Source of the DNA: Lentisphaerota bacterium | Lineage (GTDB): Bacteria > Verrucomicrobiota > Lentisphaeria > Victivallales > UBA1829 | Assembly (NCBI GenBank): GCA_015061845.1 | Contig: SUVT01000015.1 | Span: 1 to 38,028 of the forward strand | Length of the DNA stretch: 38,028 nucleotides | Direction of reading: 5' to 3' | Shown: piece after piece, positions 1 through 38,028 of the stretch | Numbering within the stretch: the first letter of the stretch is position 1 | Layout of the letters: each line of letters begins with the position of its first letter | Position numbers and translations under genes: made by a program | The notes under the pieces: model-generated | Seen by the model: the letters and a program-made list of their open reading frames with translations, nothing else | The model's database searches: none | Told to the model about the DNA's origin: nothing

Positions 1-64
1 GAAGCTCCACCATCTGCAACCGTATAGGGTGACTCATTGCCTTGAGAACTTGTGATATTTCCAT
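1..64 (-). CDS. ArsR-family HTH regulator, N-terminal 21 residues (cut by window edge)
   Basis: The minus strand reads M-E-I-S-Q-V-L-K-A-M-S-H-P-I-R-L-Q-M-V-E-L from position 64 to the window edge. This is the usual first helix pair of ArsR/SmtB winged-helix repressors (LKALSxPxRLxIL pattern). The ATG follows an AGGAGG-type ribosome site with about 6 bases of spacing. Such proteins are dimeric repressors that release DNA on metal, metalloid or thiol-redox signals, but the sensing residues lie outside the window. Upstream is a promoter with an inverted repeat. Nearby rhodanese lipoproteins would fit a sulfur or metalloid theme, though they are transcribed from their own promoter. Confidence 0.75.
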   Translation of the reverse strand, partial: MEISQVLKAMSHPIRLQMVEL

Positions 65-97
65 AATTGCCTCCTGCAATATAATATATCACAAAAA

Positions 98-121
98 ATT
101 CAATTAGCAAGTCAACTAATT
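98..121 (-). promoter_or_regulatory. Putative promoter/operator of the ArsR-family gene
   Basis: The minus strand contains the perfect inverted repeat AATTAG-N8-CTAATT (102-121). A TTGACT -35-like hexamer lies between its arms, and an AT-rich TATATT-like stretch follows before the ribosome site. A palindrome covering the -35 is what an autoregulated ArsR repressor would use. The exact -10 is uncertain. Confidence 0.4.
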
Positions 122-155
122 AAAAAATAAAAAAAAGCCCCCGTTTCCGAGGGCT
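122..155 (-). terminator. Rho-independent terminator
   Basis: AGCCC (136-140) pairs with GGGCT (151-155). Read on the minus strand, the stem runs straight into a long T-rich tract (122-136). It lies just downstream of the stop of the 174-335 ORF and isolates it from the ArsR promoter. Confidence 0.7.
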
Positions 156-173
156 GAAATATGGAGAAAGGTT

Positions 174-335
174 TTATTCGACTGCTATTCCGAGCTGCAT
201 TAACTGTTCATCCCAGCGGTCGGGGAGTTTGTAAAGTTTAGCAAGGCTGATATTTACAGTTGCAGGTACTTGCGGCTTTTCTGCGGAGAGCAAGAGACTG
301 CTATTGGCAACGCAGAACCATACCAGTAATGGCAT
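174..335 (-). CDS. Small ORF of unknown function (53 aa)
   Basis: A 53-codon minus-strand frame starts at ATG 335 and stops at TAA 174, immediately before a good terminator. The N-terminus is hydrophobic (MPLLVWFCVANSSLLLSAEK), like a signal peptide with an A-x-K type boundary. The rest reads as ordinary protein (VNISLAKLYKLPDRWDEQL). I do not recognise it. No convincing ribosome site is seen, and an in-frame stop lies 5 codons upstream. It may be the 3' remnant of a longer decayed gene that keeps the original terminator, or a small secreted protein. Confidence 0.35.
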   Translation of the reverse strand: MPLLVWFCVANSSLLLSAEKPQVPATVNISLAKLYKLPDRWDEQLMQLGIAVE

Positions 336-433
336 TTTGCACCACTTTTACGGCAAAAGTCTCTGAAACGCAAGGACGCAAGTCCTTGGAGAATTATTGT
401 TTATTACTAATGATTTGCAAAAAGTGGTAATGC
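331..433. other. Structured intergenic stretch with nested inverted repeats
   Basis: About 190 bases (336-524) lie between the small ORF and the rhodanese terminator, with no convincing gene. They contain a perfect 7-bp hairpin with a GCAA tetraloop (CAAGGAC/GTCCTTG, 371-388). Outside it, ACCACTTTT (341-349) is complementary to AAAAGTGGT (420-428), extended by GCATT/AATGC. This could be a small structured RNA, a decayed repeat, or chance. Confidence 0.3.
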
Positions 434-524
434 ACGGACTTGATGTAAAAAAGAGACGGTGCAAAAGTTGGTTTTCTGCCACTCCTGCGACCTCTTTCAT
501 TTTGCCAAAGTGAAATTCCTGCAC

Positions 525-554
525 AAAAAAAGCGGCAAGTGAATCCCTGCCGCT
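525..554 (-). terminator. Rho-independent terminator of the rhodanese pair
   Basis: A perfect 7-bp stem AGCGGCA/TGCCGCT (531-537 with 548-554) is followed on the minus strand by a T run (525-530). It lies 16 bases past the stop codon of the second rhodanese gene. Confidence 0.85.
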
Positions 555-569
555 CAGCAAGTACAATGT

Positions 570-926
570 TTATTTTTTTACCGGAATGCCGAGTTTCTCT
601 TGGGCATCTTTCAGTCCTCCCAGATTATGGAGATCTGTGTAGCCCATTGTTTTTAACTTTTCGACAGCAGTTCCTGCCCGTCTGCCGCTGCGGCAATAGA
701 TGTATATCGGCGTATTTTTACCGGAAACTTTACTGGAAATTTTGCTTTCCAGCTCGGCAAGCGGAAGAAGGACTGCGCCTTCCAGATAACCGGTTTTGTG
801 TTCCTCCGGAGTCCGGACATCAAGCAATACCGCATTGTTTTCCATAGATATTTTACCTTCTGTTGAACAACATCCGCTTGTCACAAGCAGAAAAATTACG
901 GATAATATTGAAAGAAGAGTTTTCAT
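570..926 (-). CDS. Rhodanese-domain lipoprotein (second of tandem pair)
   Basis: 118 aa. Residues 1-18 form a lipoprotein signal ending T-S-G-C, so Cys19 is the likely lipidated residue. One rhodanese (sulfurtransferase) domain follows: VLLDVRTPEEH is the CH2-type entry motif, and the active-site loop is Y-C-R-S-G-R-R with catalytic Cys78. Single-domain rhodaneses carry persulfide sulfur on that cysteine, and a lipid anchor would place this one in the periplasm or envelope. A GGAG ribosome site precedes ATG 926. The gene follows its paralog by only 18 bases and shares its promoter, and a strong terminator follows. The physiological sulfur donor and acceptor cannot be read from the sequence. 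Confidence 0.85.
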   Translation of the reverse strand: MKTLLSILSVIFLLVTSGCCSTEGKISMENNAVLLDVRTPEEHKTGYLEGAVLLPLAELESKISSKVSGKNTPIYIYCRSGRRAGTAVEKLKTMGYTDLHNLGGLKDAQEKLGIPVKK

Positions 927-944
927 CTGCGCTCCTTTCCCCGC

Positions 945-1304
945 TTACTTTGCAGTGGGTAACCCCAGCAGTTTCCGGGCATCTTTCATTGCGCCGAGAT
1001 TATGAACATCGGTGTACCCCTGCTTCAACAGTTTTTCCGTTGCCATTGTTGCTTCCCGACCGCCCCGGCAATATACATAAACCGGAGTATCTTTGGAGGG
1101 AACAACTGTTGCAGCTTTAGTGTCCACATCCGCCTGCGGCAGATTGATTGCGCCCTGCAGATAGCCTTTCTGATACTCTGTCGGAGTCCGGACATCCAGC
1201 AAAACAGCATTCTTTTCCATCGTGATTTTGCACTGTCCGAGAGAACAGCATCCACTTACAACGAGCAGCATAACGCCGCACAGCATGACAAGAAGTTTTT
1301 TCAT
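945..1304 (-). CDS. Rhodanese-domain lipoprotein (first of tandem pair)
   Basis: 119 aa, with the same layout as its downstream neighbour. The lipoprotein signal ends V-S-G-C (Cys19), and a single rhodanese domain has VLLDVRTPTEY and the loop Y-C-R-G-G-R-E with catalytic Cys79. The two proteins align along their full length (for example GYTDVHNLGAMKDA against GYTDLHNLGGLKDA), so the pair arose by tandem duplication. The active-site loops differ (CRGGRE against CRSGRR), which in this family tunes the anion held over the cysteine and suggests different acceptors. ATG 1304 has a GAGGTG ribosome site and lies about 70 bases downstream of a near-consensus promoter. Confidence 0.85.
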   Translation of the reverse strand: MKKLLVMLCGVMLLVVSGCCSLGQCKITMEKNAVLLDVRTPTEYQKGYLQGAINLPQADVDTKAATVVPSKDTPVYVYCRGGREATMATEKLLKQGYTDVHNLGAMKDARKLLGLPTAK

Positions 1305-1374
1305 AATTCACCTCTATTCGGTTGTATTTTTTTTCAATTTACTTATTTACGGTAATCCTACATAACCTGTCTGT

Positions 1375-1403
1375 AATATAACGCAGAATCTGATGTTTGT
1401 CAA
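1375..1403 (-). promoter_or_regulatory. Sigma-70-type promoter of the rhodanese operon
   Basis: On the minus strand, TTGACA (1398-1403) and TATATT (1375-1380) are separated by exactly 17 bases. The -35 is perfect and the -10 has one mismatch. It points at the rhodanese pair, with a leader of about 65 bases. Confidence 0.75.
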
Positions 1404-1423
1404 ATGCCGGATATCAACTCTCC

Positions 1424-1740
1424 TCATAAAACCTTACCCTTGGAGATTCCAACACGCTCCCCCAACTGTTCAAAGGTCAGCCGTGGGTAAAGTTCCTGCA
1501 ATCCGTTATCCCGGTAGTTCTGATTGCAGTTGAGACATGCTGAACATCTTCAATTCCAACAAGAGTATTGTCCTCTTGCAAGCCGAAGAGCAGCGTTCCG
1601 CCATCACCGTTTGCAAAAGCACTTACACTTTTCAACCAGCTTTTTGGACTCTGAAGCTCCACGGTGGCTTTTTTGTCATAAGCCGTTGTCTCTCCGACAA
1701 AATCCTGTATATTAAAGTCATATTTCTCCTTACAGATCAC
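1424..1740 (-). pseudogene. Remnant of an AlbA_2 (Schlafen-type) domain protein, frame-disrupted
   Basis: Residues after KEKYDFNIQDFVGETTAYDK match the opening of AlbA_2 proteins common in Firmicutes. The core motif SWLKSVSAFANGDGG-LLFG is intact. Similarity ends around DVQHVS, and the frame stops at 1477 after about 87 codons, far short of the family's several hundred residues. In a second frame, open from about 1549 to the stop at 1424, the DNA reads LQELYPRLTFEQLGERVGI, a plausible helix-turn-helix, so a frameshift or deletion fusion is likely. The 5' end has no good start codon (GTG at 1740) and abuts the truncated polymerase gene on the other strand. Confidence 0.6.
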
Positions 1741-2310
1741 CTTCGTATATTCCTGGTCGTTATGGAAATGACGGACATCCTTGCCCTTGACCTCGTGGAA
1801 AAGCGGATCGTGACAGATCAGCTGACATTGAATATCGCCTACGATGTCCTGAACCTGACAGATCCGGAGCGGCGACAGAAGTACACCGGTACAATCAAAA
1901 CGGACTCATACGGCAGACAAGCACCCAAGGATGCTCACGGTTCAATCAATCTGCCCCGGCACACTTCCTCGGTAAAAATCATTATCGACCACATAATGCA
2001 GCTCTTTGACAGGGTGGTTGATCCCAATCTGCTGGTACGGAAGATTACCATCGGTGCGAACCACATTCTGAACGAAGGCGATGTTCCGGAAGAAGTCCAG
2101 GTACAACCGGATCTCTTTGCCGATCACGAGGCATTGGAGAAGCAGAAAGCAGCCGAAGATGCTGAACTTGCCAAAGAACGTCGACTTCAGGATGCCTTGT
2201 TGAATATTAAAAAACAGTTTGGCAAAAATGCTGTTCTTAAAGCCATGAGTTTGCAGGAAGGTGCGACAGCCAAAGACCGTAATCAGCAAGTGGGAGGGTA
2301 TAAGGCATGA
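1741..2310 (+). pseudogene. C-terminal fragment of a Y-family (UmuC/DinB-like) DNA polymerase
   Basis: From about 1759 the frame reads VVMEMTDILALDLVEKRIVTDQ and continues through TDSYGRQAPKDAHGSINL to the end KNAVLKAMSLQEGATAKDRN-QQVGGYKA. This is the little-finger and tail region of Firmicutes-type Y-family polymerases, which are translesion enzymes. The catalytic palm and fingers are missing, so only about 190 of some 410-420 residues remain. Upstream, the same frame runs antisense through the AlbA_2 remnant and is not genuine coding. Its TGA overlaps the ATG of the YolD fragment, the normal order of a UmuC-YolD pair. It is almost certainly non-functional. Confidence 0.7.
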
Positions 2311-2405
2311 GCCGTTATGATGATGTTATAAACCTTCCACATCATGTTTCCCCGGCTCGTCAGCGGATGTCCATGCACGACAGGGCGGCACAGTTTGCTC
2401 CGGCG
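2307..2405 (+). pseudogene. N-terminal fragment of a YolD-like protein
   Basis: The ATG overlaps the polymerase stop (ATGA). The translation MSRYDDVINLPHHVSPAR and then MSMHDRAAQFAP is the conserved start of YolD-like proteins, small partners usually encoded right after Y-family polymerases in Firmicutes. Similarity breaks after AQFAP. The frame then runs through unrelated AT-rich DNA to 2525. Together with the polymerase fragment it marks the two ends of a deletion-damaged imported cassette. Confidence 0.65.
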
Positions 2406-2440
2406 ATTGACTTTTCTGATTTTTGCGCTACATTTCCCAT

Positions 2441-2507
2441 AAGCCTGTTTCTTTTCTTGATTGTTTGTTTTGTGGTTATTATAATTAATCATAGAAACAG
2501 GCTTTTT
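2441..2507 (+). terminator. Long-loop inverted repeat, possible terminator
   Basis: AAGCCTGTTTC (2441-2451) and GAAACAGGCTT (2494-2504) form a perfect 11-bp stem with a 42-base AT-rich loop, followed by a short T run. It could end transcription leaving the polymerase/YolD scar and shield the EPS promoter. The long loop is unusual, so it may instead be the ends of a small lost element. Confidence 0.45.
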
Positions 2508-2530
2508 ACAAGCCATGTCTTTTAAAATAT

Positions 2531-2603
2531 GCGCAATTTTGCGGACGTTATCTGATAATATTTTTTTTCTTAAGCTTGTAAAGCGCAATTTTTATGCTAT
2601 ATT
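2531..2603 (+). promoter_or_regulatory. Promoter of the EPS/exosortase operon with candidate operator repeats
   Basis: TTGTAA (2576-2581) and TATATT (2598-2603) are spaced 16 bases, and the -10 is preceded by TGC, making it an extended -10 promoter. The decamer GCGCAATTTT occurs at 2531-2540 and again at 2583-2592, 52 bases apart (about five helical turns). The second copy sits between -35 and -10. The first copy is part of the palindrome CGCAA-TT-TTGCG (2532-2543). This arrangement suggests a looping repressor or similar control. The leader to the first ATG is about 70 bases. Confidence 0.55.
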
Positions 2604-2680
2604 AAACTCAGCGTTTAATTGTAGCAAGTTAGTAAGATGTCTACATTTAAGAAAAAATTATTTTCTTCAGGAAGGGAAAT

Positions 2681-3280
2681 ATGAAAAAGATACTTTTAGG
2701 ATTACTCTTTTGCGGAATCAGCACATCAATCATGGCGGCATATCAGTATAATGTAAAAGGAAATCAGGGCTGGTTGACTTTTGATGGAGAAACAACGGTT
2801 GCCTTTGATCTTACCCGGGAAAGCCGGAAAGATAAGGATAACGGACAGGATAACTACATTGACCGCGGAAATGGTGCGGCTGATTACGGATGGTACAATT
2901 TGGATACCGGAGAAAAAGGGTCTTTCAGTAATGGAGCTGCTGCTACATTCACGGAAAAAGACCGTATCGGTTTCTGGGTGAAGGACAATACCGGAAAAGT
3001 TTATGTTTCAACCAAACCGGAGAAAAATGCTGATTCCAATGTTATTTGGGGGAAATCCCGTGAGATTGCAGATGGGTTCAGTGTTGCCGGCGGTAATTTC
3101 GGTTCTAATGGAACGCAGGAATATTACGTTCTTAAAATCAATAAAGCGAACTCCAATAAGGGAAATGCTCCTTCCGGTCAGCCGCTGCCCGGTATTCTCG
3201 CGGTTTTGGCAGCCGGTGGCGTCGCTTTCGGTGCAACCAAACTCTATCTCAACAAGAAAAAGGGGAAAGACAAGAAATGA
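2681..3280 (+). CDS. Secreted exosortase substrate candidate 1 (SGQPLPG C-terminal signal)
   Basis: 199 aa. A signal peptide (1-19) ends I-M-A. The secreted body contains GWYNLDTGEKG and DRIGFWVKD. The C-terminus has the three parts of an exosortase sorting signal: SGQPLPGI (165-172), a short hydrophobic segment (about 172-186), and the basic tail NKKKGKDKK. The same SGQPLPGI motif ends the next gene, and an exosortase lies two genes further on. The body matches no domain I know. It has an AAGG-rich ribosome site and is the first gene after the promoter. Expected fate: export, cleavage near the motif, and attachment to an envelope component. It is not a canonical VPEP-type PEP-CTERM protein. 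Confidence 0.8.
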   Translation: MKKILLGLLFCGISTSIMAAYQYNVKGNQGWLTFDGETTVAFDLTRESRKDKDNGQDNYIDRGNGAADYGWYNLDTGEKGSFSNGAAATFTEKDRIGFWVKDNTGKVYVSTKPEKNADSNVIWGKSREIADGFSVAGGNFGSNGTQEYYVLKINKANSNKGNAPSGQPLPGILAVLAAGGVAFGATKLYLNKKKGKDKK

Positions 3281-3960
3281 AATATCTTTCAATCATTGCT
3301 GCAGCGTTCCTGACAATTGTTGTTCCAGCATCAGCGACTCTTCAGTATAAATTGGAGTCCGGTACTGGCGAAGCATGGTTTTCCGTTGACTCGACACAAA
3401 AAGTTTACGTTGATGTGAAGAAAAATGATGGAACATCTGTCAAATTGGGTGATTCCGTCATCAGCAATATCGGCTGGTACTATTATGATGATGTTGCGAA
3501 GTATCGCGGTCAGGGCGGAGGTGGACGTGGACCGGGGCGTGGACCGGGGCGTGGTTCTCAACAATCCGGTACTTTGCCGCAAATTCATTATGGAAATATG
3601 AAGACCGGTGAATTGGGGGAATTTTATCCGGGCGATAAAATTGTTCTCTGGGTTGAGACCACTTCTGCGAACGGTAAGAAAGAAACGTTTACGATGTACA
3701 GTCCGACAACACAGGACAGTGATATCTGGATGCTTGGAAAATCCGGAGAAAGTATTGTTTTCAACTGGGGTGATTTCGGAGTCGATTATGGTAAGAAATC
3801 CCAGAATGCTGCGAATCCTTCCGGATTTGAGTTTTCGATTTCTACAAAAGCTCCGACTTCCGGACAACCGCTGCCCGGTATTATCGCAACCATTGTTGTT
3901 GGCGGCGGAACTCTGCTTTATCTGAAAAAGCGGAAGAAACTTTACGGAATCAAAGAATGA
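3277..3960 (+). CDS. Secreted exosortase substrate candidate 2 (SGQPLPG C-terminal signal)
   Basis: 227 aa, overlapping the previous gene by ATGA. Signal peptide 1-20 (VPASA). A Gly/Arg/Pro-rich spacer (about 81-95) comes from a 12-bp DNA tandem repeat. The C-terminal signal is SGQPLPGI (195-202), a hydrophobic stretch (202-216), then KKRKK. Its body parallels the first protein in order and spacing: L/YQYK start, GWYYYDD, TGELGEFYPGDKIVLWV, a DS-IW step, then a G-DFG step before the tail. The two are therefore paralogs rather than just sharing a tail. Function unknown. The likely role is a surface or matrix protein processed by the adjacent exosortase. Confidence 0.8.
   Translation: MKYLSIIAAAFLTIVVPASATLQYKLESGTGEAWFSVDSTQKVYVDVKKNDGTSVKLGDSVISNIGWYYYDDVAKYRGQGGGGRGPGRGPGRGSQQSGTLPQIHYGNMKTGELGEFYPGDKIVLWVETTSANGKKETFTMYSPTTQDSDIWMLGKSGESIVFNWGDFGVDYGKKSQNAANPSGFEFSISTKAPTSGQPLPGIIATIVVGGGTLLYLKKRKKLYGIKE
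3526..3554 (+). repeat. 12-bp coding tandem repeat (Gly-Arg-Pro spacer)
   Basis: CGTGGACCGGGG occurs twice in tandem (3526-3537, 3538-3549), followed by a partial third copy. It encodes the RGPGRGPGRG spacer of substrate 2. Short in-frame tandem repeats can expand or contract by slippage, so this linker may vary in length between strains. Confidence 0.8.
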
Positions 3961-6149
3961 AATTTTTTCAGAATTTCCGGCTCTTCGGGAAAATAAAGAA
4001 GCTCCGGAAATTACATATAGTTTTGATCTCAATCGCAGTGCTGGTGCTTATTGGAAGTATCGGCACTATGACTTATCTGCTTTATTCAAACTATCAGAAT
4101 GCCACACTTTTCAAGCAGGCTCAGCGTAATTTCCAACGGGGGGATGAGGCTTCCCTTGATGCTGCAAAAGCTCAGCTGTTACAGCTGATCAAGAATGACG
4201 ATGATAATGAAGCTGCTTATGTTATGCTTGGAGCTATTGCCGAGAAGCGGAAAATTTATCCGGAGCAGGTCTATTATTGCTTCATGGCATATAAACTGAA
4301 TCCGTTGAGTACTGAAAACAAGGATAAATATATCAGCAGTCTGTGTTCCGCCCGTGATTTTGAGCGGTTGGAAAACTTTCTCTCACGGCAAAGTGATATC
4401 TCCGACAAGCAGAACCAGATTCTTGTTTATGCAGCCGGACAAAATGGCAGAATTCAGAAATATAAAAATGTCTCCAAAGCTGGCAGCTCTCTGAATAAGT
4501 TGACAGAACTGCTTTTCAGGAAAAAACTGACTACAGCGGAGAAGCTCAAGAAGTTGAGTGTATTCAAGGAAGACGATCCCTTTTTGAAACAGGAAATCCT
4601 TGCGGCTCAAGCGAGATTTTATTTGGAAGTCCGGGATGTTGAAAAGACAGAGAAAGCATTGCAGGCTGCTTATGAACTCAATCCTTATGCCTTTGCTCCG
4701 TCTCTGGGAAGATTTTATATCAATTTCCGTTCTTTCGGACAAGGTCTGGAAGTTTTTGAAAAATATCTGGAAACTTATCATGATCAGGCGGTTGCATTGC
4801 AAACCGCAGAAGTCTATTGTCTGTTGAAACAAACTGGAAAAATAGAAAAACTCCGCAAAGAATATCAGTCAGATTCCGGTAACAGTGCAATGTTGAGCTG
4901 TTATTATTTTGATGCCTTGACCGCTTTGGCAAAAAATGAACAGAGTTCATTAAAAAAATTCACCATGCCATTACGGAAAAATATCAATACTCCTTTGGCG
5001 GCATTTATGTTTTTGTGTGTTGATATTGAGGACGGCGATCTGAATGCAGTAAGACAGAGTTATAATAATTTGCTTTCCCACCGGACTTACCTGGATTTGC
5101 AGGATCGTGCCGATGGTATGATCCTCAATTTGATAAAGCGTTTCTGGAATGAATCCGAAAAGAAAGATCAGATTCTTTCATTGGCAGAAATCGTTTACCG
5201 GCGGAAACCGGATGTGATGGTTGCTAAATTGATTCTGCTTTCTCAGAAACAGAAAGACTCTATTGATATTATTTTGTTGCAGGATGCTCTGAAGCGTTTT
5301 CAGGATGATCCTGGGATGATCAAGATAGGGATCGAGTATTATCTGAACAACGACTTGACAGCCGCCGGAAAACTGATTGCCAAATATCGGGAACTTTACC
5401 CTGCAAAACAATCGGACATGCTGCGTTATGAGATCATTTCTGCGTTGCGGCGTAAGAATTATGAGTTGGCATCAAAGCTGTTCCGGGATAACTTTTCACC
5501 GGAGATCTGTCCTGAATATTGGACCTTTGCCAGTTCTTCCATGCGGGAAAAAGATTTGGAATTCTTGAGCCGGAACAAAACTTATGCGCCGTACTGTCAG
5601 GCTTTGATATTATTGAAGAAGAACAATGCAAAAGCTGCTTGTGATCTTTTGGAACGGGCAGAATATAATGAAAATCAGGCTTTGTTATTCTTTGCGGCAA
5701 AAACGCTGGCAGAAAATGGCAGAAATCAGGCAGCATTGAAGAAATATTCCTTATTTCCGGAAAAAACTCCGTATAAACTTTCTGTTTTGTTGAATACCGC
5801 AGAAATTCATGCGGAAAGCGGAAATCTTTCTTACGCCCTTCAATTGGCTGCGGCTGCATACAAAATGTCACCGGACCGACCGGAACCTCAGCTGTGTTAT
5901 GCTGATAAACTTTATAAAAACGGAAAAGTGTCAGTGATTCCTGATATCATAAAACTTTCTTCTGATACGCCCTATCGGAAAGAGATGAGAAAACTTTGGA
6001 TCGCCGGAATGCAGCAACGGATCAAAGATTGCGACCTCCAGCGGCAGCGGGAGCGGGCAAGGGAACTTTGCCGTCAACTTCTTGTGGTCGATCCGGAAAA
6101 TCAGACATCGCTTGAATGTATAAAAAAACTGAATAAGATGCCGCAGTAA
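3957..6149 (+). CDS. Membrane-anchored TPR-repeat protein of the exosortase/EPS locus
   Basis: 730 aa, starting on the ATGA overlap with substrate 2. A basic N-terminus precedes one transmembrane helix (about 20-43); the remainder is a soluble alpha-helical array of TPR-like units. Examples are AAYVMLGAIAEKRKIYPEQV, the EKALQAAYELNPYAFAP unit, and near the end LSYALQLAAAAYKMSPDRPEP. Large TPR proteins are regular members of exosortase-associated EPS loci, where they are thought to scaffold glycan assembly or substrate handling. The exact partner is unknown. Topology is inferred as N-in with the TPR solenoid outside the cytoplasmic membrane, from the positive residues before the helix. Confidence 0.75.
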   Translation: MKFFQNFRLFGKIKKLRKLHIVLISIAVLVLIGSIGTMTYLLYSNYQNATLFKQAQRNFQRGDEASLDAAKAQLLQLIKNDDDNEAAYVMLGAIAEKRKIYPEQVYYCFMAYKLNPLSTENKDKYISSLCSARDFERLENFLSRQSDISDKQNQILVYAAGQNGRIQKYKNVSKAGSSLNKLTELLFRKKLTTAEKLKKLSVFKEDDPFLKQEILAAQARFYLEVRDVEKTEKALQAAYELNPYAFAPSLGRFYINFRSFGQGLEVFEKYLETYHDQAVALQTAEVYCLLKQTGKIEKLRKEYQSDSGNSAMLSCYYFDALTALAKNEQSSLKKFTMPLRKNINTPLAAFMFLCVDIEDGDLNAVRQSYNNLLSHRTYLDLQDRADGMILNLIKRFWNESEKKDQILSLAEIVYRRKPDVMVAKLILLSQKQKDSIDIILLQDALKRFQDDPGMIKIGIEYYLNNDLTAAGKLIAKYRELYPAKQSDMLRYEIISALRRKNYELASKLFRDNFSPEICPEYWTFASSSMREKDLEFLSRNKTYAPYCQALILLKKNNAKAACDLLERAEYNENQALLFFAAKTLAENGRNQAALKKYSLFPEKTPYKLSVLLNTAEIHAESGNLSYALQLAAAAYKMSPDRPEPQLCYADKLYKNGKVSVIPDIIKLSSDTPYRKEMRKLWIAGMQQRIKDCDLQRQRERARELCRQLLVVDPENQTSLECIKKLNKMPQ

Positions 6150-6151
6150 AT

Positions 6152-7012
6152 ATGAAAATATTTTTCAACAGAATCTCCAAACATCCCCTGGGAGCATTAT
6201 ACGGAATGCTGCTGGGGATTGTTGCTTTTTCGGCAGCGGTTCCGATGTTTGTTTCCGGAGCCTGGGATGCCGCATTGGTTGATTTGGCAATGACAGGCGT
6301 TCTGATTGCTCTGATGTTGAAAGTTCTGGTCGTTACTTTCCGGAAACCTTCGACAAAAGTTGAAAAATGTGCGGCATGGATTTTATTGATCATTGCTGAT
6401 ATTCTTGCATTGCTTCCCACCCATGATTTCCCCGGCAGTTTAAGTACGGCGTTTGCCTGTTCTCTGCTGATTTGTGCTTTCGTCCTTTATTTCAGCGGAA
6501 CTCATATTGCTGCGTCGTGTATTCTTCCGGCTCTGTGGTGTTGTGTGTTCATGCCATATCATGAAGAGATCATGCTGCTTATGAGTTCGCCTTTGCGGTT
6601 GAGTGCAACTGTGTTGAGTGCCGGTATCCTCAACCTGGTGGGAATCAGCGTTGTTCAATCCGGGACGTCCATGGCATTGCCGGGGCTGAATATTGCGATC
6701 ACAGATGCCTGCAGCGGGATCAACCAGTTGGATGCCTTTCTTCTGATTGCTTTTGTGGCTGTCCAGATGATGCATAAAAAGCTTCTCTGGAAAAGCCTGC
6801 ATTTTGCATTTGTCATTCCTTCCATTATCATCGGCAACAGTTTACGGATCGTTCTGACGGTGCTGTTTTACCGTCTTTGGGGGGAAGTTGTGTTGCAGAA
6901 CACCTGGCATATTGCGTTGGGATATGTCCAGATCGTTTTTGCCTTGTTGATTTTCCTTGCTATCGGAAGACTATTCCGTTTTGATGAAAAAACTGCGGAG
7001 GAAGTAAAATGA
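6152..7012 (+). CDS. Exosortase (transpeptidase-like membrane protease)
   Basis: 286 aa with about eight transmembrane helices. The three catalytic motifs of the exosortase/archaeosortase family are present in order: D-A-C-S-G-I (Cys187), N-S-L-R-I-V (Arg232), and W-H-I-A-L-G-Y (His253). Exosortases recognise a C-terminal motif-helix-basic tail on secreted proteins, cut near the motif, and are believed to pass the product to an acceptor. The likely substrates are the two SGQPLPG proteins at the head of the operon. The subfamily cannot be assigned by eye, and the recognition motif is not the standard VPEP. The ribosome site is weak, so translation probably depends on coupling to the TPR gene 2 bases upstream. 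Confidence 0.88.
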   Translation: MKIFFNRISKHPLGALYGMLLGIVAFSAAVPMFVSGAWDAALVDLAMTGVLIALMLKVLVVTFRKPSTKVEKCAAWILLIIADILALLPTHDFPGSLSTAFACSLLICAFVLYFSGTHIAASCILPALWCCVFMPYHEEIMLLMSSPLRLSATVLSAGILNLVGISVVQSGTSMALPGLNIAITDACSGINQLDAFLLIAFVAVQMMHKKLLWKSLHFAFVIPSIIIGNSLRIVLTVLFYRLWGEVVLQNTWHIALGYVQIVFALLIFLAIGRLFRFDEKTAEEVK

Positions 7013-8061
7013 AAAAGAAGATTTTCCTGATTGCTTCTGCCATACCGTTGTGTTTTCATGTGCCGTATCTTTTATCTGCCTGGCGCGGATCCCGTCTTGA
7101 TCAGTGGGATTGGATCTTTTATCTGCTGACGATCCCGGCGATTTTTCTGTCATGCAGAAATGAAAAAGCGGAAAAATGTGATTTTACCGCATTATTCCTT
7201 TTGCTCCCGATGTTATTTTTGAGCGTAACAACTCCGTTCCATGAGATCAATGCAGTTGGCGTAGCAGCATCGGTTCTGTGCATTTACTCTACAGTCTGGT
7301 TGGTTTATTCATGGAATTATGCCTGTCAGATATTGCCGGCTGCTGTGATTTTACTGCTTGGAACACCCAGCTCAAGTTATGGCGTTTCATTGTTGCTGAT
7401 GTGTCCGGTCTGGCTGGCATGGACTGTAAAATTCCTGCTTTCATTATTATGTTTTATCTGGATATGGAGCAACAAAAAATTCGGGTTCCGGATGAAAAAA
7501 GGGACCGTGATCTTTTCAACGGCTGTTCTTGCCAGTTGTTTCCTGCTTCTGCATACGAAAGAGATTTATTTTGAAGGGAAGAGTTTTATTCCTGATTTTT
7601 CCGGTCATGTCGGTGATTTCTGGGGCAGGAGTATTCAGCCGGATGAAAATACAAAACGTTTTTTTGTGACCAGTAAGGTGAATCAGTACCGTTATACAAA
7701 AAACGACATTGACATTTCTGTGTTGGAAGTGCTTTGCGGAGATGACATTCATGAGATACACCCTGCAAGTCATTGTTTACGGACAAGTCGCTGGAATGTG
7801 AATTCTGAAAAAATCTGTTATTTGCAGGATAATTTTGCTGTGACTGAGATCGATGCGCAGAAAGGGGCAGCCCGTTATCTTGTCTGGGTGTGGTACAGCA
7901 GCGAAGATTTTTCGACACCCGGCTTTCTTGGGTTCCGCAGACATTTCCGTGTCGGTAAAAATTACTATACTTATCAGATTTCCATCCCTGTGTATGACGA
8001 TGTGGAACAGAGTAGAAAGAATCTGAAAACCTTTATTCAGTCTTTGAAGGAGAACCCGTAA
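7009..8061 (+). CDS. EpsI-like exosortase-associated membrane protein (DUF3485-type C-domain)
   Basis: 350 aa, overlapping the exosortase gene by ATGA. Residues 1-185 hold about six transmembrane helices. The extracytoplasmic C-domain (about 195-350) contains I-H-P-A-S-H-C-L-R-T-S-R-W (250-262), matching the H-x-P-E-x-C-L-x-x-x-G-W signature of EpsI. EpsI is often fused to, or encoded beside, exosortases in EPS loci. Here it is a separate protein with its own large membrane half, and the usual Gly before Trp is Arg. EpsI is thought to assist exosortase or EPS export; its biochemical role is unsettled. Assignment of the C-domain is by motif; the N-terminal half is unassigned. Confidence 0.7.
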   Translation: MKKKIFLIASAIPLCFHVPYLLSAWRGSRLDQWDWIFYLLTIPAIFLSCRNEKAEKCDFTALFLLLPMLFLSVTTPFHEINAVGVAASVLCIYSTVWLVYSWNYACQILPAAVILLLGTPSSSYGVSLLLMCPVWLAWTVKFLLSLLCFIWIWSNKKFGFRMKKGTVIFSTAVLASCFLLLHTKEIYFEGKSFIPDFSGHVGDFWGRSIQPDENTKRFFVTSKVNQYRYTKNDIDISVLEVLCGDDIHEIHPASHCLRTSRWNVNSEKICYLQDNFAVTEIDAQKGAARYLVWVWYSSEDFSTPGFLGFRRHFRVGKNYYTYQISIPVYDDVEQSRKNLKTFIQSLKENP

Positions 8062-8774
8062 TGACAAAATACGAACAAATTACAGCTTTACGGCAGGAAT
8101 TGAAGCGTCCGTCAGTTTTCCGTCATAATCATATTCAGATCCGGATGCTGATCTGGAACATTACGATCGGAGCCTCCAAATCATTCAAACGGTTTATGGA
8201 TATTTTATTATCGATTCTTGCAATTCTGATCGGTTCACCGGTCTTTCTTATCACAGCTGCTCTGGTCAAATTGAGCAGTCCCGGACCGATCATTTTCAGT
8301 CAGGTTCGAGTTGGAAAATATGGCAGACACTTCAAATTTTACAAGTTCCGCAGCATGTATATCGATGCAGAAGCACGGAAAGCAGAGTTGATGAAACATA
8401 ATGAGTCCGGAGATGGCGTAATTTTCAAAATGAAATGCGATCCCCGGATCACTCCGGTTGGACGTTTCATCCGGAAATTCAGTATTGATGAATTGCCGCA
8501 GCTGTTCAATGTTCTGCTGGGAGATATGAGTCTGGTAGGTCCGCGTCCGCCTCTTCCTTCAGAGGTAAGGGCATACAGTCTGGACGAACGGAAGCGTTTG
8601 AATGTTACGCCCGGAATTACCTGCATATGGCAGGTTTCCGGTCGGAGTGAACTGCCGTTTTCCAAACAGATCGCATTGGATAAACAGTATATCTCCAGTC
8701 AAAGTGCCTGGAAGGATTTCCTGATATTGCTGAAAACTGTTCCGGCTATTCTGACAGGGAAGGGAGCCTGGTAA
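8061..8774 (+). CDS. Undecaprenyl-phosphate sugar-1-phosphate transferase (PGT, bacterial sugar transferase family)
   Basis: 237 aa, starting one base inside the previous stop (TAATG). A short soluble N-terminus is followed by one membrane segment (45-69) and the catalytic domain of the monotopic PGT family: QVRVGKYGRHFKFYKFRSMY (the KFRSM motif, 95-99), D-E-L-P-Q-L (143-148), and G-D-M-S-L-V-G-P-R-P (154-163). These enzymes transfer sugar-1-phosphate from a UDP-sugar to undecaprenyl phosphate, the first step of lipid-linked glycan synthesis. It has the small single-domain form rather than the five-helix WcaJ/WbaP form. The sugar is not predictable. It is the likely initiating enzyme for this EPS. 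Confidence 0.9.
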   Translation: MTKYEQITALRQELKRPSVFRHNHIQIRMLIWNITIGASKSFKRFMDILLSILAILIGSPVFLITAALVKLSSPGPIIFSQVRVGKYGRHFKFYKFRSMYIDAEARKAELMKHNESGDGVIFKMKCDPRITPVGRFIRKFSIDELPQLFNVLLGDMSLVGPRPPLPSEVRAYSLDERKRLNVTPGITCIWQVSGRSELPFSKQIALDKQYISSQSAWKDFLILLKTVPAILTGKGAW

Positions 8775-8775
8775 A

Positions 8776-10005
8776 ATGAAGCATCTGCTTGTGAACCCAT
8801 ATTCCCAACCGCAGGAGTGGTGCAAAGAGTATTTTCCAGACCGCAGTCTTGGCATGATGCCGGTTGCCGGACGTTGTGCCGCTGAATATTTTATTGACCT
8901 GGCATTGCGCTGCGAATCGGAATCCCTGCTTCTGCTGGGGCCAACTTACAATGAGCATCTTGCTGAACACCTTATGAATACAAAAAACGGAGATTTATCT
9001 CTGGATTACCGTAAAGGCGGCGGTCATTTTTCTGTCCGGTATCTGCTTGAGACATACGGGGAAGAGTGCGGAGATGATTGCCTTATTCTGCATGGGATGC
9101 TGATGCCGAAAGCACATACCCTTGAAGAACTGCAGAACTCTTTTGAGCCTTGCAATGATGATGGCTTTGCAGATGGAATTTATTATTACAAAGACGGTGT
9201 TCTGCTCAAAAGTAATATTGAGTTCTATCTGATAGATTCCCTTGAGAGTTATTTTAACGTGAACTTCCAGGTGTTGAACGATGATTTCTACAATCTGCCC
9301 GGTTATTCAATGACGGATAATATTCATACCGGAACCAACGTCGTTATAAAAAATGACTGCACTCTTTCCGGTCCGCTGGTTTTGAGGGATAATACATTCC
9401 TCGAAATGAAAAGTTCTGTTGCGAATGCGATTGTCGGCGAACGTTCTCTGGTGGATAAAGAGAGTGTTGTGGAACATTCTATTATCTTTGACCGAACCTA
9501 TGTTGCAGGGAAACTGGAGATCAAAAATAAAATCGTTACACCGGGCAGGATCATTGATCCTTTCTCCGGCGGAGTTTTGGAACGCAACAGTTTCAGCTAT
9601 GCGTTTTCGCCTATCCAGAACCGTTCTGCATGGATTTTGCGTTTGTGGGAACACTTTATTGCGTTGATCCTTGCTGTTGTCGGTCTGATCCCGTATCTGC
9701 TGATTCTGCCATATTACCTTACTCATAAAAAATCCCATTGGTGCTGGAAACTTTCCATGGACCGCTATCCGGGTTATTGGGCGGTTCTGTTCTTCTGCAA
9801 AGAACTGGTGAAGAGTCACCCGGCAAACGAACATTATGTGTTCCAGATGGGAGAGATCTACGGACTTCAGAATACACCGGAGCAACGGCGTATTTATGAC
9901 TATTATTATCATTATCATTGTTCATGTTTTCTGGTTCTGCAGGTGGTTTTACGCAGCCTTGGAAAACGGGGTTTTGCTACTTATGTTGAACGGAAACGGT
10001 CATAA
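8776..10005 (+). CDS. Left-handed beta-helix protein with sugar-nucleotidyltransferase-like N-domain and membrane C-domain
   Basis: 409 aa. Residues 1-165 resemble a worn nucleotide-sugar pyrophosphorylase fold (MPVAGRCAAEYFIDLAL is like the 'P-x-aGrP' step), but the usual G-x-G-T-R-L nucleotide loop is absent. Residues about 180-275 read like a hexapeptide-type left-handed beta-helix (TGTNVVIKNDCTLSGPLVL and onward). A hydrophobic hairpin (294-316) and a Trp/Tyr-rich tail follow. A membrane-tethered, possibly non-catalytic GlmU-like protein is the best description. It lies between the initiating transferase and a nucleotidyltransferase whose start overlaps its end by 23 bases. Confidence 0.5.
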   Translation: MKHLLVNPYSQPQEWCKEYFPDRSLGMMPVAGRCAAEYFIDLALRCESESLLLLGPTYNEHLAEHLMNTKNGDLSLDYRKGGGHFSVRYLLETYGEECGDDCLILHGMLMPKAHTLEELQNSFEPCNDDGFADGIYYYKDGVLLKSNIEFYLIDSLESYFNVNFQVLNDDFYNLPGYSMTDNIHTGTNVVIKNDCTLSGPLVLRDNTFLEMKSSVANAIVGERSLVDKESVVEHSIIFDRTYVAGKLEIKNKIVTPGRIIDPFSGGVLERNSFSYAFSPIQNRSAWILRLWEHFIALILAVVGLIPYLLILPYYLTHKKSHWCWKLSMDRYPGYWAVLFFCKELVKSHPANEHYVFQMGEIYGLQNTPEQRRIYDYYYHYHCSCFLVLQVVLRSLGKRGFATYVERKRS

Positions 10006-11017
10006 AAAATTTACATCTTGCGGCGATGTTGAAGCTGAAATGCTGCTGGAGAAAGTTCTTGCAGAAATGCGGGAAACTCTTTCCGGAACGGAGCTTTGTG
10101 TCGTTTTGGGCGGCAGTTACGGCAGAGGCGATGGCGGCGTTCGGCAGGATAAAGAAAATGGGATCCTGTACAACGATCTTGACTTTTTTGTTTTTGCCCG
10201 GAGAAAATCTGTTCAGTCAGAAAAATTGCTGAAAGAGATTGCCCGGAAATATGAAGATGAACTGAAAGTCGATGTGGATTTCAGCCGGATCATGACAGTT
10301 ACAGATATCCGGAACAATGCAAAACGATTGATGATGCAGGAGTTGAAACGCGGCTATCATCTGGTGTGCGGCGAAGACTTGCTTGCGGAATATTTACCGG
10401 AACACCCTGCTGAAAAACTTCCATTTTCGGAAGCATCCCGGCTTTTATTCAACCGTGGAATGGGACTGATGATGGCTGGAGAAAAGATCAAGAATCACTC
10501 TTCCAATACAGATTTTATTTTGCGGAATATTTACAAAGCGATCCTCGGTTGCGGTGATGCCATGCTGATTTCTGAGGGGCGGTATCAATGGCGATTACAG
10601 GAACGTTTGAACTTGATAGAAAACTCTGATCTTCCTGATTCATGGAAAACGTTCTACCGGGAAGCTGTAGATTTCAAGCGTTTTCCACATCGGAAGCAAA
10701 AGGATGATATGGTTTTATTCTGGAACTCTGTCAGGGAGTTTTTCCGGGCTGAAATTCTCCGTTGTGCCGGAACCGTTGATTCAAAAGATTTATTGAACTC
10801 GCTGTATCTCCGCAGCCGGAAAGATGGAGAAGTCACCTGGAAAAATCTCATGAAATATTGTTTAAAAACCCGTTCGTTTCCGTTAGTGGACAGGAAAAAA
10901 TATATGATACCAGCCGTTTCAGGCATATTGCCGGAATTATATTCCGGACTGGAAGAAATTCCGGAAAAACTGGAACAGAAAAGTAAACTTTTTCAGCATT
11001 GGCTGATTTTTAATTAA
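9983..11017 (+). CDS. Pol-beta-superfamily nucleotidyltransferase, orphan
   Basis: 344 aa from ATG 9983, chosen because upstream codons of this frame lie deep inside the previous gene; the overlap is 23 bases. The minimal nucleotidyltransferase signature is intact: G-G-S-Y-G-R-G-D (43-50), N-D-L-D-F-F (Asp65, Asp67), and a third acidic strand D-V-D-F (Asp97/Asp99). The alpha-helical C-terminal half is unrecognised. Family members transfer NMP to small molecules, RNA or proteins. Its place inside an EPS operon suggests nucleotidylation of a glycan precursor or regulatory modification of a protein, but the substrate is unknown. A later start at Met20 (10040) is possible. Confidence 0.65.
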   Translation: MLNGNGHKKFTSCGDVEAEMLLEKVLAEMRETLSGTELCVVLGGSYGRGDGGVRQDKENGILYNDLDFFVFARRKSVQSEKLLKEIARKYEDELKVDVDFSRIMTVTDIRNNAKRLMMQELKRGYHLVCGEDLLAEYLPEHPAEKLPFSEASRLLFNRGMGLMMAGEKIKNHSSNTDFILRNIYKAILGCGDAMLISEGRYQWRLQERLNLIENSDLPDSWKTFYREAVDFKRFPHRKQKDDMVLFWNSVREFFRAEILRCAGTVDSKDLLNSLYLRSRKDGEVTWKNLMKYCLKTRSFPLVDRKKYMIPAVSGILPELYSGLEEIPEKLEQKSKLFQHWLIFN

Positions 11018-11027
11018 GAGGGATATT

Positions 11028-13109
11028 ATGGACACGCTGGATAAAGAGTTAAATGTTCAGGAAGAGACGCGGCAGATAAAGAAACTGAAAATGTACCAGA
11101 AACTGGTTTTCTTTACTTTGTACAAATTCAAATGGAGCATCATAACAGTTTTTTTGCTGACGATTGTTGCAGGGGCTGTCTTCCGCTATTTTCAGTTTAA
11201 GAAATCTGACAGGAAGTTTGAAGGATCTATTACACTTTTCTACACTCCCCGCGCCAGTGAGGAAGTGAAACCTTTGAGTATGAATCATGTTCTGGGTGTA
11301 TTTTCCCGGCAGCAGATTTTTCTTCAGCTGATTGATGAGATGCATCTGACCGACAAGCAGAAAGCGACTTTGAAACAGAGTATAGATGTAAAACTGCAAA
11401 AAGATCATAATGACATGTTTGTGGTAACGGGAGTCGGTGAAAGCGATGAGTATGTCAAACAGCTGGTTTATACCTTTGTCATGCTCGGGATCCGGAATTA
11501 TGAAGAATACCGTACCGCTGAATTGCGTAATTTCCTGGACACTCGCGAACGCCGGTTGTTTGAATTGCAGGAGTACCAGCAGAAGCAGATCAAGAGTGAA
11601 CATGCTCTGCATCAGAAATATGGGATCGTACATCCCTTCGATGAAATGAATACTGTCAAAAAAATCCAGGGGGAACAATCTGCAAAACTTGCTGAATTGA
11701 ACGTGAAACTGACCGATGCACGCCATCGTTTTGCTGTTGCAGAAAAGAATTACAAGGCGATTCCGCCCAATGTTATCAAACATCGCGGAGCATTGCAGGA
11801 ATATATTCTTGAAATCCGCAAAACTTCCAGAGCATACGAAAAAGCAAAGTTGATGTTTGCAGAACGGAATCCCCGTTATGTGGAAGCCAAGAGTGCATAT
11901 GAGACGGTCAAAAAAGAATTTGAAGATTTCAAAAAACGTTATCAGATCACGAACTTTGAAGAAAGCATGCTTCTCGGAATTGAGGGGATAATCAGCCGGT
12001 ATCAGGAAATAGAAGTGATCCGGAATGAGCTGGAAGTCAGCATGAAATCTCTGGAAGCAGAAATGAATCTTGTGAAAGAAAAAGAGAAAAAACTTCAGCA
12101 TATGATTCCGGAGTATGAACGGATCGTTGAACTCAAGAAAACGGCAAGCAAAAACATTTCTCTTCTTGTTGAAGAACTTTCCCGGGTACGAAGCAATATT
12201 GCTCATGTACCAAACGATATTATTATCAATGAACGTGTCGTGAACACAAAATCATTCTCCATGTTCCCGATTAAAATATTGGCACTGATTTTTATCGCCG
12301 GCGTTTTCGTCAGCGGACTTTATGCAACGATCGTTGTGTTCTGGGATATTGTTTATGGTAAATTCAGCGGAATAGAAGAAGCCGGATTCCATAAAGATTA
12401 TTTCGATACCGTTGGAGTGATTCCTCATGATAAAGCAGCGTTTTCTCTGGAACAGCGGAAAATTATCAATAATGAAATGTTCTATCGCTTTATTCTGCGG
12501 TTGAAAAACACCCGAACTCTCTTTTCCTGTTCGCTTGACGGTTCATTCCTCAGTTCTGTGATATTTGACGAGCAGTTCACCAAAGCAAAACGGAATACGA
12601 TTCTTGTGCGGTTGATTTTGGAAAGCGATGTGGAAAAAATCTGCGGAAAAATGCAGAAAATCGGAGAGTTCTATTACTCCGACAATGGAAATATCGGGGT
12701 GAACTTCACGGATAAAGTGGTGCAGCATAATATTGATTATCTGCATGGTTTTTCTTCCGGTGACGGTCGGGGGTATGGTTACGGCTATGGTTTTGCTTAC
12801 TTCCCGGTCCGCAGTCTTTCGGTACTGGAACCGGACGAAATCAGTTCGCTGTACAATGTTGTAAATGAATTGAAAAAGCACTATCAGCTGATCCGTATTT
12901 CCAGAGAAAAGCCCTTTGATGCTTCCTGTATTCTGGTGAGACAGCTGCATGATATTTGTGATGCAACGCTGCTTTATATCGGAAAACGGCAGACCCCCCG
13001 CAGTGTTCTGCGCCGCGTACTGAAACTGCATGATGAAGAACATAAAGTTTATGCTGTTTTAACAGGCATTACGGACGTTGAAAAAATTATTTCAGGAGAT
13101 TATATCTGA
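11028..13109 (+). CDS. Wzz/GumC-type polysaccharide copolymerase with degenerate kinase-like C-domain
   Basis: 693 aa. TM1 (about 36-53) opens a Wzz-type chain-length domain, followed by a long periplasmic coiled coil (about 170-390, for example LQEYQQKQIKSEHALHQKYG) and TM2 (about 417-438). The cytoplasmic C-domain (445-693) occupies the place of a BY-kinase (Wzc) domain but has no Walker A: where G-E-G-K-S/T is expected there is L-F-S-C-S-L-D-G-S-F-L-S-S (498-510). No D-x-D Walker A' is seen. A Tyr/Gly run G-Y-G-Y-G-Y-G-F (about 582-590) remains. It should span the envelope with the Wza-like protein encoded next and set chain length, with control by something other than autophosphorylation. 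Confidence 0.8.
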   Translation: MDTLDKELNVQEETRQIKKLKMYQKLVFFTLYKFKWSIITVFLLTIVAGAVFRYFQFKKSDRKFEGSITLFYTPRASEEVKPLSMNHVLGVFSRQQIFLQLIDEMHLTDKQKATLKQSIDVKLQKDHNDMFVVTGVGESDEYVKQLVYTFVMLGIRNYEEYRTAELRNFLDTRERRLFELQEYQQKQIKSEHALHQKYGIVHPFDEMNTVKKIQGEQSAKLAELNVKLTDARHRFAVAEKNYKAIPPNVIKHRGALQEYILEIRKTSRAYEKAKLMFAERNPRYVEAKSAYETVKKEFEDFKKRYQITNFEESMLLGIEGIISRYQEIEVIRNELEVSMKSLEAEMNLVKEKEKKLQHMIPEYERIVELKKTASKNISLLVEELSRVRSNIAHVPNDIIINERVVNTKSFSMFPIKILALIFIAGVFVSGLYATIVVFWDIVYGKFSGIEEAGFHKDYFDTVGVIPHDKAAFSLEQRKIINNEMFYRFILRLKNTRTLFSCSLDGSFLSSVIFDEQFTKAKRNTILVRLILESDVEKICGKMQKIGEFYYSDNGNIGVNFTDKVVQHNIDYLHGFSSGDGRGYGYGYGFAYFPVRSLSVLEPDEISSLYNVVNELKKHYQLIRISREKPFDASCILVRQLHDICDATLLYIGKRQTPRSVLRRVLKLHDEEHKVYAVLTGITDVEKIISGDYI

Positions 13110-14158
13110 TGAAAAAACATTTCTATTTAACAATCTTTTGTTTTGCAGTATTCTGTCTGACAGGATGTTATAACCGTTACACCGGAAACTTTGATCAGTA
13201 TCCGGATATCAACAATCTGCCTAGCGGTGTTGTGGATCAGGCAGGTTTGACAGATGAAGATAAACGCCGTCAGCTGGAGTTCCTTAAACAGCTGGATGCA
13301 CAGAAAGAGCCTGTTTACAGAATCAACGCAGGGGATAAAATCAGCATCCGGGTGTACAATCATCCTGATTTGATCATGGAATCTCTTGTGACACCGGACG
13401 GTGCGATCGGTGTGATGTTTGCCGGACAGGTTCAGGTGGCGGGGCTGACTCTGGTGGAAGCCAGTGAAAAGATCAAAAAAATCTATGCCCAGTATATCAA
13501 AAATCCTGAACTTGGCGTTTTTGCCATTGATGTCAGAAGTCAGACTGCAACCATTGCGGGAGCTGTGAACAATCCCGGAATGTTCGTGATCACCAATGGA
13601 ATGCGTCTTGCCGACCTCTTCGCCAAAGCCGGCGGTTCTGCGGTCCGCGACTTCGATGACCAGATGCTTGATGCTGCTGATTACCAGAACAGTATTATCG
13701 TCCGGGATGGAAAGATCCTTCCGGTCAACTTCTCTCTTGCGATTGAACGCGGCGACCGCTGGCACAATGTCAAACTGAAAAAAGGCGATTATATCTATAT
13801 CGCTGTCCGTTCTGAAGCAATGGTCAGTATCATCGGAAGCATTCACCGTCCGCATAAACGGCTTTGGGATCACAATCTCGGGATCCTTGAACTTATTTCT
13901 TCCGGATTGGGGTTGAAAGAAGAACACTGGCAGTATGGTGTCATCATTCGCGGCGGTATGGAAAACCCGCGTTTTTACCGGGTTGATATTGACGGCATTC
14001 TGCAGGGCCGCTGTGCCAATGTGCGTCTGCAGCCGGGAGATGTCGTTTATGTTCCGCATGACGATATTTCTGAGTACAACGTCTTTGTCCGGAAGCTGCT
14101 GCCGACTGCTCAATTCCTGAGTACGTTCACGTTCCCTGCGTTGAATTTTATAAAATAG
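13109..14158 (+). CDS. Wza-type polysaccharide export lipoprotein
   Basis: 349 aa, starting one base inside the previous stop. Lipoprotein signal ends C-L-T-G-C (Cys20). A Poly_export domain begins at YRINAGDKISIRVYNHPDL (about 70-88) and continues through the PDG-x-I-G step. Two SLBB-type segments follow: A-T-I-A-G-A-V-N-N-P-G (about 151-161) and S-I-I-G-S-I-H-R-P (about 244-252). The family forms the outer-membrane channel for capsule/EPS export. Pairing with a Wzz-type partner directly upstream is the standard arrangement. The predicted outer membrane agrees with a diderm host. Confidence 0.92.
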   Translation: MKKHFYLTIFCFAVFCLTGCYNRYTGNFDQYPDINNLPSGVVDQAGLTDEDKRRQLEFLKQLDAQKEPVYRINAGDKISIRVYNHPDLIMESLVTPDGAIGVMFAGQVQVAGLTLVEASEKIKKIYAQYIKNPELGVFAIDVRSQTATIAGAVNNPGMFVITNGMRLADLFAKAGGSAVRDFDDQMLDAADYQNSIIVRDGKILPVNFSLAIERGDRWHNVKLKKGDYIYIAVRSEAMVSIIGSIHRPHKRLWDHNLGILELISSGLGLKEEHWQYGVIIRGGMENPRFYRVDIDGILQGRCANVRLQPGDVVYVPHDDISEYNVFVRKLLPTAQFLSTFTFPALNFIK

Positions 14159-14166
14159 GATAACGG

Positions 14167-15495
14167 ATGAAGTACCTGATATTTTTCATCGCTTTCATGG
14201 GCATCCTGCCGCTTGCGTATATCCTTACGTTGAACCGTAAGTATATGCGTTATGCGTTTTTTGCCGTATGCCTTCCGGTGATGATGTTCAATCAGGTATC
14301 GATCAACTTTTTTTCCCATGAAACATACCGTGGAACTTCCCGGGGAATGGAAGTTTCTCTCGTCTATCTCATTGCCTTTGCCATGCTTCTTGGAATGTGG
14401 TTTCTTTTCAAGAAAAAGCCGCTTTTCCCGGATGCAGGCAGCAAGATTTATCTTGTCTATTTCCTTTTATGTATTCCATCTCTCATCAATGCTGACAATG
14501 CGGCATACAGCTGGTTTGAGTTATGGAAGATGATCATGATGTACATTGTTTTCATTACGACCTATTACTATTTATACTATTACCGGGACTTCAATACTGT
14601 TATTATCGGGTTCGGGATCGTTGCGGCAGTAACGTTTTGCAGCGTGGTGTTTCAGCACATCCGCGGGATCCATCAGGCGAACGGACTTTTCCCTCACCAG
14701 AACAGTATGGGGATGTACATGAACCTTATTGCTCCGGTCTTTTTTGCTTATTATTTCAACCGTAACAAAGGGTGGAAACGTTTTCTGTTTGCGGCATTTT
14801 TCCTGGTGGCATCAGCTGCATGTATGCGAACCTATTCCCGTGGTGCGATGGCATGTCTTCCGCTCGGGTGTGCGATCACTGCAGTGCTTTCCCTCATTTA
14901 TCAATTCCACATGAGAAAAATCCAGATTCTCCTGCCGATTCTTCTGATCTGCTTTTTCGGAGCATTATTGCTTTTGCCCAACATTATAAACCGGTTTGAA
15001 AATGCGCCCAAAGAGTCTCTGATGACCCGGCAATATCTGGCGGCTTCTGCATGGAACATGATGCAGGATGAACCTCTGGTCGGAGTCGGTTTGAATAACT
15101 GGGGGATCAAAATCAATCCGCCGTATCCTTACTGTGAATACCGTTATGAGAACAAACGGATTGCTCCGGATTTCAAAGAAGGGATCGTCGAGACCAGTTA
15201 TCTGCTTGTCGGGGCAGAGTGCGGTTTTCCTGCTTTGGCAGCTTTCCTGGTATGGCTGGGGTATTATTATGTCTGTGCCTGTAAACTGGTCAAACGGTTA
15301 CGGAGGACAGATTTGTTTTATATCCCGGTTGGGATCGTTGGCGGTTTGACAGCAATTTATTTGCAATCCACGCTGGAATGGGTGATGAAGCAGCAGGTGA
15401 ATTTTATTCAGATGATGATACTGTTTGCAGCGTTGAGTATTCTTTTCAAATACAGTGAGCAGTTTGCTTCCGGGAAAGCGGAGGTGAAGGCATGA
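14167..15495 (+). CDS. O-antigen ligase/polymerase family membrane protein (Wzy/WaaL type)
   Basis: 442 aa with about 12 transmembrane helices. The Wzy_C region has the typical blocks G-L-F-P-H-Q-N-S-M-G-M-Y, T-Y-S-R-G-A-M, and D-E-P-L-V-G-V-G-L-N-N-W-G at the start of the large periplasmic loop. Proteins of this family either polymerise lipid-linked repeat units (Wzy) or ligate glycan to an acceptor (WaaL). In a locus with flippase, Wzz and Wza, polymerase is the more likely role. An exosortase-locus ligase acting on the processed proteins is the alternative. AGGATAACGG precedes the ATG. The last codons overlap the GH9 gene (ATGA). Confidence 0.85.
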   Translation: MKYLIFFIAFMGILPLAYILTLNRKYMRYAFFAVCLPVMMFNQVSINFFSHETYRGTSRGMEVSLVYLIAFAMLLGMWFLFKKKPLFPDAGSKIYLVYFLLCIPSLINADNAAYSWFELWKMIMMYIVFITTYYYLYYYRDFNTVIIGFGIVAAVTFCSVVFQHIRGIHQANGLFPHQNSMGMYMNLIAPVFFAYYFNRNKGWKRFLFAAFFLVASAACMRTYSRGAMACLPLGCAITAVLSLIYQFHMRKIQILLPILLICFFGALLLLPNIINRFENAPKESLMTRQYLAASAWNMMQDEPLVGVGLNNWGIKINPPYPYCEYRYENKRIAPDFKEGIVETSYLLVGAECGFPALAAFLVWLGYYYVCACKLVKRLRRTDLFYIPVGIVGGLTAIYLQSTLEWVMKQQVNFIQMMILFAALSILFKYSEQFASGKAEVKA

Positions 15496-17756
15496 GAGAA
15501 TTGTTCTGCAGAATATCTGTATTGCTTCTTCTGATTCTGACCGGATGCAGCCAGAAGAGTTGTGCCGCAGAAGTGGAACATGAATTTCTGACACCTCAAG
15601 TGGTCGTTCTGAAATGCAGCAAGCCGGTTGAAATCAAAAAATCATCCGTTCCGATTCTCCGGAAAGGAGAATGGAAAAAAGAAAATGGGCTTATCCGGGA
15701 TAAAAATGGAACGATCCAAAAAGAAGCTGATATCACCTGTTATTATTATCTGATTCTGGAACGAGCCTTGAAAGATCAGGAAAAACTGGTGTTGGAAAGT
15801 TCCTGCGGGAAATTGGAACTGCTGTATTCTGCTGCGGTGCCAAGTAATATTTTCAAAGTCAATCAAGTCGGAAACGGGGCAAATCAGAAAAAGAAATATA
15901 CCTACATGGGCGCATGGCTCGGAAGTGCCGGTGCCTTGCCTTTGAAACAGCTTTCCGGGAAAACGTTTGAAATCCGTAATGCTTCTTCGGGTAAGTGCGT
16001 CTACAAGAACAATTTGCATCTGCGCCGGAACGATCCGCATTATCAGGGGAAGATCCCCTTTACCGGAGAAGAGGTTCTGGAGCTTGACTACTCTTCTTTC
16101 AATGTTCCCGGTAAATATTATTTTTATGTAGACGGAATCGGACGGAGTATGGAATTCTCTGTTGGTGCAGAAGCCTTGAATGAAGCTTTCTATATTCATG
16201 CCAGAGGTTTGTATCATAAACGCTGCGGCATTGCCAAACAAAGGGTGCATACCGCCTGGGAAAGTCCAGCTTGCCACCAGTCTGTTCTTCGCGGACGATT
16301 CCCCGGAAATTCTGATCATTACAGGAAAGGAAAAGGTGAAAAAGATTTCGGTTTCTTTGACCGTCGGGGAAACCGGATCGATGTCAAGCATTTTGAATTG
16401 ATTATTTCCAATCCACCTTACAGTCATAAGTACATTACAGCACCGGGCGGGTGGCACGATGCTGCCGATTATGACCGCCGTCCATACCATTTGCGGATCG
16501 TCAGTGATCTGGCAATGGTTTATTTGATGAAGAGTGAAAACTTCATTGACGGTCAGCTCAATATTCCGGAAAGCGGGAACGGTATTCCGGATATTCTGGA
16601 TGAAGCTGCATGGGGTGTGAAGCATCTTCTGGCAGTTCAGCAGAGTGACGGCGGCGTTGGAACGTGGTTTGAAACTGTTGGACATCCGGGCCCCGGAGAA
16701 GGGTTGCCGGATCAGGAGGTCCGCAACTACTATGTTTCCGCACCGTCCCGGAACAGCACACTGGAATATGCCGCTGCGGTAAGCACACTTGCGCTTGCAA
16801 TGCGGAAAGCCGGAGCTGTGAAAGAGTGTGAAAAATATCTTCTTTCCGCACAGAAAGCGTGGGATTTTGCCTTGAATCCAAAGAATCGTCATGTGGCATG
16901 GTTCCGGTTGAAAAATCAGTTGATCTCCTATAAGGAAGAACCGTATCTGCAAGGGGAAAACTTATTGAAAGCCGGACACAATCTTTATTTGCTTACCGGA
17001 GACAGAGCATATCTTTCAGAAATTATGAATGAGAAGAGCCGTGTCAAAGAGTCTTTCAATAAAGATTTCTGGCGCTGGTCAGTTCTCTCGTGGATGTCTC
17101 TTGAATTGTTCCCGGTGAAAGATTTGGAACCGTTCCGTCAGGAGTACCGGAAAGTTATATTGCGTGATGCAGAAAAAATGCTCCAGGATCAGGAAAATGC
17201 TTATCCTTACCGGACATTATGGCACGCAGGGAACGCCGGTTGGGTCCACTCAATGGCATGGGGGAATTATCATCCATTACGCCGAGCGGTCACTTTGATT
17301 GCGGCACATAAACTTACCGGCGCGGAAAAATATCTGACAGGCGCATATCTTGCCAACGATTTCCATAATGGAGCCAATCCGCTGGGCAGAAGTATGACAA
17401 GCGGATTGGGTAAAATCTATCCGTCTGTTTTTCTTGATCTTGTCAGTTATGCCGACAGGGCAGGGGAATTTGTGCCGGGTATAACTCCTTACGGAAACAC
17501 ATTCGGGATTGACCGCAATGCTGTAAAAATGGTGTATGGAGAAAATGCGGACCGGCTGCCGATTTTCCGCAGATACGTCAATCTGGAATTTTTGAGTGTT
17601 CCGTCAAGCGAGTACAGCGTTTGGGAGACCATAGCCCCGGCAGCTGTGACAACGGGATATCTGATAGAGAAAACGGCGATGCCGTCAGCAGAACTGAAGA
17701 ATCGCAAGCCTGCCGGAGATTTCCGCAAGCTGCCCGGTTACCGGGCTTTGCCATGA
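15492..17756 (+). CDS. GH9-family glycoside hydrolase lipoprotein with N-terminal Ig-like domain
   Basis: 754 aa. Lipoprotein signal L-T-G-C (Cys19). A cellulase Ig-like N-domain (about 115-235; VNQVG, then the VPGKYYFYVDGIG step) precedes the (alpha/alpha)6 GH9 domain. The catalytic base motif is P-G-G-W-H-D-A-A-D-Y-D (Asp323, Asp326), and the C-terminal acid is Y-S-V-W-E-T (Glu712). GH9 enzymes are inverting beta-glucanases, mostly acting on beta-1,4-glucans, with some exo-glucosaminidases. Being lipidated and coded inside the assembly operon, it probably trims or releases the cell's own EPS rather than digesting food. This hints at beta-linked glucose-type residues in the product. Confidence 0.85.
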   Translation: MRELFCRISVLLLLILTGCSQKSCAAEVEHEFLTPQVVVLKCSKPVEIKKSSVPILRKGEWKKENGLIRDKNGTIQKEADITCYYYLILERALKDQEKLVLESSCGKLELLYSAAVPSNIFKVNQVGNGANQKKKYTYMGAWLGSAGALPLKQLSGKTFEIRNASSGKCVYKNNLHLRRNDPHYQGKIPFTGEEVLELDYSSFNVPGKYYFYVDGIGRSMEFSVGAEALNEAFYIHARGLYHKRCGIAKQRVHTAWESPACHQSVLRGRFPGNSDHYRKGKGEKDFGFFDRRGNRIDVKHFELIISNPPYSHKYITAPGGWHDAADYDRRPYHLRIVSDLAMVYLMKSENFIDGQLNIPESGNGIPDILDEAAWGVKHLLAVQQSDGGVGTWFETVGHPGPGEGLPDQEVRNYYVSAPSRNSTLEYAAAVSTLALAMRKAGAVKECEKYLLSAQKAWDFALNPKNRHVAWFRLKNQLISYKEEPYLQGENLLKAGHNLYLLTGDRAYLSEIMNEKSRVKESFNKDFWRWSVLSWMSLELFPVKDLEPFRQEYRKVILRDAEKMLQDQENAYPYRTLWHAGNAGWVHSMAWGNYHPLRRAVTLIAAHKLTGAEKYLTGAYLANDFHNGANPLGRSMTSGLGKIYPSVFLDLVSYADRAGEFVPGITPYGNTFGIDRNAVKMVYGENADRLPIFRRYVNLEFLSVPSSEYSVWETIAPAAVTTGYLIEKTAMPSAELKNRKPAGDFRKLPGYRALP

Positions 17757-17763
17757 GGTGAAT

Positions 17764-18912
17764 ATGAAACAGAAAAAAATAGAAATATTTTTATTTATAG
17801 ATGCTCTGGGCTGGAAGATCGTGAACGATCATAATTTTCTGACAGATCTTCTTCCCTATCGCCGGAAGATTTTTATGCAGTTCGGTTATTCCAGCAGTGC
17901 GATTCCAACGATTCTTTCCGGGAAAACTCCTGCAGAGCATGGGCACTTGGGATTGTTCCGTTTTGCTCCGGAAGAATCGCCTTTCAGAAAAATTTCCAAA
18001 CTTGCATGGCTGTTCAAACCTGCGAGTTTCTGGAACCGCGGGCGTGTGAGGCATCATTTATCCAAACTGCTGAAAAAAATTTACGGTTTCACCGGATATT
18101 TTCAGCTTTACCGGATGCCTTTGTGGAAGTTGAAATATATGGATTACTGCGAAAAGCAGAATCTTTTTATTGCCAAAGGAATGGGAAATATTGCAAACCT
18201 TCATGACTGCTTGAGCGGAAAAAAGATTGATTTTCATATTTCCGATTGGCATTTGAGTGATTCTGAAAATTATCTTGCGGCTGAAAAAGCAGTTGAAGAG
18301 GGGAAAACTTTTCTCTTTGTCTATACTGCAAGTTTTGATGGCTTGCTGCATGATAAAATCAAAGATTCCTCTGCCATCAATAATAAACTTGCAGAGATTC
18401 AGTCCAGCATTGAACGGCTGTACAAGAAAGCCGGAGAATATGCTGAAAATGTTCATTTTACAGTTATTTCCGATCACGGAATGACACCGCTTTCCGGAAC
18501 CGTTGATATTATGAGTGAGATGGAAAAAAGCGGTTTGGTTTTCGGTAAGGATTATGGCGCCTGTTATGATTCCACTATGGCGAGGTTCTATTATTTGAAT
18601 AAAAAAGCCGAAGGCGTTATCACCGAAAGGATGAAAGGGTTCCCCGGACATTTTTTGAGCAAAGAGGAAGAAATCAAATACGGCATTTACCGTCAGGATC
18701 GGGCATTCGGCGATGCAATTTTTCTGCTGGATGCAGGAATTCAGGTCATCCCTTCCGATATGGGAGATAAGCCACTGAACGGGATGCACGGTTTTGAACC
18801 GGAAAATGAACATTCTCATGCAGTGATTCTTTCCAATGAATCGCTTCCGCAGGAGATTCAAAAGGTTGCCGACTATTTTAACTTTATGATAGAAAGAGCA
18901 GAAAAGTTATGA
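17764..18912 (+). CDS. AlkP-superfamily type I phosphodiesterase/phosphatase-like protein
   Basis: 382 aa from ATG 17764, preferred over GTG 17758 because GAGG then sits 5 bases upstream. The metal-site motifs of nucleotide pyrophosphatase/phosphodiesterase-like AlkP proteins are visible: F-L-F-I-D-A-L-G-W (Asp13), a nucleophile region G-Y-S-S-S-A-I-P-T-I-L-S-G-K-T-P (Ser43-45 at the Ser/Thr position), F-D-G-L-L-H-D, V-I-S-D-H-G-M, and G-M-H-G-F near the end. No signal peptide, so it is cytoplasmic. In an EPS locus it could hydrolyse a phosphodiester precursor or transfer a phospho-group to the glycan. The substrate is not predictable. Confidence 0.8.
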   Translation: MKQKKIEIFLFIDALGWKIVNDHNFLTDLLPYRRKIFMQFGYSSSAIPTILSGKTPAEHGHLGLFRFAPEESPFRKISKLAWLFKPASFWNRGRVRHHLSKLLKKIYGFTGYFQLYRMPLWKLKYMDYCEKQNLFIAKGMGNIANLHDCLSGKKIDFHISDWHLSDSENYLAAEKAVEEGKTFLFVYTASFDGLLHDKIKDSSAINNKLAEIQSSIERLYKKAGEYAENVHFTVISDHGMTPLSGTVDIMSEMEKSGLVFGKDYGACYDSTMARFYYLNKKAEGVITERMKGFPGHFLSKEEEIKYGIYRQDRAFGDAIFLLDAGIQVIPSDMGDKPLNGMHGFEPENEHSHAVILSNESLPQEIQKVADYFNFMIERAEKL

Positions 18913-20450
18913 AAATACCATTTTTCAAAAACACCGTTACAAATTATTTTTCCATGTTTGTCCGTCTGGTGCAGGGGATCCTTGTTACCCGGTGGCTGAT
19001 CAGTCACCTCGGAGAGGCTCAATACGGGTTGTGGGTCATGCTGTGGAGCTTTTTCAGTTACGCACTTCTTCTTGATCTCGGGTTTGGAGTCGCCGCCCAG
19101 AAAGTTACTGCAACAGAACTTTATAAGAAGGATATTGGAAAGTATAATCATACGGTGTCCAGTATCTTTTTCAGTCATGTCTCAATGGCTCTGCTGATTC
19201 TGCCGCTGACATTTGTCGGGATGTATTATGTCCGGGAACTCTTTCATTTGCCGGCTGATGCAACGGATGAATATATCTATTTCTGCCGGGAGGCTCTGTT
19301 GTTGAGCGGTCTTGCTGCAACGATCGTTTTCCCATTGGGAGTATTCCCTGAAATTCTGGTGGGATTGCAGAAACTGTACTTGCGGAACTATATCATCATA
19401 ATCTCAAAAATCATTGAGCTTGCAGGGGTTATCGTGATCTTTGCGATGGGATGGGGGCTTTTCAAACTGCTGTTCTTTGTTATGCTTGTCATGGGGGCGA
19501 CTCAGTTGGCAATGCTTGTAGCAGTTTGGAAAAATATCCCGGGATTCCGGATAAGATTTACATTTGACAGGGAAGTATTCAAGAATATTTTCCACTTCAG
19601 CAGTGCAGTCTATGTGATTTCTATCGGACGTATGATATGGGAACGCGGAATGTTTCTGCTCATCAGTATTTTCTGTGGTCTTGCCCCGGTTGGGATATTT
19701 CAGCTTGGCAGCCGCATTCCGTTTCTCATCCAGCAGATTTCCCTGCCTTATGTTGAGAATATTTCTCCTATATCAGCTCTGCTTCACAGCCGGAAACGTA
19801 CCATGCACCTGGCTCAGATCCTGATGCGTTCCATCCGTTGGGTCAACTTTTTTGCAGCTGGTGCAACGGTTATGGTTATGATTTATGCCCCCCGAATCAT
19901 TCAGCTGCTTTTCAATGTCGTCAGTCCGGAGGCTGCATTTGTCTGCCGTTTGATGGTTCTTTTTGTTTACTTCCTTTTGGTGTACCGGATCATTCCGGAA
20001 AAATTCCTCACAATGGCTGAAGAACATACCTTCCTTGCAAAGGTTCAAAGCGGTGAATGTATTTCTTTTATCGTGATCTCTATTGTCGGCTTGCTGATAA
20101 AGCCTCACATCCTGGTTGTCGTTGGTGCAATGATTTTGACAAAACTGATTGGAACGTTAGGCTTTGTTGTGCCGCATCTGATCAAACGAACCGGTATGAG
20201 ACTCCGGTATTTTATTCTGTTTTCTCTCTTTGAACCGACATTGCTTGCCTTGGCAACAGGATTGGTTTGTTACTGGCAGTATTATTTCCTGCGTGGACAG
20301 ATCCATGAATTTTTCCTGTTGGTACTGGCAGGAATTTCCGGCGTGCTTATCTATTTCCCGGCTCTCTATTTTATGATGTTCGACCATGCCGAGAAGATCC
20401 GGACAAAGAAAATTATCGAAAAAATTACATCCAAATTACGGAGGGCTTGA
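18909..20450 (+). CDS. Lipid-linked oligosaccharide flippase (Wzx/MATE-like)
   Basis: 513 aa, starting on an ATGA overlap, with about 14 transmembrane helices and few soluble residues. The N-terminal pattern K-N-T-V-T-N-Y-F-S-M-F-V-R-L-V-Q-G then T-R-W-L-I-S-H-L-G-E-A-Q-Y-G-L-W is typical of polysaccharide biosynthesis flippases in the MOP superfamily. These move undecaprenyl-PP-linked repeat units across the cytoplasmic membrane. It supplies the transport step between the glycosyltransferases coded downstream and the Wzy/Wzz/Wza genes coded upstream. Confidence 0.88.
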   Translation: MKIPFFKNTVTNYFSMFVRLVQGILVTRWLISHLGEAQYGLWVMLWSFFSYALLLDLGFGVAAQKVTATELYKKDIGKYNHTVSSIFFSHVSMALLILPLTFVGMYYVRELFHLPADATDEYIYFCREALLLSGLAATIVFPLGVFPEILVGLQKLYLRNYIIIISKIIELAGVIVIFAMGWGLFKLLFFVMLVMGATQLAMLVAVWKNIPGFRIRFTFDREVFKNIFHFSSAVYVISIGRMIWERGMFLLISIFCGLAPVGIFQLGSRIPFLIQQISLPYVENISPISALLHSRKRTMHLAQILMRSIRWVNFFAAGATVMVMIYAPRIIQLLFNVVSPEAAFVCRLMVLFVYFLLVYRIIPEKFLTMAEEHTFLAKVQSGECISFIVISIVGLLIKPHILVVVGAMILTKLIGTLGFVVPHLIKRTGMRLRYFILFSLFEPTLLALATGLVCYWQYYFLRGQIHEFFLLVLAGISGVLIYFPALYFMMFDHAEKIRTKKIIEKITSKLRRA

Positions 20451-20453
20451 TCC

Positions 20454-20801
20454 ATGGAAATGCGTTTTGAAAATATCAACGGCGTTCTGGTTGCCCACGT
20501 TCAGTGTTATCTGGATCACTTCGGCGCGGAAAATTTCAAGTATGTCCTGACGGAACGGATGAAGCCCGGAGAAAAAATCATATTGGATTTGGAAAAATTG
20601 GTCAATATTGATAGTTTTGGATTGGATGCTTTGCTCTCCGTGGCTCAGAAAGCATTGGATAATGATTCTGAGATCATTCTTGCAAGAGTCAGTCCGGATA
20701 TGCAAATCGTACTTGATATAACAAAGGTTTACCGGGTTTTCAAGATCTATCCCACCATCGAGGAGGCAGTGGCAAGTTGTCAGAAGGATGGGGAAAAATG
20801 A
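20454..20801 (+). CDS. STAS-domain protein lacking the usual phosphorylated serine
   Basis: 115 aa, essentially one STAS domain (anti-sigma-factor-antagonist fold). The loop that normally reads D-S-S-G, whose second Ser is phosphorylated in SpoIIAA, reads N-I-D-S-F-G-L (Asp53-Ser54-Phe55-Gly56), so Phe replaces that residue. Hydrophobic strands EKIILDLEKL and DSEIILARV fit the fold. No kinase or phosphatase partner is coded nearby. A phosphorylation-blind scaffold or partner-switch element within the EPS machinery is more likely than a classical sigma-factor regulator. It is coupled to the downstream GT2 gene by ATGA. Confidence 0.8.
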   Translation: MEMRFENINGVLVAHVQCYLDHFGAENFKYVLTERMKPGEKIILDLEKLVNIDSFGLDALLSVAQKALDNDSEIILARVSPDMQIVLDITKVYRVFKIYPTIEEAVASCQKDGEK

Positions 20802-21613
20802 TTTCTGTTTTGATGCGTTCCCACAATGACATCGCATACATCCGGATGACGGTCAATGCTTTATTGGAACAGGATGTTGATGAAGCTGTGGAAATCATTT
20901 CCTGCGATGATCACTCAACAGATGGTACAGCGGAATATCTTGCAAGCGTGCCGGAACTCATCCGTATTGCCCCGCCGGAAGGAAAATATATCCCCGGAAA
21001 AACCTTGAATTATATGGTAAAGCATGCTCATGGAGATTATATCATTTTCAATAATGGTGATGCCATCCCGCAGAATAAGGAATATCTGAAAAATCTGGTT
21101 GCACCTTTGAAAGATCATTCCGTGAATTGTGTTTTCGGCAATCAAATCGCAAGAGAAGATGCCTATGCCGTGGTTCGCAAGGATTATGAACGGGCTTTCG
21201 GGGACGGCTCCATTTCCCGGAGCTGGCATAAATTCTTTTCTCTGGTATCTTCCGGATTCCGTAAGGCTGAGTTGGATAAACACCCCTTTGATGAGGCGTT
21301 TCAATATTCAGAAGATGCTCAATGGGTGAACCGCCGCGAGGTGAAAATCGTCTATGTCCCATCTGCAGTTGTGGAACATTCCCATAATTATACTCTTCCG
21401 CAAGTCAGAAAACGCTTTTTCAACGAAGGCATTGCAGATAAGCAGATGCAAAAGAAAACCCCCGGATTCCTGCGCACCTGGAAGACAATCACAGCAGAGA
21501 CTTTGCGGGATTGGATCTATATTGCCAAACATGGTGTGTGGAAAGAATTCTTCTATGCTCCAGTCTATCGTTATATTCAGAAAATGAGTTACTGGAAAGG
21601 GACAAAACAATGA
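20798..21613 (+). CDS. GT2-family glycosyltransferase
   Basis: 271 aa from ATG 20798, which overlaps the STAS stop and has a GGATGGGGA ribosome site; an upstream TTG is rejected. GT-A fold features: I-S-V-L-M-R-S-H-N-D start, the nucleotide-binding stretch S-C-D-D-H-S-T-D-G-T, and F-N-N-G-D-A in the place of the D-x-D motif. A likely base region follows at SEDAQW. These inverting enzymes transfer a sugar from a nucleotide donor. No membrane segment is seen, so it acts on the inner face on the lipid-linked intermediate. Donor and linkage are unknown. Confidence 0.85.
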   Translation: MISVLMRSHNDIAYIRMTVNALLEQDVDEAVEIISCDDHSTDGTAEYLASVPELIRIAPPEGKYIPGKTLNYMVKHAHGDYIIFNNGDAIPQNKEYLKNLVAPLKDHSVNCVFGNQIAREDAYAVVRKDYERAFGDGSISRSWHKFFSLVSSGFRKAELDKHPFDEAFQYSEDAQWVNRREVKIVYVPSAVVEHSHNYTLPQVRKRFFNEGIADKQMQKKTPGFLRTWKTITAETLRDWIYIAKHGVWKEFFYAPVYRYIQKMSYWKGTKQ

Positions 21614-22803
21614 AAATCGCTCACATTGTCCGCCGTTTCACATTCTCTGAATGGGGCGGTACGGAAAGTGTTGTCTGGCACATTGCAAAACAACAGAAAG
21701 CGCAAGGTTTGGAACCGGAAATCATCTGCACCGCAGCTTTGGATAAAATTGGCAGTGAAGTCGTTGAAGGTATCACGATCCGGCGGTTTTCTTATTTCTA
21801 TCCCTATTTTCCCATGCCGGAAAAAGATAAACGGGTATTGGATAAAAAAGGCGGAAATCCATTGGTCACGAAGCTCTTGCAATATTTGAAACGGGGAGCT
21901 TTTGACATCTTCCACATCCATGCAGGCGGCAGGATCGCCAATTATTCCATTGCGCTGGGAAAGAAACTTGACATCCCATGTATCATGAGTTTGCACGGCG
22001 GTGTCTGCGCCATTCCGGAAAAGGAAATGGAACTGATGCTGAAACCGTTGAAGCATAAATTTTCCTATGGCGGGATCATTGACCGTGTCTGCAAGTTGCG
22101 GAAAGCTCCGGAAAGTCAGGCTGATCTGCTCCTGGCATTAAGCACGGAAGAGGTTCGCAAACTGCAGGAACGTTATCCCGACAAAAAAGTTGAACTTTTT
22201 CCGAATGGCATTTTGCATCGTGATCTGCCGGATGCCGGAGATTTCCGGAAGAAGTATAATATCCCGGAAAACAAAAAAGTCATTCTTTGCATCTCCCGTA
22301 TTGATTATCAGAAAAATCAGAAAATATTGCTGGAACTTCTGCAGCTGCACCCCGATACGCATTTGCTTCTGATCGGTCCCGTGACGGCAGCATGGTATTA
22401 TGACGAAATCCTTGCACAGACAGAAAAATCAGGACTGAAAGATCGTTTGACAATCATCCCCGGGCTGGCTCCTGACAGTAAAGAACTTCTACAGGCATTG
22501 AAGACAGCGTACTGTTTTATTCTGCCAAGCCGGCATGAGCCTTTCGGCATAGCTGCACTGGAGGCTCTGGATGCAGAAGTTCCGCTTATTGCATCCAATG
22601 TCGGCGGACTGAAAGATTTTCTGATCGACAGTAAAAATGCTCTTTTGTTTGAGGATAACAACACGGAACGTTTGTGTGAGGCCTACGACAGACTGGAACT
22701 TTTGCGTGATTCCCTGATTTCCGGCGGAAAGGTCACTGCTCAGGAATACAACTGGAGGAGTATCGCAGAACGGCTTACTTCAATTTACCGGAGTCTGTTA
22801 TGA
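21610..22803 (+). CDS. GT4-family glycosyltransferase
   Basis: 397 aa from ATG 21610, on an ATGA overlap with the GT2 gene. GT-B fold: the N-domain opens MKIAHIVRRFTFSEWGGTE, with G-G-x-E near the acceptor site. The C-domain carries I-L-C-I-S-R-I-D-Y-Q-K-N-Q and the donor-phosphate motif E-P-F-G-I-A-A-L-E (an E-x7-E pair), then VPLIASNVGG. Retaining cytosolic transferase adding one residue to the lipid-linked chain. Sugar unknown. Confidence 0.88.
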   Translation: MKIAHIVRRFTFSEWGGTESVVWHIAKQQKAQGLEPEIICTAALDKIGSEVVEGITIRRFSYFYPYFPMPEKDKRVLDKKGGNPLVTKLLQYLKRGAFDIFHIHAGGRIANYSIALGKKLDIPCIMSLHGGVCAIPEKEMELMLKPLKHKFSYGGIIDRVCKLRKAPESQADLLLALSTEEVRKLQERYPDKKVELFPNGILHRDLPDAGDFRKKYNIPENKKVILCISRIDYQKNQKILLELLQLHPDTHLLLIGPVTAAWYYDEILAQTEKSGLKDRLTIIPGLAPDSKELLQALKTAYCFILPSRHEPFGIAALEALDAEVPLIASNVGGLKDFLIDSKNALLFEDNNTERLCEAYDRLELLRDSLISGGKVTAQEYNWRSIAERLTSIYRSLL

Positions 22804-23888
22804 AAAATATTTTATACATCGGAAAATATAACGGCATCATCGGCGGGATCGAACGGTATATGCAAAAAAGCGCAGACCTTTTGCGGCGCAATGGTTTGAC
22901 TGTGCATTACCGCTATATTGAACCTGGCGGAAAAAAACAAGCTGCGTTTGCAGCGGTTTTTGACAGTGTCAAACTCTTTTCCCCGGATGAGGAGATGCTG
23001 CAATCTGCCGATCTGGTGATCCTTCATAATATTATCGATGTAAAATATTTGGATCTGATGCCGGAAAAGAAAACTCTCTTTTTTGCTCATGATCACAATA
23101 TCTATTGTCAGCGGCATCACTATTATTCACCTATCGGACGGATCAACTGTCACCGGGCGTATCATAAATTCATCTGTAAACTTTGTTCACTGGGCAGAAA
23201 TCCCGCTCCGCCGCTGGCTCAATACCGTAAATTCCCGGCTTTGGTACTGTCGGACTTTATGGCAGAAAATCTGCGGAAAAACGGCTTTGAAAAAGTGATA
23301 AAACTTCCGGCATTCATTAACCACCCCGTGGAAAAAGAACACAACTTTATGCCGGACGGAATCTTGCGGATCCTCTTTCTTGGACAGCTTATCCGCGGCA
23401 AGGGGGCTGATTTGATGTTGAACGCTCTTGCCCGGCTGGATATTCCTTTTGAATGTACCATTGCCGGAGACGGGAAAGATCGTGCCATGTTGGAAAGTAT
23501 GGTTGAAAAATTCAAATTGCGTGATAAAGTACGCTTTGCCGGGTTTATCAGTGAACCGGAAACATTATGGCAGAATTGCGATATCTTCTGTTTTCCGATC
23601 CGCTGGCAGGAACCCTTCGGTTTGGTGGGGCTGGAGGCTGTGGCGCATGGCGTTCCGGTTGCCGCCTTTGATCTTGGCGGAGTAAGAGAATGGCTGCACG
23701 ATGGCAGAAATGGTTTTCTTATTGCTGAAAAAGATTGTGCAGGATTGACTGAAATATTGAAAAAATCAGCAGAAGATCCCGCAGAACTTGAGCGAATGGG
23801 CAGATGCGGAATGAAAATCGCAAAAGAAATGTTTTCTGAAGAAAATTTTATAAATATGTTCAAAAATCTTACGGAGGGTCTGTCATGA
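22800..23888 (+). CDS. GT4-family glycosyltransferase with Cys/His cluster
   Basis: 362 aa, ATGA overlap at the start. GT-B fold with an N-terminal G-G-I-E-R-Y and the donor-site motif E-P-F-G-L-V-G-L-E (E-x7-E) followed by HGVPVAAFDLGG. Between about residues 100 and 140 lies a cluster H-D-H-N-I-Y-C, G-R-I-N-C-H, and C-K-L-C-S. The same kind of four-Cys insertion occurs in a subset of GT4 enzymes and may bind zinc. Retaining transferase for the EPS repeat unit. Sugar unknown. Confidence 0.87.
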   Translation: MKNILYIGKYNGIIGGIERYMQKSADLLRRNGLTVHYRYIEPGGKKQAAFAAVFDSVKLFSPDEEMLQSADLVILHNIIDVKYLDLMPEKKTLFFAHDHNIYCQRHHYYSPIGRINCHRAYHKFICKLCSLGRNPAPPLAQYRKFPALVLSDFMAENLRKNGFEKVIKLPAFINHPVEKEHNFMPDGILRILFLGQLIRGKGADLMLNALARLDIPFECTIAGDGKDRAMLESMVEKFKLRDKVRFAGFISEPETLWQNCDIFCFPIRWQEPFGLVGLEAVAHGVPVAAFDLGGVREWLHDGRNGFLIAEKDCAGLTEILKKSAEDPAELERMGRCGMKIAKEMFSEENFINMFKNLTEGLS

Positions 23889-25678
23889 AGATTTTGCTGT
23901 CAGCAATTCCGTTTGATAATGGAAAATCCGGAATTTCAGTTTATATCCGGGAAGTGGTCAACGCTTTGGAACGAGCCGGACACGATCTGACTTTGATCGT
24001 CGAAGATGACGGTGCAAAAGAGTTCGAGCGTTTCGAGCTTATCCGGATAAAAAAACGCCGGGCTCTCTTTTCCATGCTTTACAGCTTGTTTATTCTTCCG
24101 TGGCGGATCAATTGGAAAAAATTTGATTTTTGTATTATGCTCGCCGCAAACCGGCGGGTGTTCTGCCGTTATCCCATATTCACCATCGCAGTCGTTCACG
24201 ACCTTTCCCAATATCATGTTCCGGTGAAGTATGACAAATTCCGGATGCTATATATCAAAAAGGTATTGCCGCACTATGTCAGAAAGGCTCAAAGCATTGT
24301 TGCAATCAGTCACTCAACCAAAAATGACCTGATCAATTATTGGCATATTCCCGAAGAGAAAATCACGGTGGTTTATAACGGTTTCACCCCGCCGGAGAAT
24401 GTTGAAGCGAAAAAGAAGAAACAGATCCTTTATGTTTCCCGTATTGAACACCCCGGGAAGAATCATCTGAATTTGCTGAAAGCGTTTGAACTTCTGCCGG
24501 AAGAGCTGCGCAGAGAATACACTCTTGTTATGCCCGGTGCAGCATGGAACGGCGCAGAAACAGTCTTTGAATATGCAAAAAATTCTCCGTATGCTGATCA
24601 GTTTAAGTTTACCGGATTTGTTGATTTTGCGAAATTGCCGGAACTTTATGCGCAGAGCAGCATGTATATATTTCCTTCGCATTTTGAAGGTTTCGGGTTA
24701 TCTCTGCTGGAAGCTATGCACGCTGGACTTCCCTGCGCCTGTTCCAATAATTCTTCTCTTGGTGAACTCGGCAGAGGTGCCGCTGAACTCTTTGATCCGG
24801 CATCTCCCCAGGAAATTGCAGCGAGTATGCGGAAAATCCTTTCTGATCCCGGTTATCAGCAGGAGTTGATTGAAAAAGGCCGTCAGAATGCAGCCCGTTT
24901 TTCCTGGCAGAATACAGCATCCGGTTTGATCGATCTTTACCGGAAACGGACTGCAAATGTCTTCGGCGTTCCATTTTTCACCGGAACAATGAAAGAATCT
25001 CTGCAGAAAATTGAAAATCTTGTGCAGACCGGAAAGGCTCATCATGTTGCGTTTATCAACGCCCATTGTCTGAACATTGCTTACAAAGATGCGGCTTACA
25101 AACAGGTTTTGAAAGAGTGTTCTGCAGTGTTTTCTGATGGTATCGGAGCGAAGATCGGGGCAAAGGTTCTGGGGTATCAAGTAGAAGAAAATGTCAACGG
25201 GACCGATATGTTCCCGCTGCTTGCACAAATGCCATTCCGCATTTATCTTTTCGGCGGTTCTCCGGCGGTTGCAAAAGCTGCACTTGAAAAAGCCAGGGCC
25301 AGGGTGATCAATGGGAAAGCGGAATTTATCGGTTCTGCAGATGGTTTCTTCCAGGAAAAAAAGGAAGAAGAGCTTTTCGCTGAACTGACAGAGTTGAAGC
25401 CGGATCTTCTGCTGGTTGCCATGGGCGTTCCCAAACAGGAAATGTGGATCCATGAGCATTTGCAGGATCTTCCGGGGTGTACTGCGATCGGGGTAGGGGG
25501 CTTGCTGGATTTTGTGTCAGAACGGATTCCCCGTGCTCCGCAGTGGATGCGGAAAAGCGGATTGGAGTGGTGTTTCCGGCTCTATTGTGAGCCGATCAGA
25601 TTATTCAAACGTTATATCATTGGAAATCCCCTGTTCATCTGGCGGGTTTTTCAAAGCAAATTTTGGAGGAACAAATGA
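23885..25678 (+). CDS. GT4 - GT26 (WecG/TagA/CpsF) fusion glycosyltransferase
   Basis: 597 aa, two enzymes in one chain. Residues 1 to about 355 are a GT4 domain (GKSGISVYIREV start; the E-G-F-G-L-S-L-L-E E-x7-E motif). From about 360 (FGVPFFTGTMKESLQKI) to the end is a WecG/TagA/CpsF domain. Its conserved blocks are V-A-F-I-N-A-H-C-L-N, F-S-D-G-I-G, N-G-T-D, and L-L-V-A-M-G-V-P-K-Q-E near the nucleotide site. Its basic/aromatic C-tail (CEPIRLFKRYIIGNPLF) is the membrane-binding appendage of TagA-type enzymes. TagA-type enzymes add the second sugar, such as ManNAc, to an undecaprenyl-PP-sugar. Fusion suggests two consecutive additions. Confidence 0.88.
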   Translation: MKILLSAIPFDNGKSGISVYIREVVNALERAGHDLTLIVEDDGAKEFERFELIRIKKRRALFSMLYSLFILPWRINWKKFDFCIMLAANRRVFCRYPIFTIAVVHDLSQYHVPVKYDKFRMLYIKKVLPHYVRKAQSIVAISHSTKNDLINYWHIPEEKITVVYNGFTPPENVEAKKKKQILYVSRIEHPGKNHLNLLKAFELLPEELRREYTLVMPGAAWNGAETVFEYAKNSPYADQFKFTGFVDFAKLPELYAQSSMYIFPSHFEGFGLSLLEAMHAGLPCACSNNSSLGELGRGAAELFDPASPQEIAASMRKILSDPGYQQELIEKGRQNAARFSWQNTASGLIDLYRKRTANVFGVPFFTGTMKESLQKIENLVQTGKAHHVAFINAHCLNIAYKDAAYKQVLKECSAVFSDGIGAKIGAKVLGYQVEENVNGTDMFPLLAQMPFRIYLFGGSPAVAKAALEKARARVINGKAEFIGSADGFFQEKKEEELFAELTELKPDLLLVAMGVPKQEMWIHEHLQDLPGCTAIGVGGLLDFVSERIPRAPQWMRKSGLEWCFRLYCEPIRLFKRYIIGNPLFIWRVFQSKFWRNK

Positions 25679-26589
25679 AAAAACTTTTTTATCTTTTGAC
25701 GGCTGCGTTCAGCATGCTGGCATTTTCCGGATGCTCATCGGTATCACCCTATGATTACGGAACAAACTGGCTGATCCGGGAGAATGATATCCCCCAGTAT
25801 TATTCAAAATTTGACCTGTTCTACATCGGGAAAGCGCCGAAAGGTTATGGCGATACCCATGACATTCAGTTCAACTGGACGAAAACGCATACCAACGATA
25901 TCTTCGGCAGAGGCGTAAGAGTTTTTGCGCCGGAGATCCAGACTCCTGATGAAAAAAATGTTGCCGCCGCTCTGGAATATTATCTTGAAAAATTTCATGA
26001 ACCCGGACATCCCTTTGTTCTGCTTGCAGAAGGAAAAGCCGCTGACTTGCTTTATGCTGCTATGTTGAACGTTGATGGTATCACAGTTGATAACGGTTTC
26101 ATTGCCGCTTATCTGCCGGATATGCAGCCGAAAACTGCCAAACAAATAGCGGAAGATTTTTCGTGGGATGAACTGAAAGCAGCAGCCAATGCCGACGATT
26201 TCGGTGTGATTGTCACCTGGACAAGCTGTATCAATAATGAAAAAATCAATGATCCGGCTTTGAAAACCGGCGTTTACAATATCAATCCGCTGAACTGGAA
26301 AATTGATGCTACACCGGGAACAGAAAAAGAAAGTATCAAAGCCGTGTTTTACATGCCGGAACATAAAAATATCTTCTGGAGAAAAGTGGAAGTCAAAAAC
26401 TTCTGCAGTGCAAAGATCAATCCGGAAAGAGGTGTACTGGAAGTCCGTTGTCCGCTGCCGCTGCTGCATGTGATTGATGGAAAATTCTCTAATAATTGTA
26501 TCTCGATTTTTGCCGGAAATATTTCTGCAAACGCCATGAAAAGAACACAGAATCTGATTAAATACCGTGAATGGAAGAGTGTAAAATGA
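25675..26589 (+). CDS. Lipoprotein, DUF3089-like alpha/beta-hydrolase relative without a nucleophile elbow
   Basis: 304 aa from ATG 25675 (GGAGGA ribosome site, ATGA overlap). Lipoprotein signal F-S-G-C (Cys20). The order FDLFYIG, VRVFAPEIQTP, VAAALEYYLEKF and PFVLLAEGKAADLLYA parallels DUF3089 proteins (putative hydrolases). There the last block reads L-x-G-H-S-Q-G-S; here it is L-L-A-E-G-K-A-A, so the nucleophilic Ser is gone. It may be a binding or structural subunit on the periplasmic side, perhaps for EPS. The family link is by pattern only and may be wrong; the lipoprotein call is firm. Confidence 0.6.
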   Translation: MKKLFYLLTAAFSMLAFSGCSSVSPYDYGTNWLIRENDIPQYYSKFDLFYIGKAPKGYGDTHDIQFNWTKTHTNDIFGRGVRVFAPEIQTPDEKNVAAALEYYLEKFHEPGHPFVLLAEGKAADLLYAAMLNVDGITVDNGFIAAYLPDMQPKTAKQIAEDFSWDELKAAANADDFGVIVTWTSCINNEKINDPALKTGVYNINPLNWKIDATPGTEKESIKAVFYMPEHKNIFWRKVEVKNFCSAKINPERGVLEVRCPLPLLHVIDGKFSNNCISIFAGNISANAMKRTQNLIKYREWKSVK

Positions 26590-27521
26590 GTTTCCTGGAT
26601 TGTCTGCCTGCTTATATATTGAATCATTCTCCCAAGATCATTGCTGCGTTTGAAATGGATTTTCTGCGGAATCTTTCTGATTTTCAGAAAGCAATCCCAC
26701 GCGGAGAAAAATTCACTCTTATATTACAGCTGGGCTGGTCCGCAGAACTGCCGGAAGTCACTGATGAATTGAAAATTCGCCTCACAAAAGCAAAAAATGC
26801 ATTCCCGGAAGCACGGTTCATCATCCTTGCTAACGCCCCCGCAGAAGTGGAAATTATCAAGGAATTCTGCGAAGTTTATCTTGCCAGTCACAATGCATTC
26901 CTTGATCCGGCACGGTATCCTTTAGCAAAAATGGGGAAACAGAAATTCGATGCCCTTTATATCGCACGCATTACCCCGTTCAAACGGCATTACCTTGCAG
27001 AACAAATCAGAAAACTTCACTTGATCGGCAGTTATTCTGAAAAGGAAAAAGAATATTTTACACAAACAATCTCCAAATTCCCGAACGCTGTCTGGACACA
27101 GAAAGTCCCCTCATTTTTTATCGGACAGGAGATTTGCAAAGCAGCCTGCGGGCTGGCGTTGTCCGCCGTTGAAGGGGCGATGTTTTCCTGCGGGGAATAT
27201 TCCCTTTGCGGGGTGCCTGTGGTAAATACCGGAAATCTGGGCGGACGGGATACTCTTCTGCCGGAGTTCGCTGTACGTTATGCAGAAGATACCCCGGAAA
27301 GTGTGGCAGAACAGGTGGACTATTGGAGAAATAACCGGATTTCTCCGGGAGAGATCCGGGAAGGGTTTCTGAAATTGGCAAATCCGCAAAAAGAATTGGT
27401 GCAGGATCTGATCAATTCAATCGCAGGAAAAAAAGTTTATTTACCCCATAAACTCAATATCAGATGCCGTTTGCTGCCGCATACAAAATTACTGCATGGA
27501 ATCAGGAGAATCAAAAAATAA
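26586..27521 (+). CDS. GT-B-fold glycosyltransferase, last gene of the EPS operon
   Basis: 311 aa from ATG 26586, overlapping the lipoprotein stop. The C-half has a donor-site signature of GT4-type enzymes: A-V-E-G-A-M-F-S-C-G-E-Y-S-L-C-G-V-P-V-V, an exact E-x7-E pair plus GVPVV and N-L-G-G-R-D. An internal block, FDALYIARITPFKRH, matches the start of the C-domain. The N-domain is short and divergent. The tail is strongly basic (GIRRIKK). Probably a retaining transferase adding a terminal or branching residue. It is followed by the operon terminator. Confidence 0.72.
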   Translation: MSFLDCLPAYILNHSPKIIAAFEMDFLRNLSDFQKAIPRGEKFTLILQLGWSAELPEVTDELKIRLTKAKNAFPEARFIILANAPAEVEIIKEFCEVYLASHNAFLDPARYPLAKMGKQKFDALYIARITPFKRHYLAEQIRKLHLIGSYSEKEKEYFTQTISKFPNAVWTQKVPSFFIGQEICKAACGLALSAVEGAMFSCGEYSLCGVPVVNTGNLGGRDTLLPEFAVRYAEDTPESVAEQVDYWRNNRISPGEIREGFLKLANPQKELVQDLINSIAGKKVYLPHKLNIRCRLLPHTKLLHGIRRIKK

Positions 27522-27587
27522 ATATTGCGAAAGAGAAAGTTTTTGCCGGACTTTTGAAATTACCTCTGTTTTATTGCAATAAAAGAA

Positions 27588-27633
27588 TTGTCATAGTAAA
27601 CGCACATACCAGTTTTGTCATAGTAAACGCACA
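27588..27633 (+). repeat. Two 19-bp direct repeats
   Basis: TTGTCATAGTAAACGCACA occurs at 27588-27606 and 27615-27633 (27-base period). The second copy supplies the left arm of the terminator hairpin just downstream, so the first copy could pair with the same right arm as an alternative. Confidence 0.8.
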
Positions 27634-27665
27634 CTGCTCTCAAAAAGAGCGTGCGTTTACTTTTA
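27622..27665 (+). terminator. Terminator hairpin ending the EPS operon
   Basis: AGTAAACGCAC (27622-27632) pairs with GTGCGTTTACT (27651-27661). An inner GCTCT/AGAGC stem (27636-27640 with 27646-27650) caps it, and a short T run follows. The U tract is weak but the stem is long. It lies about 100 bases past the last EPS gene. The gene-free stretch 27522-27775 holds only this hairpin, its repeats, and the next promoter. Confidence 0.65.
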
Positions 27666-27710
27666 CAATCGTCAATGTGTAAAAAAATAGGCTTTTTTTT
27701 ATTTCAGAGT

Positions 27711-27739
27711 TTGAAATTATTATAAAATGGGGTTATCTT
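27711..27739 (+). promoter_or_regulatory. Promoter of the LRR membrane-protein gene
   Basis: TTGAAA (27711-27716) and TATCTT (27734-27739) are spaced 17 bases, about 35 bases before the ATG at 27776. An AAAGGG-type ribosome site precedes the start. Confidence 0.55.
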
Positions 27740-27775
27740 ATTGCGGACTTTTAAACCAAAAAGAAAGGGTTCAAA

Positions 27776-28819
27776 ATGACAGTGAAATGTGAGAAGTGTG
27801 GTGCAGATGTTGAGCTGCAGGATGGTGTCAAGACCGCCAAGTGCGAAAAGTGCGGTGCAGAAGTAGTTGTTAAGGAAGAAGCTGCCGCAGAAGAAAAGAA
27901 AGAAGAAGCTGCTGCTGAAACTGCAGGAGAAGCCGCCGCAGAAGAAAAGAAAGAAGAAGCTGCTGCTGAAACTGCAGGAGAAGCCGCTGCAGAAGAAAAG
28001 AAAGAAGAAGCTGCTGCTGAAACTGCAGGAGAAGCCGCCGCAGAAGAAAAGAAAGAAGAAGCTGCTCCGGAAAAGAAGCCGCTCACTACAAAAGAAAAAG
28101 TAATCAAGATTACAACTCTGGTTGTTGAGATTGCCATTATCCTTGTTGCTTTGGCAATGGTTCCCCGTCTTTGTACCAGACTCCATCAGCATAGAATGGA
28201 TTCCAAGGGAATGCCTCTTGCTCAAGAAGACAATAAAAAACTGCTGCAATATAAAAATGTCGATCAGGAAGAAGTTGTTCTTCCCGGTTGTTTCACCAGC
28301 ATTGGAGAAGGGGCTTTCCAGGACAATAACACCGTGAAAAGCGTAACCTTCCGAAAAACGATCAAAGGAATTGAAAAGGAAGCTTTCAAGAGCTGTGTAG
28401 CTTTGGAAGAAGTTAAAATCTCCGGAGACAGAGGCGCATACGCACTGCTTGATATTGCAACTTTCAGTGCTTTTACCAAAGACAACACTCCTCAGCACAT
28501 TGGAGATTCCGCTTTTGAATTCTGTTTGAAACTGAAAAAAGTTGAATTGCCCGCAGGTATTACCAGTATTGGAACGGATGCTTTTGCAAATTGTATTTCA
28601 CTTACAGAAATTGAACTTCCTGATACACTTGAACGTATTGGTGTTCGTGCATTCGGTCAATCCGGACTGAAAAAAGTGACCATTCCTGACAGTGTTAAAG
28701 TGGTTGGTGATTTCGCATTTTCCGGCAGCAAGTTGGAAGAAATTTCTATCCCCAAGAAATTCTCCGGTAAAACCCAAAAATGGAGTCTTCCTGAAAAGTG
28801 TAAGATCATCGAACGCTGA
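27776..28819 (+). CDS. Zinc-ribbon / low-complexity / BspA-type LRR membrane protein
   Basis: 347 aa with a mosaic layout. (1) A zinc ribbon from two C-x-x-C pairs (Cys5/8 and Cys23/26). (2) About four copies of a 17-residue Glu/Ala/Lys unit, EAAAEEKKEEAAAETAG (35-98), predicted to be a long charged helix. (3) One transmembrane helix (about 112-130). (4) Leucine-rich repeats of the BspA/LRR_5 type, for example HIGDSAFEFCLKLKKVELP, then TSIGTDAFANCISLTEIELP. With no signal peptide, the zinc ribbon should be cytoplasmic and the LRR region outside. BspA-type repeats commonly bind partner proteins or surfaces. Function unknown. It has its own promoter and a strong terminator. Confidence 0.8.
   Translation: MTVKCEKCGADVELQDGVKTAKCEKCGAEVVVKEEAAAEEKKEEAAAETAGEAAAEEKKEEAAAETAGEAAAEEKKEEAAAETAGEAAAEEKKEEAAPEKKPLTTKEKVIKITTLVVEIAIILVALAMVPRLCTRLHQHRMDSKGMPLAQEDNKKLLQYKNVDQEEVVLPGCFTSIGEGAFQDNNTVKSVTFRKTIKGIEKEAFKSCVALEEVKISGDRGAYALLDIATFSAFTKDNTPQHIGDSAFEFCLKLKKVELPAGITSIGTDAFANCISLTEIELPDTLERIGVRAFGQSGLKKVTIPDSVKVVGDFAFSGSKLEEISIPKKFSGKTQKWSLPEKCKIIER
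27878..28078 (+). repeat. 51-bp coding tandem repeat, about 3.9 copies
   Basis: Units start at 27878, 27929, 27980 and 28031. Each encodes EAAAEEKKEEAAAETAG with only one or two synonymous changes, and the last copy degrades to EEAAPEKK. Such near-identical copies are recent and likely vary in number. Confidence 0.9.
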
Positions 28820-28844
28820 TCACGTTTCGTAAACTGAGTAGAGA

Positions 28845-28882
28845 CTGTCACGCTGCCGTAAGGTGCGTGGCAGTTTTTTTTC
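28845..28882 (+). terminator. Rho-independent terminator of the LRR gene
   Basis: CTGTCACGC (28845-28853) pairs with GCGTGGCAG (28865-28873), one G-U pair, followed by nine T. It lies about 25 bases past the stop codon. Confidence 0.9.
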
Positions 28883-28940
28883 GTGGCATTACTTGGATAA
28901 TACAGATATGCAGAAAAATGCGTTTCAATGGAGTATTTTG

Positions 28941-29088
28941 TACGGAGTTAACGGAGTTTACAGAGATTATGGAAGGTGTTTTGGTGATAAAAACGCCGTT
29001 GCCCGAGAGAAAAATTTTTCTTTTGAGAAATCAGTCGGTAATAACCAAACATGTCTCCGTACACTCAGTATACTCCGTTCGCTCCGTA
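28941..29088. repeat. Intergenic element with 25-bp imperfect terminal inverted repeats
   Basis: The left end (28941-28965) begins TACGGAGTTAACGGAG. The reverse complement of the right end (29064-29088) begins TACGGAGCGAACGGAG. 21 of 25 positions match, with 98 bases between the arms. Short frames across it read TELTEFTE and VSVHSVYSVRSV, low-complexity products of period-3 and period-9 DNA rather than real protein. It may be a MITE-like or REP-like element. The rest of 28883-29272 holds nothing else I can support. Confidence 0.55.
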
Positions 29089-29272
29089 TGAAACTTCACT
29101 TTCAAAATTTTCAGGTTTTGCAACCGTCCCAGTGTTCTGACGGCTTCTTCAGAGCCTTTGCCCCATTCGGGGCTATCTCCTCAATCAAGATATTTGAGCA
29201 GACGGATAAAAACTTCTACATTATTCTCAGACATAGGGTTATACAGATGATTTTAATGCTCAAACAATAAAA

Positions 29273-29316
29273 CAAGGGGCTGTTGCAAATTATTGAAGTG
29301 TTGCAACAGCCCCTTG
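29273..29316 (-). terminator. Strong terminator of the 29331-30227 gene
   Basis: Two 16-base arms pair perfectly (CAAGGGGCTGTTGCAA at 29273-29288 with its complement at 29301-29316) around a 12-base loop. A T-rich tract follows on the minus strand. It starts 15 bases past the stop codon. Confidence 0.8.
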
Positions 29317-29330
29317 GGGATTATTGAAGA

Positions 29331-30227
29331 TTACTCTTCATCATCATCGTCATCATAGTCATTTATCAGCTTTTCAAAGAGAAAAACATCATTTTTGTTG
29401 ATTTTGATACTGTAAATAAGATTTTTTCCGTTTCTGTTCTGTTGAATTCTTTCCAGAAGAGGCTTGAGATTGGGGATATCTTTAACAGCTTCATTGATAA
29501 GTGATTTCACGAAAGATTCCAGTAGTTCCGCATCCTTTGCAGATTTACATTCTCCTGCAAGAATCATGGAAACGGTTTCTTTATTTTCTACCTTACACAG
29601 AAATGCAGCAGTTTTAATTTTTGAGAAAAGCTCTATAACGTCTTTATCTTCCGGTTTAATTTCTCCTATATTTTTAAGAACATCTTCTATATTGACAATT
29701 ACAGCTGCATCAAAATTCTCCAATTGAGCAAATTCTTTCTGCGTGAGAATCTGGTTTCCGGGAGTAAGGTACGGTTTGTTACCTTCTGCATGTATCTGAG
29801 CAATGAGAACTCTGTCAGAGAATAAAATGACACGGAAATCCTCATCCTGCCATGCCGGTTTTCCTTTCAGTGTGAATTTTGCTTTGGGATTTTCTTTTAT
29901 GATACTTTCAAAGATCTTTTTTGCAGTGGGGCGTTTGAGTTCGAGAACGATATTGACGTTGGCTTGCATTTTATTCTTTTCTGTCTTAAAGTCGAATCCC
30001 AAAGCCGCCTTTCCATCGAAGTCCTTTACAGACAATCCACCTTCTTTCAAATCTTTATCGATCATAGGAATAAATGTTTGGAATGCCGGATGTTCCAGTA
30101 ATGTAGATACATTGACATAGCCTGCCATCTGAATTTCTTTCGGGAGATAACTCAGAGGGGAGGCGACGACTGCAAATGCGATGACAAAAGCAACAGCAGC
30201 GACTGTTTTTTTCAGTGTTGGAAACAT
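29331..30227 (-). CDS. Secreted protein of unknown function with acidic tail
   Basis: 298 aa. Signal peptide 1-22 (VIAFAVVA-SPLSYLP). The mature part alternates beta-strand and amphipathic helix blocks: KAALGFDFKTEKNKMQANVN, then ELKRPTAKKIFESIIKENP, then FRVILFSDRVLIAQI. The layout recalls DUF3352-like periplasmic proteins that measure small hydrophobic quantities, but I cannot assign it. It ends NDYDDDDDEE. It has its own promoter and a strong terminator, so it is an independent unit. Confidence 0.75.
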   Translation of the reverse strand: MFPTLKKTVAAVAFVIAFAVVASPLSYLPKEIQMAGYVNVSTLLEHPAFQTFIPMIDKDLKEGGLSVKDFDGKAALGFDFKTEKNKMQANVNIVLELKRPTAKKIFESIIKENPKAKFTLKGKPAWQDEDFRVILFSDRVLIAQIHAEGNKPYLTPGNQILTQKEFAQLENFDAAVIVNIEDVLKNIGEIKPEDKDVIELFSKIKTAAFLCKVENKETVSMILAGECKSAKDAELLESFVKSLINEAVKDIPNLKPLLERIQQNRNGKNLIYSIKINKNDVFLFEKLINDYDDDDDEE

Positions 30228-30281
30228 ACTTTTATCCTTTCTGTTTATAGTTTCTTCTCACATATATAACGAACGTTTCTA

Positions 30282-30310
30282 AATATATCATAGCTTTTTT
30301 TAAAAATCAA
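30282..30310 (-). promoter_or_regulatory. Promoter of the 29331-30227 gene
   Basis: On the minus strand, TTGATT (30305-30310) and TATATT (30282-30287) are spaced 17 bases. The leader is about 50 bases. It is back to back with the promoter of the WecA-type gene. Confidence 0.55.
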
Positions 30311-30350
30311 ATTTTTACATGAAAAAAAAGATAATTTTTTCCGGGTACGA

Positions 30351-30379
30351 TTGCAAAATGGGTGAAATGGGAGTATAAT
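30351..30379 (+). promoter_or_regulatory. Promoter of the WecA-type/EF-hand operon
   Basis: TTGCAA (30351-30356) and a perfect TATAAT (30374-30379) are spaced 17 bases. It drives the gene at 30418, which has an AAGGAG ribosome site. Confidence 0.75.
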
Positions 30380-30417
30380 ACCATACTTGAAAGACAATAT
30401 GTTGGAAGGAGTTTTAT

Positions 30418-31515
30418 ATGCTGAATGGTTTACTGTGTGCCTGTGCCGCTTTTTTCTTTACGGCATTGGTGTTGTCGCTTCTCTCAACGCCTCTCTGTAT
30501 CCGTTTGGCTCATAAGGTCGGCTTTTATGATATTCCGGCATGTGAGCAGCATAAACAGCATAAGAAAGCGACCCCGCTGCTCGGCGGATTGGCAATGTAT
30601 CTGTCATTTGCAGTCACGTTTTTTGCAGCGTTTGTGACATGGATTTTTTATTGCAGGGAGAATCCGGTGTTCGGTATGCCGGAAATCGCCGGAGGTGTGC
30701 AGATCGTAAAAAGTCAGGTGGTCGTGCTGTTTCTTTGTATCACTGCGACGATGCTGCTCGGGTTGTATGATGATCGGTATTCCATGAAAGCGTGGAAAAA
30801 ACTTCTGGGACAGATCGTGATCAGTGTGGCGGTCGTTCTCTGGGGCGGTGCTTCCATTACGGCGTTTCTTCCGTGGCAATGGCTTTCCGTTCCGTTGACT
30901 GTTTTCTGGTTTGTCCTGATTTTCAATGCGATCAACTTTTTTGATAATATGGATGGTTTGGCTGCCGGAACAGCATTTATTGCGTTTGTATTTTTCATGA
31001 TTGCGGGGATCGTGAACGGACAGTATCTGGTATCGATCCTTTCTGCGGCTTCTGCGGGGGCTGCGCTTGGGTTCTGGAAATACAACAAAAGTCCGGCGAA
31101 ACTGTTCATGGGGGACAGCGGGAGTCATTTTCTTGCGTTTCTGATTGCGTATATCAGTACAAAGGTGACATATTTTACGCCGGGGGTATCTTCGTCGAAG
31201 CTGAATATCATGATTCCGCTTTTTATTCTTGCGATCCCTCTGCTTGATACTTTGACTGTCGTTCTGATCCGGTTGAAAAACCATAAACCGATCTATATCG
31301 GGGATCATAATCATATTTCCCACCGTTTCTGGCACATGGGGCTCAGCCGTGCCCATGCTGTCAATATGGTTCATCTGCTGTCTATTATAGCAGGGTTGGG
31401 TGCATTGCCGCTTCTGCGGGGGGATCTTTTTACAAGTATCCTTCTGGTTGTGCAGGGGTTGGTGATCTACCTGATGATTTGTTTCCTGCAATATTCAGTC
31501 AAGGTGGAAAAATGA
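30418..31515 (+). CDS. WecA/TagO-family polyprenyl-phosphate sugar-1-phosphate transferase
   Basis: 365 aa with about 10-11 transmembrane helices. The MraY/WecA family motifs are present: a loop resembling the D-D motif (G-L-Y-D-D-R), N-A-I-N-F-F-D-N-M-D-G-L-A-A-G, F-M-G-D-S-G-S-H-F, and the WecA-type loop G-D-H-N-H-I-S-H-R (His-rich motif binding the UDP-HexNAc). It transfers HexNAc-1-phosphate to undecaprenyl phosphate. It is a second, structurally different initiating enzyme in this window, beside the PGT at 8061. It has its own promoter and is coupled by ATGA to the EF-hand gene. Confidence 0.88.
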   Translation: MLNGLLCACAAFFFTALVLSLLSTPLCIRLAHKVGFYDIPACEQHKQHKKATPLLGGLAMYLSFAVTFFAAFVTWIFYCRENPVFGMPEIAGGVQIVKSQVVVLFLCITATMLLGLYDDRYSMKAWKKLLGQIVISVAVVLWGGASITAFLPWQWLSVPLTVFWFVLIFNAINFFDNMDGLAAGTAFIAFVFFMIAGIVNGQYLVSILSAASAGAALGFWKYNKSPAKLFMGDSGSHFLAFLIAYISTKVTYFTPGVSSSKLNIMIPLFILAIPLLDTLTVVLIRLKNHKPIYIGDHNHISHRFWHMGLSRAHAVNMVHLLSIIAGLGALPLLRGDLFTSILLVVQGLVIYLMICFLQYSVKVEK

Positions 31516-33653
31516 GAGAACGTTATCCAGTTTTTCATAAAATAGCCGGCAGCCGTCAAATCATGATCCGGACGGCGCGGGATCTTGCTGCTGCGGCGGC
31601 ATTGGATCCGGCACATTGGGCAGTTACCGGAATGCCCACAGATTCGATTATTTACGAACCTGATTTTCTGAAACTTGTTGATACGGATAAGAATAACCGG
31701 ATCCGTCCGGATGAATTGAAGAATGCCATTTACTGGTTGTTGGATATGATGGCTGACCGCACCGGGATCGAAGAAGGTTCCAGAGTGCTGAAACTTTCTG
31801 CAATCAATAAAGAAGCGGACGGGGCAGGGGTGATCCTTGCTGCCGCCCACATTATTTTGCAGAATCTCGGAATCCCTGATGCGGAAGAGATCACATTGGA
31901 TCAGGTGATGGATCGGAAGAATCTTGTTCTGAACAGCTGCGGGAACGGTGATGGTGTGATCACGGCAGAAAATAATGATAATGCGTTATTGGCAGAGTAT
32001 ATCCGTGATGCGATTTTTGTTTGCGGAAGTGTTCCGGATGTGACCGGATTGCCGGGGATCGACTTGGAGATCACGGAGAAATTCCGGGGTGAGCTGGAAC
32101 ATTGTCACAAGTGGCATCTGGAAGAGAAAGGCGAGGCTCTTTTCCCATTCTGGGAGAAGACCGGAGAATTCTACAGCAGATATATTGAGTTGGAATCAGA
32201 GATCGACCGTTATTTTGTTTTGTGTCATGCGATTTCCGGAAACGGGGCAGGGCAGTCGGCATCTCTGATGAGCCTTGATCCTCTGAATAATCAGGGAATG
32301 TCGGATTTTATGGCGAATGCTCCCTGCGCTATGCCGGATCCGGAATGTATTCTTTCTGCAGCCGGCTGGCTGAATCCGGAAAAAGGGTTGAAGATCCCGG
32401 CATTCATTGCGATGGCTCACGAATTGCGGATGGCAGCCTCACCGGAGAAAATCACGGAACAGGAATGGCGGAAAGTCATTGAAAAGTTAAAGCAGCGGAA
32501 AGAGTGGCTATCCCGTACTCCCACCGGGAATATCAATACCCTGCCGGAAGATAAGATCCGGGAGTATCTGGAAAAAGATGTCAGTGCCATGGCAGTTCAG
32601 CTGATTGAAAAGGATCGTGCCGTAAAGGAAGAGATCGAGGCTTATGCCTCTCTGAAGAAACTGATTTTGTATCAGCACTGCATGATTGAATATGTGAATA
32701 ATTTCATTAATCTTTCCAGATTGTTCAACCCGGAGGAGTTGAGTTTGATCCAACCGGGACACCTGATCATGGATGGACGGCATTATACGCTATGCTGCAG
32801 AGTTATGGATGTCGCAGCTCATAAGAAGATCATCCAGCGGAGCAATATTTGTGTGATGTACATTGCTCTTTCCACCGGACTGCCGGAGAATTTCAGAACG
32901 ATGAATCTGGCAGTTGCGATCACCTCCGGAAGTATGCGTGATATCTTTGTTGGCAGAACGGGTGTATTTGTCGGAAAGGATGGAACGGAATGGGATGCCA
33001 GAGTGATAGATTTTGTTCAGCAGCCGGTATCTCTTGGAGAAGCGATCCAGATGCCGTTTATCCGGTTCGGAGAATTCCTGGAACGTCAGGCTGACCGGTT
33101 TTTCTCGTCAAAGAGCAAGACGATGGAGACTAATGTGGGGACAGATCTTTCCAAGGGGAAAGTGCCGGGGGATATCGTTCAGACAGCCGCCGGAAAACAG
33201 ACCCCTGCGATCAGCGGATCTATGATGCTGATGGGCGGCGGGATCGGAATTGCTGCATTGGGAAGTGCTTTTGCCCTGATCGTGAACACCTTGAAATCCA
33301 TCCCCGTCTGGAATGTGATCGTTGTTTTGCTGGGGATCATTTTCATTATCAGTGCGCCGATGGTCATGGTTTCCATTATCAAATTGTGCCGCCGTCATGT
33401 TTCGGATTTTCTGGCGGCGAGCGGTTGGGCAGTGAATCCCCGGATGAGACTTTCCAACCGGATGGGACTGATTTTTACACATATTCCGCCCCGTCCATCT
33501 GGAGCAAAATATCTTTACAAAGATATTGCTTCGGTCTTTTCCAAAGGTTTTGTAGATAAGAAAGCCCGTTTCCGGGTGATTTTCTATTGGATCTTTGCAG
33601 GTTTGATCCTTTGCGGGATCGGCTTCTGGATCTATTTGAAATGGTACAGATAA
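31512..33653 (+). CDS. EF-hand membrane protein of unknown function
   Basis: 713 aa from ATG 31512, which overlaps the previous stop and has an AAGGTGG ribosome site; an upstream in-frame start lies inside the previous gene. A canonical EF-hand loop D-T-D-K-N-N-R-I-R-P-D-E (57-68) and a degenerate second one near N-G-D-G-V-I-T-A-E (about 145) sit in a large soluble domain without a signal peptide. Two helices at about 577-622 and one at about 688-709 anchor the C-terminus. Similar large EF-hand proteins exist in Bacteroidota and PVC genomes, without a known role to my knowledge. Calcium-responsive control of WecA-dependent glycan synthesis is a guess from operon position only. Confidence 0.7.
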   Translation: MRERYPVFHKIAGSRQIMIRTARDLAAAAALDPAHWAVTGMPTDSIIYEPDFLKLVDTDKNNRIRPDELKNAIYWLLDMMADRTGIEEGSRVLKLSAINKEADGAGVILAAAHIILQNLGIPDAEEITLDQVMDRKNLVLNSCGNGDGVITAENNDNALLAEYIRDAIFVCGSVPDVTGLPGIDLEITEKFRGELEHCHKWHLEEKGEALFPFWEKTGEFYSRYIELESEIDRYFVLCHAISGNGAGQSASLMSLDPLNNQGMSDFMANAPCAMPDPECILSAAGWLNPEKGLKIPAFIAMAHELRMAASPEKITEQEWRKVIEKLKQRKEWLSRTPTGNINTLPEDKIREYLEKDVSAMAVQLIEKDRAVKEEIEAYASLKKLILYQHCMIEYVNNFINLSRLFNPEELSLIQPGHLIMDGRHYTLCCRVMDVAAHKKIIQRSNICVMYIALSTGLPENFRTMNLAVAITSGSMRDIFVGRTGVFVGKDGTEWDARVIDFVQQPVSLGEAIQMPFIRFGEFLERQADRFFSSKSKTMETNVGTDLSKGKVPGDIVQTAAGKQTPAISGSMMLMGGGIGIAALGSAFALIVNTLKSIPVWNVIVVLLGIIFIISAPMVMVSIIKLCRRHVSDFLAASGWAVNPRMRLSNRMGLIFTHIPPRPSGAKYLYKDIASVFSKGFVDKKARFRVIFYWIFAGLILCGIGFWIYLKWYR

Positions 33654-33707
33654 ATTGAGGCAATTTCAAAAGTTACAACAGAAACATCAAACATAAGGAG
33701 AAAAAAG

Positions 33708-34346
33708 ATGTATCTCGGAAGAATTGTTGCAGCAGGCATGACAAAAGACGGAAAACCGGTAGCGGCATATCGTGTGTCCTCCCGTTCCTTCCCCAACAGA
33801 ACAGCTCATCTTGCAAATCAGACGATTTCCATTATCCCCCGGAAAGGTTTTGAGTCCGATCTTTCCAAGAACCCCTATATCGCTTACAACTGTGTCCGTC
33901 TTTCCGGTAAAATCGCAGTTGCCACCAATGGTTCCCACACAGACCCCATCATTGAAAAGATCATGGCTGGCATGAACCTGCGCGATGCTTTCGCACTTTC
34001 CCTGCTTGCTATGGACTATGAAAAAGACAGCCTTGATACTCCCCGCGTTGCTGCTGGAGTCGATGCTGCAACCAATACCGGTATTCTCGGAATCGTTCGC
34101 AAGGATGCTGTTCTTGTTCGCACCTTCCCGCTGGAACCCGGAAAGATGGTTTACGTTTCCACCTATGAAAAGAATGCACCCTGCCACGGCAATCTGGAAC
34201 CTGAACTGGTTGTCTGCTCAGCAGAAGAGATTTGCGACCATGTGATCAGCGGCGGTGTGTTTGCTGAATTTGAAAATCCTGTGACCGCAGCTGCAGCTGT
34301 CTGGAACGGTGCAGACTACGATCTGGCAGTCAAGGATGCCCAATAA
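33708..34346 (+). CDS. purO: Archaeal-type IMP cyclohydrolase (PurO family)
   Basis: 212 aa. YLGRIVAAGMTKDGKPVAAY, VSSRSFPNRTAHLAN, and N-G-S-H-T-D-P-I are the opening blocks of the PurO family, which closes FAICAR to IMP in the last step of purine synthesis. Most bacteria do this with the C-terminal domain of the bifunctional PurH; PurO occurs in Archaea and scattered bacteria. The length matches the family (about 200). Ribosome site AAGGAG 6 bases before ATG. It lies 54 bases after the EF-hand gene and 2 bases before the helicase gene, so it is probably co-transcribed with the helicase. No clear promoter of its own was seen. Confidence 0.8.
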   Translation: MYLGRIVAAGMTKDGKPVAAYRVSSRSFPNRTAHLANQTISIIPRKGFESDLSKNPYIAYNCVRLSGKIAVATNGSHTDPIIEKIMAGMNLRDAFALSLLAMDYEKDSLDTPRVAAGVDAATNTGILGIVRKDAVLVRTFPLEPGKMVYVSTYEKNAPCHGNLEPELVVCSAEEICDHVISGGVFAEFENPVTAAAAVWNGADYDLAVKDAQ

Positions 34347-34348
34347 TT

Positions 34349-36406
34349 ATGTCCGGAGCGTATCTTGACCGGCTGAACCCGCAACAGCGGGAAGCCGCGA
34401 CACATACGGAAGGACCTCTTCTGGTGCTCGCCGGAGCGGGCACCGGAAAAACAAGTGTGATCACAGCCCGGATCGCGTTTATGATCGACTGCGGGATCCC
34501 GGCTGATGCGATTCTGGGGGTGACATTTACCAACAAAGCCGCACGGGAAATGAAAGAACGTCTGGAACGTTTGATCGACCCGGCTCAGGCACGGAAAGTC
34601 ACTCTCGGAACCTTCCATTCATTCTGCGGACGGATCCTGCGGAAACACATCTCTCTTGCCGGAAATTACAACTCTTCTTTCACCATTGCGGATGAAAGCG
34701 ACCAGAAAAGTATCATCCGTCAGGCTGCCGCTGAACTCGGTTACAGCAAAGATGAACTTCCTACGGATGTGGCTGCCTCTTTTATTTCCAACTGGAAAAA
34801 CAAACTCTGGTGGCCCGAACAGGCAAAAGAAGATGCCATGCTCAATCATCCGGGCAATGAAAATATTGCGCTTGTCTATGAACGGTATCAGAAAATGCTG
34901 GAATTGCAGAATGTGATCGACTTCGATGACATGCTGATGCTTACGCTCCGCATTTTTGAGAACTCTCCCGAAACATTGAAAAAATGTCAGGAGACTTACC
35001 GCTATTTGCTGGTGGATGAGTATCAGGATACCAACACAGCGCAGTTCCAGATCGTGAAACTGCTTGCCGGAGAACGCATGAACCTGTGTGTTGTCGGTGA
35101 CGATGACCAGAGTATTTATGCGTGGCGCGGAGCTGATATTTCCAATATTCTAGACTTCCCGAAAATCTTCCCGGGGACAAAAGAGATCAAGCTGGAGCAG
35201 AACTACCGGTCAACCAACCGGATCCTGGATGCTGCAAACGCAGTGATCGGCGGGAACAGCAGCCGTTATGACAAAAATCTCTGGTCCGCCAAAGGAACCG
35301 GAGAGATTTTACGGATCGTCAAGACCCCAAACGGCGAAGAAGAAGCCCGGTTCGTGGTGAACACGATCCAGAATCTTGTTGCCCGCGGCGAGCGTTCCTA
35401 TTCTGATTTTGCGATCCTTTACCGTTCCAATCACCTATCCCGTCTTTTTGAACAGGAGTTCCGCAGAGCCAGGATCCGTCCGAAAATCGTGGGCGGACAG
35501 GAGTTCTTCCAGCGGAAAGAGGTGAAGGATGCGGCAACGTATTTGAAGCTGATCATCAATGAACGGGATGAGCAGGGCGTTTTGCGGATCATCGGAACAC
35601 CTCCGCGGGGGATCGGAGACAAAGCGATCCTCCGGATGCGGGATATGAAGTCTGCCGCCCCTGAACTTTCGTTTTTTGATATCATGAAGCGCAGTGAATT
35701 CCTCGCAACTCTGACAGCCAAGCCGAAAGCTGCGATTCAGGAGTTCGTGGAACTCTTTGAAAAATACCGGAAAGAATTTGCTGAAACAGAATTTCTTGCT
35801 GAAACAGCACAGAACTTTCTGACAGAAATCGGCTATCTGAACGGTCTTCAGCGGATCTATAAGGATCTGGATGAAGCGAACTACCGTCAGGAAAATGTAT
35901 ATGAGTTCCTGAGTTATCTGGGAAGTTTTGCGCATCAGTTCAAGAAGGAACATGACGGACAGAACCCGACTCTTCAGGATTTCGTGGAAACTTATTCGCT
36001 GATGGATGATAATGACCGGACAGAAGAGGAAAATGAAGATGCTCCTGTGATGTCGACGGTTCACGCTTCAAAAGGATTGGAATACCCGGTCGTTTTTATC
36101 GTCGGAATGGAAAATAAAGTTTTTCCCCATGAGCGTTCCCTGAATGAAAACGGTCTGGAAGAAGAACGGCGTCTGTTCTATGTGGCAATCACCCGGGCTC
36201 GGGAAGAGTTGTTCATGACTTATGCAGGCGAACGGTTCCGGTTCAAGGAATTTATCCGCTGTGTTCCTTCTCCGTTTCTCCGGGAGATCCCGGAAGATAT
36301 TTCAGAGCGGAACGTTCCGGATGATTTACGGAAAGAGACTTCCGAAGATGAAAAATTAAAAGCATACGAAGATATTCTCCGTATGCTTGATGAAGACGAT
36401 GATTGA
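34349..36406 (+). CDS. UvrD/PcrA/Rep-type superfamily 1 DNA helicase
   Basis: 685 aa. All SF1A motifs can be read: Q-motif L-N-P-Q-Q-R-E-A; Walker A A-G-A-G-T-G-K-T (28-35); Walker B D-E-Y-Q-D-T-N; motif III V-V-G-D-D-D-Q-S-I-Y-A-W-R-G; motif IV Q-N-Y-R-S-T; motif V V-H-A-S-K-G-L-E-Y-P-V-V-F; motif VI Y-V-A-I-T-R-A-R-E. It is a 3'-5' helicase for repair and replication restart. It is slightly shorter than PcrA (about 720-750) and lacks an obvious C-terminal RNA-polymerase-binding Tudor extension. It starts 2 bases after purO and ends before a terminator. Confidence 0.93.
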   Translation: MSGAYLDRLNPQQREAATHTEGPLLVLAGAGTGKTSVITARIAFMIDCGIPADAILGVTFTNKAAREMKERLERLIDPAQARKVTLGTFHSFCGRILRKHISLAGNYNSSFTIADESDQKSIIRQAAAELGYSKDELPTDVAASFISNWKNKLWWPEQAKEDAMLNHPGNENIALVYERYQKMLELQNVIDFDDMLMLTLRIFENSPETLKKCQETYRYLLVDEYQDTNTAQFQIVKLLAGERMNLCVVGDDDQSIYAWRGADISNILDFPKIFPGTKEIKLEQNYRSTNRILDAANAVIGGNSSRYDKNLWSAKGTGEILRIVKTPNGEEEARFVVNTIQNLVARGERSYSDFAILYRSNHLSRLFEQEFRRARIRPKIVGGQEFFQRKEVKDAATYLKLIINERDEQGVLRIIGTPPRGIGDKAILRMRDMKSAAPELSFFDIMKRSEFLATLTAKPKAAIQEFVELFEKYRKEFAETEFLAETAQNFLTEIGYLNGLQRIYKDLDEANYRQENVYEFLSYLGSFAHQFKKEHDGQNPTLQDFVETYSLMDDNDRTEEENEDAPVMSTVHASKGLEYPVVFIVGMENKVFPHERSLNENGLEEERRLFYVAITRAREELFMTYAGERFRFKEFIRCVPSPFLREIPEDISERNVPDDLRKETSEDEKLKAYEDILRMLDEDDD

Positions 36407-36412
36407 TTCATC

Positions 36413-36449
36413 AGGGCTGCCGCCGATTGGTGACAGCCTTTTTTATTTT
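36413..36449 (+). terminator. Terminator after the helicase gene
   Basis: AGGGCTG (36413-36419) pairs with CAGCCTT (36434-36440, one G-U), followed by TTTTATTTT. The T tract overlaps the 3' end of the convergent amidohydrolase gene. Confidence 0.75.
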
Positions 36450-37225
36450 ACTCCAGTCAGACGAAGGAAATTATCCCGGAGGATCAACTTCTGTTCCTGT
36501 GCGGTCAGGTTCTCAAAAAGAACACCTGCAACATTCATTCCGGGATTGCAGATGGGATAATCCGTGCCGAACAGGATCCGTTCTGCTCCCATCATATCAA
36601 CGCCTTTCCGGAGCATTCCCATACGGAACAAACCGGAACCGGAGAGGTCAAGATACATGTTGTCATGCTTTTGTGCCAGCTCATACATCTTTGTTATGCT
36701 CCAGGGGCCTTCCGGGTGGGCAATCACGATTTTCGTATCAGGAAAATCTGAAAGCAGTTCATCGATATCGTTATAAGTTGACGGATGGAGGCAGACGGTC
36801 ATTTCCAGCTGAGCAGCCAGATCAAGGATCGGTTTCATTCCGGGAAGATTATATTTTTCATATCCCATGACATACCATGCCAATTCACCGATCCAGCGGA
36901 ATCCGGCGCGGTGAAACTCTTCGATCATTTCGCAGGAAAGTTCCGGCAGGAGCGGGGAAACGTTTACACCCGGATAGAATTGGTCGGGAAAGTTCCGGTG
37001 GACCTCCAGCACACGGTCGTTGCATTTCCGGAGCTTTTCGGGATCGTTTCCCGCTCCGGATTCATTGAAAGAACCGCAGGAGAGCCGGATTCCGGCACGT
37101 TCCTGAACTGCAAAAAAATCATCATAGTTCTGCGGCATTTCAAAGGGAAAATTCCGGTCAGATGCCAGATACGGGTGCATGTGGGCATCAATGATTGGAT
37201 AGTCTGTAAATAACGGCGTGTTCAT
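36443..37225 (-). CDS. Amidohydrolase (TIM-barrel, amidohydrolase_2 type)
   Basis: 260 aa from ATG 37225, chosen because AGGA lies 5 bases upstream; an ATG at 37252 lies further into the upstream gene without a ribosome site. Metal-site pattern: I-I-D-A-H-M-H (His15, His17), C-L-H-P-S, I-A-H-P-E-G, and F-G-T-D-Y-P near the C-terminus. The family contains decarboxylases and hydrolases of carboxylated aromatics, lactones and similar compounds. The substrate is unknown. It overlaps the end of the surface-protein gene by 38 bases, so the two are probably co-transcribed. Confidence 0.85.
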   Translation of the reverse strand: MNTPLFTDYPIIDAHMHPYLASDRNFPFEMPQNYDDFFAVQERAGIRLSCGSFNESGAGNDPEKLRKCNDRVLEVHRNFPDQFYPGVNVSPLLPELSCEMIEEFHRAGFRWIGELAWYVMGYEKYNLPGMKPILDLAAQLEMTVCLHPSTYNDIDELLSDFPDTKIVIAHPEGPWSITKMYELAQKHDNMYLDLSGSGLFRMGMLRKGVDMMGAERILFGTDYPICNPGMNVAGVLFENLTAQEQKLILRDNFLRLTGVK

Positions 37226-37868
37226 TTTCGTCCTGTTTTTCTGCTGTTTCAAAGGAAAAGTTGATAATGGGGAACCATGGAATCCATGCGCCGGGATTGT
37301 GATTCAGCAAACCGATTTGAAAGTAACTGTTTCCTGTATTGACGATCCCAGCTTGAAAAAGAGTTTTTTCGTTATCATATCCGGCGTTTAAAACTCCGAT
37401 CTGAACCGGCGCAAATCCATTGATTGCCCCGATTTGCACGGTGTCGGCAATTTGAAGTCCAAGGATATTTATCATTTCATATTTCCCTTTCAGATTGAAC
37501 ATCCCTAACTGTACGCCGTAATTTTCATGGACGCCATTCAGCAGCGGCGCAAAAGAAATTCCGTAATTGTTATCACTCAAGACTGCCAGCGGAGAAAGCT
37601 GCAGCCCGTAATTATGTCCCAAATGATTTATCGTACAGAGAGACAACACGGAAGATTCCTGTTCGATTTTCCATAGCCCGAGTGAGAAAACCGTATCCGT
37701 GGTTTTATCCATCAGATTTCTGCAGGGCGCAATTCCAAGACCGATCTGCAATGGAGAAAATTTCCACCCGGTGACGAACCCTTTTCCCTCATTGTGGAGA
37801 TCATCACTTGCAGAAACAGAAGATGTGATCAGCAGAAAAGTAAGAAGTGTTAAAAAAAATTTTTTCAT
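37188..37868 (-). CDS. Surface-repeat protein of the LA_2272-like family
   Basis: 226 aa. Signal peptide 1-20 (SSVSA). The rest is a beta-rich chain of degenerate repeats with G-x-Q/S and N-Y-G pairs: NYGLQLSPL, NYGISFAPL, NYGVQLGMFN, VQIGAING, VQIGVLNAG, FQIGLLNHNPGAW-PWFPIINFSF. This layout and closing motif recur as multi-copy paralogs in Lentisphaerota and some spirochaetes, where they are called surface-repeat proteins. Role unknown; an outer-membrane-associated structural protein is plausible. GGAGGA ribosome site and a good promoter. Confidence 0.8.
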   Translation of the reverse strand: MKKFFLTLLTFLLITSSVSASDDLHNEGKGFVTGWKFSPLQIGLGIAPCRNLMDKTTDTVFSLGLWKIEQESSVLSLCTINHLGHNYGLQLSPLAVLSDNNYGISFAPLLNGVHENYGVQLGMFNLKGKYEMINILGLQIADTVQIGAINGFAPVQIGVLNAGYDNEKTLFQAGIVNTGNSYFQIGLLNHNPGAWIPWFPIINFSFETAEKQDENEHAVIYRLSNH

Positions 37869-37885
37869 AATTCCTCCAAGTGTTT

Positions 37886-37913
37886 AATATAGCTTTGCAA
37901 GAATATTTTTCAA
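37886..37913 (-). promoter_or_regulatory. Promoter of the surface-repeat/amidohydrolase operon
   Basis: On the minus strand, TTGAAA (37908-37913) and TATATT (37886-37891) are spaced 16 bases, about 18 bases before the ATG of the surface-repeat gene at 37868, with a GGAGGA ribosome site between. Confidence 0.6.
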
Positions 37914-37984
37914 ATGAGGTAATTTCAAAAGTCCGGCAAAATTTGGCTGAAAAAAGATTGTTGATGAGTTGGAAATGGTAGTTT

Positions 37985-38022
37985 GAGCGTGGCTACCCAC
38001 AGGGTAACCACCGAAAACGCTC
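37985..38022. repeat. Hairpin at the window edge
   Basis: GAGCG (37985-37989) and CGCTC (38018-38022) enclose GGCTACCC (37991-37998) and GGGTAACC (38002-38009), which pair with one mismatch around a 3-base loop. No T run follows, so it is not a standard terminator. It could be the end of a mobile element or a regulatory structure beyond the edge. Bases 37914-38028 otherwise show no gene. Confidence 0.45.
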
Positions 38023-38028
38023 CATTTG

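Follow-up and report, generated by a model that had tools for sequence, protein, structure and literature searches.

Little is understood of how exosortases recognize their substrates or of what becomes of the proteins they process, and a locus in a Lentisphaeria genome raises the question of whether an exosortase can serve a sorting tail of its own, distinct from the named ones. In the 38,028-nucleotide stretch of DNA that we analyzed (the window), two overlapping genes in tandem (2681-3280 and 3277-3960) encode proteins that each have a signal-peptide-like N-terminus and, at the other end, SGQPLPGI, a hydrophobic stretch and a Lys/Arg-rich terminus, in that order. Together with genes for a TPR protein, an exosortase that we term Q-type and an EpsI-like protein, they form the head of an exopolysaccharide (EPS) cluster, whose long downstream part encodes a Poly_export protein, a Wzy_C protein, a flippase-like protein and glycosyltransferases.

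2681-3280, plus strand: substrate 1, 199 aa; signal-peptide-like start, beta-rich secreted domain, GQPLPG C-terminal sorting tail
about 3164-3277: tail of substrate 1
3277-3960, plus strand: substrate 2, 227 aa; secreted domain homologous to substrate 1, GQPLPG C-terminal sorting tail
about 3847-3957: tail of substrate 2
3957-6149, plus strand: membrane-anchored TPR protein (TPR_14 match)
6152-7012, plus strand: divergent exosortase (Q-type; PF09721, TIGR04178), catalytic C187/R232/H253
7009-8061, plus strand: EpsI-like partner, membrane N-terminus plus DUF3485 (PF11984, 27.1 bits against a cut-off of 26.1)
8061-8774, plus strand: polyprenyl-phosphate sugar transferase, the initiating glycosyltransferase (PF02397, E = 1e-65); EPS cluster context
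11028-13109, plus strand: Wzz-like chain-length/co-polymerase candidate, with two membrane segments and a coiled coil by sequence inspection; EPS context
13109-14158, plus strand: polysaccharide export outer-membrane protein (Poly_export/SLBB); EPS context
14167-15495, plus strand: Wzy_C O-antigen ligase/polymerase family protein; EPS context

A tail and an exosortase at the head of an exopolysaccharide cluster

The original prediction had described two tandem secreted proteins with this tripartite ending, an exosortase with Cys187, Arg232 and His253, and an EpsI-like gene after it; the open reading frames are as described, the three residues are in place, and the gene at 7009-8061 encodes a DUF3485 protein. 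The exosortase matches PF09721 (Exosortase_EpsH) at 90 bits (cut-off 25.7, E = 2e-25) and TIGR04178 at 47.3 bits (cut-off 23), and by profile the 6152-7012 product belongs to the exosortase/archaeosortase superfamily. All 79 Q-type relatives keep C187, R232 and H253, which are also nearly invariant in the 30 other exosortases compared. A structure model of the enzyme is an 8-helix membrane protein, and the AlphaFold2 model of substrate 1 (mean pLDDT 70) has an N-terminal helix (residues 3-14), beta strands (21-153) and a further helix (171-194) that begins at the last G of the motif. The domain of substrate 2 carries a GGRGPGRGPGRG insert. Neither substrate nor exosortase had a significant Foldseek match in the PDB, and profile searches of PDB sequences gave no relative.

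The arrangement around the enzyme recurs. Across the 79 Q-type loci, the EpsI-like gene lies on the same strand in 78 and is adjacent in 62, a TPR gene lies nearby on the same strand in 63, and the Wzz-like candidate, whose window copy had no match in a Pfam search, is a same-strand neighbor in 23. In the window's lineage the substrates lie ~2.2 and 2.9 kb from the exosortase, and in some 25 loci substrates lie ~2.2 kb upstream of it; in other lineages they are unlinked. Among 14 related loci in metagenome-assembled genomes (sheep colon, roe deer caecum and others), most of those that reach far enough upstream encode SGQPLPG proteins just upstream of the enzyme, among them one (L019) whose exosortase is only 34% identical.

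Tail and enzyme stand apart from the named sorting systems

One alternative is that no separate class exists, the tail being a PEP-CTERM (or VPLPA-CTERM) signal that has diverged and the enzyme a standard exosortase that has done the same. There are similarities: like PEP-CTERM/exosortase A (EpsH; TIGR02595, PF07589, TIGR03109, TIGR02602), the locus combines a tripartite C-terminal signal on secreted proteins with the superfamily's Cys/Arg/His, an EpsI-like partner and an exopolysaccharide neighborhood (PMC1569441), and among 53 diverse substrates PEP_CTERM gives five weak matches (best E ~0.0074) and VPLPA-CTERM two (best E 0.098). On the window proteins, however, neither PEP-CTERM (PF07589, TIGR02595) nor VPLPA-CTERM (TIGR03370) has a match, and no CTERM model in NCBIfam (June 2026) or Pfam reaches its curated cut-off on the window substrates. 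The best NCBIfam match of substrate 1, PID-CTERM (NF046080), likewise a small hydrophobic/basic C-terminal signal, scores 14.9 bits against a cut-off of 26, begins only at profile position 5 and matches 1 of the 53 substrates; the best CTERM-type sorting match in that set is GPS-CTERM, on one substrate (E = 0.0024). In the open literature, which our search covered in part, so that an earlier mention is possible, we found no mention of GQPLPG as a sorting motif, of PID-CTERM or of a Lentisphaerae sorting tail.

The enzyme departs from the standard exosortases in the same way. Against the core subfamily model TIGR02602 (8TM_EpsH; cut-off 105.55 bits) it scores 55.4 bits and further Q-type members tested score at most 75.2, whereas the PEP-CTERM exosortases of the same class, Lentisphaeria, score 123-140. 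It falls far below every cut-off of the XrtA, XrtB, XrtC, XrtD, XrtV, XrtW, XrtN, XrtO, XrtT, XrtQ and XrtZ models, the best score being 61.5 bits for XrtA (cut-off 208). Trees were built that took in PEP-CTERM exosortases of the same class, canonical enzymes of other classes and annotated XrtA, XrtD and XrtV, the last three from a plasmid collection searched with a PEP-type exosortase as query (the window exosortase as query found nothing there). Other trees set the exosortases of tail-bearing genomes apart by a single branch supported at 99-100%; in the careful tree, the Q-type enzymes form one clade, with 100/100 support, apart from XrtA, XrtD and XrtV and from the PEP-CTERM exosortases of the phylum. 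The Q-type profile is bimodal across 388 genomes of the phylum, with members at 151 bits or more and other full matches at 104 or less. The prediction that this recognition class matches no named one therefore stands for both tail and enzyme.

Three positions differ consistently between the classes of enzyme: T184 (79/79 Q-type members; mostly A, E or D in other exosortases), R149 (73/79; usually Q in others) and W76, a further class-specific position. On sequence grounds they are candidates for the determinants of specificity. Variants of the motif track enzyme sub-clades, with GQPAPS in genus g30 and GGPLPG/GGPLPS in g78.

The tail recurs and is distributed with the enzyme

Of the 198 genomes of the class, 60, from 25 genera, match a profile of the tail, a recurrence far beyond chance. 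Among 86 distinct tails the pattern G-x-P-x-P-G is invariant, although part of this constancy is built in by collection with a motif profile, which accepted variants that were indeed seen; Q occurs in 79 (elsewhere K, M, T, R or E) and L in 85. The Q-P-L-P-G core first proposed is better written G-(Q)-P-L-P-G, with a replaceable Q and fixed G, P, P and G.

The host's draft genome is in 169 contigs and 82.7% complete; it has one exosortase, and no PEP-CTERM protein was found in it. Only the two adjacent window genes carry the tail there, in a form that lies inside no named CTERM model. A wider system with many substrates is seen in relatives, which have 1-7 tail-bearing substrates per genome, often unlinked. 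Two further GQPLPG-like DNA matches in the host genome were rejected as short spurious frames. Because sorting enzymes with few targets tend to adjoin their target genes (PMC3237569), what the host has looks like a small system dedicated to its two linked substrates.

Within the class, an exosortase is present in 56 of 60 genomes with the tail and 39 of 138 without it (Fisher p = 1.4e-18, kinship ignored); the four tail-bearing genomes with no detected exosortase are fragmented or incomplete. Across the 388 genomes of the phylum, many of which are fragmented metagenome assemblies, the tail occurs in 44 of the 49 that have a Q-type enzyme; among the 194 whose exosortase matches are all of other kinds it occurs in two, of which one has a Q-type enzyme cut by a contig end and the other is spurious. 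A phylum match in G274 was rejected for want of the motif. The five Q-type genomes with no profile tail comprise three (G120-G122) with a GQPAPS variant adjoining the enzyme, one (G095) whose enzyme lies on a 3.4-kb contig, and one (G097) with no recognizable tail on the 11-kb stretch examined. PEP-CTERM matches occur in 24 genomes of the class, nearly all from other families, in a distribution complementary to that of the GQPLPG tail.

These wide Fisher tests ignore relatedness; partly independent evidence comes from a single genus and from occurrences outside the class. In genus g43, nine genomes have both tail and enzyme, one the tail only, none a full enzyme only and ~24 neither (p = 2e-7, with the genus size read from genome numbering): the pair is gained or lost together within this genus. 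Outside the class, four genomes (G200, G229, G312 and G424) encode SGQPLPG or TGQPLPG proteins (SGQPLPA in G424), and each has an exosortase inside the Q-type clade; in three of them tail and enzyme genes share a contig and are ~3 kb or less apart, and G229 has its tails and its enzyme on different contigs. All four also carry a canonical exosortase, with 31 PEP-CTERM matches in G229, 55 in G312, seven in G424 and one in G200. The G312 assembly consists of two contigs, and G312 and G229 are complete or near-complete genomes. Since the Q-type pair and a canonical exosortase with PEP-CTERM proteins are found in the same genomes, two sorting systems with separate tags coexist in one cell in G229, G312 and G424. 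Separate tags and enzymes side by side, the well-supported split with its gap between 104 and 151 bits, and the near absence of the tail from genomes that have only other exosortases make it improbable that the tail is a variant PEP-CTERM or VPLPA-CTERM signal.

Other enzymes and common descent account poorly for the motif

The motif might instead be an ordinary membrane anchor, or the target of an LPXTG sortase or a rhombosortase, so that its link to the exosortase would reflect shared envelope and EPS content. The window tail does weakly resemble LPXTG_anchor (12.2 bits, cut-off 15.9), and rhomboids exist in most of the tail-bearing genomes. In 10 such genomes, however, no sortase (PF04203) was found, and every rhomboid match fell below the rhombosortase cut-off; rhomboids are present in 14 of 14 control genomes as well. 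An anchor has no need of an invariant G-P-P-G, and the joint loss of tail and exosortase within g43 also speaks against this explanation, which we consider very unlikely.

Equally hard to credit is the notion that domain and tail spread together as a family of EPS-matrix proteins travelling with the locus, the motif being kept by descent rather than by recognition: one large cluster does hold 73 of the 106 substrates with detectable homology, and many substrates sit in linked loci, but the G-P-P-G stays fixed while core domains fall to ~20-30% identity, and the tail is found on unlinked genes in multi-copy genomes and on unrelated domains, including DUF4114 in a few proteins. As the core domains fall into that large cluster and several unrelated ones (of 7, 3, 3, 2 and 2 members, plus singletons), the tail behaves as a portable suffix on unrelated secreted domains, being all that these non-homologous proteins have in common.

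A probable new class of exosortase recognition

By its tripartite tail, the co-distribution of tail and enzyme and its unrelated core domains, the locus belongs among exosortase/CTERM-type sorting systems in general. We conclude that it very probably represents a dedicated system whose recognition class is unlisted; we call this class GQPLPG-CTERM and its enzyme the Q-type exosortase. The kind of system is already known; what is new is the recognition class, which occurs in Lentisphaeria and in some other members of the Verrucomicrobiota.

In the mechanism that we infer, both substrates would leave the cytoplasm via Sec and be halted in the inner membrane by the C-terminal helix, a topology that, from exosortase homology (PMC1569441) and the tripartite architecture, would expose the GQPLPG motif on the periplasmic side and leave the basic end in the cytoplasm. 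The enzyme, a Q-type exosortase, would then recognize G-x-P-L-P-G and cleave there or close by, using C187 together with R232 and H253. The cut protein may be released or handed on to an acceptor, for which the likeliest candidate is a component of the exopolysaccharide or envelope that the cluster's own genes produce. The EpsI-like and TPR proteins presumably have roles of their own in the system. A more specific proposal, which we advance tentatively and regard as possible rather than probable, is that the Q-type enzyme and its linked substrates, TPR and EpsI-like proteins make up a small transferable module with a specificity orthogonal to PEP-CTERM, in which T184 (close to the catalytic Cys) and R149 would be among the class residues that determine recognition of G-x-P-L-P-G, and which would attach a dedicated matrix protein to a specific exopolysaccharide of its own cluster.

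Set beside known systems, the locus differs from PEP-CTERM in its motif (G-Q-P-L-P-G as opposed to V-P-E-P), in the separate clade of its enzyme and in the small number of substrates found (1-7 per genome, where PEP-CTERM has dozens). It shares with VPLPA-CTERM/XrtD (TIGR03370, TIGR04152) a P-L-P core before the helix and TPR and polysaccharide-export genes near the enzyme, as also in an annotated plasmid copy, but the window enzyme scores 54.8 bits against the XrtD cut-off of 400, and XrtD lies outside the Q-type clade. Like GlyGly-CTERM/rhombosortase, it presents one sorting enzyme with either linked dedicated or unlinked multiple targets (PMC3237569), although rhombosortase is a rhomboid serine protease and the motif differs.

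The finding defines a class of surface proteins of animal-gut Lentisphaeria whose tail has no model in the libraries searched (NCBIfam and Pfam); carriers of the pair include gut and environmental Lentisphaeria and some other Verrucomicrobiota. With T184, R149 and W76 marking enzyme positions that distinguish recognition classes, genomes that hold one or two linked substrates beside a PEP-CTERM system, such as G312 and G229, offer a small natural test bed for how exosortases recognize their substrates.

Substrate array and relaxed tails

At L165, a related locus from another genome, secreted proteins are encoded in series:

L165:295-6561, five tandem genes for secreted proteins of ~305-380 aa each

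These genes are a substrate array. The GQPLPGTLATLLI tails of the five proteins are near-identical; no exosortase linked to the array was found on the fetched stretch. Genus g9 loci (e.g. L249, L206, L251, L203) carry paralogous tails with the relaxed motifs GAPLPA, GAPLPG, GSPLPG and GHPLPG, after which come LIAGLFGLGFWYVRRRK-like helices. Such tails may represent a second subclass. In genomes that carry them, the frame of the Q-type exosortase, the divergent type paired with the GQPLPG tail, spans ~315-343 aa.

Other genes of the window

570..1304, - strand, tandem genes for two small secreted proteins of rhodanese-like type (sequence inspection)
15492..17756, CelD_N-containing enzyme of glycoside hydrolase family 9
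27776..28819, BspA-type leucine-rich-repeat protein

The rhodanese-like proteins (118 and 119 aa) have lipoprotein-like signal peptides, and the glycoside hydrolase gene is enclosed by the exopolysaccharide cluster. The repeat protein has a zinc-ribbon-like start and carries tandem EEKKEEAAAETAGEAA repeats.

Small tagged proteins with a C-terminal extension

L162:10847-11275, L160:13526-13984, L157:5254-5670, small extended-tail proteins, first set
L203:3628-4119, L205:3410-3907, L206:3404-3874, small extended-tail proteins, second set

In proteins of both sets (~140-165 aa), a signal peptide is followed by the motif HGQPLPG or VGQPTPG, after which come a membrane helix and a basic segment. 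The C-terminus then runs on for another 40-50 residues; one family closes with ...WQKTVLRL/WQRVELRL, another with ...PGPDLFCQRE. Were an exosortase to cut these proteins, the remainder would be a cytoplasmic tail; they are possibly a signalling or regulatory substrate.
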